Shown here: piece by piece, positions 1 to 34,052 of the stretch
Position numbering within the stretch: position 1 is the first letter of the stretch
How the letters are laid out: each line of letters begins with the position of its first letter
IMG/VR virus record: IMGVR_UViG_3300031521_000223
Coordinates: 1 to 34,052 of that record
Strand: one strand, 5' to 3'
DNA from: a virus
DNA: 34,052 nt
Made by a program: the position numbers and the translations under genes
Notes under the pieces: model-generated
Databases searched by the model: none
What the model was told of the DNA's origin: nothing
The model's input: the letters and a program-made list of their open reading frames with translations, nothing else

Positions 1-123
1 ACCTTGTAGGTATGCACCTTGTAGGTATGCACATCGTAGGTCTGCACCTTGTAGGTTTGCACCTCGTAGGTTTGCATCTTGTAGGTCTGCACCTTGTAGG
101 TCTGCACCTTGTAGGTATGCATC
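1..123. repeat. Left copy of 123-bp terminal direct repeat
   Basis: Positions 1-123 are identical, base for base, to 33930-34052. The match includes the irregular substitutions in the underlying 15-bp repeat units, so it is not merely two stretches of the same low-complexity repeat. A fixed overlap of this sort at the two ends of a contig normally marks a circular or terminally redundant molecule. It gives a unit length of 33,929 bp. The gene crossing the join stays in frame, which supports the closure. Confidence 0.9.
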
Positions 124-291
124 TTGTAGGTTTGCACCTCGTAGGTCTGCACCTTGTAGGTATGCATCTTGTAGGTATGCACCTCGTAGGTTTGCATCTT
201 GTAGGTCTGCACCTTGTAGGTCTGCACCTTGTAGGTATGCACCTTGTAGGTTTTCACCTCGTAGGTCTGCACCTTGTAGGTATGCACCTTG
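1..291 (-). repeat. 15-bp tandem repeat array coding pentapeptides (left part)
   Basis: About 19 units of a 15-bp repeat, read on the minus strand as GCA-TAC/GAC/AAC-CTA-CAA/CGA-GGT. Variation is confined almost entirely to codon 2 (Y, D or N) and the Q/R codon. One unit near 255 starts with GAA instead of GCA. Because the unit length is a multiple of three and lacks stops, all frames look open, which produces spurious reading frames. Confidence 0.92.
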
Positions 292-399
292 TTTAATAGC
301 TTCTAGTAGAGTCTCTCTAACTGTGTTGTTTTCTGTCTCTAGCTCAAATAATACATTATTAACAAAAAATCTACTTTTAATTTGTATTTTAATTTTCAT
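1..399 (-). CDS. Pentapeptide-repeat protein, N-terminal part (continues at 33929 on the circle)
   Basis: This is the 5' part of a gene running off the left end. Start ATG is at 399, with an AAAGGTG ribosome site; an in-frame ATG at 402 is the alternative. The first ~36 residues (MKIKIQIKSRFFVNN...) form a short leader. They are followed by tandem A(Y/D/N)L(Q/R)G pentapeptides, the A(D/N)LXX signature of right-handed quadrilateral beta-helix proteins. Frame 399 to 1 contains exactly 133 codons; after removing the terminal overlap it continues at 33929 in the same frame and ends at 33525, giving a 267-residue protein. It overlaps the end of the upstream 70-residue gene, so it is probably translated from the same early message. 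Some pentapeptide proteins mimic DNA and bind gyrase (the Qnr/MfpA group), but nothing here proves that role. Confidence 0.85.
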   Translation of the reverse strand, partial: MKIKIQIKSRFFVNNVLFELETENNTVRETLLEAIKQGAYLQGADLRGENLQGAYLQGADLQGADLQDANLRGAYLQDAYLQGADLRGANLQDAYLQGADLQGADLQDANLRGANLQGADLRCAYLQGAYLQG

Positions 400-601
400 C
401 ATTTTCACCTTTCCTATTAATAACCCAATCGTAAATTTCCGAAAAGTCGTATTGGTCACATAAAGCGTCAAGAACTTCTCTTGATTTAAAATCTGATATT
501 ACATCACCAGCAGTTACGTTGTGAATAGTTATTAATACTTGATCGCTACTATCTGCTTCTGTAGTGAACTTGTTAGTGTATAGTTGAATTGTCTTACTCA
601 T
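389..601 (-). CDS. Small acidic protein of unknown function, 70 aa
   Basis: First gene downstream of an early promoter (-35/-10 at 660-632), with a GAAAGGGATTAAATG ribosome site. The product begins MSKTIQLYTNKF and is acidic, especially its C-terminus (GENDEN). It has no membrane segment or recognisable motif. Its stop overlaps the start of the pentapeptide-repeat gene, so the two are likely translationally coupled and co-expressed early. I do not recognise the family. Confidence 0.75.
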   Translation of the reverse strand: MSKTIQLYTNKFTTEADSSDQVLITIHNVTAGDVISDFKSREVLDALCDQYDFSEIYDWVINRKGENDEN

Positions 602-631
602 TTAATCCCTTTCAGTTGATTTGATGTAGTA

Positions 632-660
632 ATAATATCATATGCTAATGGTTATTACAA
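632..660 (-). promoter_or_regulatory. Early promoter P1 with CATTAGCAT spacer box
   Basis: Read on the minus strand: TTGTAA (660-655), a 17-bp spacer TAACCATTAGCATATGA, then TATTAT (637-632). It is followed by a leader ATCAAATCAACTGAAAGG that is nearly the same in three other early promoters. The shared 9-mer CATTAGCAT lies inside the spacer, where a bound regulator would block or remodel polymerase. Confidence 0.8.
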
Positions 661-720
661 TAGGTTTTTCATATATTCTTACTATATTGTCGTTATAATC
701 ATGTGTTACTTTTGGTTTGG

Positions 721-864
721 TCATCTTAATATAATTTCCTTTTTTACTAATATCATAACTTCAGCAGTCCCGCCTGCTTTTATATTAGAGAGCATTTCTT
801 GTAATTCTTTTTCAGTAAAATCAATAGACATAGTAGTTTGTTTTAGTAGTTTATTATTACTCAT
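721..864 (-). CDS. Small protein of unknown function, 47 aa
   Basis: Short frame starting MSNNKLLKQTTMSIDFTEKE and ending ...LVKKEIILR before TGA at 721. The ATG at 864 overlaps the end of the upstream 80-residue gene (stop at 857), a compact arrangement repeated throughout this operon. The TEKELQEML segment suggests a small helix. There is no family match I can name. The coding call rests on the overlap and typical phage-operon packing. Confidence 0.6.
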   Translation of the reverse strand: MSNNKLLKQTTMSIDFTEKELQEMLSNIKAGGTAEVMILVKKEIILR

Positions 865-1099
865 ATCCAATTACCTTTTCAATGTTAGATTTATAATCAT
901 CTTGCCCTAATTTATAACAATCACAAACGCATTTACCGTCATTAAACCTACAAGCGTGATTTTTAATATCTGGTTTAGAACTATCTAAAATATCTTTTAT
1001 TTCTTTAGTAGATGAATCAACTATTTTGATCATATCAAACTGTAATGTTGCTGAGTTGTTAGCTAACAAATATAATACTTCTTTTATAGTTCTACTCAT
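857..1099 (-). CDS. Small cysteine-containing protein of unknown function, 80 aa
   Basis: The start is placed at ATG 1099, which follows AAAAGGATTTAATAAA. An upstream in-frame ATG (1168) lacks a ribosome site. The product begins MSRTIKEVLYLLANN. Its C-terminal half holds a cluster HACRFNDGKCVCDCY (C, C, C, C and H within 15 residues) that could bind zinc or an iron-sulfur centre. Unknown function; part of the early operon after promoter P2. Confidence 0.7.
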   Translation of the reverse strand: MSRTIKEVLYLLANNSATLQFDMIKIVDSSTKEIKDILDSSKPDIKNHACRFNDGKCVCDCYKLGQDDYKSNIEKVIGYE

Positions 1100-1233
1100 T
1101 TTATTAAATCCTTTTAACTCTTCCACATTTTGTACAATATGGATAATCTTTAACACTAGATAGTTCACGATAAATATAGTTATGTCTACAGGTTATATTT
1201 CGTTTGATTTTTTCCTTTATGAACAAAATAAAA

Positions 1234-1521
1234 TCACCCAGCATTTTCTAACTCCTCTTTTTGTGATTTAAGTGCATCCAAACGTAATTCACGAAGTTTA
1301 ACAACTTTCAATAAGGTACTCATGTCATTAACTAAACTTATATTGAATAAATTTTGTTCATTTATCTTCGCATCTATTTTAGCTAGTTCGAGTTCATGAG
1401 TGAATAACTCTTTAAATGCGATACAAGCTAGTTGGTAGTCTTTATCACTAGACCAATTATATGTTTTTAGTCTATCTCTTAATTCTTGCTCGGATTTAGT
1501 CTGTGGTGTCTTATCGGTCAT
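1234..1521 (-). CDS. Helical protein of unknown function, 95 aa
   Basis: Begins MTDKTPQTKSEQELRDRLKTYNW after an AGAGGTAGAGTT ribosome site, and overlaps the end of the upstream 146-residue gene by 4 bp. The rest is charged and predicted helical, ending in a heptad-like run (LRELRLDALKSQKEELENAG) that may form a coiled coil. No catalytic motif is visible. Co-transcribed with neighbours in the early unit; function unknown. Confidence 0.7.
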   Translation of the reverse strand: MTDKTPQTKSEQELRDRLKTYNWSSDKDYQLACIAFKELFTHELELAKIDAKINEQNLFNISLVNDMSTLLKVVKLRELRLDALKSQKEELENAG

Positions 1522-1958
1522 AACTCTACCTCTTTAGCTCCATCACATAATTGTTTAATATTAAGTAACACAACATCGCCATTTTTATCTAACCAAAATG
1601 TAATATCTCGATTATTTGTATACTTTTTGAATTTTTTAACAAAATGTTTAGTTGGAATTCGTGCGGCACACTCGCAATAATACTGAAAATCATCTACATA
1701 TGGGCTATAAGCGATATATGGTTCGTGTTTATTTTCATTCCACTGTGGTGTCATTGGTAGGTTCATAGTTGCTCGCTTACCGGTGGCTATTTCGTCCATA
1801 ATTCGTAGAGTCGTAGTGTTGATTGCGTCAACGATATAAGATATGTTACCAGCGTCTAATCCGTTAGCCTTACATAATTTGGTCAGTTCTCCAAAGTTGA
1901 CAATCAGACCTAAGCTACTTACGCCCATCCAATCCTGTGGATATTTAATCTTACTCAT
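1518..1958 (-). CDS. Early protein of unknown function, 146 aa
   Basis: Starts MSKIKYPQDWMGVSSLGL after GGAGAGCAAGTAATG. Mixed alpha/beta composition, including aromatic-rich EPYIAYSPYVDDFQYYCE and a basic HFVKKFKKYTNN segment. The C-terminus contains a YTNNRDITFWLDKNGDVVLL beta-rich stretch. I do not recognise the family. It sits in the middle of the P2 early operon among other orphan genes, so a host take-over or recombination-accessory role is possible but unsupported. Confidence 0.75.
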   Translation of the reverse strand: MSKIKYPQDWMGVSSLGLIVNFGELTKLCKANGLDAGNISYIVDAINTTTLRIMDEIATGKRATMNLPMTPQWNENKHEPYIAYSPYVDDFQYYCECAARIPTKHFVKKFKKYTNNRDITFWLDKNGDVVLLNIKQLCDGAKEVEL

Positions 1959-1992
1959 TACTTGCTCTCCTTTGTTTGTGAGTTAATCATAA

Positions 1993-2295
1993 CTACCCCT
2001 TTTTAGAACTGTCTTTTAATTGGTTGATATATTTATTAAGTTCATCTTGTAAATAAATGCACTCGAACTCGTATAAATCACCTTGGTCGTAATAATGGTC
2101 ATCTATAATATTTTCTAACTTACTAATAATTGCTTCTTGGACTGAGGTTTGGATAAGGGTTATAATTTGTTGTGCTTTTTTAGTACCAATTCCACCAGGT
2201 AAGTCATATTGTAATTCTTCTGGGAATACATTAAATATTTTACATATTTTACTTAATAACTCACTGTCTTGTTTATCAATGATTATATTATCCAT
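1993..2295 (-). CDS. Acidic early protein of unknown function, 100 aa
   Basis: Start taken as ATG 2295 (MDNIIIDKQDSELL) after GGGATTAATT rather than the upstream TTG. The sequence contains an FNVFPEELQYDLPGGIGTKKAQQII segment reminiscent of a small helical DNA-binding or helix-hairpin-helix turn (LPGGIGTKKAQ), followed by an acidic helical C-terminal half. The GIGxKKA pattern is only suggestive. It abuts the upstream 59-residue gene. Confidence 0.7.
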   Translation of the reverse strand: MDNIIIDKQDSELLSKICKIFNVFPEELQYDLPGGIGTKKAQQIITLIQTSVQEAIISKLENIIDDHYYDQGDLYEFECIYLQDELNKYINQLKDSSKKG

Positions 2296-2297
2296 AA

Positions 2298-2477
2298 TTA
2301 ATCCCAATCTACTAACATACCTTTATCACAAGCAATTGATTTTAATTCTTTAATATTAAGTTCTTCAAAATGTTTACTTTCAAAATCTTCAAAATCATGA
2401 TTTAACTTTCCATATATCCATGCAAGATAAATTAATTTATTTGTTTTATCATTTTCATCATTATTTTTATCAGGCAT
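2298..2477 (-). CDS. Small acidic protein of unknown function, 59 aa
   Basis: ATG 2477 overlaps the stop of the upstream gene in a TAATG junction and follows AAAGGTAAAATATA. Reads MPDKNNDENDKTNKLIYLAW... and ends ...CDKGMLVDWD with TAA at 2298. The 5' end is rich in D and N; the rest is helical. The stop is two bases from the next start. Function unknown; coding status is supported by the overlap and ribosome site. Confidence 0.7.
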   Translation of the reverse strand: MPDKNNDENDKTNKLIYLAWIYGKLNHDFEDFESKHFEELNIKELKSIACDKGMLVDWD

Positions 2478-2686
2478 TATATTTTACCTTTCTTAGATTG
2501 ATTAGAGATAAGTTGACTAGTATAGGCATCAATTGCTTCAAGTTGAAATTTAAATGCTCCACATATTTCAGTAGTGCAAAAACAACCTTTTTTAAGATGT
2601 TTACTTTCGTGCATTTTTTGAAGTGCAAGATATATTCTATCTTCTAGTTGTTCTCGTAATTCTTTATCATCTAATTGGTTATTCAT
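2477..2686 (-). CDS. Small protein of unknown function, 69 aa
   Basis: First gene after promoter P2 (GAAAGGATTAAATT before ATG 2686). The product starts MNNQLDDKELREQLEDRIYL, is helical, and contains a cysteine trio GCFCTTEICGAF. It ends ...SKKGKI in a TAATG overlap with the next gene. A CxC...C pattern could bind metal, but there are too few ligands to argue for a zinc finger. Function unknown. Confidence 0.75.
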   Translation of the reverse strand: MNNQLDDKELREQLEDRIYLALQKMHESKHLKKGCFCTTEICGAFKFQLEAIDAYTSQLISNQSKKGKI

Positions 2687-2715
2687 AATTTAATCCTTTC
2701 ATTGATTATATCTTT

Positions 2716-2744
2716 AGTATACGCTATGCTAATGCTTTTTGCAA
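2716..2744 (-). promoter_or_regulatory. Early promoter P2 with CATTAGCAT spacer box
   Basis: Minus strand: TTGCAA (2744-2739), 17-bp spacer AAAGCATTAGCATAGCG, TATACT (2721-2716), then leader AATCAATGAAAGGATT. It shares the 9-mer and geometry of P1 and P4. A terminator hairpin lies immediately upstream (2750-2778), insulating it from the previous unit. Confidence 0.82.
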
Positions 2745-2749
2745 TAAGA

Positions 2750-2778
2750 AAATAGACTACCTCGCTGATAGTCTATTT
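2750..2778 (-). terminator. Rho-independent terminator between early units
   Basis: Stem AAATAGACTA / TAGTCTATTT with a 9-base loop; read on the minus strand it is followed by TTTTCTT. It lies just after the stop of the 47-residue gene at 2784 and before promoter P2, separating the two early transcription units. It may work in both directions. Confidence 0.75.
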
Positions 2779-2783
2779 ATGTT

Positions 2784-2927
2784 TTATGATCTGATAAACT
2801 TGCGCCACAACTCAAATCTATTTATCCATGATTTATGTTGTATCGAAAATTGTGACCAGTCTAATTGCCAATCATTTAGTAAGTTTGTTGGTTCTAAATT
2901 TTCTTCGTATAAATTATAAATTGTCAT
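2784..2927 (-). CDS. Small tryptophan-rich protein of unknown function, 47 aa
   Basis: Starts MTIYNLYEENLEPTNLLNDW and ends ...NRFELWRKFIRS at TAA 2784. ATG 2927 overlaps the lysozyme-domain stop (ATGA) and has GAAAGG upstream. It contains four tryptophans and has a basic amphipathic C-terminus (SWINRFELWRKFIRS), which could associate with a membrane. Its place after a membrane peptide and a muramidase-like domain hints at a cell-envelope role, but this is inference. Confidence 0.65.
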   Translation of the reverse strand: MTIYNLYEENLEPTNLLNDWQLDWSQFSIQHKSWINRFELWRKFIRS

Positions 2928-3226
2928 AAAAACCTTTCATATCGTCCATTATTATAAGCGCTCCAAGCTTTCCAGCCACTAGATAAATATATTTTATAAG
3001 CTGCTTCCATATTTAATTCTGGGTTAAATCTATCATCTAAACTTATAAGATCAGAATGTATAGAATTTATCTGCATAAGACCAGCGTCATTCGTTCCGTT
3101 ATAGTTTTCACCATAGGCGTTTGAGTTTCCGCTGCTTTCTGCTAAACATACTGCCCTCGCTGTTGCAGTATCCCAGTCATAATTATAAACTAAGTCGCAT
3201 CCTTGTTTTGGTACGTTCTGTGTCAC
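2924..3226 (-). CDS. Lytic transglycosylase / lysozyme-like (SLT) domain protein
   Basis: The frame holds a compact goose-lysozyme/SLT fold. AVCLAESSGN carries the likely catalytic glutamate (about residue 30 from the GTG). GLMQINSIH matches the conserved substrate-cleft motif, and AYKIYLSSGWKAWSAYNNGRY the C-terminal helix and W-AY motif. It would cleave peptidoglycan glycan strands. The only standard start is GTG 3226, which has no clear ribosome site and lies directly before the domain. The frame stays open upstream to about 3307, overlapping the end of the membrane peptide gene in the -1 frame. A membrane-anchored product made by frameshifting is therefore possible. It lies in an early operon, not in the lysis cluster. 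Confidence 0.72.
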   Translation of the reverse strand: MTQNVPKQGCDLVYNYDWDTATARAVCLAESSGNSNAYGENYNGTNDAGLMQINSIHSDLISLDDRFNPELNMEAAYKIYLSSGWKAWSAYNNGRYERFL

Positions 3227-3294
3227 TTCTATTGTTAAAGGTGTGTTATTTACCGTCTCGGCTGGTTTAATTGCTACAGACGGCTTGTAGCGTG

Positions 3295-3489
3295 TTATTT
3301 TAACTGTTTAATAAGTAAACTTGCAGCTGATTCAATTCGGCACTGATCAGAACTTCGCATAAACCAGCCAGTAATTAATCCTGCTGCAAAAACTACACAT
3401 ACTATAAATAGTACGCTTAAAAAATTCTTTGTATGATCTAGTGTAAATAGTACAAATTTTTTTTCTGTTGTTTCGATTTCTTTACTCAT
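3295..3489 (-). CDS. Single-pass membrane peptide, 64 aa
   Basis: Begins MSKEIETTEKKFVLFTLDHT, then has one hydrophobic helix at about residues 22-43 (NFLSVLFIVCVVFAAGLITGW) and a short C-terminal tail. An AAAGGAAAAATAAC site precedes ATG 3489. The lysozyme-like domain follows in the -1 frame, with its open frame overlapping this stop. The tail reads ...LLIKQLK-stop on CAG TTA AAA TAA, an A-rich site where slippage would fuse the anchor to the enzyme. Alone it could be a small anchor or superinfection-exclusion peptide. Confidence 0.72.
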   Translation of the reverse strand: MSKEIETTEKKFVLFTLDHTKNFLSVLFIVCVVFAAGLITGWFMRSSDQCRIESAASLLIKQLK

Positions 3490-3534
3490 TTTGTTATTTT
3501 TCCTTTGCCCTAAGGCTTTAGTTAGTTTTTTTTG

Positions 3535-3943
3535 TTTTAATTAAGCGTATGGTGCTAGTAGCAAAATCCATCCCCCAACGCACGTCCGAGCCAACCGTGG
3601 GGGTTTTTTAAGTCACTGTCCTTTAGTGGGGCTGTCAATTCAGCTACTTTCGTCTAAGGCTGTCTATGAAAGTCACAGGCTCGCCGTTATTCTTCATTTA
3701 CTACCAGCACTACTACGCTTAATTCTTAATATTTACTTAGTTACCTGCGAGAGCCTACTTGAGTTATTTTGAATTGATTGGATTACACAATCTACTAACT
3801 TGTATTGACTCTTGTAGGTAACTAAGTTTTTAAGATAAACTTGACGGTGTCGCTCTCGTGGATTGTTTCTATTGCTCACGACGCAATGTTACTGCTTAAC
3901 CATCTTAGTTGTTTATCTTTGCAAATCCTTTCTGTTGATTTGA
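3535..3943 (-). ncRNA. Structured non-coding RNA 1 (~400 nt), paralogue of the 31050-31650 RNA
   Basis: This gene-free, locally less AT-rich stretch starts ~8 bases after an early promoter with a consensus TTGACA -35. Long pairings include ACTTAGTTACCT (3735-3746) with AGGTAACTAAGT (3816-3827), extended by AGAGTC/GGCTCT after a 3-base internal loop, with a GATTG/CAATC hairpin inside. A closing stem pairs 3697-3724 with 3539-3566 (AATTAAGCGTA... against TACGCTTAATT). A C5/G5 helix lies near 3586-3613. The same order, a long stem A then the AATTAAGCGTAGTAGTGC stem B, recurs in the second RNA with compensatory changes. No reading frame of substance exists on this strand. Boundaries are approximate. 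Confidence 0.72.
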
Positions 3944-3950
3944 TATTCTT

Positions 3951-3979
3951 ATAGTACTCTAAGCATTAGCATATGTCAA
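3951..3979 (-). promoter_or_regulatory. Early promoter P3 with inverted CATTAGCAT box, driving RNA 1
   Basis: Minus strand: TTGACA (3979-3974), 17-bp spacer TATGCTAATGCTTAGAG, TACTAT (3956-3951). The spacer contains ATGCTAATG, the exact reverse complement of the 9-mer found in P1, P2 and P4. The leader AATCAACAGAAAGGATTT resembles the other early leaders, but here no gene start follows it; the structured RNA does. Confidence 0.82.
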
Positions 3980-3992
3980 TAGTTTAGTAATA

Positions 3993-4475
3993 TTATCTAT
4001 TAAAATTATGATAACTTTTTTGTTTAACCACTGTTAATGTATCAATAGAACTTTCTTGATTTATCTTTGCTTCTAACATTTTCCACTTCATTTTCCAAAC
4101 ATCAGTTTCATAACCCTTGGCTTCATAATATTCTAAATGACCGTCATTATGAGTTATAACAAAGTCAATAAAATAGTTAGTTATATGTTTACCATATGCT
4201 TGTAAATCAATCTTTACCTGTTTTTGTACGTCTTTTATATCACCACACTTTAATCTTAAATCTAGATCTTGTGCAACTTGACTTTCAAATTTACTATCAT
4301 AGTTGTATCCATTATATACACTTTTTTTAGCACCATATTTATTAAACGTCTTACCTATGACATGATCGCAATTAGTACAGGTTAAAGTACCACCTTTTAA
4401 CATCAGTCTTTTAGAATGACATTCGGGACATTCAGCTGACTTCATAGGGTCATTATTATTTATTTGTCTATACAT
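3993..4475 (-). CDS. DUF1064-like nuclease with N-terminal zinc ribbon, 160 aa
   Basis: Residues ~15-40 form a zinc ribbon (CPECHSKR...CTNCDHV; CxxC and CxxC). The following KYGAKKSVYNGYNYDSKFES, QKQVKIDLQAYGKHITNYFIDFV and YYEAKGYETDVWKMKW segments match the predicted nucleases of the DUF1064 family. Likely active-site residues are the E in DSKFES, the D in NYFIDF and the E/K in YYEAKG, a PD-(D/E)xK arrangement. A Holliday-junction resolvase-like or endonuclease role fits the preceding ERF, exonuclease and SSB-like genes. Last gene of the recombination operon; its ATG overlaps the previous stop (TAATG). Confidence 0.8.
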   Translation of the reverse strand: MYRQINNNDPMKSAECPECHSKRLMLKGGTLTCTNCDHVIGKTFNKYGAKKSVYNGYNYDSKFESQVAQDLDLRLKCGDIKDVQKQVKIDLQAYGKHITNYFIDFVITHNDGHLEYYEAKGYETDVWKMKWKMLEAKINQESSIDTLTVVKQKSYHNFNR

Positions 4476-4564
4476 TACATAATATCATCAATAATTTTAT
4501 TTAATTCATCATCTTCTTGCTGGTCTGTATCACAAAGTTTATAACTCATTTTTATTAACTCCAT
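4475..4564 (-). CDS. Possible 29-aa acidic peptide
   Basis: Frame MELIKMSYKLCDTDQQEDDE..., ending DDIM with TAA overlapping the nuclease start as TAATG. A GAAAG-like site lies upstream. It is very short and acidic, so coding status depends mainly on the junction pattern shared with neighbouring genes. A shorter start at the internal ATG (MSYKLCD) is equally possible. Confidence 0.4.
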   Translation of the reverse strand: MELIKMSYKLCDTDQQEDDELNKIIDDIM

Positions 4565-4568
4565 ACTT

Positions 4569-4628
4569 TCACTGGTAAAACCAGTTTATAATATTGTACT
4601 CATCTAATTCTAGTTCTGGATCAGTCAT
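4569..4628 (-). CDS. Possible 19-aa peptide
   Basis: Frame MTDPELELDEYNIINWFYQ ending at TGA 4569, starting one base after the SSB-like stop. It is too short to judge by composition. It fills the only gap between the SSB-like gene and the 29-residue frame and could serve for translational coupling. Reported with low confidence. Confidence 0.3.
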   Translation of the reverse strand: MTDPELELDEYNIINWFYQ

Positions 4629-4629
4629 A

Positions 4630-4950
4630 TTAAAAAGGTATAGCACTTAAGTCTATTTGTTTATTCATATCATCATCTGTTGGTAATTTATCATTAAATT
4701 CCATATCCATAACTGTTTTTATCGGTAATAATGCACTATTTTCTTGTTTTTCTCTAGGATTAACATAAATACGACCGTCCCAGTTGTTATTTATTGGTAG
4801 AGTTTCGAGTTGCAAATACATATTTGAAAAATGTTCAGTAGCAAATAAAGTTCCAATAGTCATATATCTATTTTTCTTTTTACCATCTTTTTCATATTCA
4901 CCAGTTTTTACTCTTAAATCAGCATATGGTTTTGGATAATTTTCACTCAT
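4630..4950 (-). CDS. Putative single-stranded-DNA-binding (SSB-like) protein, 106 aa
   Basis: The sequence is beta-rich (ADLRVKTGEYEKDGKKKNRY, IGTLFATEHFSNMYLQLETL, WDGRIYVNPREKQ), consistent with a small OB-fold. It ends in DLSAIPF after an acidic stretch (LPTDDDMNKQIDLS). That resembles the D/E-rich -IPF tail that SSB proteins use to bind partner enzymes. Position directly after a YqaJ exonuclease and ERF protein in the same operon supports a recombination role. It is shorter than typical bacterial SSB (about 170 aa). The fold assignment is by pattern only. Confidence 0.6.
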   Translation of the reverse strand: MSENYPKPYADLRVKTGEYEKDGKKKNRYMTIGTLFATEHFSNMYLQLETLPINNNWDGRIYVNPREKQENSALLPIKTVMDMEFNDKLPTDDDMNKQIDLSAIPF

Positions 4951-5714
4951 TAAAATGCTAACTCCACTGCTAATTCATTTACTTGTATCAATATTGCGTC
5001 TTCAAATGCTCTTAATTCTTTAATATCTTCGGTGATATCTTCACGTTTAATATTAAACTGTAAATAAGGTAACGCTGGCATAACATCGGTATACATTACA
5101 AAATGTAATTCTTCAAGTTTTTCGTTTACAATAAAATATTTGACAATTTGTTCGTGATATTCAGTTGGATAATGTTTTTCATCATAAGCCCTAATCATTC
5201 GGTGGCTATCTAAACATTTAACCTCAACAGCTTCTTTGTCAAAATCTATTGTTGCATCTGGACTTAAAATACTATCTTTATTATCGTCTCGTTCCCATAC
5301 TACACTTGTCCCAATAACTACTTTACCAGTACGTTTAGTAAACTCTTTGATTGCTTCTGGCTCTAGTAAGTGACCACGAGTCATCATGCTAAACTTTTGA
5401 CCGTCCAACTGATCTTCGTAATCATTAGGTGTAATAGGTCGTGCAATACGTTCAGCAACTAATTTATAAAAAGCGTCTTTTTTATCACCTTGAGCCTTAA
5501 TATTACCAATATCTTCTGACGTTAGCATCTCAATTACTAATGCAGCGCTAAGTTTTGGATTTACTTCAACGTTTTTACTCATTAAATAACTAATTGCAGT
5601 TTCTTTAGTGATAGTTCGTGCTGGATATAGATCATGCAACCCACTTCCACCAGATTTACCTTTACGAAATTCTAACCATTCCTCAGTATTTTGCTCAATA
5701 TTTATAATTTTCAT
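4950..5714 (-). CDS. YqaJ-type viral recombinase exonuclease, 254 aa
   Basis: The N-terminus EQNTEEWLEFRKGKSGGSGLHDL is the typical YqaJ opening (xxWxxxRxGxxxxS). The lambda-exonuclease-type active site is visible: E118/E120 in GHLLEPEA, D153 in SPDATID, then E164 and K166 in AVEVKCLD, with Q189 in YHEQIVKY. It would resect double-stranded ends 5' to 3' and hand the single strand to the annealing protein encoded upstream. ATG 5714 overlaps the ERF stop and the gene ends at the SSB-like start, giving the compact ERF-exonuclease-SSB module. Length is normal for the family. Confidence 0.9.
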   Translation of the reverse strand: MKIINIEQNTEEWLEFRKGKSGGSGLHDLYPARTITKETAISYLMSKNVEVNPKLSAALVIEMLTSEDIGNIKAQGDKKDAFYKLVAERIARPITPNDYEDQLDGQKFSMMTRGHLLEPEAIKEFTKRTGKVVIGTSVVWERDDNKDSILSPDATIDFDKEAVEVKCLDSHRMIRAYDEKHYPTEYHEQIVKYFIVNEKLEELHFVMYTDVMPALPYLQFNIKREDITEDIKELRAFEDAILIQVNELAVELAF

Positions 5715-6298
5715 TATGCGGACTCCATAAATTCTAGTTTTTTAATATCTTTAGCAGTTATAACTTTTGGATTAAGTGCTAGTTGCTTCAAGCTTCCAAA
5801 TACTTTTTTTAGTTCGTCCATGCTTTTTGCATTTTCTAAATTTTCAATTGATTGTTTAATTGCACCATTTTCTTTAATTTTATCAGCTTTATTACCAATA
5901 CTATTTGCTAAATTTCCGTCATCATCAGCATCTACTAATAAATCTAACATTGCGATATATGAATATCGTTTCATATAGGTTATAGCAGAACCTTGAGATT
6001 GTGGATCATTTTCTTTATGAGTTAATGGCGTAATTGATGAGTAAAACTGTCTTGATGATTTATGGGTCAACTTTGTGTATATACCTGCTTTTCCAGTCGA
6101 TTCAATCACACAAGTAGATTGTTTAACTTGTAAACCATGCTTTTGGAGTCCTGGACGGCATTGAGATACTACATGGTTATAGTCAACATATTTATTTTTT
6201 AAAAATGGATTTTCTTTTGTTGCTTTTACAAAACCTGATTCGTCTTGAAATTCTTCAAGTGCAATATCTAATAATGTCGTGTCTTCACTTTGTTGCAT
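5714..6298 (-). CDS. erf: ERF-family single-strand annealing protein, 194 aa
   Basis: Matches the ERF superfamily: YVDYNHVVSQCRPGLQKHGL near residues 38-57, a central beta sheet (YTKLTHKSSRQFYSSITPL), and the diagnostic GSAITYMKRYSYIAMLDLLV segment followed by DADDDGN. ERF proteins anneal complementary strands and are used by phages for RecA-independent recombination and genome circularisation. It is shorter than many homologues (about 200 aa is usual). It overlaps the upstream 48-residue gene (TAATG) and the exonuclease downstream, and is driven by P4. With no other recombinase visible, it is also a candidate for acting on the inverted repeats in the fibre region. Confidence 0.9.
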   Translation of the reverse strand: MQQSEDTTLLDIALEEFQDESGFVKATKENPFLKNKYVDYNHVVSQCRPGLQKHGLQVKQSTCVIESTGKAGIYTKLTHKSSRQFYSSITPLTHKENDPQSQGSAITYMKRYSYIAMLDLLVDADDDGNLANSIGNKADKIKENGAIKQSIENLENAKSMDELKKVFGSLKQLALNPKVITAKDIKKLEFMESA

Positions 6299-6444
6299 TA
6301 TTTTAATTCCTCAATTATTTTATTAGCATATTCTTCTGCTATTTTGTCGGTAGTAATATTTATATCGTTCATTTTTTCAAGCGCAAAAGTAAGCATTGCT
6401 TGAGCAACGTAACTCTTAACTAATACTTTATTAATTTCGTTCAT
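6298..6444 (-). CDS. Small helical protein of unknown function, 48 aa
   Basis: First gene of the recombination operon, starting MNEINKVLVKSYVAQAMLTF after leader CAACTGAAAGGATTTTACC and ending ...ANKIIEELK in a TAATG overlap with the ERF gene. Fully helical in character, with no motif I can name. The strong ribosome site and exact coupling make it a convincing gene despite its size. It may be an exonuclease or annealing-protein accessory factor. Confidence 0.75.
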   Translation of the reverse strand: MNEINKVLVKSYVAQAMLTFALEKMNDINITTDKIAEEYANKIIEELK

Positions 6445-6475
6445 GGTAAAATCCTTTCAGTTGATTTATGTACTA

Positions 6476-6504
6476 AGTATAACGCATGCTAATGGTTTTT
6501 ACAA
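6476..6504 (-). promoter_or_regulatory. Early promoter P4 with CATTAGCAT spacer box
   Basis: Minus strand: TTGTAA (6504-6499), 17-bp spacer AAACCATTAGCATGCGT, TATACT (6481-6476). The leader AAATCAACTGAAAGGATTT then runs to ATG 6444. This is the closest of the four to consensus geometry and drives the recombination module. Confidence 0.85.
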
Positions 6505-6731
6505 GTACATTATTTAATAATTTGTGTGTTATAATTAACCCAAACAAGCTTAGAACGTTGATATCTCTAAAAAGATTTTAATCCTTTCACTCTGGGCTTG
6601 TTTTTATTTGGTTTACGTTTATAATTTAAGTATTATCAAACTTACTAAACCGATGGGCTTTAGAGATGAGATGATACGCACCTTAATCACAGTTACATTA
6701 TCATAAAATATATACCCTATATTATTGTGTG

Positions 6732-6770
6732 AAATATCCCCATGTTACATTACTAGGGGATATTTTATTT
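6732..6770 (+). terminator. Strong hairpin, probable terminator
   Basis: A perfect 10-bp stem AAATATCCCC (6732-6741) with GGGGATATTT (6756-6765), a 14-base loop, then TATTT on the plus strand. It can end plus-strand transcripts. On the minus strand the T-tract is weaker. Confidence 0.6.
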
Positions 6771-6812
6771 GTTGCAAAATGTTTATTAATACACTATTAT
6801 AGATATATCTGC

Positions 6813-6894
6813 TTACCACGTCGAAAATGGTAATCAGAACATAAGAGGTAAGTAAAAGAGCCTCGTTAGAAGCTCTTTCAGTTACCACGTCGAA
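6813..6894. repeat. Two direct repeats TTACCACGTCGAA flanking a hairpin
   Basis: Exact 13-bp copies at 6813-6825 and 6882-6894, start-to-start 69 bp. The first is followed by AAATGGTAA, which pairs with its own TTACCA. Between the copies lies a hairpin AAAGAGC ... GCTCTTT (about 6855-6879). Confidence 0.8.
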
Positions 6895-7022
6895 TTACTT
6901 TAATTATAGCAATTCTTCGAAACTTATGCAATAGTGCTGCAGCACATCATCAACTAACGCTCGCACGTTGGTATTATTAACTGAACTAATTTGGGATTAT
7001 TAAATTTATTTTTTATCTCACA

Positions 7023-7071
7023 ACTAGTTACTAGTAAATAGAAACTAGAAATTACAAACTAGTTAACTAGT
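7023..7071. repeat. Phased ACTAGT repeat cluster upstream of the plus-strand genes
   Basis: ACTAGT occurs at 7023, 7030, 7058 and 7066, with a near copy ACTAGA at 7044. Spacing is close to multiples of seven (7, 14, 14, 8). The last two form the palindrome AACTAGTTAACTAGTT. Located 18 bp before the gene at 7090, this is probably an operator or iteron array. Confidence 0.65.
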
Positions 7072-7089
7072 TGAAAATAAGGGGGTGTA

Positions 7090-7332
7090 ATGGACATAAA
7101 AAAACTAGATAATAGGCTTACAAGTTTAGAAATTAGGGTAAGAGTTTTAGAACTAGGTAACGGTTTATTAAGCGTAGATTATCCAAATGATATGACTGGT
7201 TGGTATTGTTTATGTTATAAAAAACTAGGAGAAGTCAAATTTGCGATCGTTGCGTCAATGGCTAGACAAGGTAAAAAGCCGAAAGCATTATTCGGTTGGT
7301 TACTGAAACAAGAAATGATGAAAATAAAATGA
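7090..7332 (+). CDS. Plus-strand protein of unknown function, 80 aa
   Basis: Starts MDIKKLDNRLTSLEIRVRVL after an AAGGGGGTGTA ribosome site (short spacing). The first ~22 residues look like a short coiled coil, followed by VDYPNDMTGWYCLCYKKLGEVKF and a basic C-terminus (RQGKKPKALFGWLLKQEMMK). One of only two genes on this strand, expressed away from the early operons behind the ACTAGT cluster, so a regulator or early-late switch is plausible. I recognise no DNA-binding motif. Confidence 0.7.
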   Translation: MDIKKLDNRLTSLEIRVRVLELGNGLLSVDYPNDMTGWYCLCYKKLGEVKFAIVASMARQGKKPKALFGWLLKQEMMKIK

Positions 7333-7547
7333 ATGATAAACACAAAGGTCTAAGTAAAAGTTCAAAGAAAAACAAATTCACAATTCCTATGACATGCGAT
7401 GATCGTGCATGGCCTACAGAAAAAAGATTAGAATGGGGTGAACGATCTAAACAAACTAATGAACAAATAGACTCTAAACATGCCACTAAACCGTCTACGA
7501 AGCCCCAGGACGCGTTTTGTGTCGGTAAATGGATACATATTATTTAA
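7329..7547 (+). CDS. Plus-strand basic protein of unknown function, 72 aa
   Basis: ATG 7329 overlaps the preceding TGA (ATGA), arguing for translational coupling and against the upstream in-frame start. Reads MNDKHKGLSKSSKKNKFTI, lysine-rich at the N-terminus and probably disordered, with PMTCDDRAWPTEKRLEWGE in the middle. Function unknown. The hairpin downstream probably ends this two-gene unit. Confidence 0.65.
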   Translation: MNDKHKGLSKSSKKNKFTIPMTCDDRAWPTEKRLEWGERSKQTNEQIDSKHATKPSTKPQDAFCVGKWIHII

Positions 7548-7550
7548 AGC

Positions 7551-7581
7551 AAAAACCACGCTTTAAATACGTGGATATATT
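7551..7581. terminator. Bidirectional terminator between converging units
   Basis: CCACG (7556-7560) pairs with CGTGG (7570-7574) around a CTTTAAATA loop, with an A-rich left flank and T-rich right flank. It lies between the end of the plus-strand pair and the end of the minus-strand late operon. Confidence 0.5.
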
Positions 7582-7693
7582 TGCCTGCGCTATAAATGGT
7601 GAACTGCGTAAATATTAATACTTTATTTTATTAAATACAAGACCATTATTAAATTTATGCACCAATTATTGAATAATAATAACTTCGCTCATA

Positions 7694-7924
7694 TTAAAAT
7701 TCTTTTTTATTAGCTGGGTTATTAAATGCAGCAATTAAAGCAACTATAGCAGCAGCAAATTTAATTCCAGTATTAATAACATCTAAAAATAAACTAGGAG
7801 CAATATTTAATAATAAGAAATGTGCTGTTAAGTATACTAGTCCTGTAACTATTAAACCTATTATGTATGGGCTTTTAATACGGTCAATTATTTTTTCAAT
7901 TATAGTTTCTTTAGCTTTTGTCAT
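7694..7924 (-). CDS. Holin, 76 aa
   Basis: Two hydrophobic helices: about residues 19-45 (YIIGLIVTGLVYLTAHFLLL...) and 49-67 (VINTGIKFAAAIVALIAAF). They are separated by a short turn and flanked by charged ends (MTKAKETIIEKIIDRIK; NPANKKEF), the layout of small phage holins. It follows the CHAP endolysin by one base, with AAGGAGTAAATAAT before ATG 7924, and is the last gene of the late operon. It would form membrane holes that trigger or permit endolysin action. Confidence 0.8.
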   Translation of the reverse strand: MTKAKETIIEKIIDRIKSPYIIGLIVTGLVYLTAHFLLLNIAPSLFLDVINTGIKFAAAIVALIAAFNNPANKKEF

Positions 7925-7925
7925 A

Positions 7926-8837
7926 TTATTTACTCCTTTTAAATTTGTTTACAAAGTCTATTATAATCTTTTTAATATTTTCGAATACTGTCATATATCG
8001 CCAAGTTGGATTATCATTGTTAGGATCACTAGTAATTACTGTATTAACTGGTGTTTTTACTTCAATTGGGGTGGGAATTGATATAATAGTCGTCTTTGCA
8101 TCTAACTCGTCTTGTAGCTTCTTATTTAATGTCTGAGACTCATCTAACCGAGTTGTTAAGTCTGAGACACTCTCTACTAGACTAACTGACTTCTGTTCTT
8201 CAACTGCAGCGTTATTATATGCAGCTTCACCGCCATTATTCCAAACAGTCTCAATCGTAAGACCAGCAGACTTTTGGTAATCAGGGTTCATATACTCGGA
8301 CTCAGTAGCAGGCTGTTTAAAACCCATCTTAAAAACCATATCTATTTGTGTTGGTGTCAACATATCTTCCTCCTCATTATTTATTTCTTTATATCTATAC
8401 ATTCTATAAAATATTGGCGAACCTATGCGCCATGCAGCATTTATGGAATCTAGTCTTGATGCAAATACTTTAGTATATCCACCATCACCGTCTGGTACAT
8501 TTTCACTAGCAGTTCCATTAATGGCAGCATTTTCTTCAAATATATTTCCATCAGAACAAACTATTCCAATATGTCCATACCCACCACCATCTTTTTTCCA
8601 AACTGCAATATCTCCACGTATAGGACTTGAACTTATGAAAGCCAACCCTTGTCTAACTAATGTATCACCAAAGTTTTTAGCATCACCACGCGCAGATTGC
8701 CAATCATTAACTCCACACATTTCGCCAATATACCATTTAATTAAAGATACGCATTGACCAGTAAGAGTAGATGGAAAGCCTGGGAAAAACATATTAATTC
8801 TTGCATTTGCGTAATCATCAGCATTATTATTTACCAT
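7926..8837 (-). CDS. CHAP-domain endolysin, 303 aa
   Basis: Residues ~10-145 form a CHAP (NlpC/P60-related) amidase/endopeptidase. C29 in TGQCVSLIKWY is the nucleophile, H89 in GGYGHIGIV the histidine, and E101/E102 the likely third residue, with PIRGDIAVWKK between. A linker with acidic EEED and a small helical domain (TPTQIDMVFKMGFKQPATES) follow, then a coiled coil (residues ~220-250) and a basic, amphipathic C-terminus (IKKIIIDFVNKFKRSK). No SH3 or LysM domain is seen. Expressed with the holin downstream. The C-terminal coiled coil and basic tail are unusual and may serve cell-wall or membrane binding. Confidence 0.88.
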   Translation of the reverse strand: MVNNNADDYANARINMFFPGFPSTLTGQCVSLIKWYIGEMCGVNDWQSARGDAKNFGDTLVRQGLAFISSSPIRGDIAVWKKDGGGYGHIGIVCSDGNIFEENAAINGTASENVPDGDGGYTKVFASRLDSINAAWRIGSPIFYRMYRYKEINNEEEDMLTPTQIDMVFKMGFKQPATESEYMNPDYQKSAGLTIETVWNNGGEAAYNNAAVEEQKSVSLVESVSDLTTRLDESQTLNKKLQDELDAKTTIISIPTPIEVKTPVNTVITSDPNNDNPTWRYMTVFENIKKIIIDFVNKFKRSK

Positions 8838-8841
8838 TTGT

Positions 8842-9333
8842 TTACTCCTTTGTATCTATTGTACACTTAACTGGTTTATTATTTTCATCTAAAATAACTT
8901 TCCATAAATCATATGTATTATATCTAGACTCCCACCTATTTTTTGAGATGTTACATCTAGGAATTGGCGTTAAACCATCATTGCCGTTGCTTCCATTGAC
9001 TGGAACTTGTTCAATAGTTTTTTCTATAATTGTAGTATTAGTACTAATTGAATTTGTACCATTTACACCATCGAAATAATCAACTCCTTTTATCGGAGTA
9101 TAACCGTCTTTTATATTTAATGAATCAACTTTTTTTGACACAGAATTATCTATAATGGAACTTATATTATATAAATCAGTCTTTTTTAAATAGTTTGTTA
9201 TAATATTATCTACCTGATTAGGCATTTTATCTTTAAAATCAATCACTACAAAAAAGTTAATTACAGTAAATATTATTACTAATATCATTAGTATAAAAGT
9301 AGCAATTTGTATTTTATTAGGTTTATTTTTCAT
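8842..9333 (-). CDS. Membrane-anchored protein with glycine-rich collagen-like stretch, 163 aa
   Basis: An N-terminal anchor (KIQIATFILMILVIIFTVINF, residues ~8-30) precedes a helical stalk. It is followed by short G-rich blocks of the type KDGYTPIKGVDYFDGVNGTN and VNGSNGNDGLTPI seen in phage and Gram-positive surface proteins. Its start overlaps the stop of the coiled-coil gene. Location between fibres and endolysin suggests a lysis accessory (spanin-like) or virion-associated protein, but no spanin signature is evident. Confidence 0.6.
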   Translation of the reverse strand: MKNKPNKIQIATFILMILVIIFTVINFFVVIDFKDKMPNQVDNIITNYLKKTDLYNISSIIDNSVSKKVDSLNIKDGYTPIKGVDYFDGVNGTNSISTNTTIIEKTIEQVPVNGSNGNDGLTPIPRCNISKNRWESRYNTYDLWKVILDENNKPVKCTIDTKE

Positions 9334-9707
9334 TGTAAGTGAAATATCCTTGATAAAGCATCACCAACAAATGCAATTGCTGCAAAAACAACAGCCCAAA
9401 AAACTTTATTACTATCTTTATGCGCCCCTTTTACTTCTATATCAAGTTTGTCATCAATAGTTTTTATTTTATTTTCATAATCTTGAGTAGCTATTTTAAA
9501 CTTATTATTCATCTTTTCTTCTAATAGTTGTAGTTGTGATTGCGTAACTAGACCACTAGTTTGATTAACTAGTGTATCCATTTTTTTACTTAATTCTTTA
9601 AAGCAATTTTCAGAAGACTCTTTTAAATCTTTAACACTTTTAGTAATAGCGTTAAGTTGATAAACTTTTGCTGGTTTTTCCAGTTCTGTTTGAGTCTCTT
9701 CTGCCAT
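9330..9707 (-). CDS. Coiled-coil protein with C-terminal membrane helix, 125 aa
   Basis: Residues ~20-95 are heptad-rich (ITKSVKDLKESSENCFKELS, LLEEKMNNKFKIATQDYENK), followed by one transmembrane helix near the C-terminus (VFWAVVFAAIAFVGDAL). This soluble-coil plus tail-anchor layout resembles XhlA/haemolysin-type lysis accessories that sit beside a holin and endolysin. It lies in that neighbourhood, directly after the last fibre gene. Assignment is by architecture only. Confidence 0.65.
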   Translation of the reverse strand: MAEETQTELEKPAKVYQLNAITKSVKDLKESSENCFKELSKKMDTLVNQTSGLVTQSQLQLLEEKMNNKFKIATQDYENKIKTIDDKLDIEVKGAHKDSNKVFWAVVFAAIAFVGDALSRIFHLQ

Positions 9708-9709
9708 TT

Positions 9710-10072
9710 CTAATCGCCAATTGCTATAAACATTATAGGTATTGATGGATCAGCATCATTGACATTAGAAAATGTAAATTGTCCTACTACTGATAAATCT
9801 ATTCCACTAGCATCTAACTTTTTAGTAGCAACACCACTGATGTTCATATAATGCAATATTGATTTAACATCAAAAGAAGTCTTTTTTGGTGTATCTGACA
9901 AGGTTGATATACATCGCTCATTATTTCCGTCAGTTAATCCAATTGATAGATTACTACCAGTTAAAGAATTTTTACCAACAAATAAAACCATTAATTTTGG
10001 TTGCAGCGTATCATCTTCAAAATAATATGGTCCGATATCTGATAATGTAAATGAGCCTACTTCGACTTTCAT
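9710..10072 (-). CDS. Probable small virion / tail-fibre-associated protein, 120 aa
   Basis: Start ATG 10072 follows AAGGAGTACATA, a better start than the upstream in-frame one. The sequence is beta-rich and low in charge (MKVEVGSFTLSDIGPYYFED ... VVGQFTFSNVNDADPSIPIM), like other small tail-tip proteins. The opening VGSFTLSDIGPY resembles ASGSFTLGAFGGSY at the start of the 210-residue structural gene at 13249-13881, suggesting a shared module. Function unknown beyond probable virion location. Confidence 0.6.
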   Translation of the reverse strand: MKVEVGSFTLSDIGPYYFEDDTLQPKLMVLFVGKNSLTGSNLSIGLTDGNNERCISTLSDTPKKTSFDVKSILHYMNISGVATKKLDASGIDLSVVGQFTFSNVNDADPSIPIMFIAIGD

Positions 10073-10082
10073 TATGTACTCC

Positions 10083-11132
10083 TTATGCTGCCCAAACAGG
10101 TAAACCACCTGCTGATATTGTAAGTTTTGTGCCAGGCGCTCCAGCAGCTAATCGTGTTAATAATCCAGCAGCGTTTCGGTAATAAATATCACCAGTTGCA
10201 TCTGAACCAATTGCCATAATAGTAGTTCCAATTAAGTCTGAAGTAACAGCCATATATCCAGTTCCAGTATTAATACCACCACCAATAGTATTACGACTAT
10301 ATATAGTAACCGATGTTCCACAAGCAACAGGAGCGCCAGATGCTACAGATATAGCATTATTAGTAATTAAATTTGGCACTGTCGTTGCACCGTTATTGCA
10401 TAAAACACCACCACCTGTACCTAAGTTTGTGATTATGCAGTTAGCTATAATTAATTTACCACCAGTAGTAGAAGTAACTAATGGAGTTGATTTTGTTGCA
10501 TTTATATTATTATTTTCAATTAATATATATCCGTTTCCAGTAATTTGGCTAGTAATAGTACAAACAATAGCTAAAAATTGACCATTTGAGTTTACTGTTA
10601 TAGTTCCACCTAATAAACTACAACTTTTAATGTCAGTTAAACCATTTACCGTTATATTTCCAGTAACTGAACCACCATTAATAAGAACTCGTCCAATAGA
10701 AGATGAACTAAATGTAGTTGTTCCAATAGTGTTTAGATCGTATCTAGTAAAATTAGGATTTTGAACAGTTAAGCCATTGGTATAAGTAATAGTTGAACCA
10801 TTGCCATAAGATACTATAGGATAATTAGGTAAAGTAACAGCACTATCTTCTGTATAAGTACTAGCAGCAATATGTAATGAACTAGCTTTAGTTATAGAGC
10901 TTAAAGAACTTGATATGGTTTTAAATGGTCTATTTATGCTACCATCTGGTGTATATTCATCAACTCTATTCCCGTCAATATAAATATCAACCGAGGTAAC
11001 TGAACTTAACGATGTGTTTGATGGTAATTTTACGGACGGACTTTGGCTAAAATCAACCGATTTTTTAGTATTAAGACCATGTTTTTTTACTGCCCATAGT
11101 ATATTTTCGATTAAAGTTGATTTTGATGCCAT
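10083..11132 (-). CDS. Tail fibre/spike with right-handed beta-helix, 349 aa
   Basis: After a short N-terminal head (MASKSTLIENILWAVKKHGL) comes DIYIDGNRVDEYTPDGSINRPFKTI, the usual lead-in to pectate-lyase-like beta helices. About 200 residues of short beta repeats rich in T, S, N, G and I follow. The C-terminus APGTKLTISAGGLPVWAA is a common fibre tail. It probably forms trimeric fibres that bind or cleave host glycans; no catalytic residues can be assigned. Its own promoter (11186-11157) lies between it and the invertible cassette, so it is expressed regardless of cassette orientation. AAAGGGGACAAT precedes ATG 11132. Confidence 0.78.
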   Translation of the reverse strand: MASKSTLIENILWAVKKHGLNTKKSVDFSQSPSVKLPSNTSLSSVTSVDIYIDGNRVDEYTPDGSINRPFKTISSSLSSITKASSLHIAASTYTEDSAVTLPNYPIVSYGNGSTITYTNGLTVQNPNFTRYDLNTIGTTTFSSSSIGRVLINGGSVTGNITVNGLTDIKSCSLLGGTITVNSNGQFLAIVCTITSQITGNGYILIENNNINATKSTPLVTSTTGGKLIIANCIITNLGTGGGVLCNNGATTVPNLITNNAISVASGAPVACGTSVTIYSRNTIGGGINTGTGYMAVTSDLIGTTIMAIGSDATGDIYYRNAAGLLTRLAAGAPGTKLTISAGGLPVWAA

Positions 11133-11156
11133 ATTGTCCCCTTTGTTTATATGTAT

Positions 11157-11186
11157 ATTATCTCATATTCAATAACAATTAGTCAA
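11157..11186 (-). promoter_or_regulatory. Promoter of the beta-helix fibre gene
   Basis: Minus strand: TTGACT (11186-11181), 18-bp spacer, GATAAT (11162-11157) with an upstream TGA making an extended -10. It overlaps an AATTAGT/ACTAATT hairpin (about 11178-11196) that directly abuts the left 49-bp inverted repeat. Confidence 0.65.
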
Positions 11187-11196
11187 AAACTAATTT

Positions 11197-11245
11197 AATA
11201 TTGAATCTCTAGCTACTGGTACTGGTATTGGTGATAGTTCAGTGA
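11197..11245 (+). repeat. Left 49-bp inverted repeat of the fibre cassette
   Basis: Starts AATATTGAATCTCTAGC and ends GATAGTTCAGTGA. Its exact reverse complement is at 12101-12149; identity stops on both sides (T versus A before, C versus T after). It encodes NIESLATGTGIGDSSV in frame with the following silent domain. Confidence 0.95.
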
Positions 11246-11673
11246 CTCCTGCAAAATTATCAGAACTTGGAACTTGGAATAATACTATAATTCCATTTTT
11301 CCCTACTTCATATGTTGGAGTGTGGATGATAACGGCATTTAGTAATCAATATGCAGGTCAGTCGTATTATTGTACAGATGTACAAAATTCAGAAGTTGCA
11401 TATAAAGAGTTTATGCAAGCAGGGACATATTCAATAAGTATATTTTGTACTAAAGACGTTAATAGGGGTATATGTACTATATTAATTGACGGTGTTAGTG
11501 TTGGTACTTTGGATATGGCTGCTGGTTCAGCATTATATAACCAGATTTTAACTCTTTCGTCTATAACAGTAGCCACTTCTGGCGCTCATACAATAACATT
11601 TAAAATGGCTACCACATCAACAGGCCATTATTATATGACATTATCATTTATTAATATTAAGAGAACAGCTTAA
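11197..11673 (+). pseudogene. Silent alternative C-terminal domain of the tail fibre (plus-strand cassette)
   Basis: An open frame with no ATG, ribosome site or promoter: NIESLATGTGIGDSSV from the repeat, then TPAKLSELGTWNNTIIPFF... to TAA at 11671. It is homologous to residues 48-188 of the adjacent minus-strand fibre protein; both share TILIDGVSVGT(L/I)D and are near-equal in length (142 versus 141 residues after the repeat). The domain looks like a beta-sandwich receptor-binding or carbohydrate-binding module. It would be expressed only after inversion of 11197-12149, when it joins the constant 47-residue N-terminus in frame. It is a stored domain, not a decayed gene. Confidence 0.88.
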
Positions 11674-11675
11674 TA

Positions 11676-12242
11676 TTAATTAGTTCTCCAAAACGCCATT
11701 TGCCCAAGTGCTATACCATATCCTGTAGAACTAGAATTTTTAGATGCTGAAATTATTGAAATTGTATGTCCTCCAGATGCAATAGTTATTCCTGTTATAG
11801 TTCCTATTTTATTTACTATGCTACTTGGAGAATAAGTATCTATAGTTCCAACACTAACACCGTCAATTAATATAGTAGCAGTACCTCTATCTCGGTTGCT
11901 ATCAAACTTCATTCTAAATGTATAAGTTCCACCAGAAAAATTAGCTAAATAATTTATTCTATCATTTAAAACTAATCCAAAATTCCAAATATATTCGTTA
12001 TATGGTTGTTCTGATAAAGTTGCGCCCATTGGAGCCCAATTTCCTTGAGTTATACTTGAATACATATACGAGTGTAATTCGATATGTTGTGATTTAAATA
12101 TCACTGAACTATCACCAATACCAGTACCAGTAGCTAGAGATTCAATATTTTCTACAAGATTATTAACTTCTTCTGCTGTTAAAATAGCAAATGGCGAAAA
12201 ACTCATCGCTGGGTTTGGTAGATTACCTGTTCCTGTTGCCAT
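11676..12242 (-). CDS. Tail fibre / receptor-binding protein, currently expressed allele, 188 aa
   Basis: N-terminal ~47 residues (MATGTGNLPNPAMSFSPFAI ... through the repeat) form the constant part, likely for attachment to the tail. Residues 48-188 are a beta-rich domain (FSGGTYTFRMKFDSN, ATILIDGVSVGTIDTYSP, SGGHTISIISASKNS) resembling jelly-roll binding modules. The right inverted repeat covers codons 32-47. TGAGGAGTAAATA precedes ATG 12242, and an extended -10 promoter lies at 12287-12295. The homologous, inverted silent domain is at 11246-11673. Host-receptor switching is the obvious role. Confidence 0.82.
   Translation of the reverse strand: MATGTGNLPNPAMSFSPFAILTAEEVNNLVENIESLATGTGIGDSSVIFKSQHIELHSYMYSSITQGNWAPMGATLSEQPYNEYIWNFGLVLNDRINYLANFSGGTYTFRMKFDSNRDRGTATILIDGVSVGTIDTYSPSSIVNKIGTITGITIASGGHTISIISASKNSSSTGYGIALGQMAFWRTN
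12101..12149 (-). repeat. Right 49-bp inverted repeat of the fibre cassette
   Basis: Exact reverse complement of 11197-11245. Read on the minus strand it encodes residues 32-47 of the expressed fibre protein, so recombination anywhere inside keeps the frame. Confidence 0.95.
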
Positions 12243-12286
12243 TATTTACTCCTCATTATAATTTCAGATGATATATTCATAGTTAC

Positions 12287-12295
12287 ATTATAACA
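12287..12295 (-). promoter_or_regulatory. Extended -10 promoter of the fibre gene
   Basis: TGTTATAAT (12295-12287) on the minus strand, about 45 bp before the ATG. There is no good -35. The same TGnTATAAT pattern precedes the capsid gene, a tail chaperone gene and the larger structured RNA. Confidence 0.6.
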
Positions 12296-12334
12296 TTAAT
12301 GTAGTATCTAAAATATATGGCTTTGTATTTATAA

Positions 12335-12790
12335 TTACCAAGTAAAAGTATTATATAGGTCAGAAGTATAAATATTTTTATCAGATGAAAAATAATTTAT
12401 TAAGTATGACAGTGTTGATTGTACATTTACGTCAGTAAATTTATCTGGATATTGGTTTTTAAGATACTGATTAATAAATTTATAAATTTGTGGTCTTTGT
12501 ATAAAATTTTCTAACATTATCTGATTATAATCTTTAATAATAGGAGTTGGAGTTTGAGTTACGGTATCAACTGGTGTTTCTTCTGGTATTTTCGATTCAA
12601 CTATCGGTGCTGTTTTGACTGTATTATCAGTTTTTTCAACAGTCACTTCAATAGGTTTATTATTAGTTGACATAACTATATAATTGTTAGGCTTAGTCTT
12701 AATAATGGTTTTTTTACTCATGTTTATAAACGAAAATATCCCTACTAATATAATTATTAATGCTATTGCAAAAATCAATTTTCTTTTCAT
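12335..12790 (-). CDS. Membrane-anchored protein of unknown function, 151 aa
   Basis: Basic start MKRK, then one hydrophobic helix (LIFAIALIIILVGIFSFIN). An extended proline/threonine-rich spacer (PIVESKIPEETPVDTVTQTP) leads to a helical C-terminal domain ending ...YTSDLYNTFTW. This is a signal-anchor with a projecting domain. The ribosome site is weak. It sits among tail genes, but the anchor suggests host-envelope insertion during infection, for instance superinfection exclusion or lysis control. I do not recognise the C-terminal domain. Confidence 0.65.
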   Translation of the reverse strand: MKRKLIFAIALIIILVGIFSFINMSKKTIIKTKPNNYIVMSTNNKPIEVTVEKTDNTVKTAPIVESKIPEETPVDTVTQTPTPIIKDYNQIMLENFIQRPQIYKFINQYLKNQYPDKFTDVNVQSTLSYLINYFSSDKNIYTSDLYNTFTW

Positions 12791-12820
12791 AATATCATTA
12801 TACTACATAAACTTAATATG

Positions 12821-13252
12821 TCAATTGAATGGTGACAAAAATGTAACAATATTAGCGACAACAGTTTGATATCCGCTAGTTATTCTCATATCTACACCCT
12901 CGCCATAACTGTAAAATATACTATATAGACGTATTTGAGTAGATGAGCTTCTAGATATTATTACAGGTAAATTATGTGTAAATGTATCGACTGGGGTACC
13001 AAATTGATATACTGTTATAGTTACTGGTACTAAAATTCCCAAGGCGCACCAAATATCAGATGAACCACTTCTAGCAATCTGTCCTCTTAATGAGGCATTG
13101 ATAGTACCTAACGTTATATAAGATTCATATAATTTAGATTGACCAAATGCCAATAATCCACTGTCGCCAATATATAAAGATATAGAACCTTTATTATCAT
13201 TTTTTAGTGAGGCATAATCTGATGATTGTATAAAATTACTTGGTTTTGTCAT
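12821..13252 (-). CDS. Probable tail-tip structural protein, 143 aa
   Basis: Begins MTKPSNFIQSSDYASLKND, a motif common at the N-terminus of small phage tail-tip proteins, followed by a beta-rich body (GSISLYIGDSGLLAFGQSKL, VTITVYQFGTPVDTFTHNLP, STQIRLYSIFYSYGEG). The start overlaps the stop of the upstream 210-residue gene. Low charge and many S, T, Y, I residues suit a virion surface protein. No specific function assignable. Confidence 0.65.
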   Translation of the reverse strand: MTKPSNFIQSSDYASLKNDNKGSISLYIGDSGLLAFGQSKLYESYITLGTINASLRGQIARSGSSDIWCALGILVPVTITVYQFGTPVDTFTHNLPVIISRSSSTQIRLYSIFYSYGEGVDMRITSGYQTVVANIVTFLSPFN

Positions 13253-13881
13253 AATTGACCGTCCAAATATATACGATAATGTATATCATTACTTGGTGCT
13301 GTTATTATAACTGTAGAATTGTTTACTTTTGCATATCCACTAATATTACACTGCTCAAAAGTTGAGCCTGTTTTTATCCAAGTTATAACTTGTGGCCTAT
13401 AACCTAAATTATGGTAGATAGTAGATGTTGCAGCAGCAACAGCAATGTCAGCTAAAAATAATTTTGTATAATTATAGTTAGTATTCAGTTGAAAATTATT
13501 AGATAATGATGCAGTATATGCAGCGTCTAAACTAACGTTACTAGGCATAAAACCGCATACCCTCCAATATATGGTCGTTGCAGGTAAAGCAGACCCATTT
13601 ATCGCAGATATTTTTGTATTTGTTGCATCAGAACCTATATTTACTTCAATTGCATTTAAATCAGTTCCCTCCCACCCAGATTTAAAGCATTCATGGCTAA
13701 CGTCAAAATTAGGAGTTGTTGACCATGTCCCTATTAATAATGGTGTAAATGTTAAAATATGCGGAATGTTTTGTGAATAACTGCCACCAAAAGCCCCCAA
13801 TGTAAACGAACCGCTAGCCATATAAATAATTTTATCTAATGGATAATCGGTATCAAGCAACAATTTACTAGCGTCTATCAT
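13249..13881 (-). CDS. Probable tail-tip structural protein, 210 aa
   Basis: Opens MIDASKLLLDTDYPLDKIIYM and contains ASGSFTLGAFGGSYSQNIPH, a motif typical of phage minor tail proteins. A C-terminal module TSTIYHNLGYRPQVITWIKT resembles the fibre/tail motif in which a conserved HNLGYxP precedes a short beta domain. It is beta-rich overall. AGGAGTTTAA precedes ATG 13881; it lies between the 87-residue protein and the 143-residue protein. Probably part of the adsorption apparatus. Confidence 0.7.
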   Translation of the reverse strand: MIDASKLLLDTDYPLDKIIYMASGSFTLGAFGGSYSQNIPHILTFTPLLIGTWSTTPNFDVSHECFKSGWEGTDLNAIEVNIGSDATNTKISAINGSALPATTIYWRVCGFMPSNVSLDAAYTASLSNNFQLNTNYNYTKLFLADIAVAAATSTIYHNLGYRPQVITWIKTGSTFEQCNISGYAKVNNSTVIITAPSNDIHYRIYLDGQL

Positions 13882-14145
13882 TTAAACTCCTAAATCAATC
13901 AAATTTTCGCCAGTCTTAGCTATCCATAGCCCATCACGACCATCGCTATCAGCTTCGCCAAACTTGCCAACGCGACTTCTATCATTACGGTTTTTAATAA
14001 AACCAGTATCATCAATAACTGTTTTTTCTACACCAGAAGAATTTCGTACTGCAATACGACCACTCGATTGTTCAATTGATATTCTACCTGATAGGGTTGA
14101 AAATGTTCCTTGTCCTGGATATGTTATTTTTTCGTTATATGCCAT
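13882..14145 (-). CDS. Small tail-associated protein, 87 aa
   Basis: Starts MAYNEKITYPGQGTFSTLSG after AGGAATTTAT. It contains RISIEQSSGRIAVRNSSGVE and VIDDTGFIKNRN, a short beta-strand pattern like the neck of phage fibres, and ends GLWIAKTGENLIDLGV. It directly follows the large baseplate-like protein and precedes the tail-tip genes, so it probably links or caps the tail tip. No enzyme motif. Confidence 0.65.
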   Translation of the reverse strand: MAYNEKITYPGQGTFSTLSGRISIEQSSGRIAVRNSSGVEKTVIDDTGFIKNRNDRSRVGKFGEADSDGRDGLWIAKTGENLIDLGV

Positions 14146-14153
14146 ATAAATTC

Positions 14154-15710
14154 CTACGGCGCTAATACGTTAGCACCATTAAGTTGTGAAATATTAAGCT
14201 GAAACCATTGTAATGGTACGTAGTGTCTTAATCGTAATATTTGAGTGAATTTAGCATCTGCAATGGTATTCTTTATACCAATAATTCTATAATCACCGTC
14301 ATAATTTTCATAATCTACCATTACAACGTCAGATAATTGAAGTGCAGGATTGCCCTTAACTTCTAACTCTATTATATCAGCGTATTCAGAATATTCATTT
14401 AAAACAGATATTGCTAATGATCGAGCTTGGTCTATTGATTGAATAAAGTTATTGCTAATTTCTAATGATTTAACTTCATATTTTGCAATGCTTTCACTAT
14501 TTTCATTTTCATAAACAGTTGGTTCAACGCTAATTTTTTTCCCTGGACGACCGTAGAGCCATAGCTGGTTTATGTTTACGTCAAAAGCATTTGTATTATT
14601 GAATGTAATATCGTAACTATTAGTTTTAAGTTCTACTGCTGTTATTGAAACATTAGCAGGAACATTAGTGCCGTCTGGTAATGCCGCTGTAAACCAAGAT
14701 ACACCAGAATTTTCACCAATAACTGGTTGCTCAATTTCTAAACACGGGTCTTGTAGTTCTACTGTAAATAAGTAAGTTCCGCTAGCAGGCACCACGTTTA
14801 GTCTAGTATCTGATACGTCTTTTGAAGCAACATACTGAAATTCTTGCACGGCACGAACGTCTGTATTAATTATTACTTTATTAATAATGTCATCTTTATC
14901 GACTACTTTAGCAGACACTATATTAGTATCATCAAATATATATATAGGACTATATGATTGGTCAATACGAGGTTTAAATCGTATAATTCCATCTTCACCA
15001 AGCCATAACCAACCCATTTCAGCTTGCATCAATGAACGAATGACATCACCAGCAGTTTGTTGTGATTTTTCAAAGAATAAGAACGGTATTATGTTCCGTC
15101 CAGTACCTAAATCATATTGCGTAGGAGATAAACCAAATTGTGTAAATATATTTGCTAATACTTGGTCAGTTCTAACATTAGCCATAGCAATAGTATCTCT
15201 TATTGGCATATCAAAAATCTGTGTTAAGAAATCAAAAGCAGTAAACTCGGCCGTTTTAGCATCATCGTCAATTTCTGGCATGCCTTGAGTTAATCCAACA
15301 AATTGTGGTAGGTTTATGTTCTTAAACCCGCTTAGAAGTCTCACAGGACGCTTAGGCAGTATAAACGAAGCAATAGGTGATAAAGATCGTGGCGTAAAGT
15401 AATCATCATAGTTTGCTAAAATAAAATCTGCCGTAGTAGACATAACTGAATAAGGGAATTGCAACTCCATATCAATTGTAAAACTTATAAATCTATCAGT
15501 ATAATCAACATATTCGTAAAAATCCCACGCTTGTAATGGATTATCTCCAGTTGGGGCAAGTATATCAGTACCGTTTAAAGTTGATTGATCAAGCGTAAAA
15601 AAAGTTATTTCATCATCATATGTCTTATCAAATGATATTAATACTCCATAATTAAGTTTACGACCACCCATAGAAGCGTATTGGTTAAATAGTGGTGATG
15701 TTATTTGCAT
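14154..15710 (-). CDS. Tail-tip / baseplate hub protein (tail-associated), 518 aa
   Basis: Second gene after the tape measure, the usual place of the Tal/baseplate hub in siphoviruses. N-terminal ~110 residues contain FTLDQSTLNGTDILAPTGDN and DYTDRFISFTIDMELQFPYS. A central region (FVGLTQGMPEIDDDAKTAEF, AFDFLTQIFDMPIRDTIA, AEMGWLWLGEDGIIRFKPR) has the fold signature of gp27-like hub proteins. The extreme C-terminus QLNISQLNGANVLAP repeats the N-terminal LNGTDILAP motif. It overlaps the previous gene by one base. Binding of the 129-residue protein and fibres is inferred. Confidence 0.75.
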   Translation of the reverse strand: MQITSPLFNQYASMGGRKLNYGVLISFDKTYDDEITFFTLDQSTLNGTDILAPTGDNPLQAWDFYEYVDYTDRFISFTIDMELQFPYSVMSTTADFILANYDDYFTPRSLSPIASFILPKRPVRLLSGFKNINLPQFVGLTQGMPEIDDDAKTAEFTAFDFLTQIFDMPIRDTIAMANVRTDQVLANIFTQFGLSPTQYDLGTGRNIIPFLFFEKSQQTAGDVIRSLMQAEMGWLWLGEDGIIRFKPRIDQSYSPIYIFDDTNIVSAKVVDKDDIINKVIINTDVRAVQEFQYVASKDVSDTRLNVVPASGTYLFTVELQDPCLEIEQPVIGENSGVSWFTAALPDGTNVPANVSITAVELKTNSYDITFNNTNAFDVNINQLWLYGRPGKKISVEPTVYENENSESIAKYEVKSLEISNNFIQSIDQARSLAISVLNEYSEYADIIELEVKGNPALQLSDVVMVDYENYDGDYRIIGIKNTIADAKFTQILRLRHYVPLQWFQLNISQLNGANVLAP

Positions 15711-16099
15711 TAAGATACCCCTGGGTATGTACTCATCTGTATAGTTTCACGCAAAGTAAGCGTTACGCCACTAACATTACCACATGTATCTATAATATTT
15801 TGTTCATTTAGTGTCATATAAACTACAACATTAACGGCATTATGGGTAACATCTGTTAATTCTGGAAATACTCCATTTTCAAGTTGTCGGTCAAGATAAC
15901 CTTTTATAATGTTAAATTCAACATCAGTCATATAAGACCAAGTTATTATCCATGTTCGTTTAGTACCAACATAATCAAAGTACATAGCTCCGCCTGCAAC
16001 TTCTACCTCTGTCATCTTATAAATAGGAGACAACACAAATGGAGTATCTATTTCAGGTAGTATAATTTGACCAGTTGAATCTGTTAATTTAAGTTCCAT
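15710..16099 (-). CDS. Distal-tail-like protein, 129 aa
   Basis: Lies directly after the tape measure gene and before the hub protein, where Dit or its equivalent is found. Beta-rich (MELKLTDSTGQIILPEIDTP, FDYVGTKRTWIITWSYMTDV, AVNVVVYMTLNEQNIID). The RTWxITW segment is common in small tail-ring proteins. It is shorter than classical Dit (about 250 aa), so it would correspond to the N-terminal ring-forming domain alone. Ribosome site weak; start spaced two bases from the tape measure stop. Confidence 0.65.
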   Translation of the reverse strand: MELKLTDSTGQIILPEIDTPFVLSPIYKMTEVEVAGGAMYFDYVGTKRTWIITWSYMTDVEFNIIKGYLDRQLENGVFPELTDVTHNAVNVVVYMTLNEQNIIDTCGNVSGVTLTLRETIQMSTYPGVS

Positions 16100-16101
16100 A
16101 A

Positions 16102-18828
16102 TTATATAAATGCTGGCTTACCTTGAGCCTTAAGTACTTCATTTAATCTATCACCAAGTCTACGTGCTAACGCTCGTTCTTCGGCTTTTCCAGCAGTCAT
16201 AACACCAGATAGATTAATCGTAACCTTAGTTGATGAATTACCACCTATTTTACTCCAATCTGGCTGACCTGTTGATTGATTGACTTGTTCTTGTGGTAAA
16301 ACATATTCACCTTTATGTACAATTCCAGCTGGTTCGTTTACACTGCCTTGACCAGTATACCCACCAGAAGCAAAACCTAATGGTGCAGTCAAGAACTTTT
16401 GATATGCCTTTTGCGCACCTGTTGTATCACCTTTTTTATTAGCATCAGTCATTTCTTTATTGGCATCTGCTATAACCTTAAATACTGGAGCATAACCTTG
16501 TCTAAAGCCCTCGGCTTGAGCCTGTCCTTGAGCTTTACCAGCGTCAGATGCACTTGTCTTTAACGATTCTTCTAAAGTAGCAATCTGTTGCTTTAAACTC
16601 TCAATATAAGATGATTGTTGAATTAGTAAACCTGCATTAGTCGAACTGTTGTTAGCTAGAACATCGTTTCTTTGATCACTCAAGGACTGCAGTTGTGCAT
16701 CTCTTTGGTTTTTCAAAGCATCAATATCATCAGCTAGCATCATTCCTTGAACACTTAGTACATCTTGGCGATGAGTTTCAAGTAATAGCAGTTCATCATC
16801 TAATTGCTTTTGGCGTTCGTCTCTTTGAGTTTGATATTGTGTTGCAGCACTATCAGTCTGGGCTTGAAACTCACTAGTAGCTAGATCAGTTTGTTTTTGA
16901 TATGCAGAATTTTCTTGAGCAAGAGAAAATCGCAACTGACTTAATTGCTTATTATTAGCTGTATTATTATATTTAGTTAGAAAATCTATTTGAGTTGTAA
17001 GTGATTTAACTTTGTCTTGATGTGATTGTTCTTCTTCACCTTGAGATTTATTAAATGACGTTAATCTTTCGTTATAAGAATTATCATACGCTTTCTTTTC
17101 ATCAGATAGTTGTTTAACTAAGGCTGTAATGTCTGCCTGTTTACCTTGAACTAATTCGGCAAGTTGAGTTTTAAAATCACTATTTATCTTTGCAGCTTGT
17201 TTATCTAATTTAGCAAATTGCTTTGCCATATCATCTGTAACACCACTACCTGTAGAACCAAGAGTTTTATATTGTTTATTAGCATCAGCTAATTGTTGTT
17301 TTAAATCTTTTAAGCTAGCATTAGTAGCATCTGTATTAGTTGTAGTGTCTTTTAAACCACTTGTTATGTTATTAAACGACATTGCAGTAATAGCAGCAGC
17401 TAAAATACTTAAAACTGCGACTACTGGGCTAGCTGTTAATAGCGACATAGCTATCCTAAGAGCGCCTACAGATTTTGTGACTACAAGTATTCCAAGTGAT
17501 AACGTTCCAAAAGTACCTATTAGAGTTGATAGGGTAGCAATAACTGGAAGTATTGAATTACCATATTGCTGTATAAATTTAATTCCATTTATAATTACAT
17601 TAAAAGTATTAGTGAATGCTTGACCAACGCCACCAAGTGCGCCCTGAATATTGGTGCTACCAATAGTATTGAATATATTTACCATTCCTTGCTGAATATT
17701 CTGTTGTAGAACAGCAAAACTTGTGCCTATACCAGTTGATGCGTTTTTAGCTTGTTGTTGAAAACTTGGTAAAACTCCGTTACCTTTAATATCTAAATCG
17801 ACTAGTGCATTAGAAAAATCGCTTAATGATAGTTTACCGTCTTGCATTGACTTATATAGACCTTGACCATTATTAGCATATTCGGCTAATTTACCAGAAC
17901 CTAACCCTAATGCAGTACCGACCTGTTGTAGTTGTGCTGGCATAGCTGATTCTAGCGATTTCCAGTCTTGTAATTCAGGCTTACCCTTTGCAAGTGCTTG
18001 TCTGAACTGTTCCATTGCAGCTGTCTGACTAGCCATTGGGCTACCACTAGCTAATAGAGCATCATTAAACGCTAAAGCAACTGTAGTTGCATCGCGTACA
18101 TTACCAGTCATAGGTGTAAATGACTCAGTTAAACTTGTAATGTCATTTAAACTTGTTGGTAAACCTTTAACTCCTGCAACTAATCTTTTCATTGCCATTG
18201 TTGCATCATCGGAACTAATACCAAAGTTGGCCATAACTTTAGGAAAGTTATTGATAGTATCTGCACGCGCTACAGCATCGTTAAGCTGAGAACCAATAGC
18301 AGCACCTAAAGCTAATGCAGCCGTTGCAGCAGCAGCAAAACCAATTCGCATAAGATTAGTTGATGATGATACATTATCACCAGTATTTTTAAGCGATGTT
18401 GATAGCCTATCTTGTGCAGTTGATTGACTTAAAACTGCACCTTTCAGCGAATTAGTTGCTGAAATTGCTTGTATTGAACCTTGACCATACTTTTGTACAG
18501 CATTAGAAGCACGAATTGTAGCAGTCTCAACGCGCATGTTTGCACGTTCTACGGCTATGAATTGGCTTTGAATCTTAGGAGTGTATTGGGATAATGTCTG
18601 ATATGATGCCTGTGCGCTTGTTTTAGCGTCATCTACAAGCTTTTGTGCAGCAGATGAACTTGTACTCGTACCAGAAGATTTACTACTACCTGAAGCCTTA
18701 GATGATGTTTGCGCCATCTTCTTGTAAGAGTCATTCACAATCTTTTCAGCCGTTGCAGTATCTTTTCTAAGCTGATCTAAAGATAACCTTACATCATATG
18801 AAATACTACCAACATTTGTATTAGCCAT
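16102..18828 (-). CDS. Tail tape measure protein, 908 aa
   Basis: The largest gene of the genome. The N-terminal region has heptad helices and an S/T-rich stretch. Residues ~190-390 carry the conserved tape-measure block (FGISSDDATMAMKRLVAGVK, GLPTSLNDITSLTESFTPM, YKSMQDGKLSLSDFSNALVD). Membrane-like helices lie at about 425-485 (GTLSLGILVVTKSVGALRIA, VVAVLSILAAAITAM). A long coiled coil rich in Q/K/D/L follows (~500-770). The C-terminus FASGGYTGQGSVNEPAGIVH-KGEYVLP is typical of tape measures. By the usual ~0.15 nm per residue rule the tail would be roughly 130-140 nm. Preceded by two chaperone-like genes. Confidence 0.92.
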   Translation of the reverse strand: MANTNVGSISYDVRLSLDQLRKDTATAEKIVNDSYKKMAQTSSKASGSSKSSGTSTSSSAAQKLVDDAKTSAQASYQTLSQYTPKIQSQFIAVERANMRVETATIRASNAVQKYGQGSIQAISATNSLKGAVLSQSTAQDRLSTSLKNTGDNVSSSTNLMRIGFAAAATAALALGAAIGSQLNDAVARADTINNFPKVMANFGISSDDATMAMKRLVAGVKGLPTSLNDITSLTESFTPMTGNVRDATTVALAFNDALLASGSPMASQTAAMEQFRQALAKGKPELQDWKSLESAMPAQLQQVGTALGLGSGKLAEYANNGQGLYKSMQDGKLSLSDFSNALVDLDIKGNGVLPSFQQQAKNASTGIGTSFAVLQQNIQQGMVNIFNTIGSTNIQGALGGVGQAFTNTFNVIINGIKFIQQYGNSILPVIATLSTLIGTFGTLSLGILVVTKSVGALRIAMSLLTASPVVAVLSILAAAITAMSFNNITSGLKDTTTNTDATNASLKDLKQQLADANKQYKTLGSTGSGVTDDMAKQFAKLDKQAAKINSDFKTQLAELVQGKQADITALVKQLSDEKKAYDNSYNERLTSFNKSQGEEEQSHQDKVKSLTTQIDFLTKYNNTANNKQLSQLRFSLAQENSAYQKQTDLATSEFQAQTDSAATQYQTQRDERQKQLDDELLLLETHRQDVLSVQGMMLADDIDALKNQRDAQLQSLSDQRNDVLANNSSTNAGLLIQQSSYIESLKQQIATLEESLKTSASDAGKAQGQAQAEGFRQGYAPVFKVIADANKEMTDANKKGDTTGAQKAYQKFLTAPLGFASGGYTGQGSVNEPAGIVHKGEYVLPQEQVNQSTGQPDWSKIGGNSSTKVTINLSGVMTAGKAEERALARRLGDRLNEVLKAQGKPAFI

Positions 18829-19184
18829 TATATATCAGCCCTGTCTATAAATGGTCTAACTGCTGTATTAAAATCATTAGCTTGTGTTTTGAAACTATTA
18901 CCTATCATAGTACTATGAGCGTAGTCTACCATTTTAGATGCCCATACTTTTTTGCATCCCTCAATTAAAGCAACAGCTTCTTCAAGCGTTATTTCATTTC
19001 TTTTCATAGCTCGTATTCCAGGCCAGCCAAAATAATAACCAAATTCTGAATATAAATATACTTCTGGTGATACAGAAGATGATTTATTAGTATTCCTAGA
19101 CAATCGACGTTTAGTCTTTTCAATATACCTATTTTTTTCTTCAATAGGCATTTTATCAAGGATACTAATAGGCTTTTTTTCCAT
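18828..19184 (-). CDS. Second tail-assembly-chaperone-like protein, 118 aa
   Basis: Immediately follows the first chaperone-like gene: its ATG (19184-19182) is the codon right after that gene's TAA and is in the same frame. Basic N-terminus (RYIEKTKRRLSRNTNKSS), then VYLYSEFGYYFGWPGIRAMK and LEEAVALIEGCKKVWASKM. The FGWP-x(5)-EAVALI pattern resembles the C-terminal part of two-part tail chaperones (G/GT type). It ends at the tape measure start. Whether it is made alone by re-initiation or as a read-through fusion cannot be settled from sequence. Confidence 0.7.
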   Translation of the reverse strand: MEKKPISILDKMPIEEKNRYIEKTKRRLSRNTNKSSSVSPEVYLYSEFGYYFGWPGIRAMKRNEITLEEAVALIEGCKKVWASKMVDYAHSTMIGNSFKTQANDFNTAVRPFIDRADI

Positions 19185-19676
19185 TTAAGATTTAACCTCG
19201 TCTACAACCTCGGTTTTAATAGATTCAGCTTGTTCTACTGTAATTGGTTCAGGTTTTTTAATAATAATAGGATTAAACATTTTATTAAATAATTCCATAC
19301 GTTCATTATCACTTAATGTATTAAGTAGAATATCAACTGCACTAGGGTCTGAATGGCTAAAACAAGTTTTATAGATAGTAAGTTCATAAGCTTTTATTTG
19401 TTCTATTTCATTTTGTAATGCTGTAATATATTTAGATAACTTTTTAAGTTCTTTTTCTTGTGCATCTGTTAATTTACCAGTAAGGCTATAATCATCAACA
19501 TTAATATCATTTAATTCATTAATTATTTCATTTTGGCGGCGTAATCGTTTAGATATTTCTAACCGTTCACCAGCCCCTGGTTGTCGGACTTTGAACTCGC
19601 CCAACTCTTCAATAAATAAGCTTTTAGTATTTTGTAGATTGCTTAAACTGAATTGAAAATCATATGTTTCAGTCAT
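19185..19676 (-). CDS. Tail assembly chaperone, 163 aa
   Basis: Located between the major tail protein and the tape measure, the standard position of the G-type chaperone that coats the tape measure during tail assembly. Begins MTETYDFQFSLSNLQNTKSL. Residues 40-100 form a long charged helix (RLEISKRLRRQNEIINELND ... LTDAQEKELKKLSKYITALQ), followed by HSDPSAVDILLNTLSDNERM and an acidic tail. AAGGAGTATACG precedes ATG 19676. It has its own extended -10 promoter behind a terminator-like hairpin, suggesting that chaperone dosage is tuned separately from the tube protein. Confidence 0.8.
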   Translation of the reverse strand: MTETYDFQFSLSNLQNTKSLFIEELGEFKVRQPGAGERLEISKRLRRQNEIINELNDINVDDYSLTGKLTDAQEKELKKLSKYITALQNEIEQIKAYELTIYKTCFSHSDPSAVDILLNTLSDNERMELFNKMFNPIIIKKPEPITVEQAESIKTEVVDEVKS

Positions 19677-19724
19677 CGTATACTCCTTGGAGTTATTTTA
19701 TAAAATAGCAATTATGCTACATAT

Positions 19725-19733
19725 ATTATATCA
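19725..19733 (-). promoter_or_regulatory. Extended -10 promoter for the tail-assembly genes
   Basis: TGATATAAT (19733-19725) read on the minus strand, just downstream of the hairpin at 19741-19770. No -35 of note (TGGGCT at 17 bp). Confidence 0.55.
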
Positions 19734-19740
19734 CCTAAAC

Positions 19741-19770
19741 AATAAACAGCCCATTGCTGGACTGCTATTG
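19741..19770 (-). terminator. Terminator or attenuator after the major tail protein gene
   Basis: Minus strand: AATAGCAGTCC, loop AGCAAT, GGGCTGTTTATT, then GTTT. A stable stem with short U-rich tail directly after the tail tube gene; it would reduce read-through into the chaperone genes. Confidence 0.6.
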
Positions 19771-19802
19771 ATTTATTGAACTGTACTTTATTTTAGTATT
19801 GA

Positions 19803-20282
19803 TTAGCTACCGATAGTACCATAAATAATCTGTCCAAGTGGGTTGACTTGTGGATAGATATGGATAACTACTGAAAGGTCATCAGTTGCATTTCTTTCAC
19901 TCTTATCTTCAAAGGAGACACGAGCTACTGGGAATGTTACATCACGCTCTTCATCAGCTTCACATTCGTAGTGTAATGCTACTAATACTGTTTCAGGTAG
20001 AGTACAAGTTGATCCACCAAATACCATTGACGTACCATCAAAGTTATCTGGGAAGAAATATTGTAAATCTGACCATTTATTAGGGAAGAAAATTACATCG
20101 AATGATGGGTCGTCTAACTGATTGCTTGGTGTTGTTGTTGTTCCTGATAAACGTGAACTTTTGCGTAATACTTGTGATACATTGGCAGTTAATGGGCCAA
20201 GAAAATCACTTGGTATGAGTGTACTACCGATTTCTACGCTAAGTTTACCGCCCATTGGGTCTGTTGCTGTTGGGAATGGCAT
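19803..20282 (-). CDS. Major tail (tube) protein, 159 aa
   Basis: Start set at ATG 20282 (MPFPTATDPMGGKLSVEIGS), preceded by GAAAGGAGAAACAAA; the upstream in-frame starts are within the previous gene. Beta-sandwich composition (LSVEIGSTLIPSDFLGPLTA ... VTFPVARVSFEDKSER ... LSVVIHIYPQVNPLGQI). Size and place between the tail terminator and chaperone genes fit the tube subunit that polymerises around the tape measure. A strong ribosome site and a downstream hairpin suit an abundant protein. Confidence 0.78.
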   Translation of the reverse strand: MPFPTATDPMGGKLSVEIGSTLIPSDFLGPLTANVSQVLRKSSRLSGTTTTPSNQLDDPSFDVIFFPNKWSDLQYFFPDNFDGTSMVFGGSTCTLPETVLVALHYECEADEERDVTFPVARVSFEDKSERNATDDLSVVIHIYPQVNPLGQIIYGTIGS

Positions 20283-20295
20283 TTTGTTTCTCCTT

Positions 20296-20697
20296 TCAAA
20301 GAGATTTTTTATAAATAATCTGACCCGTAATGCTATATATAATCCTATTGTTAGCATCTAAGCCGACATTAGTTATAGAAGCAGTTGGTCTGATAAGTAC
20401 ATTTGAGTAAGTTTGTAATGAAATGGGTGGCACGGCTGGTAATTCGCATACTGTTGAGTAACTTTCTGATAGGAAGTCTAATACTTCGTTTAACAGTTTA
20501 TAACCATCAACATCTGAATTACCCCTAGCGAGAAGTTCGAATGACTGAGACTTTCTCGTACCTTTTGATATTGGGTCGCCTACATCAGCGATATAGAGAC
20601 CTTTTTTATCAAGAGTAAGTTTTTGAAAGAACAAATTTGTATCAATAACACCAAAACCGTTATCTTCTAATAGTTTTAAAAAGCTTAATGTTATCAT
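20296..20697 (-). CDS. Tail terminator-like / minor capsid protein, 133 aa
   Basis: Fourth of the head-tail joining genes. Reads MITLSFLKLLEDNGFGVIDT; mid-region KGTRKSQSFELLARGNSDVD and LLNEVLDFLSESYSTVCELP match the small tail-terminator/minor capsid proteins (DUF806-like) that cap the tail tube. The C-terminal beta hairpins (NVGLDANNRIIYSITGQIIY) fit this. Its start overlaps the gp10-like stop (4 bp). The precise family is inferred from order and size. Confidence 0.68.
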   Translation of the reverse strand: MITLSFLKLLEDNGFGVIDTNLFFQKLTLDKKGLYIADVGDPISKGTRKSQSFELLARGNSDVDGYKLLNEVLDFLSESYSTVCELPAVPPISLQTYSNVLIRPTASITNVGLDANNRIIYSITGQIIYKKSL

Positions 20698-21020
20698 AGT
20701 TCACTCATATCCACATATTTTTTAATGTTTTCTTTTGCTACGCTCTCGCCTGCTCGTTGCAAATAGTAGAGAGTTTGCGGGTGTAAATTATTCTCAAAGT
20801 GTCTACGCCTTGCATACGGTACTGAATTACTACCAAATACTACAGAACGACCACCTTCAGGGTTTTTCTCGACACGTCCGTCATTTACTAAAGCTCCAGT
20901 TAAAACAGGTGCTAGCATTGTTGCTCTGGTAAGAATAACACCAGTCATGACATCTTCTATTCTATCCGTAACGGTAGATTGTTGTGTAGCCCATTTAGAT
21001 AGCGTAGATTTAACTGCCAT
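20694..21020 (-). CDS. HK97 gp10-like tail completion protein, 108 aa
   Basis: ATG 21020 is used because GGAGTTCGATT precedes it; it overlaps the upstream stop by 11 bases. Residues ITDRIEDV-like helix then MLAPVLTGALVNDGRVEKNP and SVVFGSNSVPYARRRHFENN are the classic gp10 pattern (P-x-TG-x-L, then VxYAxxxxFE). Such proteins complete the tail end that joins the head. The C-terminal helix (YYLQRAGESVAKENIKKYVD) is also typical. Confidence 0.82.
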   Translation of the reverse strand: MAVKSTLSKWATQQSTVTDRIEDVMTGVILTRATMLAPVLTGALVNDGRVEKNPEGGRSVVFGSNSVPYARRRHFENNLHPQTLYYLQRAGESVAKENIKKYVDMSEL

Positions 21021-21384
21021 AATCGAACTCCGAGAAATCAGCAATCTGTAACGTTACTCTTATATGTTCACGATTAGAAGGCATATCTGTTAAAAATGAT
21101 TCTGTTGGTCGTATATGTAGAGTAGCATCAGATTGCCTTGTCTCCTGATTGTTTTGTGTGTTCATACCTGAACGAAGTTTAAACACTCCTGTTGCATCAG
21201 TCCTAAACAGTATTTTATTTCCGTAAACCCCACCTCTACTAATTGTTAAAAAAGTGTATGGTATAGTGTCAAAATTATCAAATATTGTATCTCCGCCTAC
21301 TGAATATGCATCACCACCAGTTTCACCGACTATTTCGTAGTCTTGTCCCTGAATGTTAATGCCATGTCCAATTAGACTATTCAT
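21010..21384 (-). CDS. Head closure / head-tail joining protein, 124 aa
   Basis: Start ATG 21384 (MNSLIGHGINIQGQDYEIVG) with an ideal GGAGG eight bases upstream; the longer in-frame extension overlaps the previous gene and is not favoured. Beta-rich (TIPYTFLTISRGGVYGNKIL, HIRVTLQIADFSEFDYG), consistent with a gp16-like (SPP1) or gp7-like stopper. Position third after the capsid gene supports a head-closure role. Assignment is by order plus composition. Confidence 0.68.
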   Translation of the reverse strand: MNSLIGHGINIQGQDYEIVGETGGDAYSVGGDTIFDNFDTIPYTFLTISRGGVYGNKILFRTDATGVFKLRSGMNTQNNQETRQSDATLHIRPTESFLTDMPSNREHIRVTLQIADFSEFDYGS

Positions 21385-21976
21385 GTACGCAACCTCCATG
21401 TAGAATATAACCGACATTACATTGGCTATATTTAGACAGAATTGTTGCATAATCACTATAGAACTGCTCATCAAGAGTTATATCGTTGTAGGTAATCTTA
21501 AAATCCTCTACTTGTTTACTTTGTACTCTACCGTCAGACGTTTGTGACTTAGTATTAAGGTCAAACAATTTGGCAAGTAATAGCGATAAGTCGTTAGGCA
21601 AAGTAGCAAAACCAAATGTTCCTGTAATTTCAATTGTTTGTCCATCTAACATTTCGTCAAAGACTACTGAATTGAACACTGTTGCATTTTGGTCACTAAA
21701 CCACATCTTAGTGTAGTTAGTTGCTTCTATACCATCAACTTTTAGACTAGAGATAGCACTATAAATATCTGTAAACACCGTGCTATAACCTTTGCGAGCT
21801 ATATATTTTTTCGTGGTTGTAGTTGGTGGGTCAGTTACAGGTACTGGTGCTATCTTAGTACAAAGTAAAGTTTCAAGTTTTTCTGCTGCAATATCAAGGT
21901 ACAAATCTAGGTTAGCAATCTCTTTGGCTGTTAAAGAGCGATTAAGCAATGATTCAAGTTTTTCCTGGTCGAGCAT
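21377..21976 (-). CDS. gp6-like head-tail connector (adaptor), 199 aa
   Basis: First gene after the capsid. N-terminal helix bundle MLDQEKLESLLNRSLTAKEI ... DLYLDIAAEKLETLLC is the typical gp6/gp15-like adaptor opening. A central insert with threonine/proline (VPVTDPPTTTTKKYIARKGY) and beta strands (SLKVDGIEATNYTKMWFSDQ) precedes a C-terminal helical block (PNDLSLLLAKLFDLN). It forms the ring below the portal. GGAGAGCGATT lies upstream of ATG 21976. The 3' end overlaps the head closure start region by 8 bp. Confidence 0.8.
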   Translation of the reverse strand: MLDQEKLESLLNRSLTAKEIANLDLYLDIAAEKLETLLCTKIAPVPVTDPPTTTTKKYIARKGYSTVFTDIYSAISSLKVDGIEATNYTKMWFSDQNATVFNSVVFDEMLDGQTIEITGTFGFATLPNDLSLLLAKLFDLNTKSQTSDGRVQSKQVEDFKITYNDITLDEQFYSDYATILSKYSQCNVGYILHGGCVHE

Positions 21977-21998
21977 AATCGCTCTCCTTTCAGTTTAA

Positions 21999-23894
21999 TT
22001 AAGATTCTGCTGGGAACTGTAGCAATACAAAACTGCTGTTCAAGATTGGTTTACCTGTGATGTCAATATCAGCACGAAGTGCAGATGCATCTTGAGTAAA
22101 CAAATTCAATGATCCAACAGTTGCTTCACGGCTAAACAAAGTAGCAAGTTGTCCACGAGTTACAAGGTCATAGTCTGCAAAGTTACCAATAACTACATCA
22201 CCGTCAGCTAAGACTTGTGAAATAACTACGTTAAATGTACCTAATGCACCAGCTGATACTTGTGTACCAACAATTGTGAATACAGGACGACCAAAGTTGT
22301 CAAGACTAGTAGCTAATTGACCCCAAGTTGAACGGTTTACTGCGATTGATATTTGGCCATCAGTTGCAACTAATCCGTAAGCTTGTCCAAGTGCAGGTAT
22401 AACGTCAATTGCGTCATAACTTGGAACAGATACAACACGACCAGCAGTAGTCAAGATAGGAACTAACCCAGTAGCAGGACGAGCTTCACCATTATAAGTA
22501 CCGCCAACGTAAGTTAAGATGATCTTATCTTCTAAGCGCATATATTCTTTAGCAATGTAAGCAACGATTGAGTTATATACAGCGATTGGTGAACGTTTTT
22601 GTACACCGTCTAACCATGCAACGATTAAAGCCCACTCGAATGGTTCAAATACGGCAGGTGTAAAGACTGGTTGATCTTCACTCTTAACAGCACCAATAGA
22701 TACAGGAGCGAATCCAGCACCACTAGTTTCGACTAATTGTCGGAATGTTTCAGCACCATCAATGTCAATCTTAGTTACTAAAGCTGCAACACCACCTAAT
22801 GCTTCGTACTTAATACGAATATCGGTTGCAAAAATTTCTGGTGCATACATTGGAGCGCCAGTAGTACCATCAATAACCATCTTTGCTAGTTCAGCATTAA
22901 TAGCTTCGACTTTGTTAGTATCTTTACTATAGATTGCTCCAAGTAAATCAACCATTTTAACTCGTGCTTCACGCTTTGTAGCAGTTGGAGTTAAATTAAC
23001 TGGTGCTTCTGGTTGTGAAGCAATTGGAACAATAGAAGCTAATGCGATAGCATCTTGTTTTTCTTTGTCGTTCATTTCTTTATCCTCTTCATTGACTGGG
23101 TTAATTTTAGCAGAGTCTTCAGTCTCTTCTTCATCTGCTAGTTCGACTATATCAGTCTTAGTTTTGTCTTCGACTACCTCTTCAGGTATTACTTCTTGAG
23201 TTTCCTCAATTGGTTCTGTCTTTTCGACAGGTTTTTCTGGTTCGGCTTCTTCTTTGGCGATATACTTTCCCAAAGAATCATGTATCGACATACTAAACGC
23301 AAAATTTTCAGTTGTAAACATTGATTTAATCTTTGCAAAAGCAGTAGGTTCATCACCTAAAATATTATCTGCAAAACCAAGTTCAACTGCTTTTTCTGGA
23401 GACATCCAAGTCTCTTCTTCTAGTAATGAAAATATTTCTTCTTTACTACGTTTTGTTCGCTTTTCATAGATAGGTATTATTGTATCCTCTATCTCTTTTA
23501 GCATATCTATAGCTTTACTAAGGTCTTTTATGTTTCCCTGTGCTAGTACGAGTGGTCTGTGAACCATCATAACTGAACCAGGAGACATTAAAATCTTATC
23601 TCCAGCCATAGCAATAACGCTAGCCATCGAAGCTGCTATTCCATCAACTCTTACAGTAACTTCACCATTGTAAGCCCGTAAAGCGTTATAAATTGCTGCA
23701 CCAGCAAAGACTTCACCACCTGGACTGTTTATGATAACAGTAATAGGTTTACCATTTGCTTGTTTAGATAGTTCATATCTCAGTTGGTCTGGGGTATATT
23801 CATCTCCCCAAAAACTTTCTGATGTTATGACTCCCTCTATAACAATCTCTGCGGATTTGCCATCGGTTGATTCCTGCATAAGCGGTTTAATCAT
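21999..23894 (-). CDS. Fused ClpP-like head maturation protease and HK97-fold major capsid protein, 631 aa
   Basis: Residues 1-190 are an S14/ClpP-type prohead protease: INSPGGEVFAGAAIYNALR, catalytic S89 in DGIAASMASVIAMAG and H112 in MMVHRPLVLAQG, then EETWMSPEKAVELGFAD, where E161 replaces the usual Asp-like position. Residues ~213-270 are a very acidic linker (EEAEPEKPVEKTEPIEETQE...) like a scaffold. Residues ~275-631 are the capsid domain (ATKREARVKMVDLLGAIYSK, APEIFATDIRIKYEALGGVA, TGKPILNSSFVLLQFPA). An internal ATG (codon 274, 23075-23073) has AAGAGG seven bases upstream, so the capsid may also be made separately. An extended -10 promoter lies at 23958-23966. Confidence 0.88.
   Translation of the reverse strand: MIKPLMQESTDGKSAEIVIEGVITSESFWGDEYTPDQLRYELSKQANGKPITVIINSPGGEVFAGAAIYNALRAYNGEVTVRVDGIAASMASVIAMAGDKILMSPGSVMMVHRPLVLAQGNIKDLSKAIDMLKEIEDTIIPIYEKRTKRSKEEIFSLLEEETWMSPEKAVELGFADNILGDEPTAFAKIKSMFTTENFAFSMSIHDSLGKYIAKEEAEPEKPVEKTEPIEETQEVIPEEVVEDKTKTDIVELADEEETEDSAKINPVNEEDKEMNDKEKQDAIALASIVPIASQPEAPVNLTPTATKREARVKMVDLLGAIYSKDTNKVEAINAELAKMVIDGTTGAPMYAPEIFATDIRIKYEALGGVAALVTKIDIDGAETFRQLVETSGAGFAPVSIGAVKSEDQPVFTPAVFEPFEWALIVAWLDGVQKRSPIAVYNSIVAYIAKEYMRLEDKIILTYVGGTYNGEARPATGLVPILTTAGRVVSVPSYDAIDVIPALGQAYGLVATDGQISIAVNRSTWGQLATSLDNFGRPVFTIVGTQVSAGALGTFNVVISQVLADGDVVIGNFADYDLVTRGQLATLFSREATVGSLNLFTQDASALRADIDITGKPILNSSFVLLQFPAES
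23073..23089 (-). promoter_or_regulatory. Internal ribosome binding site and start inside the protease-capsid gene
   Basis: AAGAGG (23089-23084) then ATAAAGAA and ATG (23075-23073) on the minus strand, in frame (M274). It would yield a ~358-residue product beginning MNDKEKQDAIALAS that covers the whole capsid domain without the protease. Confidence 0.6.
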
Positions 23895-23957
23895 AGCATT
23901 TCCTTTTTTAACTTTGATAATGTCTACGCCCTTAAAGAGCTTTTGTAGATTAAATAT

Positions 23958-23989
23958 ATTATAACACGAACATAAACATTATTCGTCAA
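23958..23989 (-). promoter_or_regulatory. Promoter of the capsid gene
   Basis: Minus strand: TTGACG (23989-23984), 20-bp spacer, TATAAT (23963-23958) with TGT directly before it (extended -10). It lies at the end of the 43-residue gene and about 60 bp before the capsid start. A TCTAC/GTAGA stem lies between, at about 23932-23953. Confidence 0.65.
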
Positions 23990-24110
23990 GGTCTTGTGCG
24001 TCTCTAATGATGTCTAACAAGTCTTTAACGGTTAATCTATATCCAATATCAATATAATCATGATTTAATTTTTCAACTATTTCTTTTAAAATATCAGCCG
24101 TTAGTTTCAT
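23979..24110 (-). CDS. Small helical protein of unknown function, 43 aa
   Basis: MKLTADILKEIVEKLNHDYI... ending DIIRDAQDLDE at TAA 23979. Its ATG overlaps the portal stop (ATGA), a tight coupling that supports translation. Fully helical and acidic. Sitting between portal and capsid it may help prohead assembly; no family recognised. Confidence 0.65.
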   Translation of the reverse strand: MKLTADILKEIVEKLNHDYIDIGYRLTVKDLLDIIRDAQDLDE

Positions 24111-25513
24111 AACTCGACTACCACGTCATGCTTATCTGGTGATTTTATAAGTAATTTACCGTTACCAAGCTTTTTAGCTAAGAACCTACCTTTTTCTGAA
24201 TATATACCATCTGGGTCTTTTCCACTTTGTGCAATCTGTCTTGCTTGCTTATTACCAGTACCGTCCTCTGTGTCAGGAGATGCCTTAGTATCTCCCCCAT
24301 TATCAACATTGTCATCATCAACTGTTGCTTCTTCAAGTAATAAATAACTATCAGGTAGTTTAAGAGCTAATACTGCTTGTTTTAATGTATAACCCTGTGA
24401 TTTAAGAGTAGCAATATTAGCAAGATCAGCAGTTTGCTTTTGAGAAATAGTCAATTGTTCTTCAGCAACTTGTGGAAACTCATAATCAAATGTAATGACA
24501 ATACCAGTACCACCAGTAATTCGATTAAGTTCATGGCTAAATCTATCCCATAGTTTCATAATAAATGGATATACTACATATTTAGTAAATATAATCTCAT
24601 CTGCTTGTACAGATGCATAAGTATTAGAGTCATTTACGCCACGAATTGATGCAGGAACGCCATATGATGAATCAATCTTTTTATTGATCTGATTAAATAA
24701 ATCTTTAAGTGATAAATCTTTATTGCCTACATTAAATGGAATCCAAGTAATTTGTGATACAGTCGTTGGCTTACCTGTAGTTGGGTCGATTGGTGTATGA
24801 GAATACATAACATTATTGTTATTCTTAGCGCCTCGTTGTGCCGCTTGCATCTTGTCCTTTATATCTTCATATTCTTTAGGAGTTGGAGCAACAATTAAAA
24901 ACATGCCAGCAGGTACAGCGCCATTTTTAAAGAAACCTGTTTGATAGTCTGCTAAATAATCGTCAAGATTAGTCCATCGTTTAGCAGACTGTGATGCAGA
25001 AAAACCTTTAGATAAGTTATAAGGATTAATGCCCTTTAACTCGATTACTTCCTTAGGTGTATACTGAGAACCACAATATTGGTAAGTGACTGTGCCGTCT
25101 TGAACCATTTTTACTACACCCTCAAGGAATGTAAAACCAGATAAGTTATTAGAAGTTATTTTACCACCAGGAAAACTTGTTACACCCTCTCTATGCCATG
25201 CCAAAACATAGACTTCAGGGTGAACTAATGTCATTACAGCTAAGGCTTCACGAAATTCTGCACCACTCATGCCTTGATTTGGGTGTTCTAACCTAGTAAT
25301 TATATTACTTGCAACACGTTTACCAGTCTCATCTTTGGCGTATGGCATGGTAACTGCAACTTGATCGGCTATCTTTGTAATCGAAGGGAAAGCATTTTCA
25401 TACTGATTATCTTTAAAATGTTCATAAGAGTCTAGCCCATGCCAACCAGCTAGGTCTACAAGGCTTAATGATTGAGCTATTGGCTTTCGTTTGAACAGAT
25501 TAAATGGGTGCAT
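24107..25513 (-). CDS. Portal protein (HK97-like), 468 aa
   Basis: N-terminus MHPFNLFKRKPIAQSLSL followed by YENAFPSITKIADQVAVTMP, matching the clip/wing region of HK97-type portals; RLEHPNQGMSGAEFREALAV and EVYVLAWHREG are the standard continuation. LKDLFNQINKKIDSSYGVPA-SIRG and DEIIFTKYVVYPFIMKLWDR correspond to the stem and crown helices. The last ~70 residues (EDGTGNKQARQIAQSGKDPD ... KSPDKHDVVVEL) form a polar tail with a VVVEL end not typical of all portals. Located after terminase, before the capsid; it is the twelve-fold channel for DNA entry. Confidence 0.9.
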   Translation of the reverse strand: MHPFNLFKRKPIAQSLSLVDLAGWHGLDSYEHFKDNQYENAFPSITKIADQVAVTMPYAKDETGKRVASNIITRLEHPNQGMSGAEFREALAVMTLVHPEVYVLAWHREGVTSFPGGKITSNNLSGFTFLEGVVKMVQDGTVTYQYCGSQYTPKEVIELKGINPYNLSKGFSASQSAKRWTNLDDYLADYQTGFFKNGAVPAGMFLIVAPTPKEYEDIKDKMQAAQRGAKNNNNVMYSHTPIDPTTGKPTTVSQITWIPFNVGNKDLSLKDLFNQINKKIDSSYGVPASIRGVNDSNTYASVQADEIIFTKYVVYPFIMKLWDRFSHELNRITGGTGIVITFDYEFPQVAEEQLTISQKQTADLANIATLKSQGYTLKQAVLALKLPDSYLLLEEATVDDDNVDNGGDTKASPDTEDGTGNKQARQIAQSGKDPDGIYSEKGRFLAKKLGNGKLLIKSPDKHDVVVEL

Positions 25514-25566
25514 TGTTTCTCCTGATTTTATAAGTATATTTTAACACAATCATTATAACAACACTA

Positions 25567-26832
25567 TTAAACTGAAGAACCCCACTCAATCTTGTAGATT
25601 TGTGGAGTATAAAAACAAAGTATCGTAGCATCGGCTTTATCAGGGCTTCTGTAGCCTCGTTTTTTGTAGTTGTCTTTACTCTCAACGCCACGCTTTCCCT
25701 TACTATCCATAGCCCATTGTCTATTCGATAGCTCCGAGAGTAAGTCTTTATCACTGCAAATAGATATCTGGTCAATTATTTTCTGCATATAAAACCATGC
25801 TTCACTAATTAAATTAGGATATTTATCTGAATCACTAGCTTTAGAACCAAAGTTTATAGCCATAACATTATAACCACGTTTAAGCATTTCATCTGTTACA
25901 CCACCACCTACACCAGTATCATCAATCTTAATCAGTACTTCCTTATCAAAATCAACGAATATTTCTAGCTCATCACATACTTCAGTTGTCCTAAGTTTAC
26001 TAAATGTCTTACGTGCAATTTCTTTTAGTCCTTTACGCTTAACAAACTCTGTACGGTCATTACCCATGCGAGCGATATCAGCCCCAACCTCAACAGATCC
26101 GTCATCTTCGACTTCTCTATTCATTGCTTCTAAAACCTTTGATACTGATAGAATACTTTTATCCGATTGATTCATCGCTTTGCCTAAATAATCGTGCGCA
26201 TAGTCTTCTGGGTGATGTATTCGTGAGTATTCTATTTCTTTGTGCATCTCATCAGATAGCCAACCGTAACTTTCAGCCATTCTATAATCAACCTGTAAAT
26301 GCCATACGTCATCTCTAGGTGGGTCGGTAATAAAATAAGATATCACAGGGTCTAAGTCTGTTAATCTATTAAGCGTCCATATCAACTGTGATCCATGTTT
26401 ACGAACTGTAGGCACTAGAACTCTAATAGACTTAATTGTTATTGCCTGTGCTTCGTCTACCCACGCTAGGTCTACACCCTCTAAAGATTTTATAGTGCTT
26501 TCAACATTACGGTCTAACCCTTTGAATATAATATTAGAACCATTATCGTGTTTTATTTCGTTATTGGTAACAGTAAAGCCAGTAAACCCATATTTACCTA
26601 TAAGGTCAGTTAGTAATTGATGCGAGCTATCCTCGATATTTTTCTGGAATTGTCGCAAACAAGCGACCCTATATTTACCAGCCATCATTCTTAGCAAAAT
26701 AATTCTAGCGATAGTATGAGATTTTAACGAATAGCGTCCACCCTCAATAACAGCATGCCTCCACCAAGTTTCATTAATCTCTGAAAATTCAGTGAGCGGT
26801 AGCTCTACTTTTATTTTTTCTTCGTCGCCCAT
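25567..26832 (-). CDS. terL: Terminase large subunit, 421 aa
   Basis: ATPase: Walker A variant GGRYSLKS (residues 31-38) and Walker B LAWVDEAQ (D126, catalytic E127), followed by the WTLNRLTDLDPV coupling region. Nuclease: D252 in VGADIARMGND, D304/D305 in IKIDDTGVGGGV, and D401 in DKADATILCF, the RNase H-like triad. YNVMAINFGSKASDSDKYPN is conserved in PBSX/Terminase_3-like proteins. It cuts and packages concatemeric DNA into proheads via the portal. It starts inside the last codons of the small subunit gene. Length is normal. Confidence 0.95.
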   Translation of the reverse strand: MGDEEKIKVELPLTEFSEINETWWRHAVIEGGRYSLKSHTIARIILLRMMAGKYRVACLRQFQKNIEDSSHQLLTDLIGKYGFTGFTVTNNEIKHDNGSNIIFKGLDRNVESTIKSLEGVDLAWVDEAQAITIKSIRVLVPTVRKHGSQLIWTLNRLTDLDPVISYFITDPPRDDVWHLQVDYRMAESYGWLSDEMHKEIEYSRIHHPEDYAHDYLGKAMNQSDKSILSVSKVLEAMNREVEDDGSVEVGADIARMGNDRTEFVKRKGLKEIARKTFSKLRTTEVCDELEIFVDFDKEVLIKIDDTGVGGGVTDEMLKRGYNVMAINFGSKASDSDKYPNLISEAWFYMQKIIDQISICSDKDLLSELSNRQWAMDSKGKRGVESKDNYKKRGYRSPDKADATILCFYTPQIYKIEWGSSV

Positions 26833-27167
26833 ACGACTTCTACCGACTTTCCTATAGTTTCGCCGTTTGATGTCATATCAATACTTTGTGGAGCTTTACC
26901 CTCTGTCCTATCGGTGATTTCTCTAGTATCGTTAAGCCCATCGGAATCTGCTGCATTGGTTAGTCTTTTCAGAGCTATCTTTTGAGCCATTGTTACTGGA
27001 ATAAACTCATTAAACTCTTCAGGAGACATTCTAAGCAACTTATTATACTGATAGGAGATAGACTCATCTTTGTTCCAACGTCCATCGCTACGGTCATTAG
27101 GACGTTCCTGAAAGCCACCTTTACCATCAGGGTTACGATTCATGTCTTTGGCTTGGTTAGTAGTCAT
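26811..27167 (-). CDS. terS: Terminase small subunit (probable), 118 aa
   Basis: First gene of the late operon, overlapping terL by 22 bp. The polar, basic N-terminus (MTTNQAKDMNRNPDGKGGFQ) is followed by a helical core (MSPEEFNEFIPVTMAQKIAL) and DTREITDRTEGKAPQSIDMT, the DRTEGK-P motif of many small terminases. The C-terminus EVVWATKKK is likewise common. It would recognise the packaging site on phage DNA. No classical helix-turn-helix is obvious. Confidence 0.82.
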   Translation of the reverse strand: MTTNQAKDMNRNPDGKGGFQERPNDRSDGRWNKDESISYQYNKLLRMSPEEFNEFIPVTMAQKIALKRLTNAADSDGLNDTREITDRTEGKAPQSIDMTSNGETIGKSVEVVWATKKK

Positions 27168-27178
27168 ATTTTTATTGT

Positions 27179-27206
27179 AGTATAAATGCTAATAATATGA
27201 TAGTTA
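27179..27206 (-). promoter_or_regulatory. Probable late promoter upstream of terminase
   Basis: TATACT (27184-27179) on the minus strand, preceded by ATTAGCAT eleven bases before the start of the -10. The early 9-mer is thus present with one change (TATTAGCAT) but is shifted closer to the -10. No good -35 is seen. The shift could put it under a different regime from the early promoters. Confidence 0.5.
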
Positions 27207-27257
27207 TTCTTTTTTGACTTCTTGGCAGACGTATTCTGGTATTTCAGTCATCTAGTA

Positions 27258-27449
27258 TTATTCACCCCATTTATTAGTATTACTAGTTTCAATGACTACT
27301 TTTTGATAGAATGTTTTTAGATAAAAATAACTTAACTTTGCTATGAAACCATATTTATTAAAGTACATAGTTTTTTGTAGTCTTTTGTCTGTACCTATCC
27401 AATAGCCATCATTACTTGACCATGCTCTAATTTTAATATATTTATCCAT
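27258..27449 (-). CDS. Small basic protein of unknown function, 63 aa
   Basis: Starts MDKYIKIRAWSSNDGYWIGT after AAAGGATAAAATA; aromatic and basic throughout (YFYLKTFYQKVVIETSNTNK). No motif recognised. It is the last gene before the late promoter, part of the same unit as the YopX and membrane proteins. Strong ribosome site supports coding. Confidence 0.65.
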   Translation of the reverse strand: MDKYIKIRAWSSNDGYWIGTDKRLQKTMYFNKYGFIAKLSYFYLKTFYQKVVIETSNTNKWGE

Positions 27450-27513
27450 TATTTTATCCTTTATTAAGTATTTCAGTCATAATTTTATTATAACAGTCTA
27501 TTTAATATCGTCT

Positions 27514-28011
27514 CTATTTTGCGTCTAAATCAAAGTTGTTTTTAATAGAACCTTTTAGCACGTGTATTTCTTTTAATACAGTAGAGTCGTATCCACATTC
27601 GGCAATCCATTGCCAATCTCCAGTACAACCAGTCTCTCGAATAATATATGGTTTTTCTGTATCTTGATACACGATAACGTCTCTTGCATTAACCTGTTCT
27701 AATTTAGCTCCGTTGCCATCTTTTTGGTAGAATGAATAAGCCATTTTACCATCTACTGTGCCACTACCTAAAAAGAATGCACCTGACACGCTAGAGTTAT
27801 CATTTATATTAATGATCGAATGATTGGTATACGTAATAGTTCTTGGTAGCGTAAAGGCTAATATTAAAAATGATAATATCCAAAATAACGAACAGATAAA
27901 TATAGACCCAATTACACCTGCAATCTTCTCAAATGTATCGTTATACCATTCTGTACAAATACGTATAGCTGATATTATGAATATGATTATAAATATTATT
28001 GTTACTAACAT
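27514..28011 (-). CDS. Two-helix membrane protein of unknown function, 165 aa
   Basis: N-terminal helices at residues ~2-17 (LVTIIFIIIFIISAIRI) and ~32-54 (AGVIGSIFICSLFWILSFLI) followed by an outside or cytoplasmic beta-rich domain with two cysteines (RETGCTGDWQWIAECGYDST) that could form a disulfide, arguing for the outside. It overlaps the YopX gene by 7 bp with AAAGGAGATAAAGC upstream. A superinfection-exclusion or host-envelope role is possible; not a known family to me. Confidence 0.7.
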   Translation of the reverse strand: MLVTIIFIIIFIISAIRICTEWYNDTFEKIAGVIGSIFICSLFWILSFLILAFTLPRTITYTNHSIININDNSSVSGAFFLGSGTVDGKMAYSFYQKDGNGAKLEQVNARDVIVYQDTEKPYIIRETGCTGDWQWIAECGYDSTVLKEIHVLKGSIKNNFDLDAK

Positions 28012-28412
28012 GCTTTATCTCCTTTAACTAACTCTGGTGATTGATAGATATTACCAATGACCTCTAGTTTCCAATCATTAAATACCAAATCGTGGATTGA
28101 TGTTTTAAAACTTCCTTGCGCTAATACATATTGTCCAGTATGGGTATACTCAACTACGCCTTGTTCGTACTCGCCATATAATTTATGGTCACTAATAACA
28201 TAATCGCCCTCAAATATCTTTGTACCGTTCTTATCGAGTAAGCCAGTGAATTGATAAAAAACTATATTTCTAGTATAAAGTTCCAATTTACAATCATTAG
28301 TATTCCAGTGAGCGTCTGATTCAAAGTCTGAACCAGCTTTATATATTTCTTCGATGGTATACTCTCCGACAATCTCTTTACCACGAACTGCTCTAAACTC
28401 TATATCTCGCAT
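28005..28412 (-). CDS. YopX-family protein, 135 aa
   Basis: Shows the YopX signature: MRDIEFRAVRGKEIVGEYTI at the start, YQFTGLLDKNGTKIFEGDYV in the middle, and VIGNIYQSPELVKG near the end. YopX proteins are common small SH3-like barrel proteins of phages with unknown function. AAAGGAGTTAT precedes ATG 28412. It overlaps the two-helix membrane protein, suggesting co-expression. Confidence 0.88.
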   Translation of the reverse strand: MRDIEFRAVRGKEIVGEYTIEEIYKAGSDFESDAHWNTNDCKLELYTRNIVFYQFTGLLDKNGTKIFEGDYVISDHKLYGEYEQGVVEYTHTGQYVLAQGSFKTSIHDLVFNDWKLEVIGNIYQSPELVKGDKAC

Positions 28413-28424
28413 ATAACTCCTTTA

Positions 28425-28586
28425 TTATTTGCCAGCTAATTTGCGTAATTCATCAACCTTTAATGCGCTGTAAGGTCTTAGTGTACCATCTGGGTTAGAT
28501 AGTTCCTGCTCGGTTTTATCTTTCCAATTGTAGTTATTTTTAAGATTAAATATCGTCAAGACTAATACCACTTCGTTACAAAGCAC
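28425..28586 (-). CDS. Possible ORF without ATG, -1 frame continuation of the upstream gene (53 aa)
   Basis: Open frame ending EQELSNPDGTLRPYSALK-VDELRKLAGK before TAA at 28425. The only usual start codons are GTG (28586) and TTG; the frame itself is open to about 28605. It overlaps the end of the upstream 37-residue frame, and a -1 slip on TTA AAG there would join the two. The C-terminal part has clear coding character (charged helix, abutting a strong ribosome site for YopX). Either a frameshifted product, a GTG-initiated small gene, or a decayed gene. Confidence 0.45.
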   Translation of the reverse strand: MLCNEVVLVLTIFNLKNNYNWKDKTEQELSNPDGTLRPYSALKVDELRKLAGK

Positions 28587-28629
28587 TTCTGCTTCTTTAA
28601 TACATTGGTATTAGTCTTAACGATATTTA
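28547..28629. repeat. 24-bp inverted repeat at the 28562 gene end
   Basis: Arms 28547-28570 and 28606-28629 are reverse complements at 23 of 24 positions; the single difference is a G-U pair in minus-strand RNA. The 35-base loop contains the end of the small gene. No T-tract follows, so it does not look like an ordinary terminator. Confidence 0.9.
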
Positions 28630-28675
28630 CCGCACCATTATCCATAATAATTATAACTTCTTTAACTCTACTCAT
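28562..28675 (-). CDS. Small protein of unknown function, 37 aa
   Basis: ATG 28675 (MSRVKEVIIIMDNGAVNIVK) is chosen over the upstream in-frame ATG 28753, which lies inside the previous gene. It ends ...KKQKCFVTKWY at TAG 28562. Short beta-strand plus basic tail. Its 3' part lies within the 24-bp inverted repeat. Coding confidence is moderate because a longer -1 frame runs alongside. Confidence 0.45.
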   Translation of the reverse strand: MSRVKEVIIIMDNGAVNIVKTNTNVLKKQKCFVTKWY

Positions 28676-28679
28676 ATAG

Positions 28680-29609
28680 TTACTTACTTCCCTCTCTATA
28701 ATATCCTCTTGATAATGGTTGTGGATTATATGGCTGCCAACTAATATCTTCAAGTTTAACTTTATATAATAATGCTTTATAAAGTGCTGGTCGTAGTGCC
28801 GTTATTCTGTCTAATCCTACTGTAATACCAATTGTATCTTTGTCTATCATCGCTGCACCAGACATAAATTGCACTTCTTCGTCTTTATAATCTTTAAATA
28901 CAAACCAGTCAGTGCATTCTCTTGGAACAAGATTATCGTCATATTTAATAAACATGTTTGGATAGCAACCTATTCTATTAGCGAGTCTAGTTCTTTGGTG
29001 AACTACTGCGATATAGCCACCGTCAATTTTAACTAAATTAGTTCCATTATGAATTATTTGACGATTTACTGTCATTCTAGGAGTTGTTTGTCGTATATTG
29101 CCATTCTCATAGACACTATCAACTGAATACATATACTGATGAGGCTTTCCTTCGATTGGCGACCAGTTCTTTTCTGGTGTACCGTTAGGCTGCCCAAAAT
29201 CTTTAATTAAATCATATGATTCATTTTTATAGTCAATTAATATTTCTCCAAGTCTTACATTCAATCGTCCATTTTCAAATACAGACAATAAAACACCGAC
29301 CCCATATAGGTCTTTACCATCGCTCCATATTCTTACATCTTCAATTCCACATTCTAATACGTTATCTGGTACGTTTCTAGGCTTCATTGTTTTATATTCG
29401 ACTAATTTATCATCTTTTAATTTTCCTATTACTAATGGGCTTTTATAACCCCTAAAAGACTCTGGATGTTTGTTATAGCCTCTAAATGATACAAACAAAC
29501 TTTTTTTATGCCATGTAATAGATGGATTCCAATAAAATTCTTCACCATTTCTAGCAATTCCAATATCAATAGCTTTTTCTTTTCTTGTCCATACTATTAA
29601 ACGATTCAT
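28680..29609 (-). CDS. Beta-propeller glycosidase-like protein, 309 aa
   Basis: Blades recognisable by repeated motifs: YWNPSITWHKKSLFVSFRGY, GIEDVRIWSDGKDLYGVGV, PEKNWSPIEGKPHQYMYSVD, GYIAVVHQRTRL, and MSGAAMIDKDTIGITVGLDR. The NPSI, EDVR and EKNWSP elements match five-bladed propellers of the GH130/GH43-like class that act on glycosidic bonds or bind glycans. It overlaps the glycosyltransferase-like gene upstream, so the two probably act together on a host surface polymer or on virion glycosylation. Catalytic residues are not certain. Confidence 0.7.
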   Translation of the reverse strand: MNRLIVWTRKEKAIDIGIARNGEEFYWNPSITWHKKSLFVSFRGYNKHPESFRGYKSPLVIGKLKDDKLVEYKTMKPRNVPDNVLECGIEDVRIWSDGKDLYGVGVLLSVFENGRLNVRLGEILIDYKNESYDLIKDFGQPNGTPEKNWSPIEGKPHQYMYSVDSVYENGNIRQTTPRMTVNRQIIHNGTNLVKIDGGYIAVVHQRTRLANRIGCYPNMFIKYDDNLVPRECTDWFVFKDYKDEEVQFMSGAAMIDKDTIGITVGLDRITALRPALYKALLYKVKLEDISWQPYNPQPLSRGYYREGSK

Positions 29610-30259
29610 TTTAAATATTTCCTTACTTTATCATAGTTAAATGTGTTATCTGATGAAGAATATATCACAGTATTGTCAGTTATTGGTTTATTTTTAGGAT
29701 CTATACTAAGTTTTGATTTTAAACCATACCAGTTACCAATTAATGACCTTATGAATAGTGGCGAACTTTCTTTTGCTATTGCAAACATTTCTTTAAGTTG
29801 GGCTGAATTAGCTAAAAACGGTACGTGCATCTCAAATGAATAGTTAGTTTTGCCATTAGATTTTAAGTATTCTTTTGTAGCAATAAGTTGTCTAATATAG
29901 CTATCATTAGTATGTCTTGACGCTGCATGATCGTCCAGAGTACCTCTATTAAAATATTCTATCTTAAGTTTCTTTAAAACATAAATATCATCAGCCATAA
30001 TAATAAAATAATCAAGAAAATCGCTAGCAGTTAAATATGCGCATATCTCATCATTAGACTTAACATTAGATTCTTTACCCCAACTGTATTTAATTGGTAT
30101 ATGTATATAATCAGCTATTAAATCTGGTTTATCACCTATAATAAAAATTCTACCATCCCACTCTTTTATATTTTTAAGTGATTCTATAGATAATTCTAGT
30201 TCTCTTGTTCTTGACTTTTTATATGAGTACACGACTGGATATTTTATATTTTTAACCAT
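29606..30259 (-). CDS. Stealth-like glycosyltransferase / phosphotransferase, 217 aa
   Basis: Start ATG 30259 (MVKNIKYPVVYSYKKSRTRE) with TAGGAG eight bases upstream. DGRIFIIGDKPDLIADYIHI and FLDYFIIMADDIYVLKKLKI carry a DD motif like the NDD of Stealth-type capsule transferases, and FEMHVPFLANSAQLKEMF resembles the later HxP block. It would transfer a sugar or sugar-phosphate to a surface glycan. A terminator-like hairpin lies directly upstream, so its expression may be set by read-through. It pairs with the propeller protein. Confidence 0.68.
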   Translation of the reverse strand: MVKNIKYPVVYSYKKSRTRELELSIESLKNIKEWDGRIFIIGDKPDLIADYIHIPIKYSWGKESNVKSNDEICAYLTASDFLDYFIIMADDIYVLKKLKIEYFNRGTLDDHAASRHTNDSYIRQLIATKEYLKSNGKTNYSFEMHVPFLANSAQLKEMFAIAKESSPLFIRSLIGNWYGLKSKLSIDPKNKPITDNTVIYSSSDNTFNYDKVRKYLK

Positions 30260-30271
30260 TTTATAAACTCC

Positions 30272-30318
30272 TAAACAAAAATATCCCCACTGAAACGCTA
30301 GCAACAGTGAGGATATTT
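30272..30318 (-). terminator. Strong terminator/attenuator before the glycan genes
   Basis: Minus strand: AAATATCCTCACTG (30318-30305), 12-base loop, CAGTGGGGATATTT (30292-30279), then TTGTTT. All 14 positions pair, one as G-U. It sits immediately before the AGGAG of the glycosyltransferase gene. Confidence 0.8.
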
Positions 30319-30387
30319 ACATTAACGAATTTTTTATCTAGCGTTATCATGTATTTATAGTAACAAACTTATGTTTTGATTGCAACT

Positions 30388-30732
30388 TTAGTACATATAG
30401 TAACAACCAATTTGAACTGGTTTTCTTGCAGTATAGAATATAGCTGATTTATTAATATCTTTGTGTATATCTTTAATTGAGTCTTTAAAAAACTTTTCAA
30501 CTCGTTTAACGTCTGAGTCTAAAGTAACCATAGTTAAACCTTTTATAACACCTTTTATTTCAGCAGACATATGATAAATATGTATACCGTTTGCATCAGT
30601 TCTTAAAATAGCATGCCTATCTTGATATTCGTAACCGTCTGTTTCTTGATGCCTATGTGTAAAAACAGTCTTATGGTTAAGATTATAAACGTACAAACTA
30701 TCTATTTGTGGTAAGTTTTTTACTCGGTTCAT
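30388..30732 (-). CDS. Protein of unknown function, 114 aa
   Basis: Starts MNRVKNLPQIDSLYVYNLNH after TAGGAGATATAAATT. Contains TVFTHRHQETDGYEYQDRHA and ILRTDANGIHIYHMSAEIKG, beta strands rich in His and Tyr, then a basic helix (VKRVEKFFKDSIKDIHKDIN) and YYMY at the end. No recognisable family. It overlaps the zinc-ribbon-like gene upstream and ends before the terminator. Histidine density might bind metal, but this is weak. Confidence 0.65.
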   Translation of the reverse strand: MNRVKNLPQIDSLYVYNLNHKTVFTHRHQETDGYEYQDRHAILRTDANGIHIYHMSAEIKGVIKGLTMVTLDSDVKRVEKFFKDSIKDIHKDINKSAIFYTARKPVQIGCYYMY

Positions 30733-30929
30733 AATTTATATCTCCTAATATTAATTTTATTATAAGGTTTTAATTCCATAGTACCACTACAATTAGGTGT
30801 ATGACATTCCCTAGGTTCACTAGCAAATATTATATTAATATCTTCACCTTTTTCGTATAAAAGTCCTTTAATTGAACCACAAACGTTGCATTTCATTAAT
30901 ATTGATTGTTTTTTACAAGGGCATGTCAT
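30729..30929 (-). CDS. Small zinc-binding-like protein, 66 aa
   Basis: MTCPCKKQSILMKCNVCGSI has C3, C5, C14 and C17, followed by ECHTPNCSGTM with C42 and C47. CxxC spacing in the second pair (KCNVCG) is typical of zinc ribbons. Alpha-beta tail is basic (LKPYNKINIRRYKL), so nucleic acid binding is plausible. Its ATG overlaps the stop of a remnant frame at 30926-31042. Confidence 0.65.
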   Translation of the reverse strand: MTCPCKKQSILMKCNVCGSIKGLLYEKGEDINIIFASEPRECHTPNCSGTMELKPYNKINIRRYKL

Positions 30930-31042
30930 TTTATAGTTCTAACTATTATATCTTTTTTCAATTCCTGCAACGTTTTATCGTACTCAAATCCTAAATTAAA
31001 TCTCTCAAGCTTTGATAGTTTACTCGTAGTAAATCTTTCTTT
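30926..31042 (-). pseudogene. 5'-truncated reading frame beside RNA 2
   Basis: A 38-codon frame KERFTTSKLSKLERFNLGFE... to TGA, with coding character (charged helix, EYDKTLQELKKDIIVRTIK) and ATGA coupling to the next gene, but preceded by TAA and with no ATG, GTG or early TTG. The missing 5' end is where the closing stem of RNA 2 lies (31056), so insertion of the RNA element may have removed the start. Confidence 0.45.
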
Positions 31043-31049
31043 TTAAATA

Positions 31050-31650
31050 ATAATTAATTAAGTGTATGGTGCGATAAACAAGGTGACGGACTTCCCCAAT
31101 AGTGGCTCGTTCTTATGCCTTTCGGCGGGAGCAATCTGTCCTAGCGCCCTGTAAGTCGGTAAAGGCGGCCAATCGAGCTTCAATGATTCACAATTATTTC
31201 ATGCTTCACTCTGCTCTAATCCGTTGTTCAACTTACTTTTTATCCACTACGGTCTCACCTAGATACCCGTCATCTGCTAGTTACCCTCTGGGTTAGCTAA
31301 TTCCCATACTCTACCTAACATCGGGGCAGGCCTTGCTTGTATATTTACCGCACTACTACGCTTAATTGTTAATGTACTAATTCATACAGTACAGCTGGTA
31401 ATAAGCGACAATAGGCGTGTAGCGACGCCTCGTTTTACATCTTGTCCAATGCCTTACAGAGCGGTGTTAATCCGCACTGGGCAGCTCTGGTCTTGCCCGC
31501 ACCATCTGTAACTATAAGCTACAAAGTACCAAACAAGTTCTCGTTCTTATTACCATGTATACTGTATGAATTTTTAAAGTTCTTAGTTCAGTTGCCAGCG
31601 AGGTGAATCACTATGGACTTAATGGGCAACTTAGATTCCTATCAAGATTC
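31050..31650 (-). ncRNA. Structured non-coding RNA 2 (~600 nt)
   Basis: A gene-free, locally less AT-rich stretch behind an extended -10 promoter. Pairings read on the minus strand: AGTTGCC/GGCAACT (31631-31625 with 31596-31590); a long stem TTCATACAGTA + TGGTAATAAG with CTTATTACCA + TACTGTATGAA (outer arms 31570-31546 and 31405-31381); inside it GGGC/GCCC, GAG..GCGG/CCGC..CTC and GGCGT/ACGCC hairpins; and a closing stem 31367-31336 with 31082-31056. The last two elements are in the same order as in RNA 1. Size and multi-helix layout resemble phage-borne giant RNAs such as GOLLD or ROOL; I cannot confirm membership. Confidence 0.75.
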
Positions 31651-31657
31651 TGTAACT

Positions 31658-31666
31658 ATTATACCA
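31658..31666 (-). promoter_or_regulatory. Extended -10 promoter for RNA 2
   Basis: TGGTATAAT (31666-31658) on the minus strand, overlapping the last codons of the 70-residue gene. Transcription would begin about 31650, just before the first hairpin of RNA 2. Confidence 0.6.
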
Positions 31667-31871
31667 GTTTTTTACTAGTACGTTTACTGCGCAGTCCACC
31701 AATAGTTCCACATAAAATTGGATCAGCTTTACCATGTGCAAATTTATATCCAATCCCATTACGACCACCTTTAGCAGCTATAGTAGCCATATGATCATGT
31801 AGAGCGTCTACATTACCGTTAAAACGTTTTAGCATTGTTTCTTTCCACTTAGTATTTGATTTACCTGCCAT
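31659..31871 (-). CDS. Small basic Gly/Lys protein, 70 aa
   Basis: MAGKSNTKWKETMLKRFNGN, then AAKGGRNGIGYKFAHGKADP and GTIGGLRSKRTSKKLV. The KGGRNG and GxxGG-x-S-KR spacing is common in small phage proteins with two KGG-like turns; function unknown, possibly nucleic acid binding given the net positive charge. AGGATTAAATAATC precedes ATG 31871. Its stop overlaps the promoter of RNA 2. Confidence 0.65.
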   Translation of the reverse strand: MAGKSNTKWKETMLKRFNGNVDALHDHMATIAAKGGRNGIGYKFAHGKADPILCGTIGGLRSKRTSKKLV

Positions 31872-31873
31872 GA

Positions 31874-32125
31874 TTATTTAATCCTCACTGTTATTAATTT
31901 TGTTACGCTCTTGTCAGTTACTTTAATATTTTTATTCTGATTTTCCAATTCTTCCATATATTTTTGACTCCTAACTTCCAATAAATAATTAATCCGTTCT
32001 CTTATATAGATCATAACTTCATCATCAACACGATCTAGTTTTTTATCCCAATTTTTTAATTGTTTGCGATATTTTCTTAAATCTTCATCATCTTCGTAGT
32101 CTGGTTCAACTGCTAGCCACAACAT
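31874..32125 (-). CDS. Helical charged protein of unknown function, 83 aa
   Basis: MLWLAVEPDYEDDEDLRKYR leads into a long amphipathic helix (KQLKNWDKKLDRVDDEVMIY, RERINYLLEVRSQKYMEELE) and a basic C-terminus (TDKSVTKLITVRIK). Likely an all-helical, possibly coiled-coil protein. Starts one base after the stop of the winged-helix-like gene. No family recognised. Confidence 0.65.
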   Translation of the reverse strand: MLWLAVEPDYEDDEDLRKYRKQLKNWDKKLDRVDDEVMIYIRERINYLLEVRSQKYMEELENQNKNIKVTDKSVTKLITVRIK

Positions 32126-32126
32126 A

Positions 32127-32507
32127 TTAATCGTTTAACCAGCTAACGGCTTGATGATCTTCTGGCTTAATTGTTAATTTGCCTATTTGCTCAAGTGGAC
32201 TGTTAAAACGTTCGTTCATAGAATGTTCGTAATCGCTATGTGCCTCTAATTCGTTCTTAAAAGCCTCTGTACGGGTCTGCATTGCTTTATCTGAATACTT
32301 TATCAGCCCAAAATTAAACAAGTCTCTGCGACGTCTAGATATGCTTTCAGGGTGCATCGCAAATCTAATGTTATCTTCTAGGCTTCGATGATCTGACCAA
32401 CCTTGCGTACGCCATACTGCTGCAATTAAATAGGCTTCGTCATTTTGTACTCCGTCATTTGCATTTATAACGTCTAGTACGAATTGTTGAGTTTTAGTTA
32501 GTTTCAT
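32127..32507 (-). CDS. Winged-helix-like DNA-binding protein (probable), 126 aa
   Basis: ATG 32507 overlaps the previous stop (ATGA) and has GGAG close upstream, so it is preferred to the GTG at 32516. MKLTKTQQFVLDVINANDGV and NEAYLIAAVWRTQGW-like helices, then HPESISRRRRDLFNFGLIKY, fit a winged helix: recognition helix ESISRRRRDLFNFGLI followed by a beta wing. Candidate phage regulator, possibly of the CATTAGCAT promoters, but that link is inference. Confidence 0.65.
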   Translation of the reverse strand: MKLTKTQQFVLDVINANDGVQNDEAYLIAAVWRTQGWSDHRSLEDNIRFAMHPESISRRRRDLFNFGLIKYSDKAMQTRTEAFKNELEAHSDYEHSMNERFNSPLEQIGKLTIKPEDHQAVSWLND

Positions 32508-32845
32508 TTGCTCCACCCCACTTTTATTACATTAACTGGTGCATTTTCGAATAATGGTTCAATTTCTTCTCTAGAATATCCCGCAATTCCTTGACCTATA
32601 GGGGTTAATAGAAATGTAAACTCTGGTAATAAAAATGCTACACGTTTGAATTGTTCTACATAGCGCTTAATTTGTTCTATACCGCCCATAGTTGGTATTG
32701 CATAAGATTGTCCTTGTAGACCCGAACCAACTCCCCAGACTGCACCAAACTGTTCTACGGCTTGTTTAGCGGCACCACCTGCATGTATTCCCCCTAGGTT
32801 AGAACCAAATACAAATATCTGATTTGTTTTTAAATTATCAATCAT
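32504..32845 (-). CDS. Macro-domain-like protein (A1S_2505-type), 113 aa
   Basis: Signature NQIFVFGSNLGGIHAGGAAK-QAVEQFGA and SYAIPTMGG, then FLLTPIGQGIAGYSREEIEP-LF, matching the phage-associated macro-like family (FVFGSN-x-x-G-x-H-x-G-GAA). Such folds bind or process ADP-ribose derivatives; the phage role is unknown, possibly defence against NAD-based immunity. It overlaps the alanine-repeat gene (ATGA) and the winged-helix-like gene. Confidence 0.82.
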   Translation of the reverse strand: MIDNLKTNQIFVFGSNLGGIHAGGAAKQAVEQFGAVWGVGSGLQGQSYAIPTMGGIEQIKRYVEQFKRVAFLLPEFTFLLTPIGQGIAGYSREEIEPLFENAPVNVIKVGWSK

Positions 32846-33525
32846 TTTATCTCTTCCATAACTTCAGTACGTCTTAAAACCCATTTATGAACTCTAATCT
32901 TAACTTTTAATAATGCTGCTGCGTCTGCGTCTGCTGCGTATGCTGCGTGTGCTGCTGCGTGTGCTGCGTATGCTGCGTGTGCTGCGTATGCTGCGTATGC
33001 TGCGTCTGCTGCGTGTGCTGCTGCGTATGCTGCGTATGCTGCGTATGCTGCGTATGCTGCGTCTGCTGCGTGTGCTGCTGCATATGCTGCGTATGCTGCG
33101 TATGCTGCGTCTGCATTTTCTTTAGTTTGATTTTTTAAATATTTATTAGCTGATTGAATAGCTAATCGTGGCCGTCTGTCGCCTGGATATTTATCTTCAA
33201 ATATTTTAATAACTAAGTTAGCTGAAAAAATTGCTAAAGCAACACTATCATTTTTTGTCCATTTGTAGGCTTTTATAATAGTCATATTTCTAGATGCGAA
33301 CTTATCATCGTCTACTACTAAATCACTAGCTTTAACTATTGCGAAAACATCACCTTTGACATACGACAATGCGTCAATAGATAGCATTGATGCGTGAAAA
33401 CCGTTATTACATAGTTCTATAATGCCTTTAACTGAATATTCTTTGCCGATTTCCCAAGTTTGATTACCATGTTCTGATTTTATTTTTCCATTTTTTAAAT
33501 TTAGAAACTTATAAGCTGTAATCAT
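32842..33525 (-). CDS. Alanine-repeat protein with DUF7666-like N-terminus, 227 aa
   Basis: N-terminal ~75 residues (AYKFLNLKNGKIKSEHGNQT ... IIELCNNGFHASMLSIDALS) resemble DUF7666-like domains, with the C-x-NGFHAS core. Then a region to ~135 is followed by ~67 residues of AAYAAYAAHAAD-type repeats (codons GCA-TAC/CAC/GAC-GCA), which should form a long alanine helix. The end is basic (ALLKVKIRVHKWVLRRTEVM). It follows the pentapeptide gene via TAATG. Both neighbours carry a CxNG(F/I)H motif followed or preceded by low-complexity repeats, suggesting paired function. Confidence 0.78.
   Translation of the reverse strand: MITAYKFLNLKNGKIKSEHGNQTWEIGKEYSVKGIIELCNNGFHASMLSIDALSYVKGDVFAIVKASDLVVDDDKFASRNMTIIKAYKWTKNDSVALAIFSANLVIKIFEDKYPGDRRPRLAIQSANKYLKNQTKENADAAYAAYAAYAAAHAADAAYAAYAAYAAYAAAHAADAAYAAYAAHAAYAAHAAAHAAYAADADAAALLKVKIRVHKWVLRRTEVMEEIK
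32916..33120. repeat. Alanine-codon tandem repeat
   Basis: Repeated GCAxACGCA units (9-12 bp) on the minus strand encoding AAYAAHAAD. Low complexity; the other frames look open and produce spurious Cys-, Leu- and Gln-rich frames. Confidence 0.9.
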
Positions 33526-34052
33526 TAGTAATTTTCTGCTTCCAATTTCGTTATGAAAAAGTGAATACCGTTAGAGCATTCATCAGTCCAATTTTTATCG
33601 AAACTATCTGGAGTTACTCTTTCGCCAACTTTATATTTAAAATCTCTATCATTTTGACTAATTGCTGTTTTATAACTTTTGCCGTTTTTAGTTATTTCTA
33701 ATACATCAGCATATTCAGCACGGCACTTACGTCCAAAGGCATGTGATCTTTTAGCTTCCGCTGGTATAGATAGTTTAACAATTTTATCGTCTGAGCATTT
33801 TTTGTAACCAATAATATTTCCCTCTGGTAATATACGAGTCATAGCTATCGCATAATCGGCATCTTTTGCACCTCGTAGGTCTGCACCTTGTAGGTATGCA
33901 CCTTGTAGGTATGCACCTTGTAGGTATGCACCTTGTAGGTATGCACCTTGTAGGTATGCACATCGTAGGTCTGCACCTTGTAGGTTTGCACCTCGTAGGT
34001 TTGCATCTTGTAGGTCTGCACCTTGTAGGTCTGCACCTTGTAGGTATGCATC
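33525..34052 (-). CDS. Pentapeptide-repeat protein, C-terminal part (joined to 1-399)
   Basis: Frame open from the right end: ...ADLRGAKDADYAIAMTRILP... to TAA 33525. From about residue 165 of the joined protein, ILPEGNIIGYKKCSDDKIVK, IPAEAKRSHAFGRKCRAEYA and SNGIHFFITKLEAENY match the DUF5758-like C-terminal domain found after pentapeptide repeats in phages. Bases 33930-34052 duplicate 1-123; after removing them the frame at 33929 continues exactly from position 1. The joined product has 267 residues: leader, beta-helix of ~30 pentapeptides, and this domain. The stop overlaps the start of the alanine-repeat gene (TAATG). Confidence 0.88.
   Translation of the reverse strand, partial: DAYLQGADLQGADLQDANLRGANLQGADLRCAYLQGAYLQGAYLQGAYLQGAYLQGADLRGAKDADYAIAMTRILPEGNIIGYKKCSDDKIVKLSIPAEAKRSHAFGRKCRAEYADVLEITKNGKSYKTAISQNDRDFKYKVGERVTPDSFDKNWTDECSNGIHFFITKLEAENY
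33870..34052 (-). repeat. 15-bp pentapeptide repeat array (right part) with right terminal repeat
   Basis: About twelve 15-bp units as at the left end; 33930-34052 is the right copy of the 123-bp terminal overlap. Non-overlapping units total roughly 23 across the join. Confidence 0.9.

Follow-up and report, generated by a model that had tools for sequence, protein, structure and literature searches.

Can a virus with a 34-kb genome exchange the receptor-binding end of a small tail protein by inverting the DNA that encodes it, and which recombination pathway would do so? The question is raised by an uncultured bacterial virus known from a metagenome collection, whose record of 34,052 bases is analysed here over its full length (the window). 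In our main reading, to which we give a probability of roughly 70%, positions 11197-12149 are an invertible cassette with two states, which determines the C-terminal domain of a receptor-binding protein at the phage tail tip; this domain probably binds glycans.

The record carries a small siphovirus-like gene set, with Terminase_3, portal, a 908-aa tape measure, a 518-aa tail protein and a CHAP lysin. A ClpP-like head maturation protease is fused to the major-head-protein region in one 631-aa ORF (21999-23894), and a gene of Arthrobacter phage Uzumaki is also annotated as a capsid-protease fusion. The genome is likely to be circular, although the 123-bp direct terminal repeat is not independent proof of this, since it lies inside a 15-bp tandem array. 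That array, present at both ends (1-292 and 33867-34052), encodes a pentapeptide-repeat-like protein across the would-be circular junction. A second, 9-bp tandem array with a 57-bp higher unit (32925-33114) gives rise to an Ala/His/Tyr/Asp-rich repeat in the 227-aa ORF 32842-33525. Little obvious coding sequence was seen at 6299-7693 and 30930-31658 (~1.4 and ~0.7 kb) in this compact genome, an 89% inverted repeat is found at 31379-31405 and 31546-31572, and Rfam and tRNA searches of the record gave no match.

Anatomy of the cassette

The inverted repeat at the edges of the cassette is exactly 49 nt long and 100% complementary, with arms at 11197-11245 and 12101-12149 and 855 nt in between. 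Comparison of one arm with the other by BLAST gave E=3.9e-20, and comparison of the flanks showed no further homology beyond either end of the arms. The repeat sits within the coding sequence of a small tail-tip gene, a 188-aa ORF on the minus strand (12242-11676) located downstream of the tail genes. The right arm (12101-12149, minus strand) corresponds to codons 32-47 of the expressed gene and encodes NIESLATGTGIGDSSV; the left arm (11197-11245, plus strand) consists of the identical 49 bp, inverted, and has the same product in the same frame. The 31 codons that precede the right arm (12150-12242, minus strand) lie outside the repeat and encode a constant N-terminal adaptor, MATGTGNLPNPAMSFSPFAILTAEEVNNLVE, which is conserved in relatives. 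The start codon and a ribosome site, GAGGAG at 12249-12254, are also outside the cassette.

Two domains are arranged tail to tail inside the repeat, with their stop codons 2 bp apart. Domain A (11676-12101, minus strand, 141 aa and a stop codon) is the one joined to the adaptor as recorded, the last base of the repeat entering its first codon. Domain B (11245-11673, plus strand, 142 aa and a stop codon) is silent as recorded, its sole start codon of its own being a GTG within the repeat arm, and would come into frame with the adaptor upon inversion. When the segment was inverted in silico, an uninterrupted N-B ORF was obtained from the gene's own ATG, reading MATGTG...NIESLATGTGIGDSSVTPAKLSEL...NIKRTA and ending in a stop codon.

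This anatomy agrees in most respects with an earlier sequence-only reading of the locus. The perfect 49-bp inverted repeat which it described was borne out in length, complementarity and position, and by BLAST; the reading frame said to run through both repeats is indeed shared, as both arms encode the same peptide and the inverted gene is free of stops in silico; and the two homologous C-terminal domains of 141 and 142 residues, in opposite orientation inside the repeat, are supported by their sizes and by BLASTP homology. Of the elements that it had placed outside the cassette, the constant N-terminus and the ribosome site are clear in the sequence, whereas the promoter is not: the region upstream of 12242 has a single promoter-like hit, a weak one (9/12 matches), and such hits are no commoner than in shuffled sequence.

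Beside the left arm, and outside it, lies another promoter-like box (11157-11186, minus strand), with 10/12 consensus matches, a TG extension and a hit count not above chance. This box would serve the next gene (10083-11132, minus strand) whatever the orientation of the cassette. That gene is itself outside the cassette and encodes a 349-aa tail-like protein with a weak PHROG tail match (E=8.7e-4); because it has its own ribosome site, and the box lies outside the left arm, it need not be affected by inversion.

Recombination pathways

In the switch that we propose, the two 49-bp inverted repeats would recombine and so flip the segment, after which the constant adaptor would be joined in frame to B and no longer to A, and the displaced domain would be kept reversed, without adaptor, start codon or ribosome site. 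We infer that such inversion occurs in nature.

The enzymes usually associated with inversion were searched for in the record, and neither a resolvase-family serine recombinase (PF00239) nor a tyrosine recombinase (PF00589) was matched at E<=1, while positive controls were. Sites of the gix/cix/dix type are 26-bp palindromes; by a simple consensus test, the best such match in the repeat covered 6/14 consensus bases with no unusual dyad, and no dif-like site was matched in the repeat by a crude consensus test. The record does encode an Erf-family single-strand annealing protein (5714-6298, minus strand; Pfam ERF E=1.2e-21, and PHROG), a YqaJ/RecE-like exonuclease (4950-5714, minus strand; Pfam YqaJ E=4.5e-12, and PHROG) and a DUF1064 or Holliday-junction-resolvase-like nuclease (3993-4475, minus strand; PHROG 190 E=1.5e-21, and Pfam DUF1064). 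Because recombinases and their sites were undetected and these three genes are present, we favour homologous inversion via the 49-bp arms, which would proceed by the phage Erf/YqaJ pathway and/or host RecA and not through a site-specific recombinase that the host supplies in trans. Erf would then be the candidate recombinase for inversion and the YqaJ/RecE-like exonuclease its candidate partner. This preference calls for caution: among the 15 relatives described below, several of which are fragmentary records, an Erf match was found in only one, the nearest by adaptor, and the literature offers both a bifidophage inversion with no recombinase alongside (PMC6109161) and pneumococcal hsdS inversions that proceed without RecA (PMC6620402).

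The main rival to homologous inversion is the same switch flipped by a site-specific recombinase in trans, supplied by the host or by a co-resident element and acting at a crossover site within the repeat. Such enzymes are the norm at phage inversion loci, and service in trans has been suggested for a bifidophage locus that has no recombinase next to it (PMC6109161). The repeat in the window nevertheless showed neither an unusual dyad nor a gix-like or dif-like match, crude as these consensus tests are. Its 49 bp also exceed typical crossover cores, which are shorter, and we consider action in trans rather unlikely.

The silent domain, its likely function and its relatives

Beyond the repeat, A and B are homologous (BLASTP E=1e-17, 42% identity across 86 aligned residues) and highly divergent (dN 0.83, dS 1.09), and at such a distance dN/dS alone shows no strong constraint on B. 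The open frame of B is not due to chance; when composition-matched random sequences were generated, 0/20,000 were open for 142 codons. Scored by codon usage, the B frame reached 0.336 bits per codon, compared with 0.358 for A, 0.17-0.49 for the phage's other genes and -0.54 to 0.17 for the remaining five frames of B, and B agrees with the phage in both GC3 and codon usage. B thus appears to be under constraint, mainly on the grounds of its intact frame, its codon use and the perfect arms.

These properties bear on the possibility that the locus arose by a one-off inverted duplication or recombination, the second domain being a frozen reservoir with no back-and-forth flipping. Such an origin would fit with the single orientation observed, and with the evolution of the relatives, which proceeds through C-terminal domain replacement and is accompanied by rearrangement of the tail-tip region. 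Decay would be expected of a dead copy, but B has an open frame and normal codon usage; moreover, mismatch-free arms beside far-diverged A and B require that the arms either formed recently or still recombine with each other. A frozen reservoir is unlikely in our view. The cassette is known from a single metagenome virus record, but an assembly or amplification artefact fusing two phage variants is highly improbable, as it requires false joins at two places, precisely at the edge of the repeat and between two stop codons, and as B matches the phage in GC3 and codon usage and is linked to A by a 30-bp tract of identity. An amplification chimera in particular was rejected, since it would yield inverted copies of the same sequence, but A and B are only ~40% identical.

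The 30-bp tract is a perfect inverted match nested within the cassette, between 11475-11504 (plus strand, in B) and 11848-11877 (minus strand, in A), in the region encoding TILIDGVSVG. Identical codons make up 10/11 of this tract, compared with 16/33 at the other shared A/B residues, for which codon usage predicts 15.1; that ten shared residues should all have identical codons has a chance of ~1e-4. The tract is likely to be a trace of past homologous exchange or conversion between A and B. Because its frame is equal in both domains, recombination at this point would produce in-frame A/B hybrids. We tentatively put forward, as a possible extension of the two-state cassette, a switch that needs no invertase, in which Erf/YqaJ would recombine the long in-frame repeats, the nested 30-bp identity would lead to in-frame A/B chimeras, and the locus would both switch tips and give rise to new ones.

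Regarding function, the carbohydrate-binding module MiXBM (PDB 7ehg) was matched by protein A at E=2.9e-5 and by a joint profile of A and B at E=3.9e-7; in PMC10881899, 7ehg appears alongside the xanthan lyase of Microbacterium sp. XT11. In Foldseek searches, the models of A and B, which are of low confidence (mean pLDDT ~53), were placed among beta-sandwiches of the CBM6/35/36 type, with E down to 4.5e-6. Known phages gave a single and distant hit for B, located in the tail-gene region of Arthrobacter phage Uzumaki at the C-terminus of its gene 18, and no match when searched with protein A or with the adaptor. Judging from these sequence and model matches, the likeliest role of A and B is that of a glycan-binding receptor domain, and both would be expected to bind host-surface sugars. 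As the tail-tip protein matched no Pfam or PHROG family, it is a putative tail fibre on the grounds of position, adaptor modularity and fold, and by the same three features the variable domain may be a host-binding determinant.

The modularity of the adaptor was seen in related viral contigs, of which 15 were collected via the 518-aa tail protein and 8 via the adaptor, in overlapping sets. By tblastn, the adaptor (~45 residues) is present in 10 of the 15, and one contig, L031, was found through the adaptor alone. The C-terminal domains which it bears in relatives are mostly unlike A and B; those of nine relatives form five groups by BLASTP (L006/L020, L007/L031, L009/L023, L018/L021 and L019) with no similarity between groups, the A/B pair of the window apart. 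As the same adaptor is followed by five dissimilar C-terminal groups, its end is a site of tip exchange in this phage group.

No inverted repeat comparable to that of the window was found near the tail tip of relatives, and the exact 49-bp repeat was found in no other viral contig, in a search that may omit near-identical records. IMG/VR held no relative of the whole of protein A or of B, and a host search of 84,980 prokaryote genomes with the adaptor and the 518-aa tail protein gave no match. Among the contigs searched, neither an N-B allele nor a relative with the same repeat was observed. The in-frame exchange of receptor domains which had been anticipated from the sequence is upheld in its logic, by anatomy, coding potential and fold. 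The database homologue proposed as a check, with the other domain on the same N-terminus and hence in the swapped state, was not found. On the strength of the anatomy, coding-potential and fold results, a swap in host recognition is the best explanation of the locus.

In the relatives nearest by adaptor, L019 and L010, the junction that follows the conserved block, GIGDAAITPSKIS, is closer to the B-state junction GIGDSSVTPAKLS than to the A-state junction GIGDSSVIFKSQ. Compared with the profile of the relatives, the gain over the adaptor alone is ~6 bits for the B state and ~1 bit for the A state, which modestly supports the idea that an N-B gene once existed. Pairwise tests of the post-repeat sequence against single relatives gave P=0.04 (L019) and P=0.044 (L021) for the B state, uncorrected for nine comparisons, and were given little weight because these values are weak before correction.

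Gene order and strand downstream of the 518-aa tail protein vary among L006, L007, L009, L010/L019, L020, L021 and L023. The elements that vary are a small signal-peptide-like gene (12335-12790 in the window), homologues of the genes at 12821 and 13249, and the adaptor gene; the adaptor gene is inverted in L023 and the 12821/13249 homologues are inverted in L020. Judging from this variation, the tail-tip region of these relatives seems to invert and shuffle readily in the course of evolution, and no inverted repeats were detected in it.

Comparison with known inversion systems

The cassette had been likened to the fibre switching of Mu and P1. The architecture is indeed that of the Mu G segment and the P1 C segment (Gin, Cin) and of the Min shufflon of p15B, with a constant N-terminus outside and opposed alternative C-termini inside, and, as in the Mu/P1 systems, the inverted repeats lie within the coding frame and inversion leads to an in-frame fusion. 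The defining parts of Mu/P1 switching, however, are a serine invertase (Gin or Cin) and crossover sites of the gix/cix type, and searches for both found neither here, so that we do not class the cassette as a Gin/Cin system. It has instead 49-bp homology arms, and occupies 0.95 kb in a 34-kb genome.

Other systems share part of this organisation. The Rin shufflon of bifidophages also exchanges the C-termini of a receptor-binding protein after a constant N-terminus, with an adjoining tyrosine recombinase and 11-bp rix sites (PMC6109161), whereas a tyrosine recombinase and rix-type sites were not found in the window. The haloviruses phiCh1, phiH1 and ChaoS9 similarly carry two inversely oriented tail-fibre copies, but their modules contain a recombinase gene (PMC6471424), and no tyrosine recombinase was found here. 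In the spnIII hsdS locus of Streptococcus pneumoniae, specificity domains are swapped through inverted repeats of 15, 85 and 333 bp that lie inside the genes, and switching persists without known site-specific recombinases, the hsdS inversions having been shown to be RecA-independent (PMC6620402); these, in contrast, are bacterial restriction-modification genes.

The closest described case is the ~500-bp inversion of the bifidophages Bb423phi2 and 689b-1, in which the 3' end of a structural-region gene is exchanged with no recombinase at the locus, and both orientations are seen in related prophages (PMC6109161). That inversion involves 8-bp repeats and genes of unknown function, whereas the cassette described here has 49-bp arms and homologous carbohydrate-binding-like domains.

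The best reading is that the cassette operates in the manner of Mu/P1 switching, with no invertase resident in the phage. If this is true, phase variation of receptor binding would be achieved without a dedicated invertase in less than 1 kb, and surveys that look for invertases adjoining invertible segments would miss such cassettes. In other phages they could be sought by the combination of in-frame inverted repeats in a tail gene with two homologous domains placed tail to tail. With no dedicated flipping enzyme found in the genome, the cassette would be a pared-down form of a strategy already known for host change.

Follow-up and report, generated by a model that had tools for sequence, protein, structure and literature searches.

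A fused protease–capsid gene with a conserved, probable internal capsid start in a phage contig

The DNA considered here is a stretch of 34,052 nucleotides that comprises positions 1 to 34,052 of IMG/VR virus record IMGVR_UViG_3300031521_000223 (below referred to as the window). In this stretch a head maturation protease and the capsid protein are encoded in one open reading frame (ORF). If translated from a single start, such a fusion would deliver protease and capsid at a ratio of 1:1, which poses a dosage problem in view of the roughly 60–90 proteases found per prohead in studied phages; the HK97 prohead contains 415 copies of the major capsid protein (MCP) and about 60 proteases, and that of D3 about 90 proteases (PMC12749128). 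The question is then how one gene could yield a shell and only a limited number of proteases. The reading that we favour, with a probability of about 0.8, is that this head gene harbors two in-frame starts, giving a 631-residue protease carrier and a 358-residue capsid protein, which would co-assemble before cleavage by the protease.

Organization of the fused gene

The fusion ORF (21999..23894, minus strand) reads from an ATG start codon at 23894 to position 21999 and encodes 631 residues, as assigned from the reading frame and from family profiles. Its start is preceded, at a distance of 5 nt, by the Shine–Dalgarno (SD) motif AAAGGAA (23900..23906, minus). Upstream are found the genes of the portal protein (24107..25513, minus) and of the large terminase subunit (25567..26832, minus), the latter of which served to find relatives. 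Elsewhere in the window, a 15-bp tandem repeat (in the ACCTTGTAGGTATGC register) makes up both ends (1-292 and 33867-34050), a pattern suggestive of a genome, circular or with terminal repeats, that was broken within a repeat array, and a 9-bp/57-bp tandem repeat (32925-33114) encodes an Ala/Tyr-rich stretch of the ORF at 32842-33525.

Residues 15-178 (23361..23852, minus) match the model NF045542, i.e., “head maturation protease, ClpP-related”, with 189.5 bits (cut-off 120), and the protease part also matches PF00574. Residues S89, H112 and D176 align with the catalytic triad of a solved ClpP and are invariant in 12 relatives. By profile and triad the domain is thus a ClpP-related head maturation protease, and cleavage of head proteins is predicted. 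At the other end of the chain, residues 351-627 (22014..22844, minus) match PF05065 (Phage_capsid; 60.9 bits, cut-off 24.2), residues 242-627 match TIGR01554 (69.0 bits, cut-off 27.5), and a profile built from relatives matches the solved capsids 8eci (E=2e-5) and 8eco (E=3e-5); the capsid part was modelled poorly by AlphaFold (mean pLDDT about 45). The initial annotation had placed a protease and an HK97-fold capsid protein in one 631-residue chain, joined by an acidic linker of about 60 residues, and both statements are borne out by these matches and by the composition of the linker (about residues 212-273; 23076..23261, minus), where the 62 residues that precede M274 include 25 Asp or Glu and 7 Lys or Arg. 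Between M274 and the capsid core there are about 75 residues (274-350) that constitute the capsid protein's own N-terminal extension, where the AlphaFold confidence is too low to reveal an HK97-type helical delta (scaffold) domain.

Because overlapping or abutting protease and capsid genes are common in relatives, a fusion of this kind might reflect a sequencing or assembly error that joined two such genes. The frame is, however, open throughout, the other two frames carry stops in the linker, and the fusion is present in dozens of independent contigs, which rules out an error for practical purposes.

A probable start codon at the linker–capsid junction

As the initial annotation had pointed out, codon 274 is an in-frame ATG (23073..23075, minus) with a well-placed SD; the sequence reads GAAGAGG-ATAAAGAA-ATG, in which AGAGGA (23083..23088, minus) is located 7 nt from the start codon and has an energy of −5.8 kcal/mol. 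Initiation at this codon would yield a free capsid protein of 358 residues (21999..23075, minus). Of the 33 gene starts assigned to the window, about half have a weaker SD, and an SD of this strength is found at just 5 of 140 other in-frame ATGs inside these genes. The site also lies in the least structured stretch of the gene's mRNA, a property that is explained by amino-acid composition and carries little weight as evidence for a start.

A motif of this kind may arise for a different reason. SD-like words are to be expected in acidic linkers, given that these are built from GAA, GAG and AAG codons, and the amino-acid sequence by itself yields a mean of −4.4 kcal/mol at the junction site. The gene could then produce the full-length chain only, where each capsid subunit brings its own protease and self-cleavage frees the capsid, the SD-like word being a by-product of the codons used. 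Consistent with this alternative, a test of synonymous codons in the window alone is not significant (p=0.34), and the published description of Pseudomonas phage MD8, in the sections consulted, presents a single protease-scaffold-MCP gene and mentions no second start (PMC8508860). It is at odds with the proheads of HK97 and D3, in which proteases are far fewer than capsid subunits (PMC12749128). A comparison across related genes bears on it more directly.

The comparison covered 24 fusion genes that encode either ClpP or S78 proteases (an earlier set comprised 20 clusters). An in-frame start is found where the linker ends in all 24, with an SD of −5.3 kcal/mol or below in 22 of them, a value that is reached at about 9% of other internal ATGs. 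In nearly all fusions the junction codon is ATG (GTG in L010) and is preceded by a purine-rich SD 5–10 nt upstream. The junction codons were first chosen by eye with the SDs in view; a rule based only on amino-acid composition selects the same codon in 20–22 of 25 genes, after a penalty had been raised because the first version agreed in just 9 of 26.

As a null model, the synonymous codons of each gene were shuffled among themselves (1000 runs). The mean SD energy at the junction start is −6.46 kcal/mol, as compared to −4.36 kcal/mol in the shuffles, none of which reaches the observed value, where clusters below 70% identity were counted as independent and no phylogenetic correction was applied. 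An SD of −5.3 kcal/mol or below is retained in the shuffled set in on average 11.4 of the 24 genes, with a maximum of 19. For 296 other internal ATGs in this gene set, SD strength falls below that of the shuffled sequences (−1.71 vs −1.96 kcal/mol). Furthermore, Lys residues that precede Glu or Asp are encoded by AAG in 14 of 17 cases at the junction and in 30 of 119 elsewhere (p=1.3e-6). The synonymous-codon signal rests on these pooled statistics; no single gene is significant by itself, and combining the per-gene p-values by Fisher's method gives no significance either (0.21). Among the genes, L011, which belongs to the window's capsid family, has a poor junction SD (−1.5 kcal/mol) and L088 a moderate one (−3.4 kcal/mol).

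At the protein level, an alignment of 12 ClpP-type fusions has no invariant column between D176 and A292 other than M274, and within the window's capsid family M1 alone is invariant among the first 46 residues. The product counted from the junction ATG is 354–375 residues long in most genes despite varying linkers, and its second residue is T, S, E, D or N. The capsid length of L043 was left out because its ORF runs into a joined porin-like sequence after about residue 415, which is a contig artefact.

Production of only the full-length chain accounts for the insignificant per-gene tests and for the poor SD of L011. It leaves the pooled excess of strong SDs and of AAG at the junction, their weakness at other ATGs of the same genes and the invariance of M274 within a variable region without explanation, and we regard it as unlikely. 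The comparison gives good support to the start at codon 274; both the choice of synonymous codons and the conservation of the site with two unrelated kinds of protease speak for selection on it. The gene thus appears to contain a nested in-frame start with an SD under selection, as in the lambda C/Nu3 type of arrangement.

Relatives and exchange of proteases

Single-sequence scans with the fusion or with its capsid part found no relatives. These were obtained via a search with the terminase, followed by searches with protease alignments, which together recovered about 45 fusion ORFs. The window's capsid is rare; no capsid relative was found in genome contigs in a scan with the capsid alignment, nor in 379 genomes of the phylum of the Saccharibacteria MAG. 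What looks like a protease stop in L019 is an artefact of an inverted-repeat end (at the 3' contig end). In L013 (3910-6198) an intein-like insertion splits the large terminase subunit after about residue 309, and the terminase matches to L043-L045 end at about the same residue.

The fusions harbor two kinds of protease, the ClpP type and an unrelated type that matches PF04586 (Peptidase_S78). The window's capsid family follows a ClpP protease in L088 and L089, and an S78 protease in L011 and L170. The capsid parts of the window and L170 are 49% identical, while their proteases (ClpP and S78, respectively) are without significant similarity. Conversely, the proteases of the window and L091 are 57% identical and the capsids give no BLAST match. 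The same capsid family behind both protease kinds, together with the mismatch in L091, indicates that proteases and capsids have been exchanged; as judged from these alignments, the border of the exchange is in or near the linker. Both L170 and L091 retain the linker, the SD and the ATG, and the start would mark the border where capsids exchanged unrelated proteases. The same pattern of exchange is seen in the profile matches of the curated fusion families NF045540 and NF045541, where L143 matches the former over its full length and the latter over the scaffold-capsid part only.

Where relatives encode the two proteins separately, the capsid gene begins at most 60 bp from the protease stop and has its own SD in 41 of 52 cases. 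Because most of the separate pairs lie this close, the fusions look like protease and capsid gene pairs that came to share one frame while the capsid start was retained.

The S78-type fusions show a further start, at the border between protease and linker. Its SD is −5.3 kcal/mol or below in 11 of the 12 non-redundant genes with a candidate (pooled p=0.003), and three further S78-type fusions are without any candidate at this border. Examples of this second SD and ATG or GTG (AAAGGAG, mostly at 4 nt) are found at residue 181 in L015, 201 in L170, 173 in L177 and 175 in L182 (stop-to-stop numbering). Such a start would add a third nested product, composed of linker and capsid. A second SD and start at the protease/linker border is absent from the window's fusion gene.

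Predicted products and comparison with known systems

In the proposed mechanism, ribosomes that start at 23894 would produce the 631-residue protease-linker-capsid chain as the minority product, and those that start at 23075, at codon 274 with its own SD, the 358-residue capsid protein as the majority product, 3'-coterminal with the long chain. Through its capsid part, the long chain would co-assemble with free capsid protein such that a limited number of proteases enters the prohead, after which the protease would trim itself, the linker and probably the capsid's N-terminal extension. The initial annotation had suggested that free capsid protein could be made from the same message. Selection on the start and its conservation across two protease types make this product likely, and it is reasonable to infer that use of the two starts determines the protease:capsid ratio. 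A conserved internal start would be a simple solution to the dosage problem, as a single message would then yield shell protein in large excess over protease.

The further proposal that the acidic segment acts as a scaffold, carried only on the protease-linked minority chains, found no support in the tests. The position of the linker matches that of the scaffold segment inferred for the Gifsy-2-type and MD8 genes, and its acidic character is conserved. Its length and sequence are, however, strongly variable, its AlphaFold confidence is very low (pLDDT about 25–30), and scaffolds are described as predicted α-helical proteins that form coiled coils (PMC10275583). Moreover, the free capsid protein would retain its own N-terminal extension, which could just as well be the remnant of a scaffold. 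A scaffold role of the linker is therefore doubtful; the segment looks like a tether.

Fusion of protease and capsid as such is already known, from Gifsy-2, MD8 and the families NF045540/NF045541. In the literature searched, which the main Gifsy-2 paper (2010; doi 10.1016/j.virol.2010.03.041) lies outside, there is no description of a conserved capsid-only internal start that is kept across protease exchange. As in the window, Gifsy-2 and MD8 gp5 (described as a single protease-scaffold-MCP gene; PMC8508860) combine a ClpP-like protease, a middle segment and an HK97-fold capsid in one ORF, and we found in them an in-frame SD and ATG between protease and capsid. This conserved start after the protease is found at codon 221 in Gifsy-2 (L205), at codon 220 in MD8 (L207) and in 11 relatives, among them mEp213, where it is predicted at codon 211. 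A K/R-x-x-E-F-x-x-M-P-like site directly follows the protease in Gifsy-2, MD8, mEp213, Fels-1 and nine relatives, with an SD of −5.3 kcal/mol or below in 13 of 13 genes (shuffle mean 5.6, p=0.001). The start would be parallel to that of the window at a different site, i.e., directly after the protease, with a predicted middle-capsid chain of 444–487 residues, whereas the window's start is found after the linker and would give the capsid alone. It is somewhat more likely than not that internal starts are a general, selected trait of single-gene protease-capsid fusions, including Gifsy-2 and MD8, which is found at module borders, permits exchange of proteases and sets their dose, with a third nested product in many S78-type relatives. 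The dosage idea becomes testable in Gifsy-2, mEp213 or MD8, and both annotation and virion proteomics should seek capsid N-termini inside fusion genes.

The families NF045540 and NF045541 share the domain order of the window's gene, and as a pair they represent two kinds of protease joined to one scaffold-capsid part. The alignment of the window's chain with NF045540 is confined to the protease half (residues 34-272) and scores 186 bits, compared to a cut-off of 475 for the full-length model, and the window is thus regarded as analogous rather than as a member.

In phage lambda, the head protease gene C contains a nested in-frame start from which the 3'-coterminal product Nu3 is made. The window's gene shares this design, its nested product being predicted. 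The lambda case is that of Shaw & Murialdo 1980, as cited in PMC8508860. Lambda makes its scaffold in this way and has a separate gene for the capsid protein E, while in the window the nested product would be the capsid protein itself. In HK97, the protease (gp4) adjoins the capsid protein (gp5), whose fold is the one predicted by profile for the capsid part of the window's gene; in contrast to the single fused gene described here, HK97 employs two genes, and its gp5 carries a 102-residue delta domain.

Follow-up and report, generated by a model that had tools for sequence, protein, structure and literature searches.

A phage-associated RNA family with a near-invariant three-way-junction core and exchangeable surroundings

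The window, that is, the whole stretch of DNA analysed, is a virus record of 34,052 bases with its genes on the minus strand, and it raises the question of what is encoded in a tract of about 600 bases that genes leave free. The initial annotation had proposed a large structured RNA whose class it could not name. The fold of the locus (z -4.26), a strong covariation and the existence of homologues bear out this proposal; what is conserved, however, is not a single fold of ~600 nt but a three-way-junction module of ~130 nt with exchangeable surroundings.

A predicted large RNA between two minus-strand genes

The locus is bounded by the minus-strand genes 31659-31871 (70 aa) and 30729-30929 (66 aa). 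In the tract between them the minus strand contains no ORF of at least 50 aa and the plus strand holds small frames only, in agreement with the gene-free tract originally described. That this tract is less AT-rich was also confirmed, as the GC content rises from about 0.28 to 0.43-0.47 over positions 31000-31600. The minus strand at 31040-31650 was predicted to fold with -184.3 kcal/mol, a value that 0 of 20 shuffles equalled. Because the plus strand at the same locus also folds (z -3.74), fold energy alone cannot fix the strand; the RNA was assigned to the minus strand because the homologues and the flanking tRNAs indicate so. A search of the locus for intrinsic terminators gave none on the minus strand, and the 3' end of the RNA is therefore approximate. 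The features of the locus outside its conserved module are the following:

31045..31650, minus strand: predicted large noncoding RNA, whole locus (approximate 3' end; z -4.26; no minus-strand ORF of at least 50 aa)
31658..31666, minus strand: predicted extended -10 promoter-like element, TGGTATAAT (exact sequence match)
31591..31630, minus strand: D1, 5' hairpin GUUGCC...CAUAGUGAUUCACC...GGCAAC (local blastn with the relative L180; alignment A3)
31546..31572, minus strand: 5' strand of the long slot helix, AAUUCAUACAGUAUACAUGGUAAUAAG (fold z -7.92)
31379..31405, minus strand: 3' strand of the long slot helix, CUUAUUACCAGCUGUACUGUAUGAAUU (fold z -7.92)
31055..31375, minus strand: D3, 3' domain with its own closing stem (fold z -2.93)

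The extended -10 element noted earlier is present as an exact match and stands as a promoter predicted from sequence. It overlaps the last codons (..LV*) and the stop of the upstream gene 31659-31871, and in L180, a relative syntenic with the window phage, the sequence GTATAAT likewise covers the stop of the corresponding gene. The central arm (31379-31572) folds with -77.2 kcal/mol (z -7.92; 0 of 200 shuffles). Its long stem, annotated as 21 paired positions, does exist, although it consists of 15 pairs, a 2-nt internal loop and a further 9-10 pairs. The 3' domain (31050-31395) is weaker than the central arm (z -2.93; 1 of 100 shuffles), and a homologue of it was found in none of the collected loci, L180 included. 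A tmRNA-like tag was sought by eye in this domain and not found.

GOLLD, ROOL, OLE and HEARO had been named as candidate families, and none gave a credible match, even at E<10: the GOLLD covariance model (RF01998) matched neither at its gathering cut-off nor at E<=10, and the Rfam models of the other three matched neither the window nor the locus. The likeness to GOLLD and ROOL thus holds for the kind of RNA, large, phage-borne and often beside tRNA genes, and not for the family. At the Rfam gathering cut-offs, cmscan of the whole window returned no family, and the locus at E<=10 gave two chance eukaryotic matches only (snoRNA/lncRNA). Known self-cleaving ribozyme classes had no Rfam match in the window, the locus or the scanned homologous loci; no tRNA or tmRNA was detected in the window, and the window copy showed no cloverleaf with an anticodon arm. 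A plasmid collection contained no match to the RNA. The class is absent from Rfam 15 and turned up in none of the literature searches, which covered mainly open-access papers, so that a prior closed or unpublished description is possible.

Some observations concern the neighbouring sequences. The sequence TGGTATAATAGTTA of the RNA has a near-repeat, AGATATAATAGTTA, at window positions 30940-30953 (minus strand), upstream of gene 30729-30929; nine such matches were counted vs 5.7 expected, so that the likeness is possibly due to chance. Gene 32842-33525 contains, at 32907-33125, a low-complexity alanine/tyrosine-rich coding repeat with high GC and a strong AT skew. No relative was found for the protein neighbour 30388-30732.

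A three-way-junction core shared among phages

By blastn, the window module 31408-31545 has counterparts in phage JWDelta of Achromobacter (84%, E 7e-32), in phage Jgk1 of Escherichia (71%, E 1e-9) and in phages SR and NL of Acinetobacter (32-nt exact). The matches in JWDelta, SR and NL fall in gene-free tracts, and the Jgk1 record carries no annotation. A pattern of the most conserved strand recruited viral contigs and one MAG contig, and a looser one at least 120 viral stretches. The central module is present in over 100 phage and prophage loci, including Schitoviridae, Obolenskvirus, P22-like, epsilon15-like and jumbo phages. In CUS-3, IME10 and Huey the member lies between Q and the lysis genes; Aeromonas phage 62AhydR11PP, Hafnia phage Meifeng, Klebsiella phage phi1_146050 and Pseudomonas phage D6 are further annotated phages with a member. 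An enteric query had matches in 119 of 5426 complete E. coli genomes, mostly of the CUS-3-like form. With one DNA pattern, 13 of the 14 matches in viral contigs were true members, whereas among genome contigs 1 of 17 was. A related pattern matched once, by pattern only, in 1547 sampled bacterial genomes. The module family is phage-biased.

Several candidates were rejected. The pattern AAGATGTAAAACGAGG recruited chance protein-coding loci (L040-L049), which were discarded, as were L009, L023 and L025-L039 as chance matches; GATTCACC, an element conserved upstream of other members, proved not to be general when tested. Readings of the RNA as an antiterminator (put/nut) or a packaging RNA were dropped because the gene context varies too widely.

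The core was shown to be a three-way junction of helices P1, P2 and P3 with near-invariant junction strands, which defines an uncatalogued phage-associated family. It reads UAAUCAG-P1-GAGA-P2-insert-P2'-nnUAAAACGAGGCG-loop-CGCCUAU-P1', the 3' side after the insert being also written as UAAAACGAGGCG..CGCCUAU-P1'. Alignment A2 comprises 44 members, with the window excluded. All 8 pairs of P1 are formed in 44 of 44 members, a proportion biased upward because members were kept by their P1 pairing score; double (compensatory) changes occur at 6 of the 8, and the bulged A is invariant. A fairer measure came from an anchor chosen regardless of pairing (n=91), with which 7.53 of 8 P1 pairs formed with the own strand vs 4.05+-0.14 with shuffled partners. 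P2 showed double changes at all 6 pairs, with 69% of its cells paired, and 5 of the 6 pairs of P3 never vary. Overall, 90.1% of the cells in A2 were paired, and doubly changed cells numbered 173 vs 58 in shuffles. Conserved pairs were found in homologous phages, with a covariation score of 0.478 vs 0.162+-0.012 for shuffled alignments (0 of 500) and at most 0.112 for slid pairings. As members were recruited by sequence anchors in the 3' strand of the core, the invariance of UAAAAC..GCCUAT is partly by construction.

In the window the parts of this module are:

31408..31545, minus strand: three-way-junction module common to other phages (BLAST matches to JWDelta, Jgk1 and SR/NL; model R1)
31541..31545, minus strand: 5' part of P1, A-ACGA; position 31545 corresponds to the invariant bulged A
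31531..31537, minus strand: 5' strand of P2, CUUGUUU (A2; an alternative pairing to GGCAAG is possible)
31448..31530, minus strand: P2 insert (cargo), of a type shared with JWDelta and L016 (alignment A4)
31441..31447, minus strand: 3' strand of P2, GGACAAG (A2 covariation; A4)
31413..31437, minus strand: UAAAACGAGGCG-loop-CGCCU, junction J2/3 and P3 hairpin (near-invariant columns in A2, 44 sequences)

Covariance model R1, trained without the window, matched window positions 31402-31459 (38.8 bits, E 1.4e-7), a score that rests on the 3' strand because the 5' part of the alignment was misplaced owing to the length of the insert. P1 of the window is formed by ACGA/UUGU with an internal loop where other members have the bulged A, the GA|GA entry to P2 is present, and the connector is UAAUAAG, not the canonical UAAUCAG. 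In the JWDelta-like type of insert, CUUGU is able to pair with either a GCAAG or an ACAAG copy; P2 may therefore be one of two alternatives.

Outer bodies, inserts and tRNA neighbours

To fold the homologues at minimum energy, the P2 insert was replaced by a tetraloop. In 60 of 90 homologues this gave a cloverleaf made of an acceptor, a D-like arm, P1 and a T-like arm, in which the core replaces the anticodon arm. Canonical T arms together with a tRNA-Leu-like D arm were seen in some (L138, L050, L087 and L102), canonical T loops read UUCGAAU in L138 and UUCAAAU in L014, and in the enteric form the D-loop sequence GCUGAU is complementary to the T-loop sequence AUCAGC. Such a body would suit an RNA directed at translation, one that mimics tRNA in binding to ribosomes or tRNA enzymes and so favours phage translation, and GOLLD has been reported to pull down ribosomes (PMC12286853). 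However, no anticodon is present, and the copies read encode no CCA at the end of the cloverleaf, which is therefore not an ordinary chargeable tRNA. As the window lacks the cloverleaf and the JWDelta fold is missing the T arm, this body is common and not universal. We consider a translational role unlikely.

In the window, the outer body consists of the 5' hairpin and a helix of 24-25 pairs in place of the cloverleaf. The window copy is thus an outlying member: it shares with the family the R1 match, the P1 helix and the entry to P2, retains the core with a JWDelta-type insert, and has its cloverleaf replaced. L180 was found through the protein 32504-32845 (59% identity). It keeps the D1 hairpin (77% over 71 nt, E 5e-5, by local blastn among the collected loci) and, at the same place, a shorter slot helix, UUAUGCAGA/UCUGCAUAA; it carries another insert and no D3, and its own fold is unremarkable (z -1.76). 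Since hairpin and helix are kept and the insert differs, an exchange in the slot appears, from this sequence comparison, to have taken place in the lineage of the window itself.

The P2 inserts of the 90 homologues fall into 28 clusters, and in 9 of the 90 ARAGORN identified a tRNA within the insert. The enteric chassis GUUGUGGUGAAUGCGCAGGCUGAUGCGC..GCCGGAGAUCAGCACCGGCCACCACAAC carries quite different inserts in the same slot in enterobacterial phages (L056-L060 and L062), and around it lies a scaffold several hundred bases long, parts of which match 258 phage records. By reading, four copies (L055, L066, L097 and L122) are circularly permuted.

Other RNA modules were seen in these loci. In L061:2720-3400, from epsilon15-like phages, a gene-free RNA scaffold of several hundred bases has at least two variable slots; L075, L106, L111 and L130 carry on the core a distinct P2 insert of 135-156 nt (..GGUGAGACCGCGUAACG..GGUGUUACC..), a second structured module; and in phage Jgk1 (L006:2780-3720) several odd, expanded tRNA-like sequences surround the core, beyond the five tRNAs of ARAGORN.

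Besides tRNAs, Rfam scanning of the homologous loci returned three single matches: a permuted tmRNA, a short stretch of tmRNA and an abiF RNA. The core itself had no match in these loci, other than being spanned by the permuted tmRNA match as intervening sequence, and ARAGORN reported no tRNA at the core in homologues. The permuted tmRNA is that of JWDelta (L005:2893-3277; RF04321, 95.8 bits), where the tag frame reads ANDDYIRLAA* by eye and differs from the tag given by ARAGORN. The short match (L012:9439-9519, minus strand) consists of only 81 bases that fit the tmRNA model over its full length (54.5 bits) within a tRNA cluster, and is a possible mini tmRNA-like RNA. The abiF RNA (RF03085, 40.6 bits) lies at L022:6426-6462 on the minus strand, after the core, a tRNA-Met and a tRNA-Thr in a phage RNA island; no AbiF-sized gene lies beside it, and it is a possible antitoxin decoy.

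A tRNA was present within 1.5 kb of 43 of the 112 members vs about 20 expected for random positions in the same loci. All of the nearby tRNAs (146 of 146) lie on the strand of the member, which fixes the strand and fits co-transcription. This strand-matched neighbourhood, the location of the JWDelta copy within the intervening sequence of a permuted tmRNA, between its 3' and 5' parts, and junction strands of the near-invariance typical of catalytic or protein-binding RNA would all suit a core that acts as a processing or splicing-like element of tRNA operons, either a ribozyme or a spacer recognised by an RNase, with inserts that are incidental. Yet 69 of the 112 members, the window among them, have no tRNA within 1.5 kb, no known ribozyme was matched in Rfam, and whole tRNAs residing within P2 would be cut from the core. 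This alternative seems to us improbable.

Possible role and comparison with known systems

The best reading, an inferred one to which we give an even chance, is that of a phage RNA scaffold that would display swappable RNA cargo. In such an RNA, the outer tRNA-like body or the long helix would give stable, processed ends, the invariant junction would set the geometry or bind one conserved partner, and the swappable P2 insert would be the effector, which in the infected cell would engage some factor of the host or of a defence, for instance by serving as a tRNA or RNA decoy. Synthesis of the RNA would accompany that of the other phage RNAs, typically within tRNA clusters.

That phages combine a platform that stays constant with a cargo that is hypervariable suggests conflict with host factors, and by analogy and from this hypervariability the cargo may possibly act as a decoy or against defence; the abiF RNA that shares an island with one member hints in this direction but is no test of it. 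A more specific version of the scaffold reading is a natural RNA display, in which an invariant junction on a tRNA-like body would present hypervariable decoy or inhibitor inserts against RNA-targeting defences of the host, and phages would swap these inserts among themselves as in an arms race; we put this forward as speculative.

The core could also belong to a structural assembly RNA that multimerises like the GOLLD or ROOL nanocages, for which the setting (phages and tRNA islands) and size are as reported (PMC12286853). Without a sequence or covariance match to either family, and with a small conserved unit in exchangeable surroundings that fits a fixed cage poorly, we find this the least credible of the readings.

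Together, these results describe a class widespread in phages whose core is near-invariant and whose members include nested tRNAs, circularly permuted copies and exchangeable cargo. As phages available in culture carry it (CUS-3, IME10, JWDelta of Achromobacter, and SR and NL of Acinetobacter), its function is testable at once.

Among the known systems, abiF motifs neutralise the AbiF toxin through RNA-protein binding (PMC12373285); an abiF RNA (RF03085) shares an RNA island with one member, whereas the core has no RF03085 match. GOLLD (RF01998) and ROOL are, like this RNA, large noncoding RNAs of phages and prophages often near tRNA islands, and the linker region of GOLLD can contain tRNAs (PMC12286853); unlike them, the present RNA gave no cmscan match and has a three-way-junction core in a tRNA-like body with exchangeable modules. 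The outer body of the relatives resembles tRNA (RF00005) in its 7-bp acceptor and its D and T arms, and differs from it in the module that takes the place of the anticodon arm and the absence of CCA in the copies read, the window having no cloverleaf at all. With permuted tmRNA (RF04321) the likeness is that one copy, in JWDelta, resides inside such a gene. In engineered tRNA and three-way-junction scaffolds, an RNA cargo is placed in the position of the tRNA anticodon arm or on the junction. The cargo of the phage RNA occupies a comparable position, with the difference that here the scaffold is apparently natural and phage-borne and its cargo diversified; if the scaffold reading is true, phages would have evolved the tRNA-scaffold trick of RNA engineers, and the family would offer a systematic source of phage RNA effectors.
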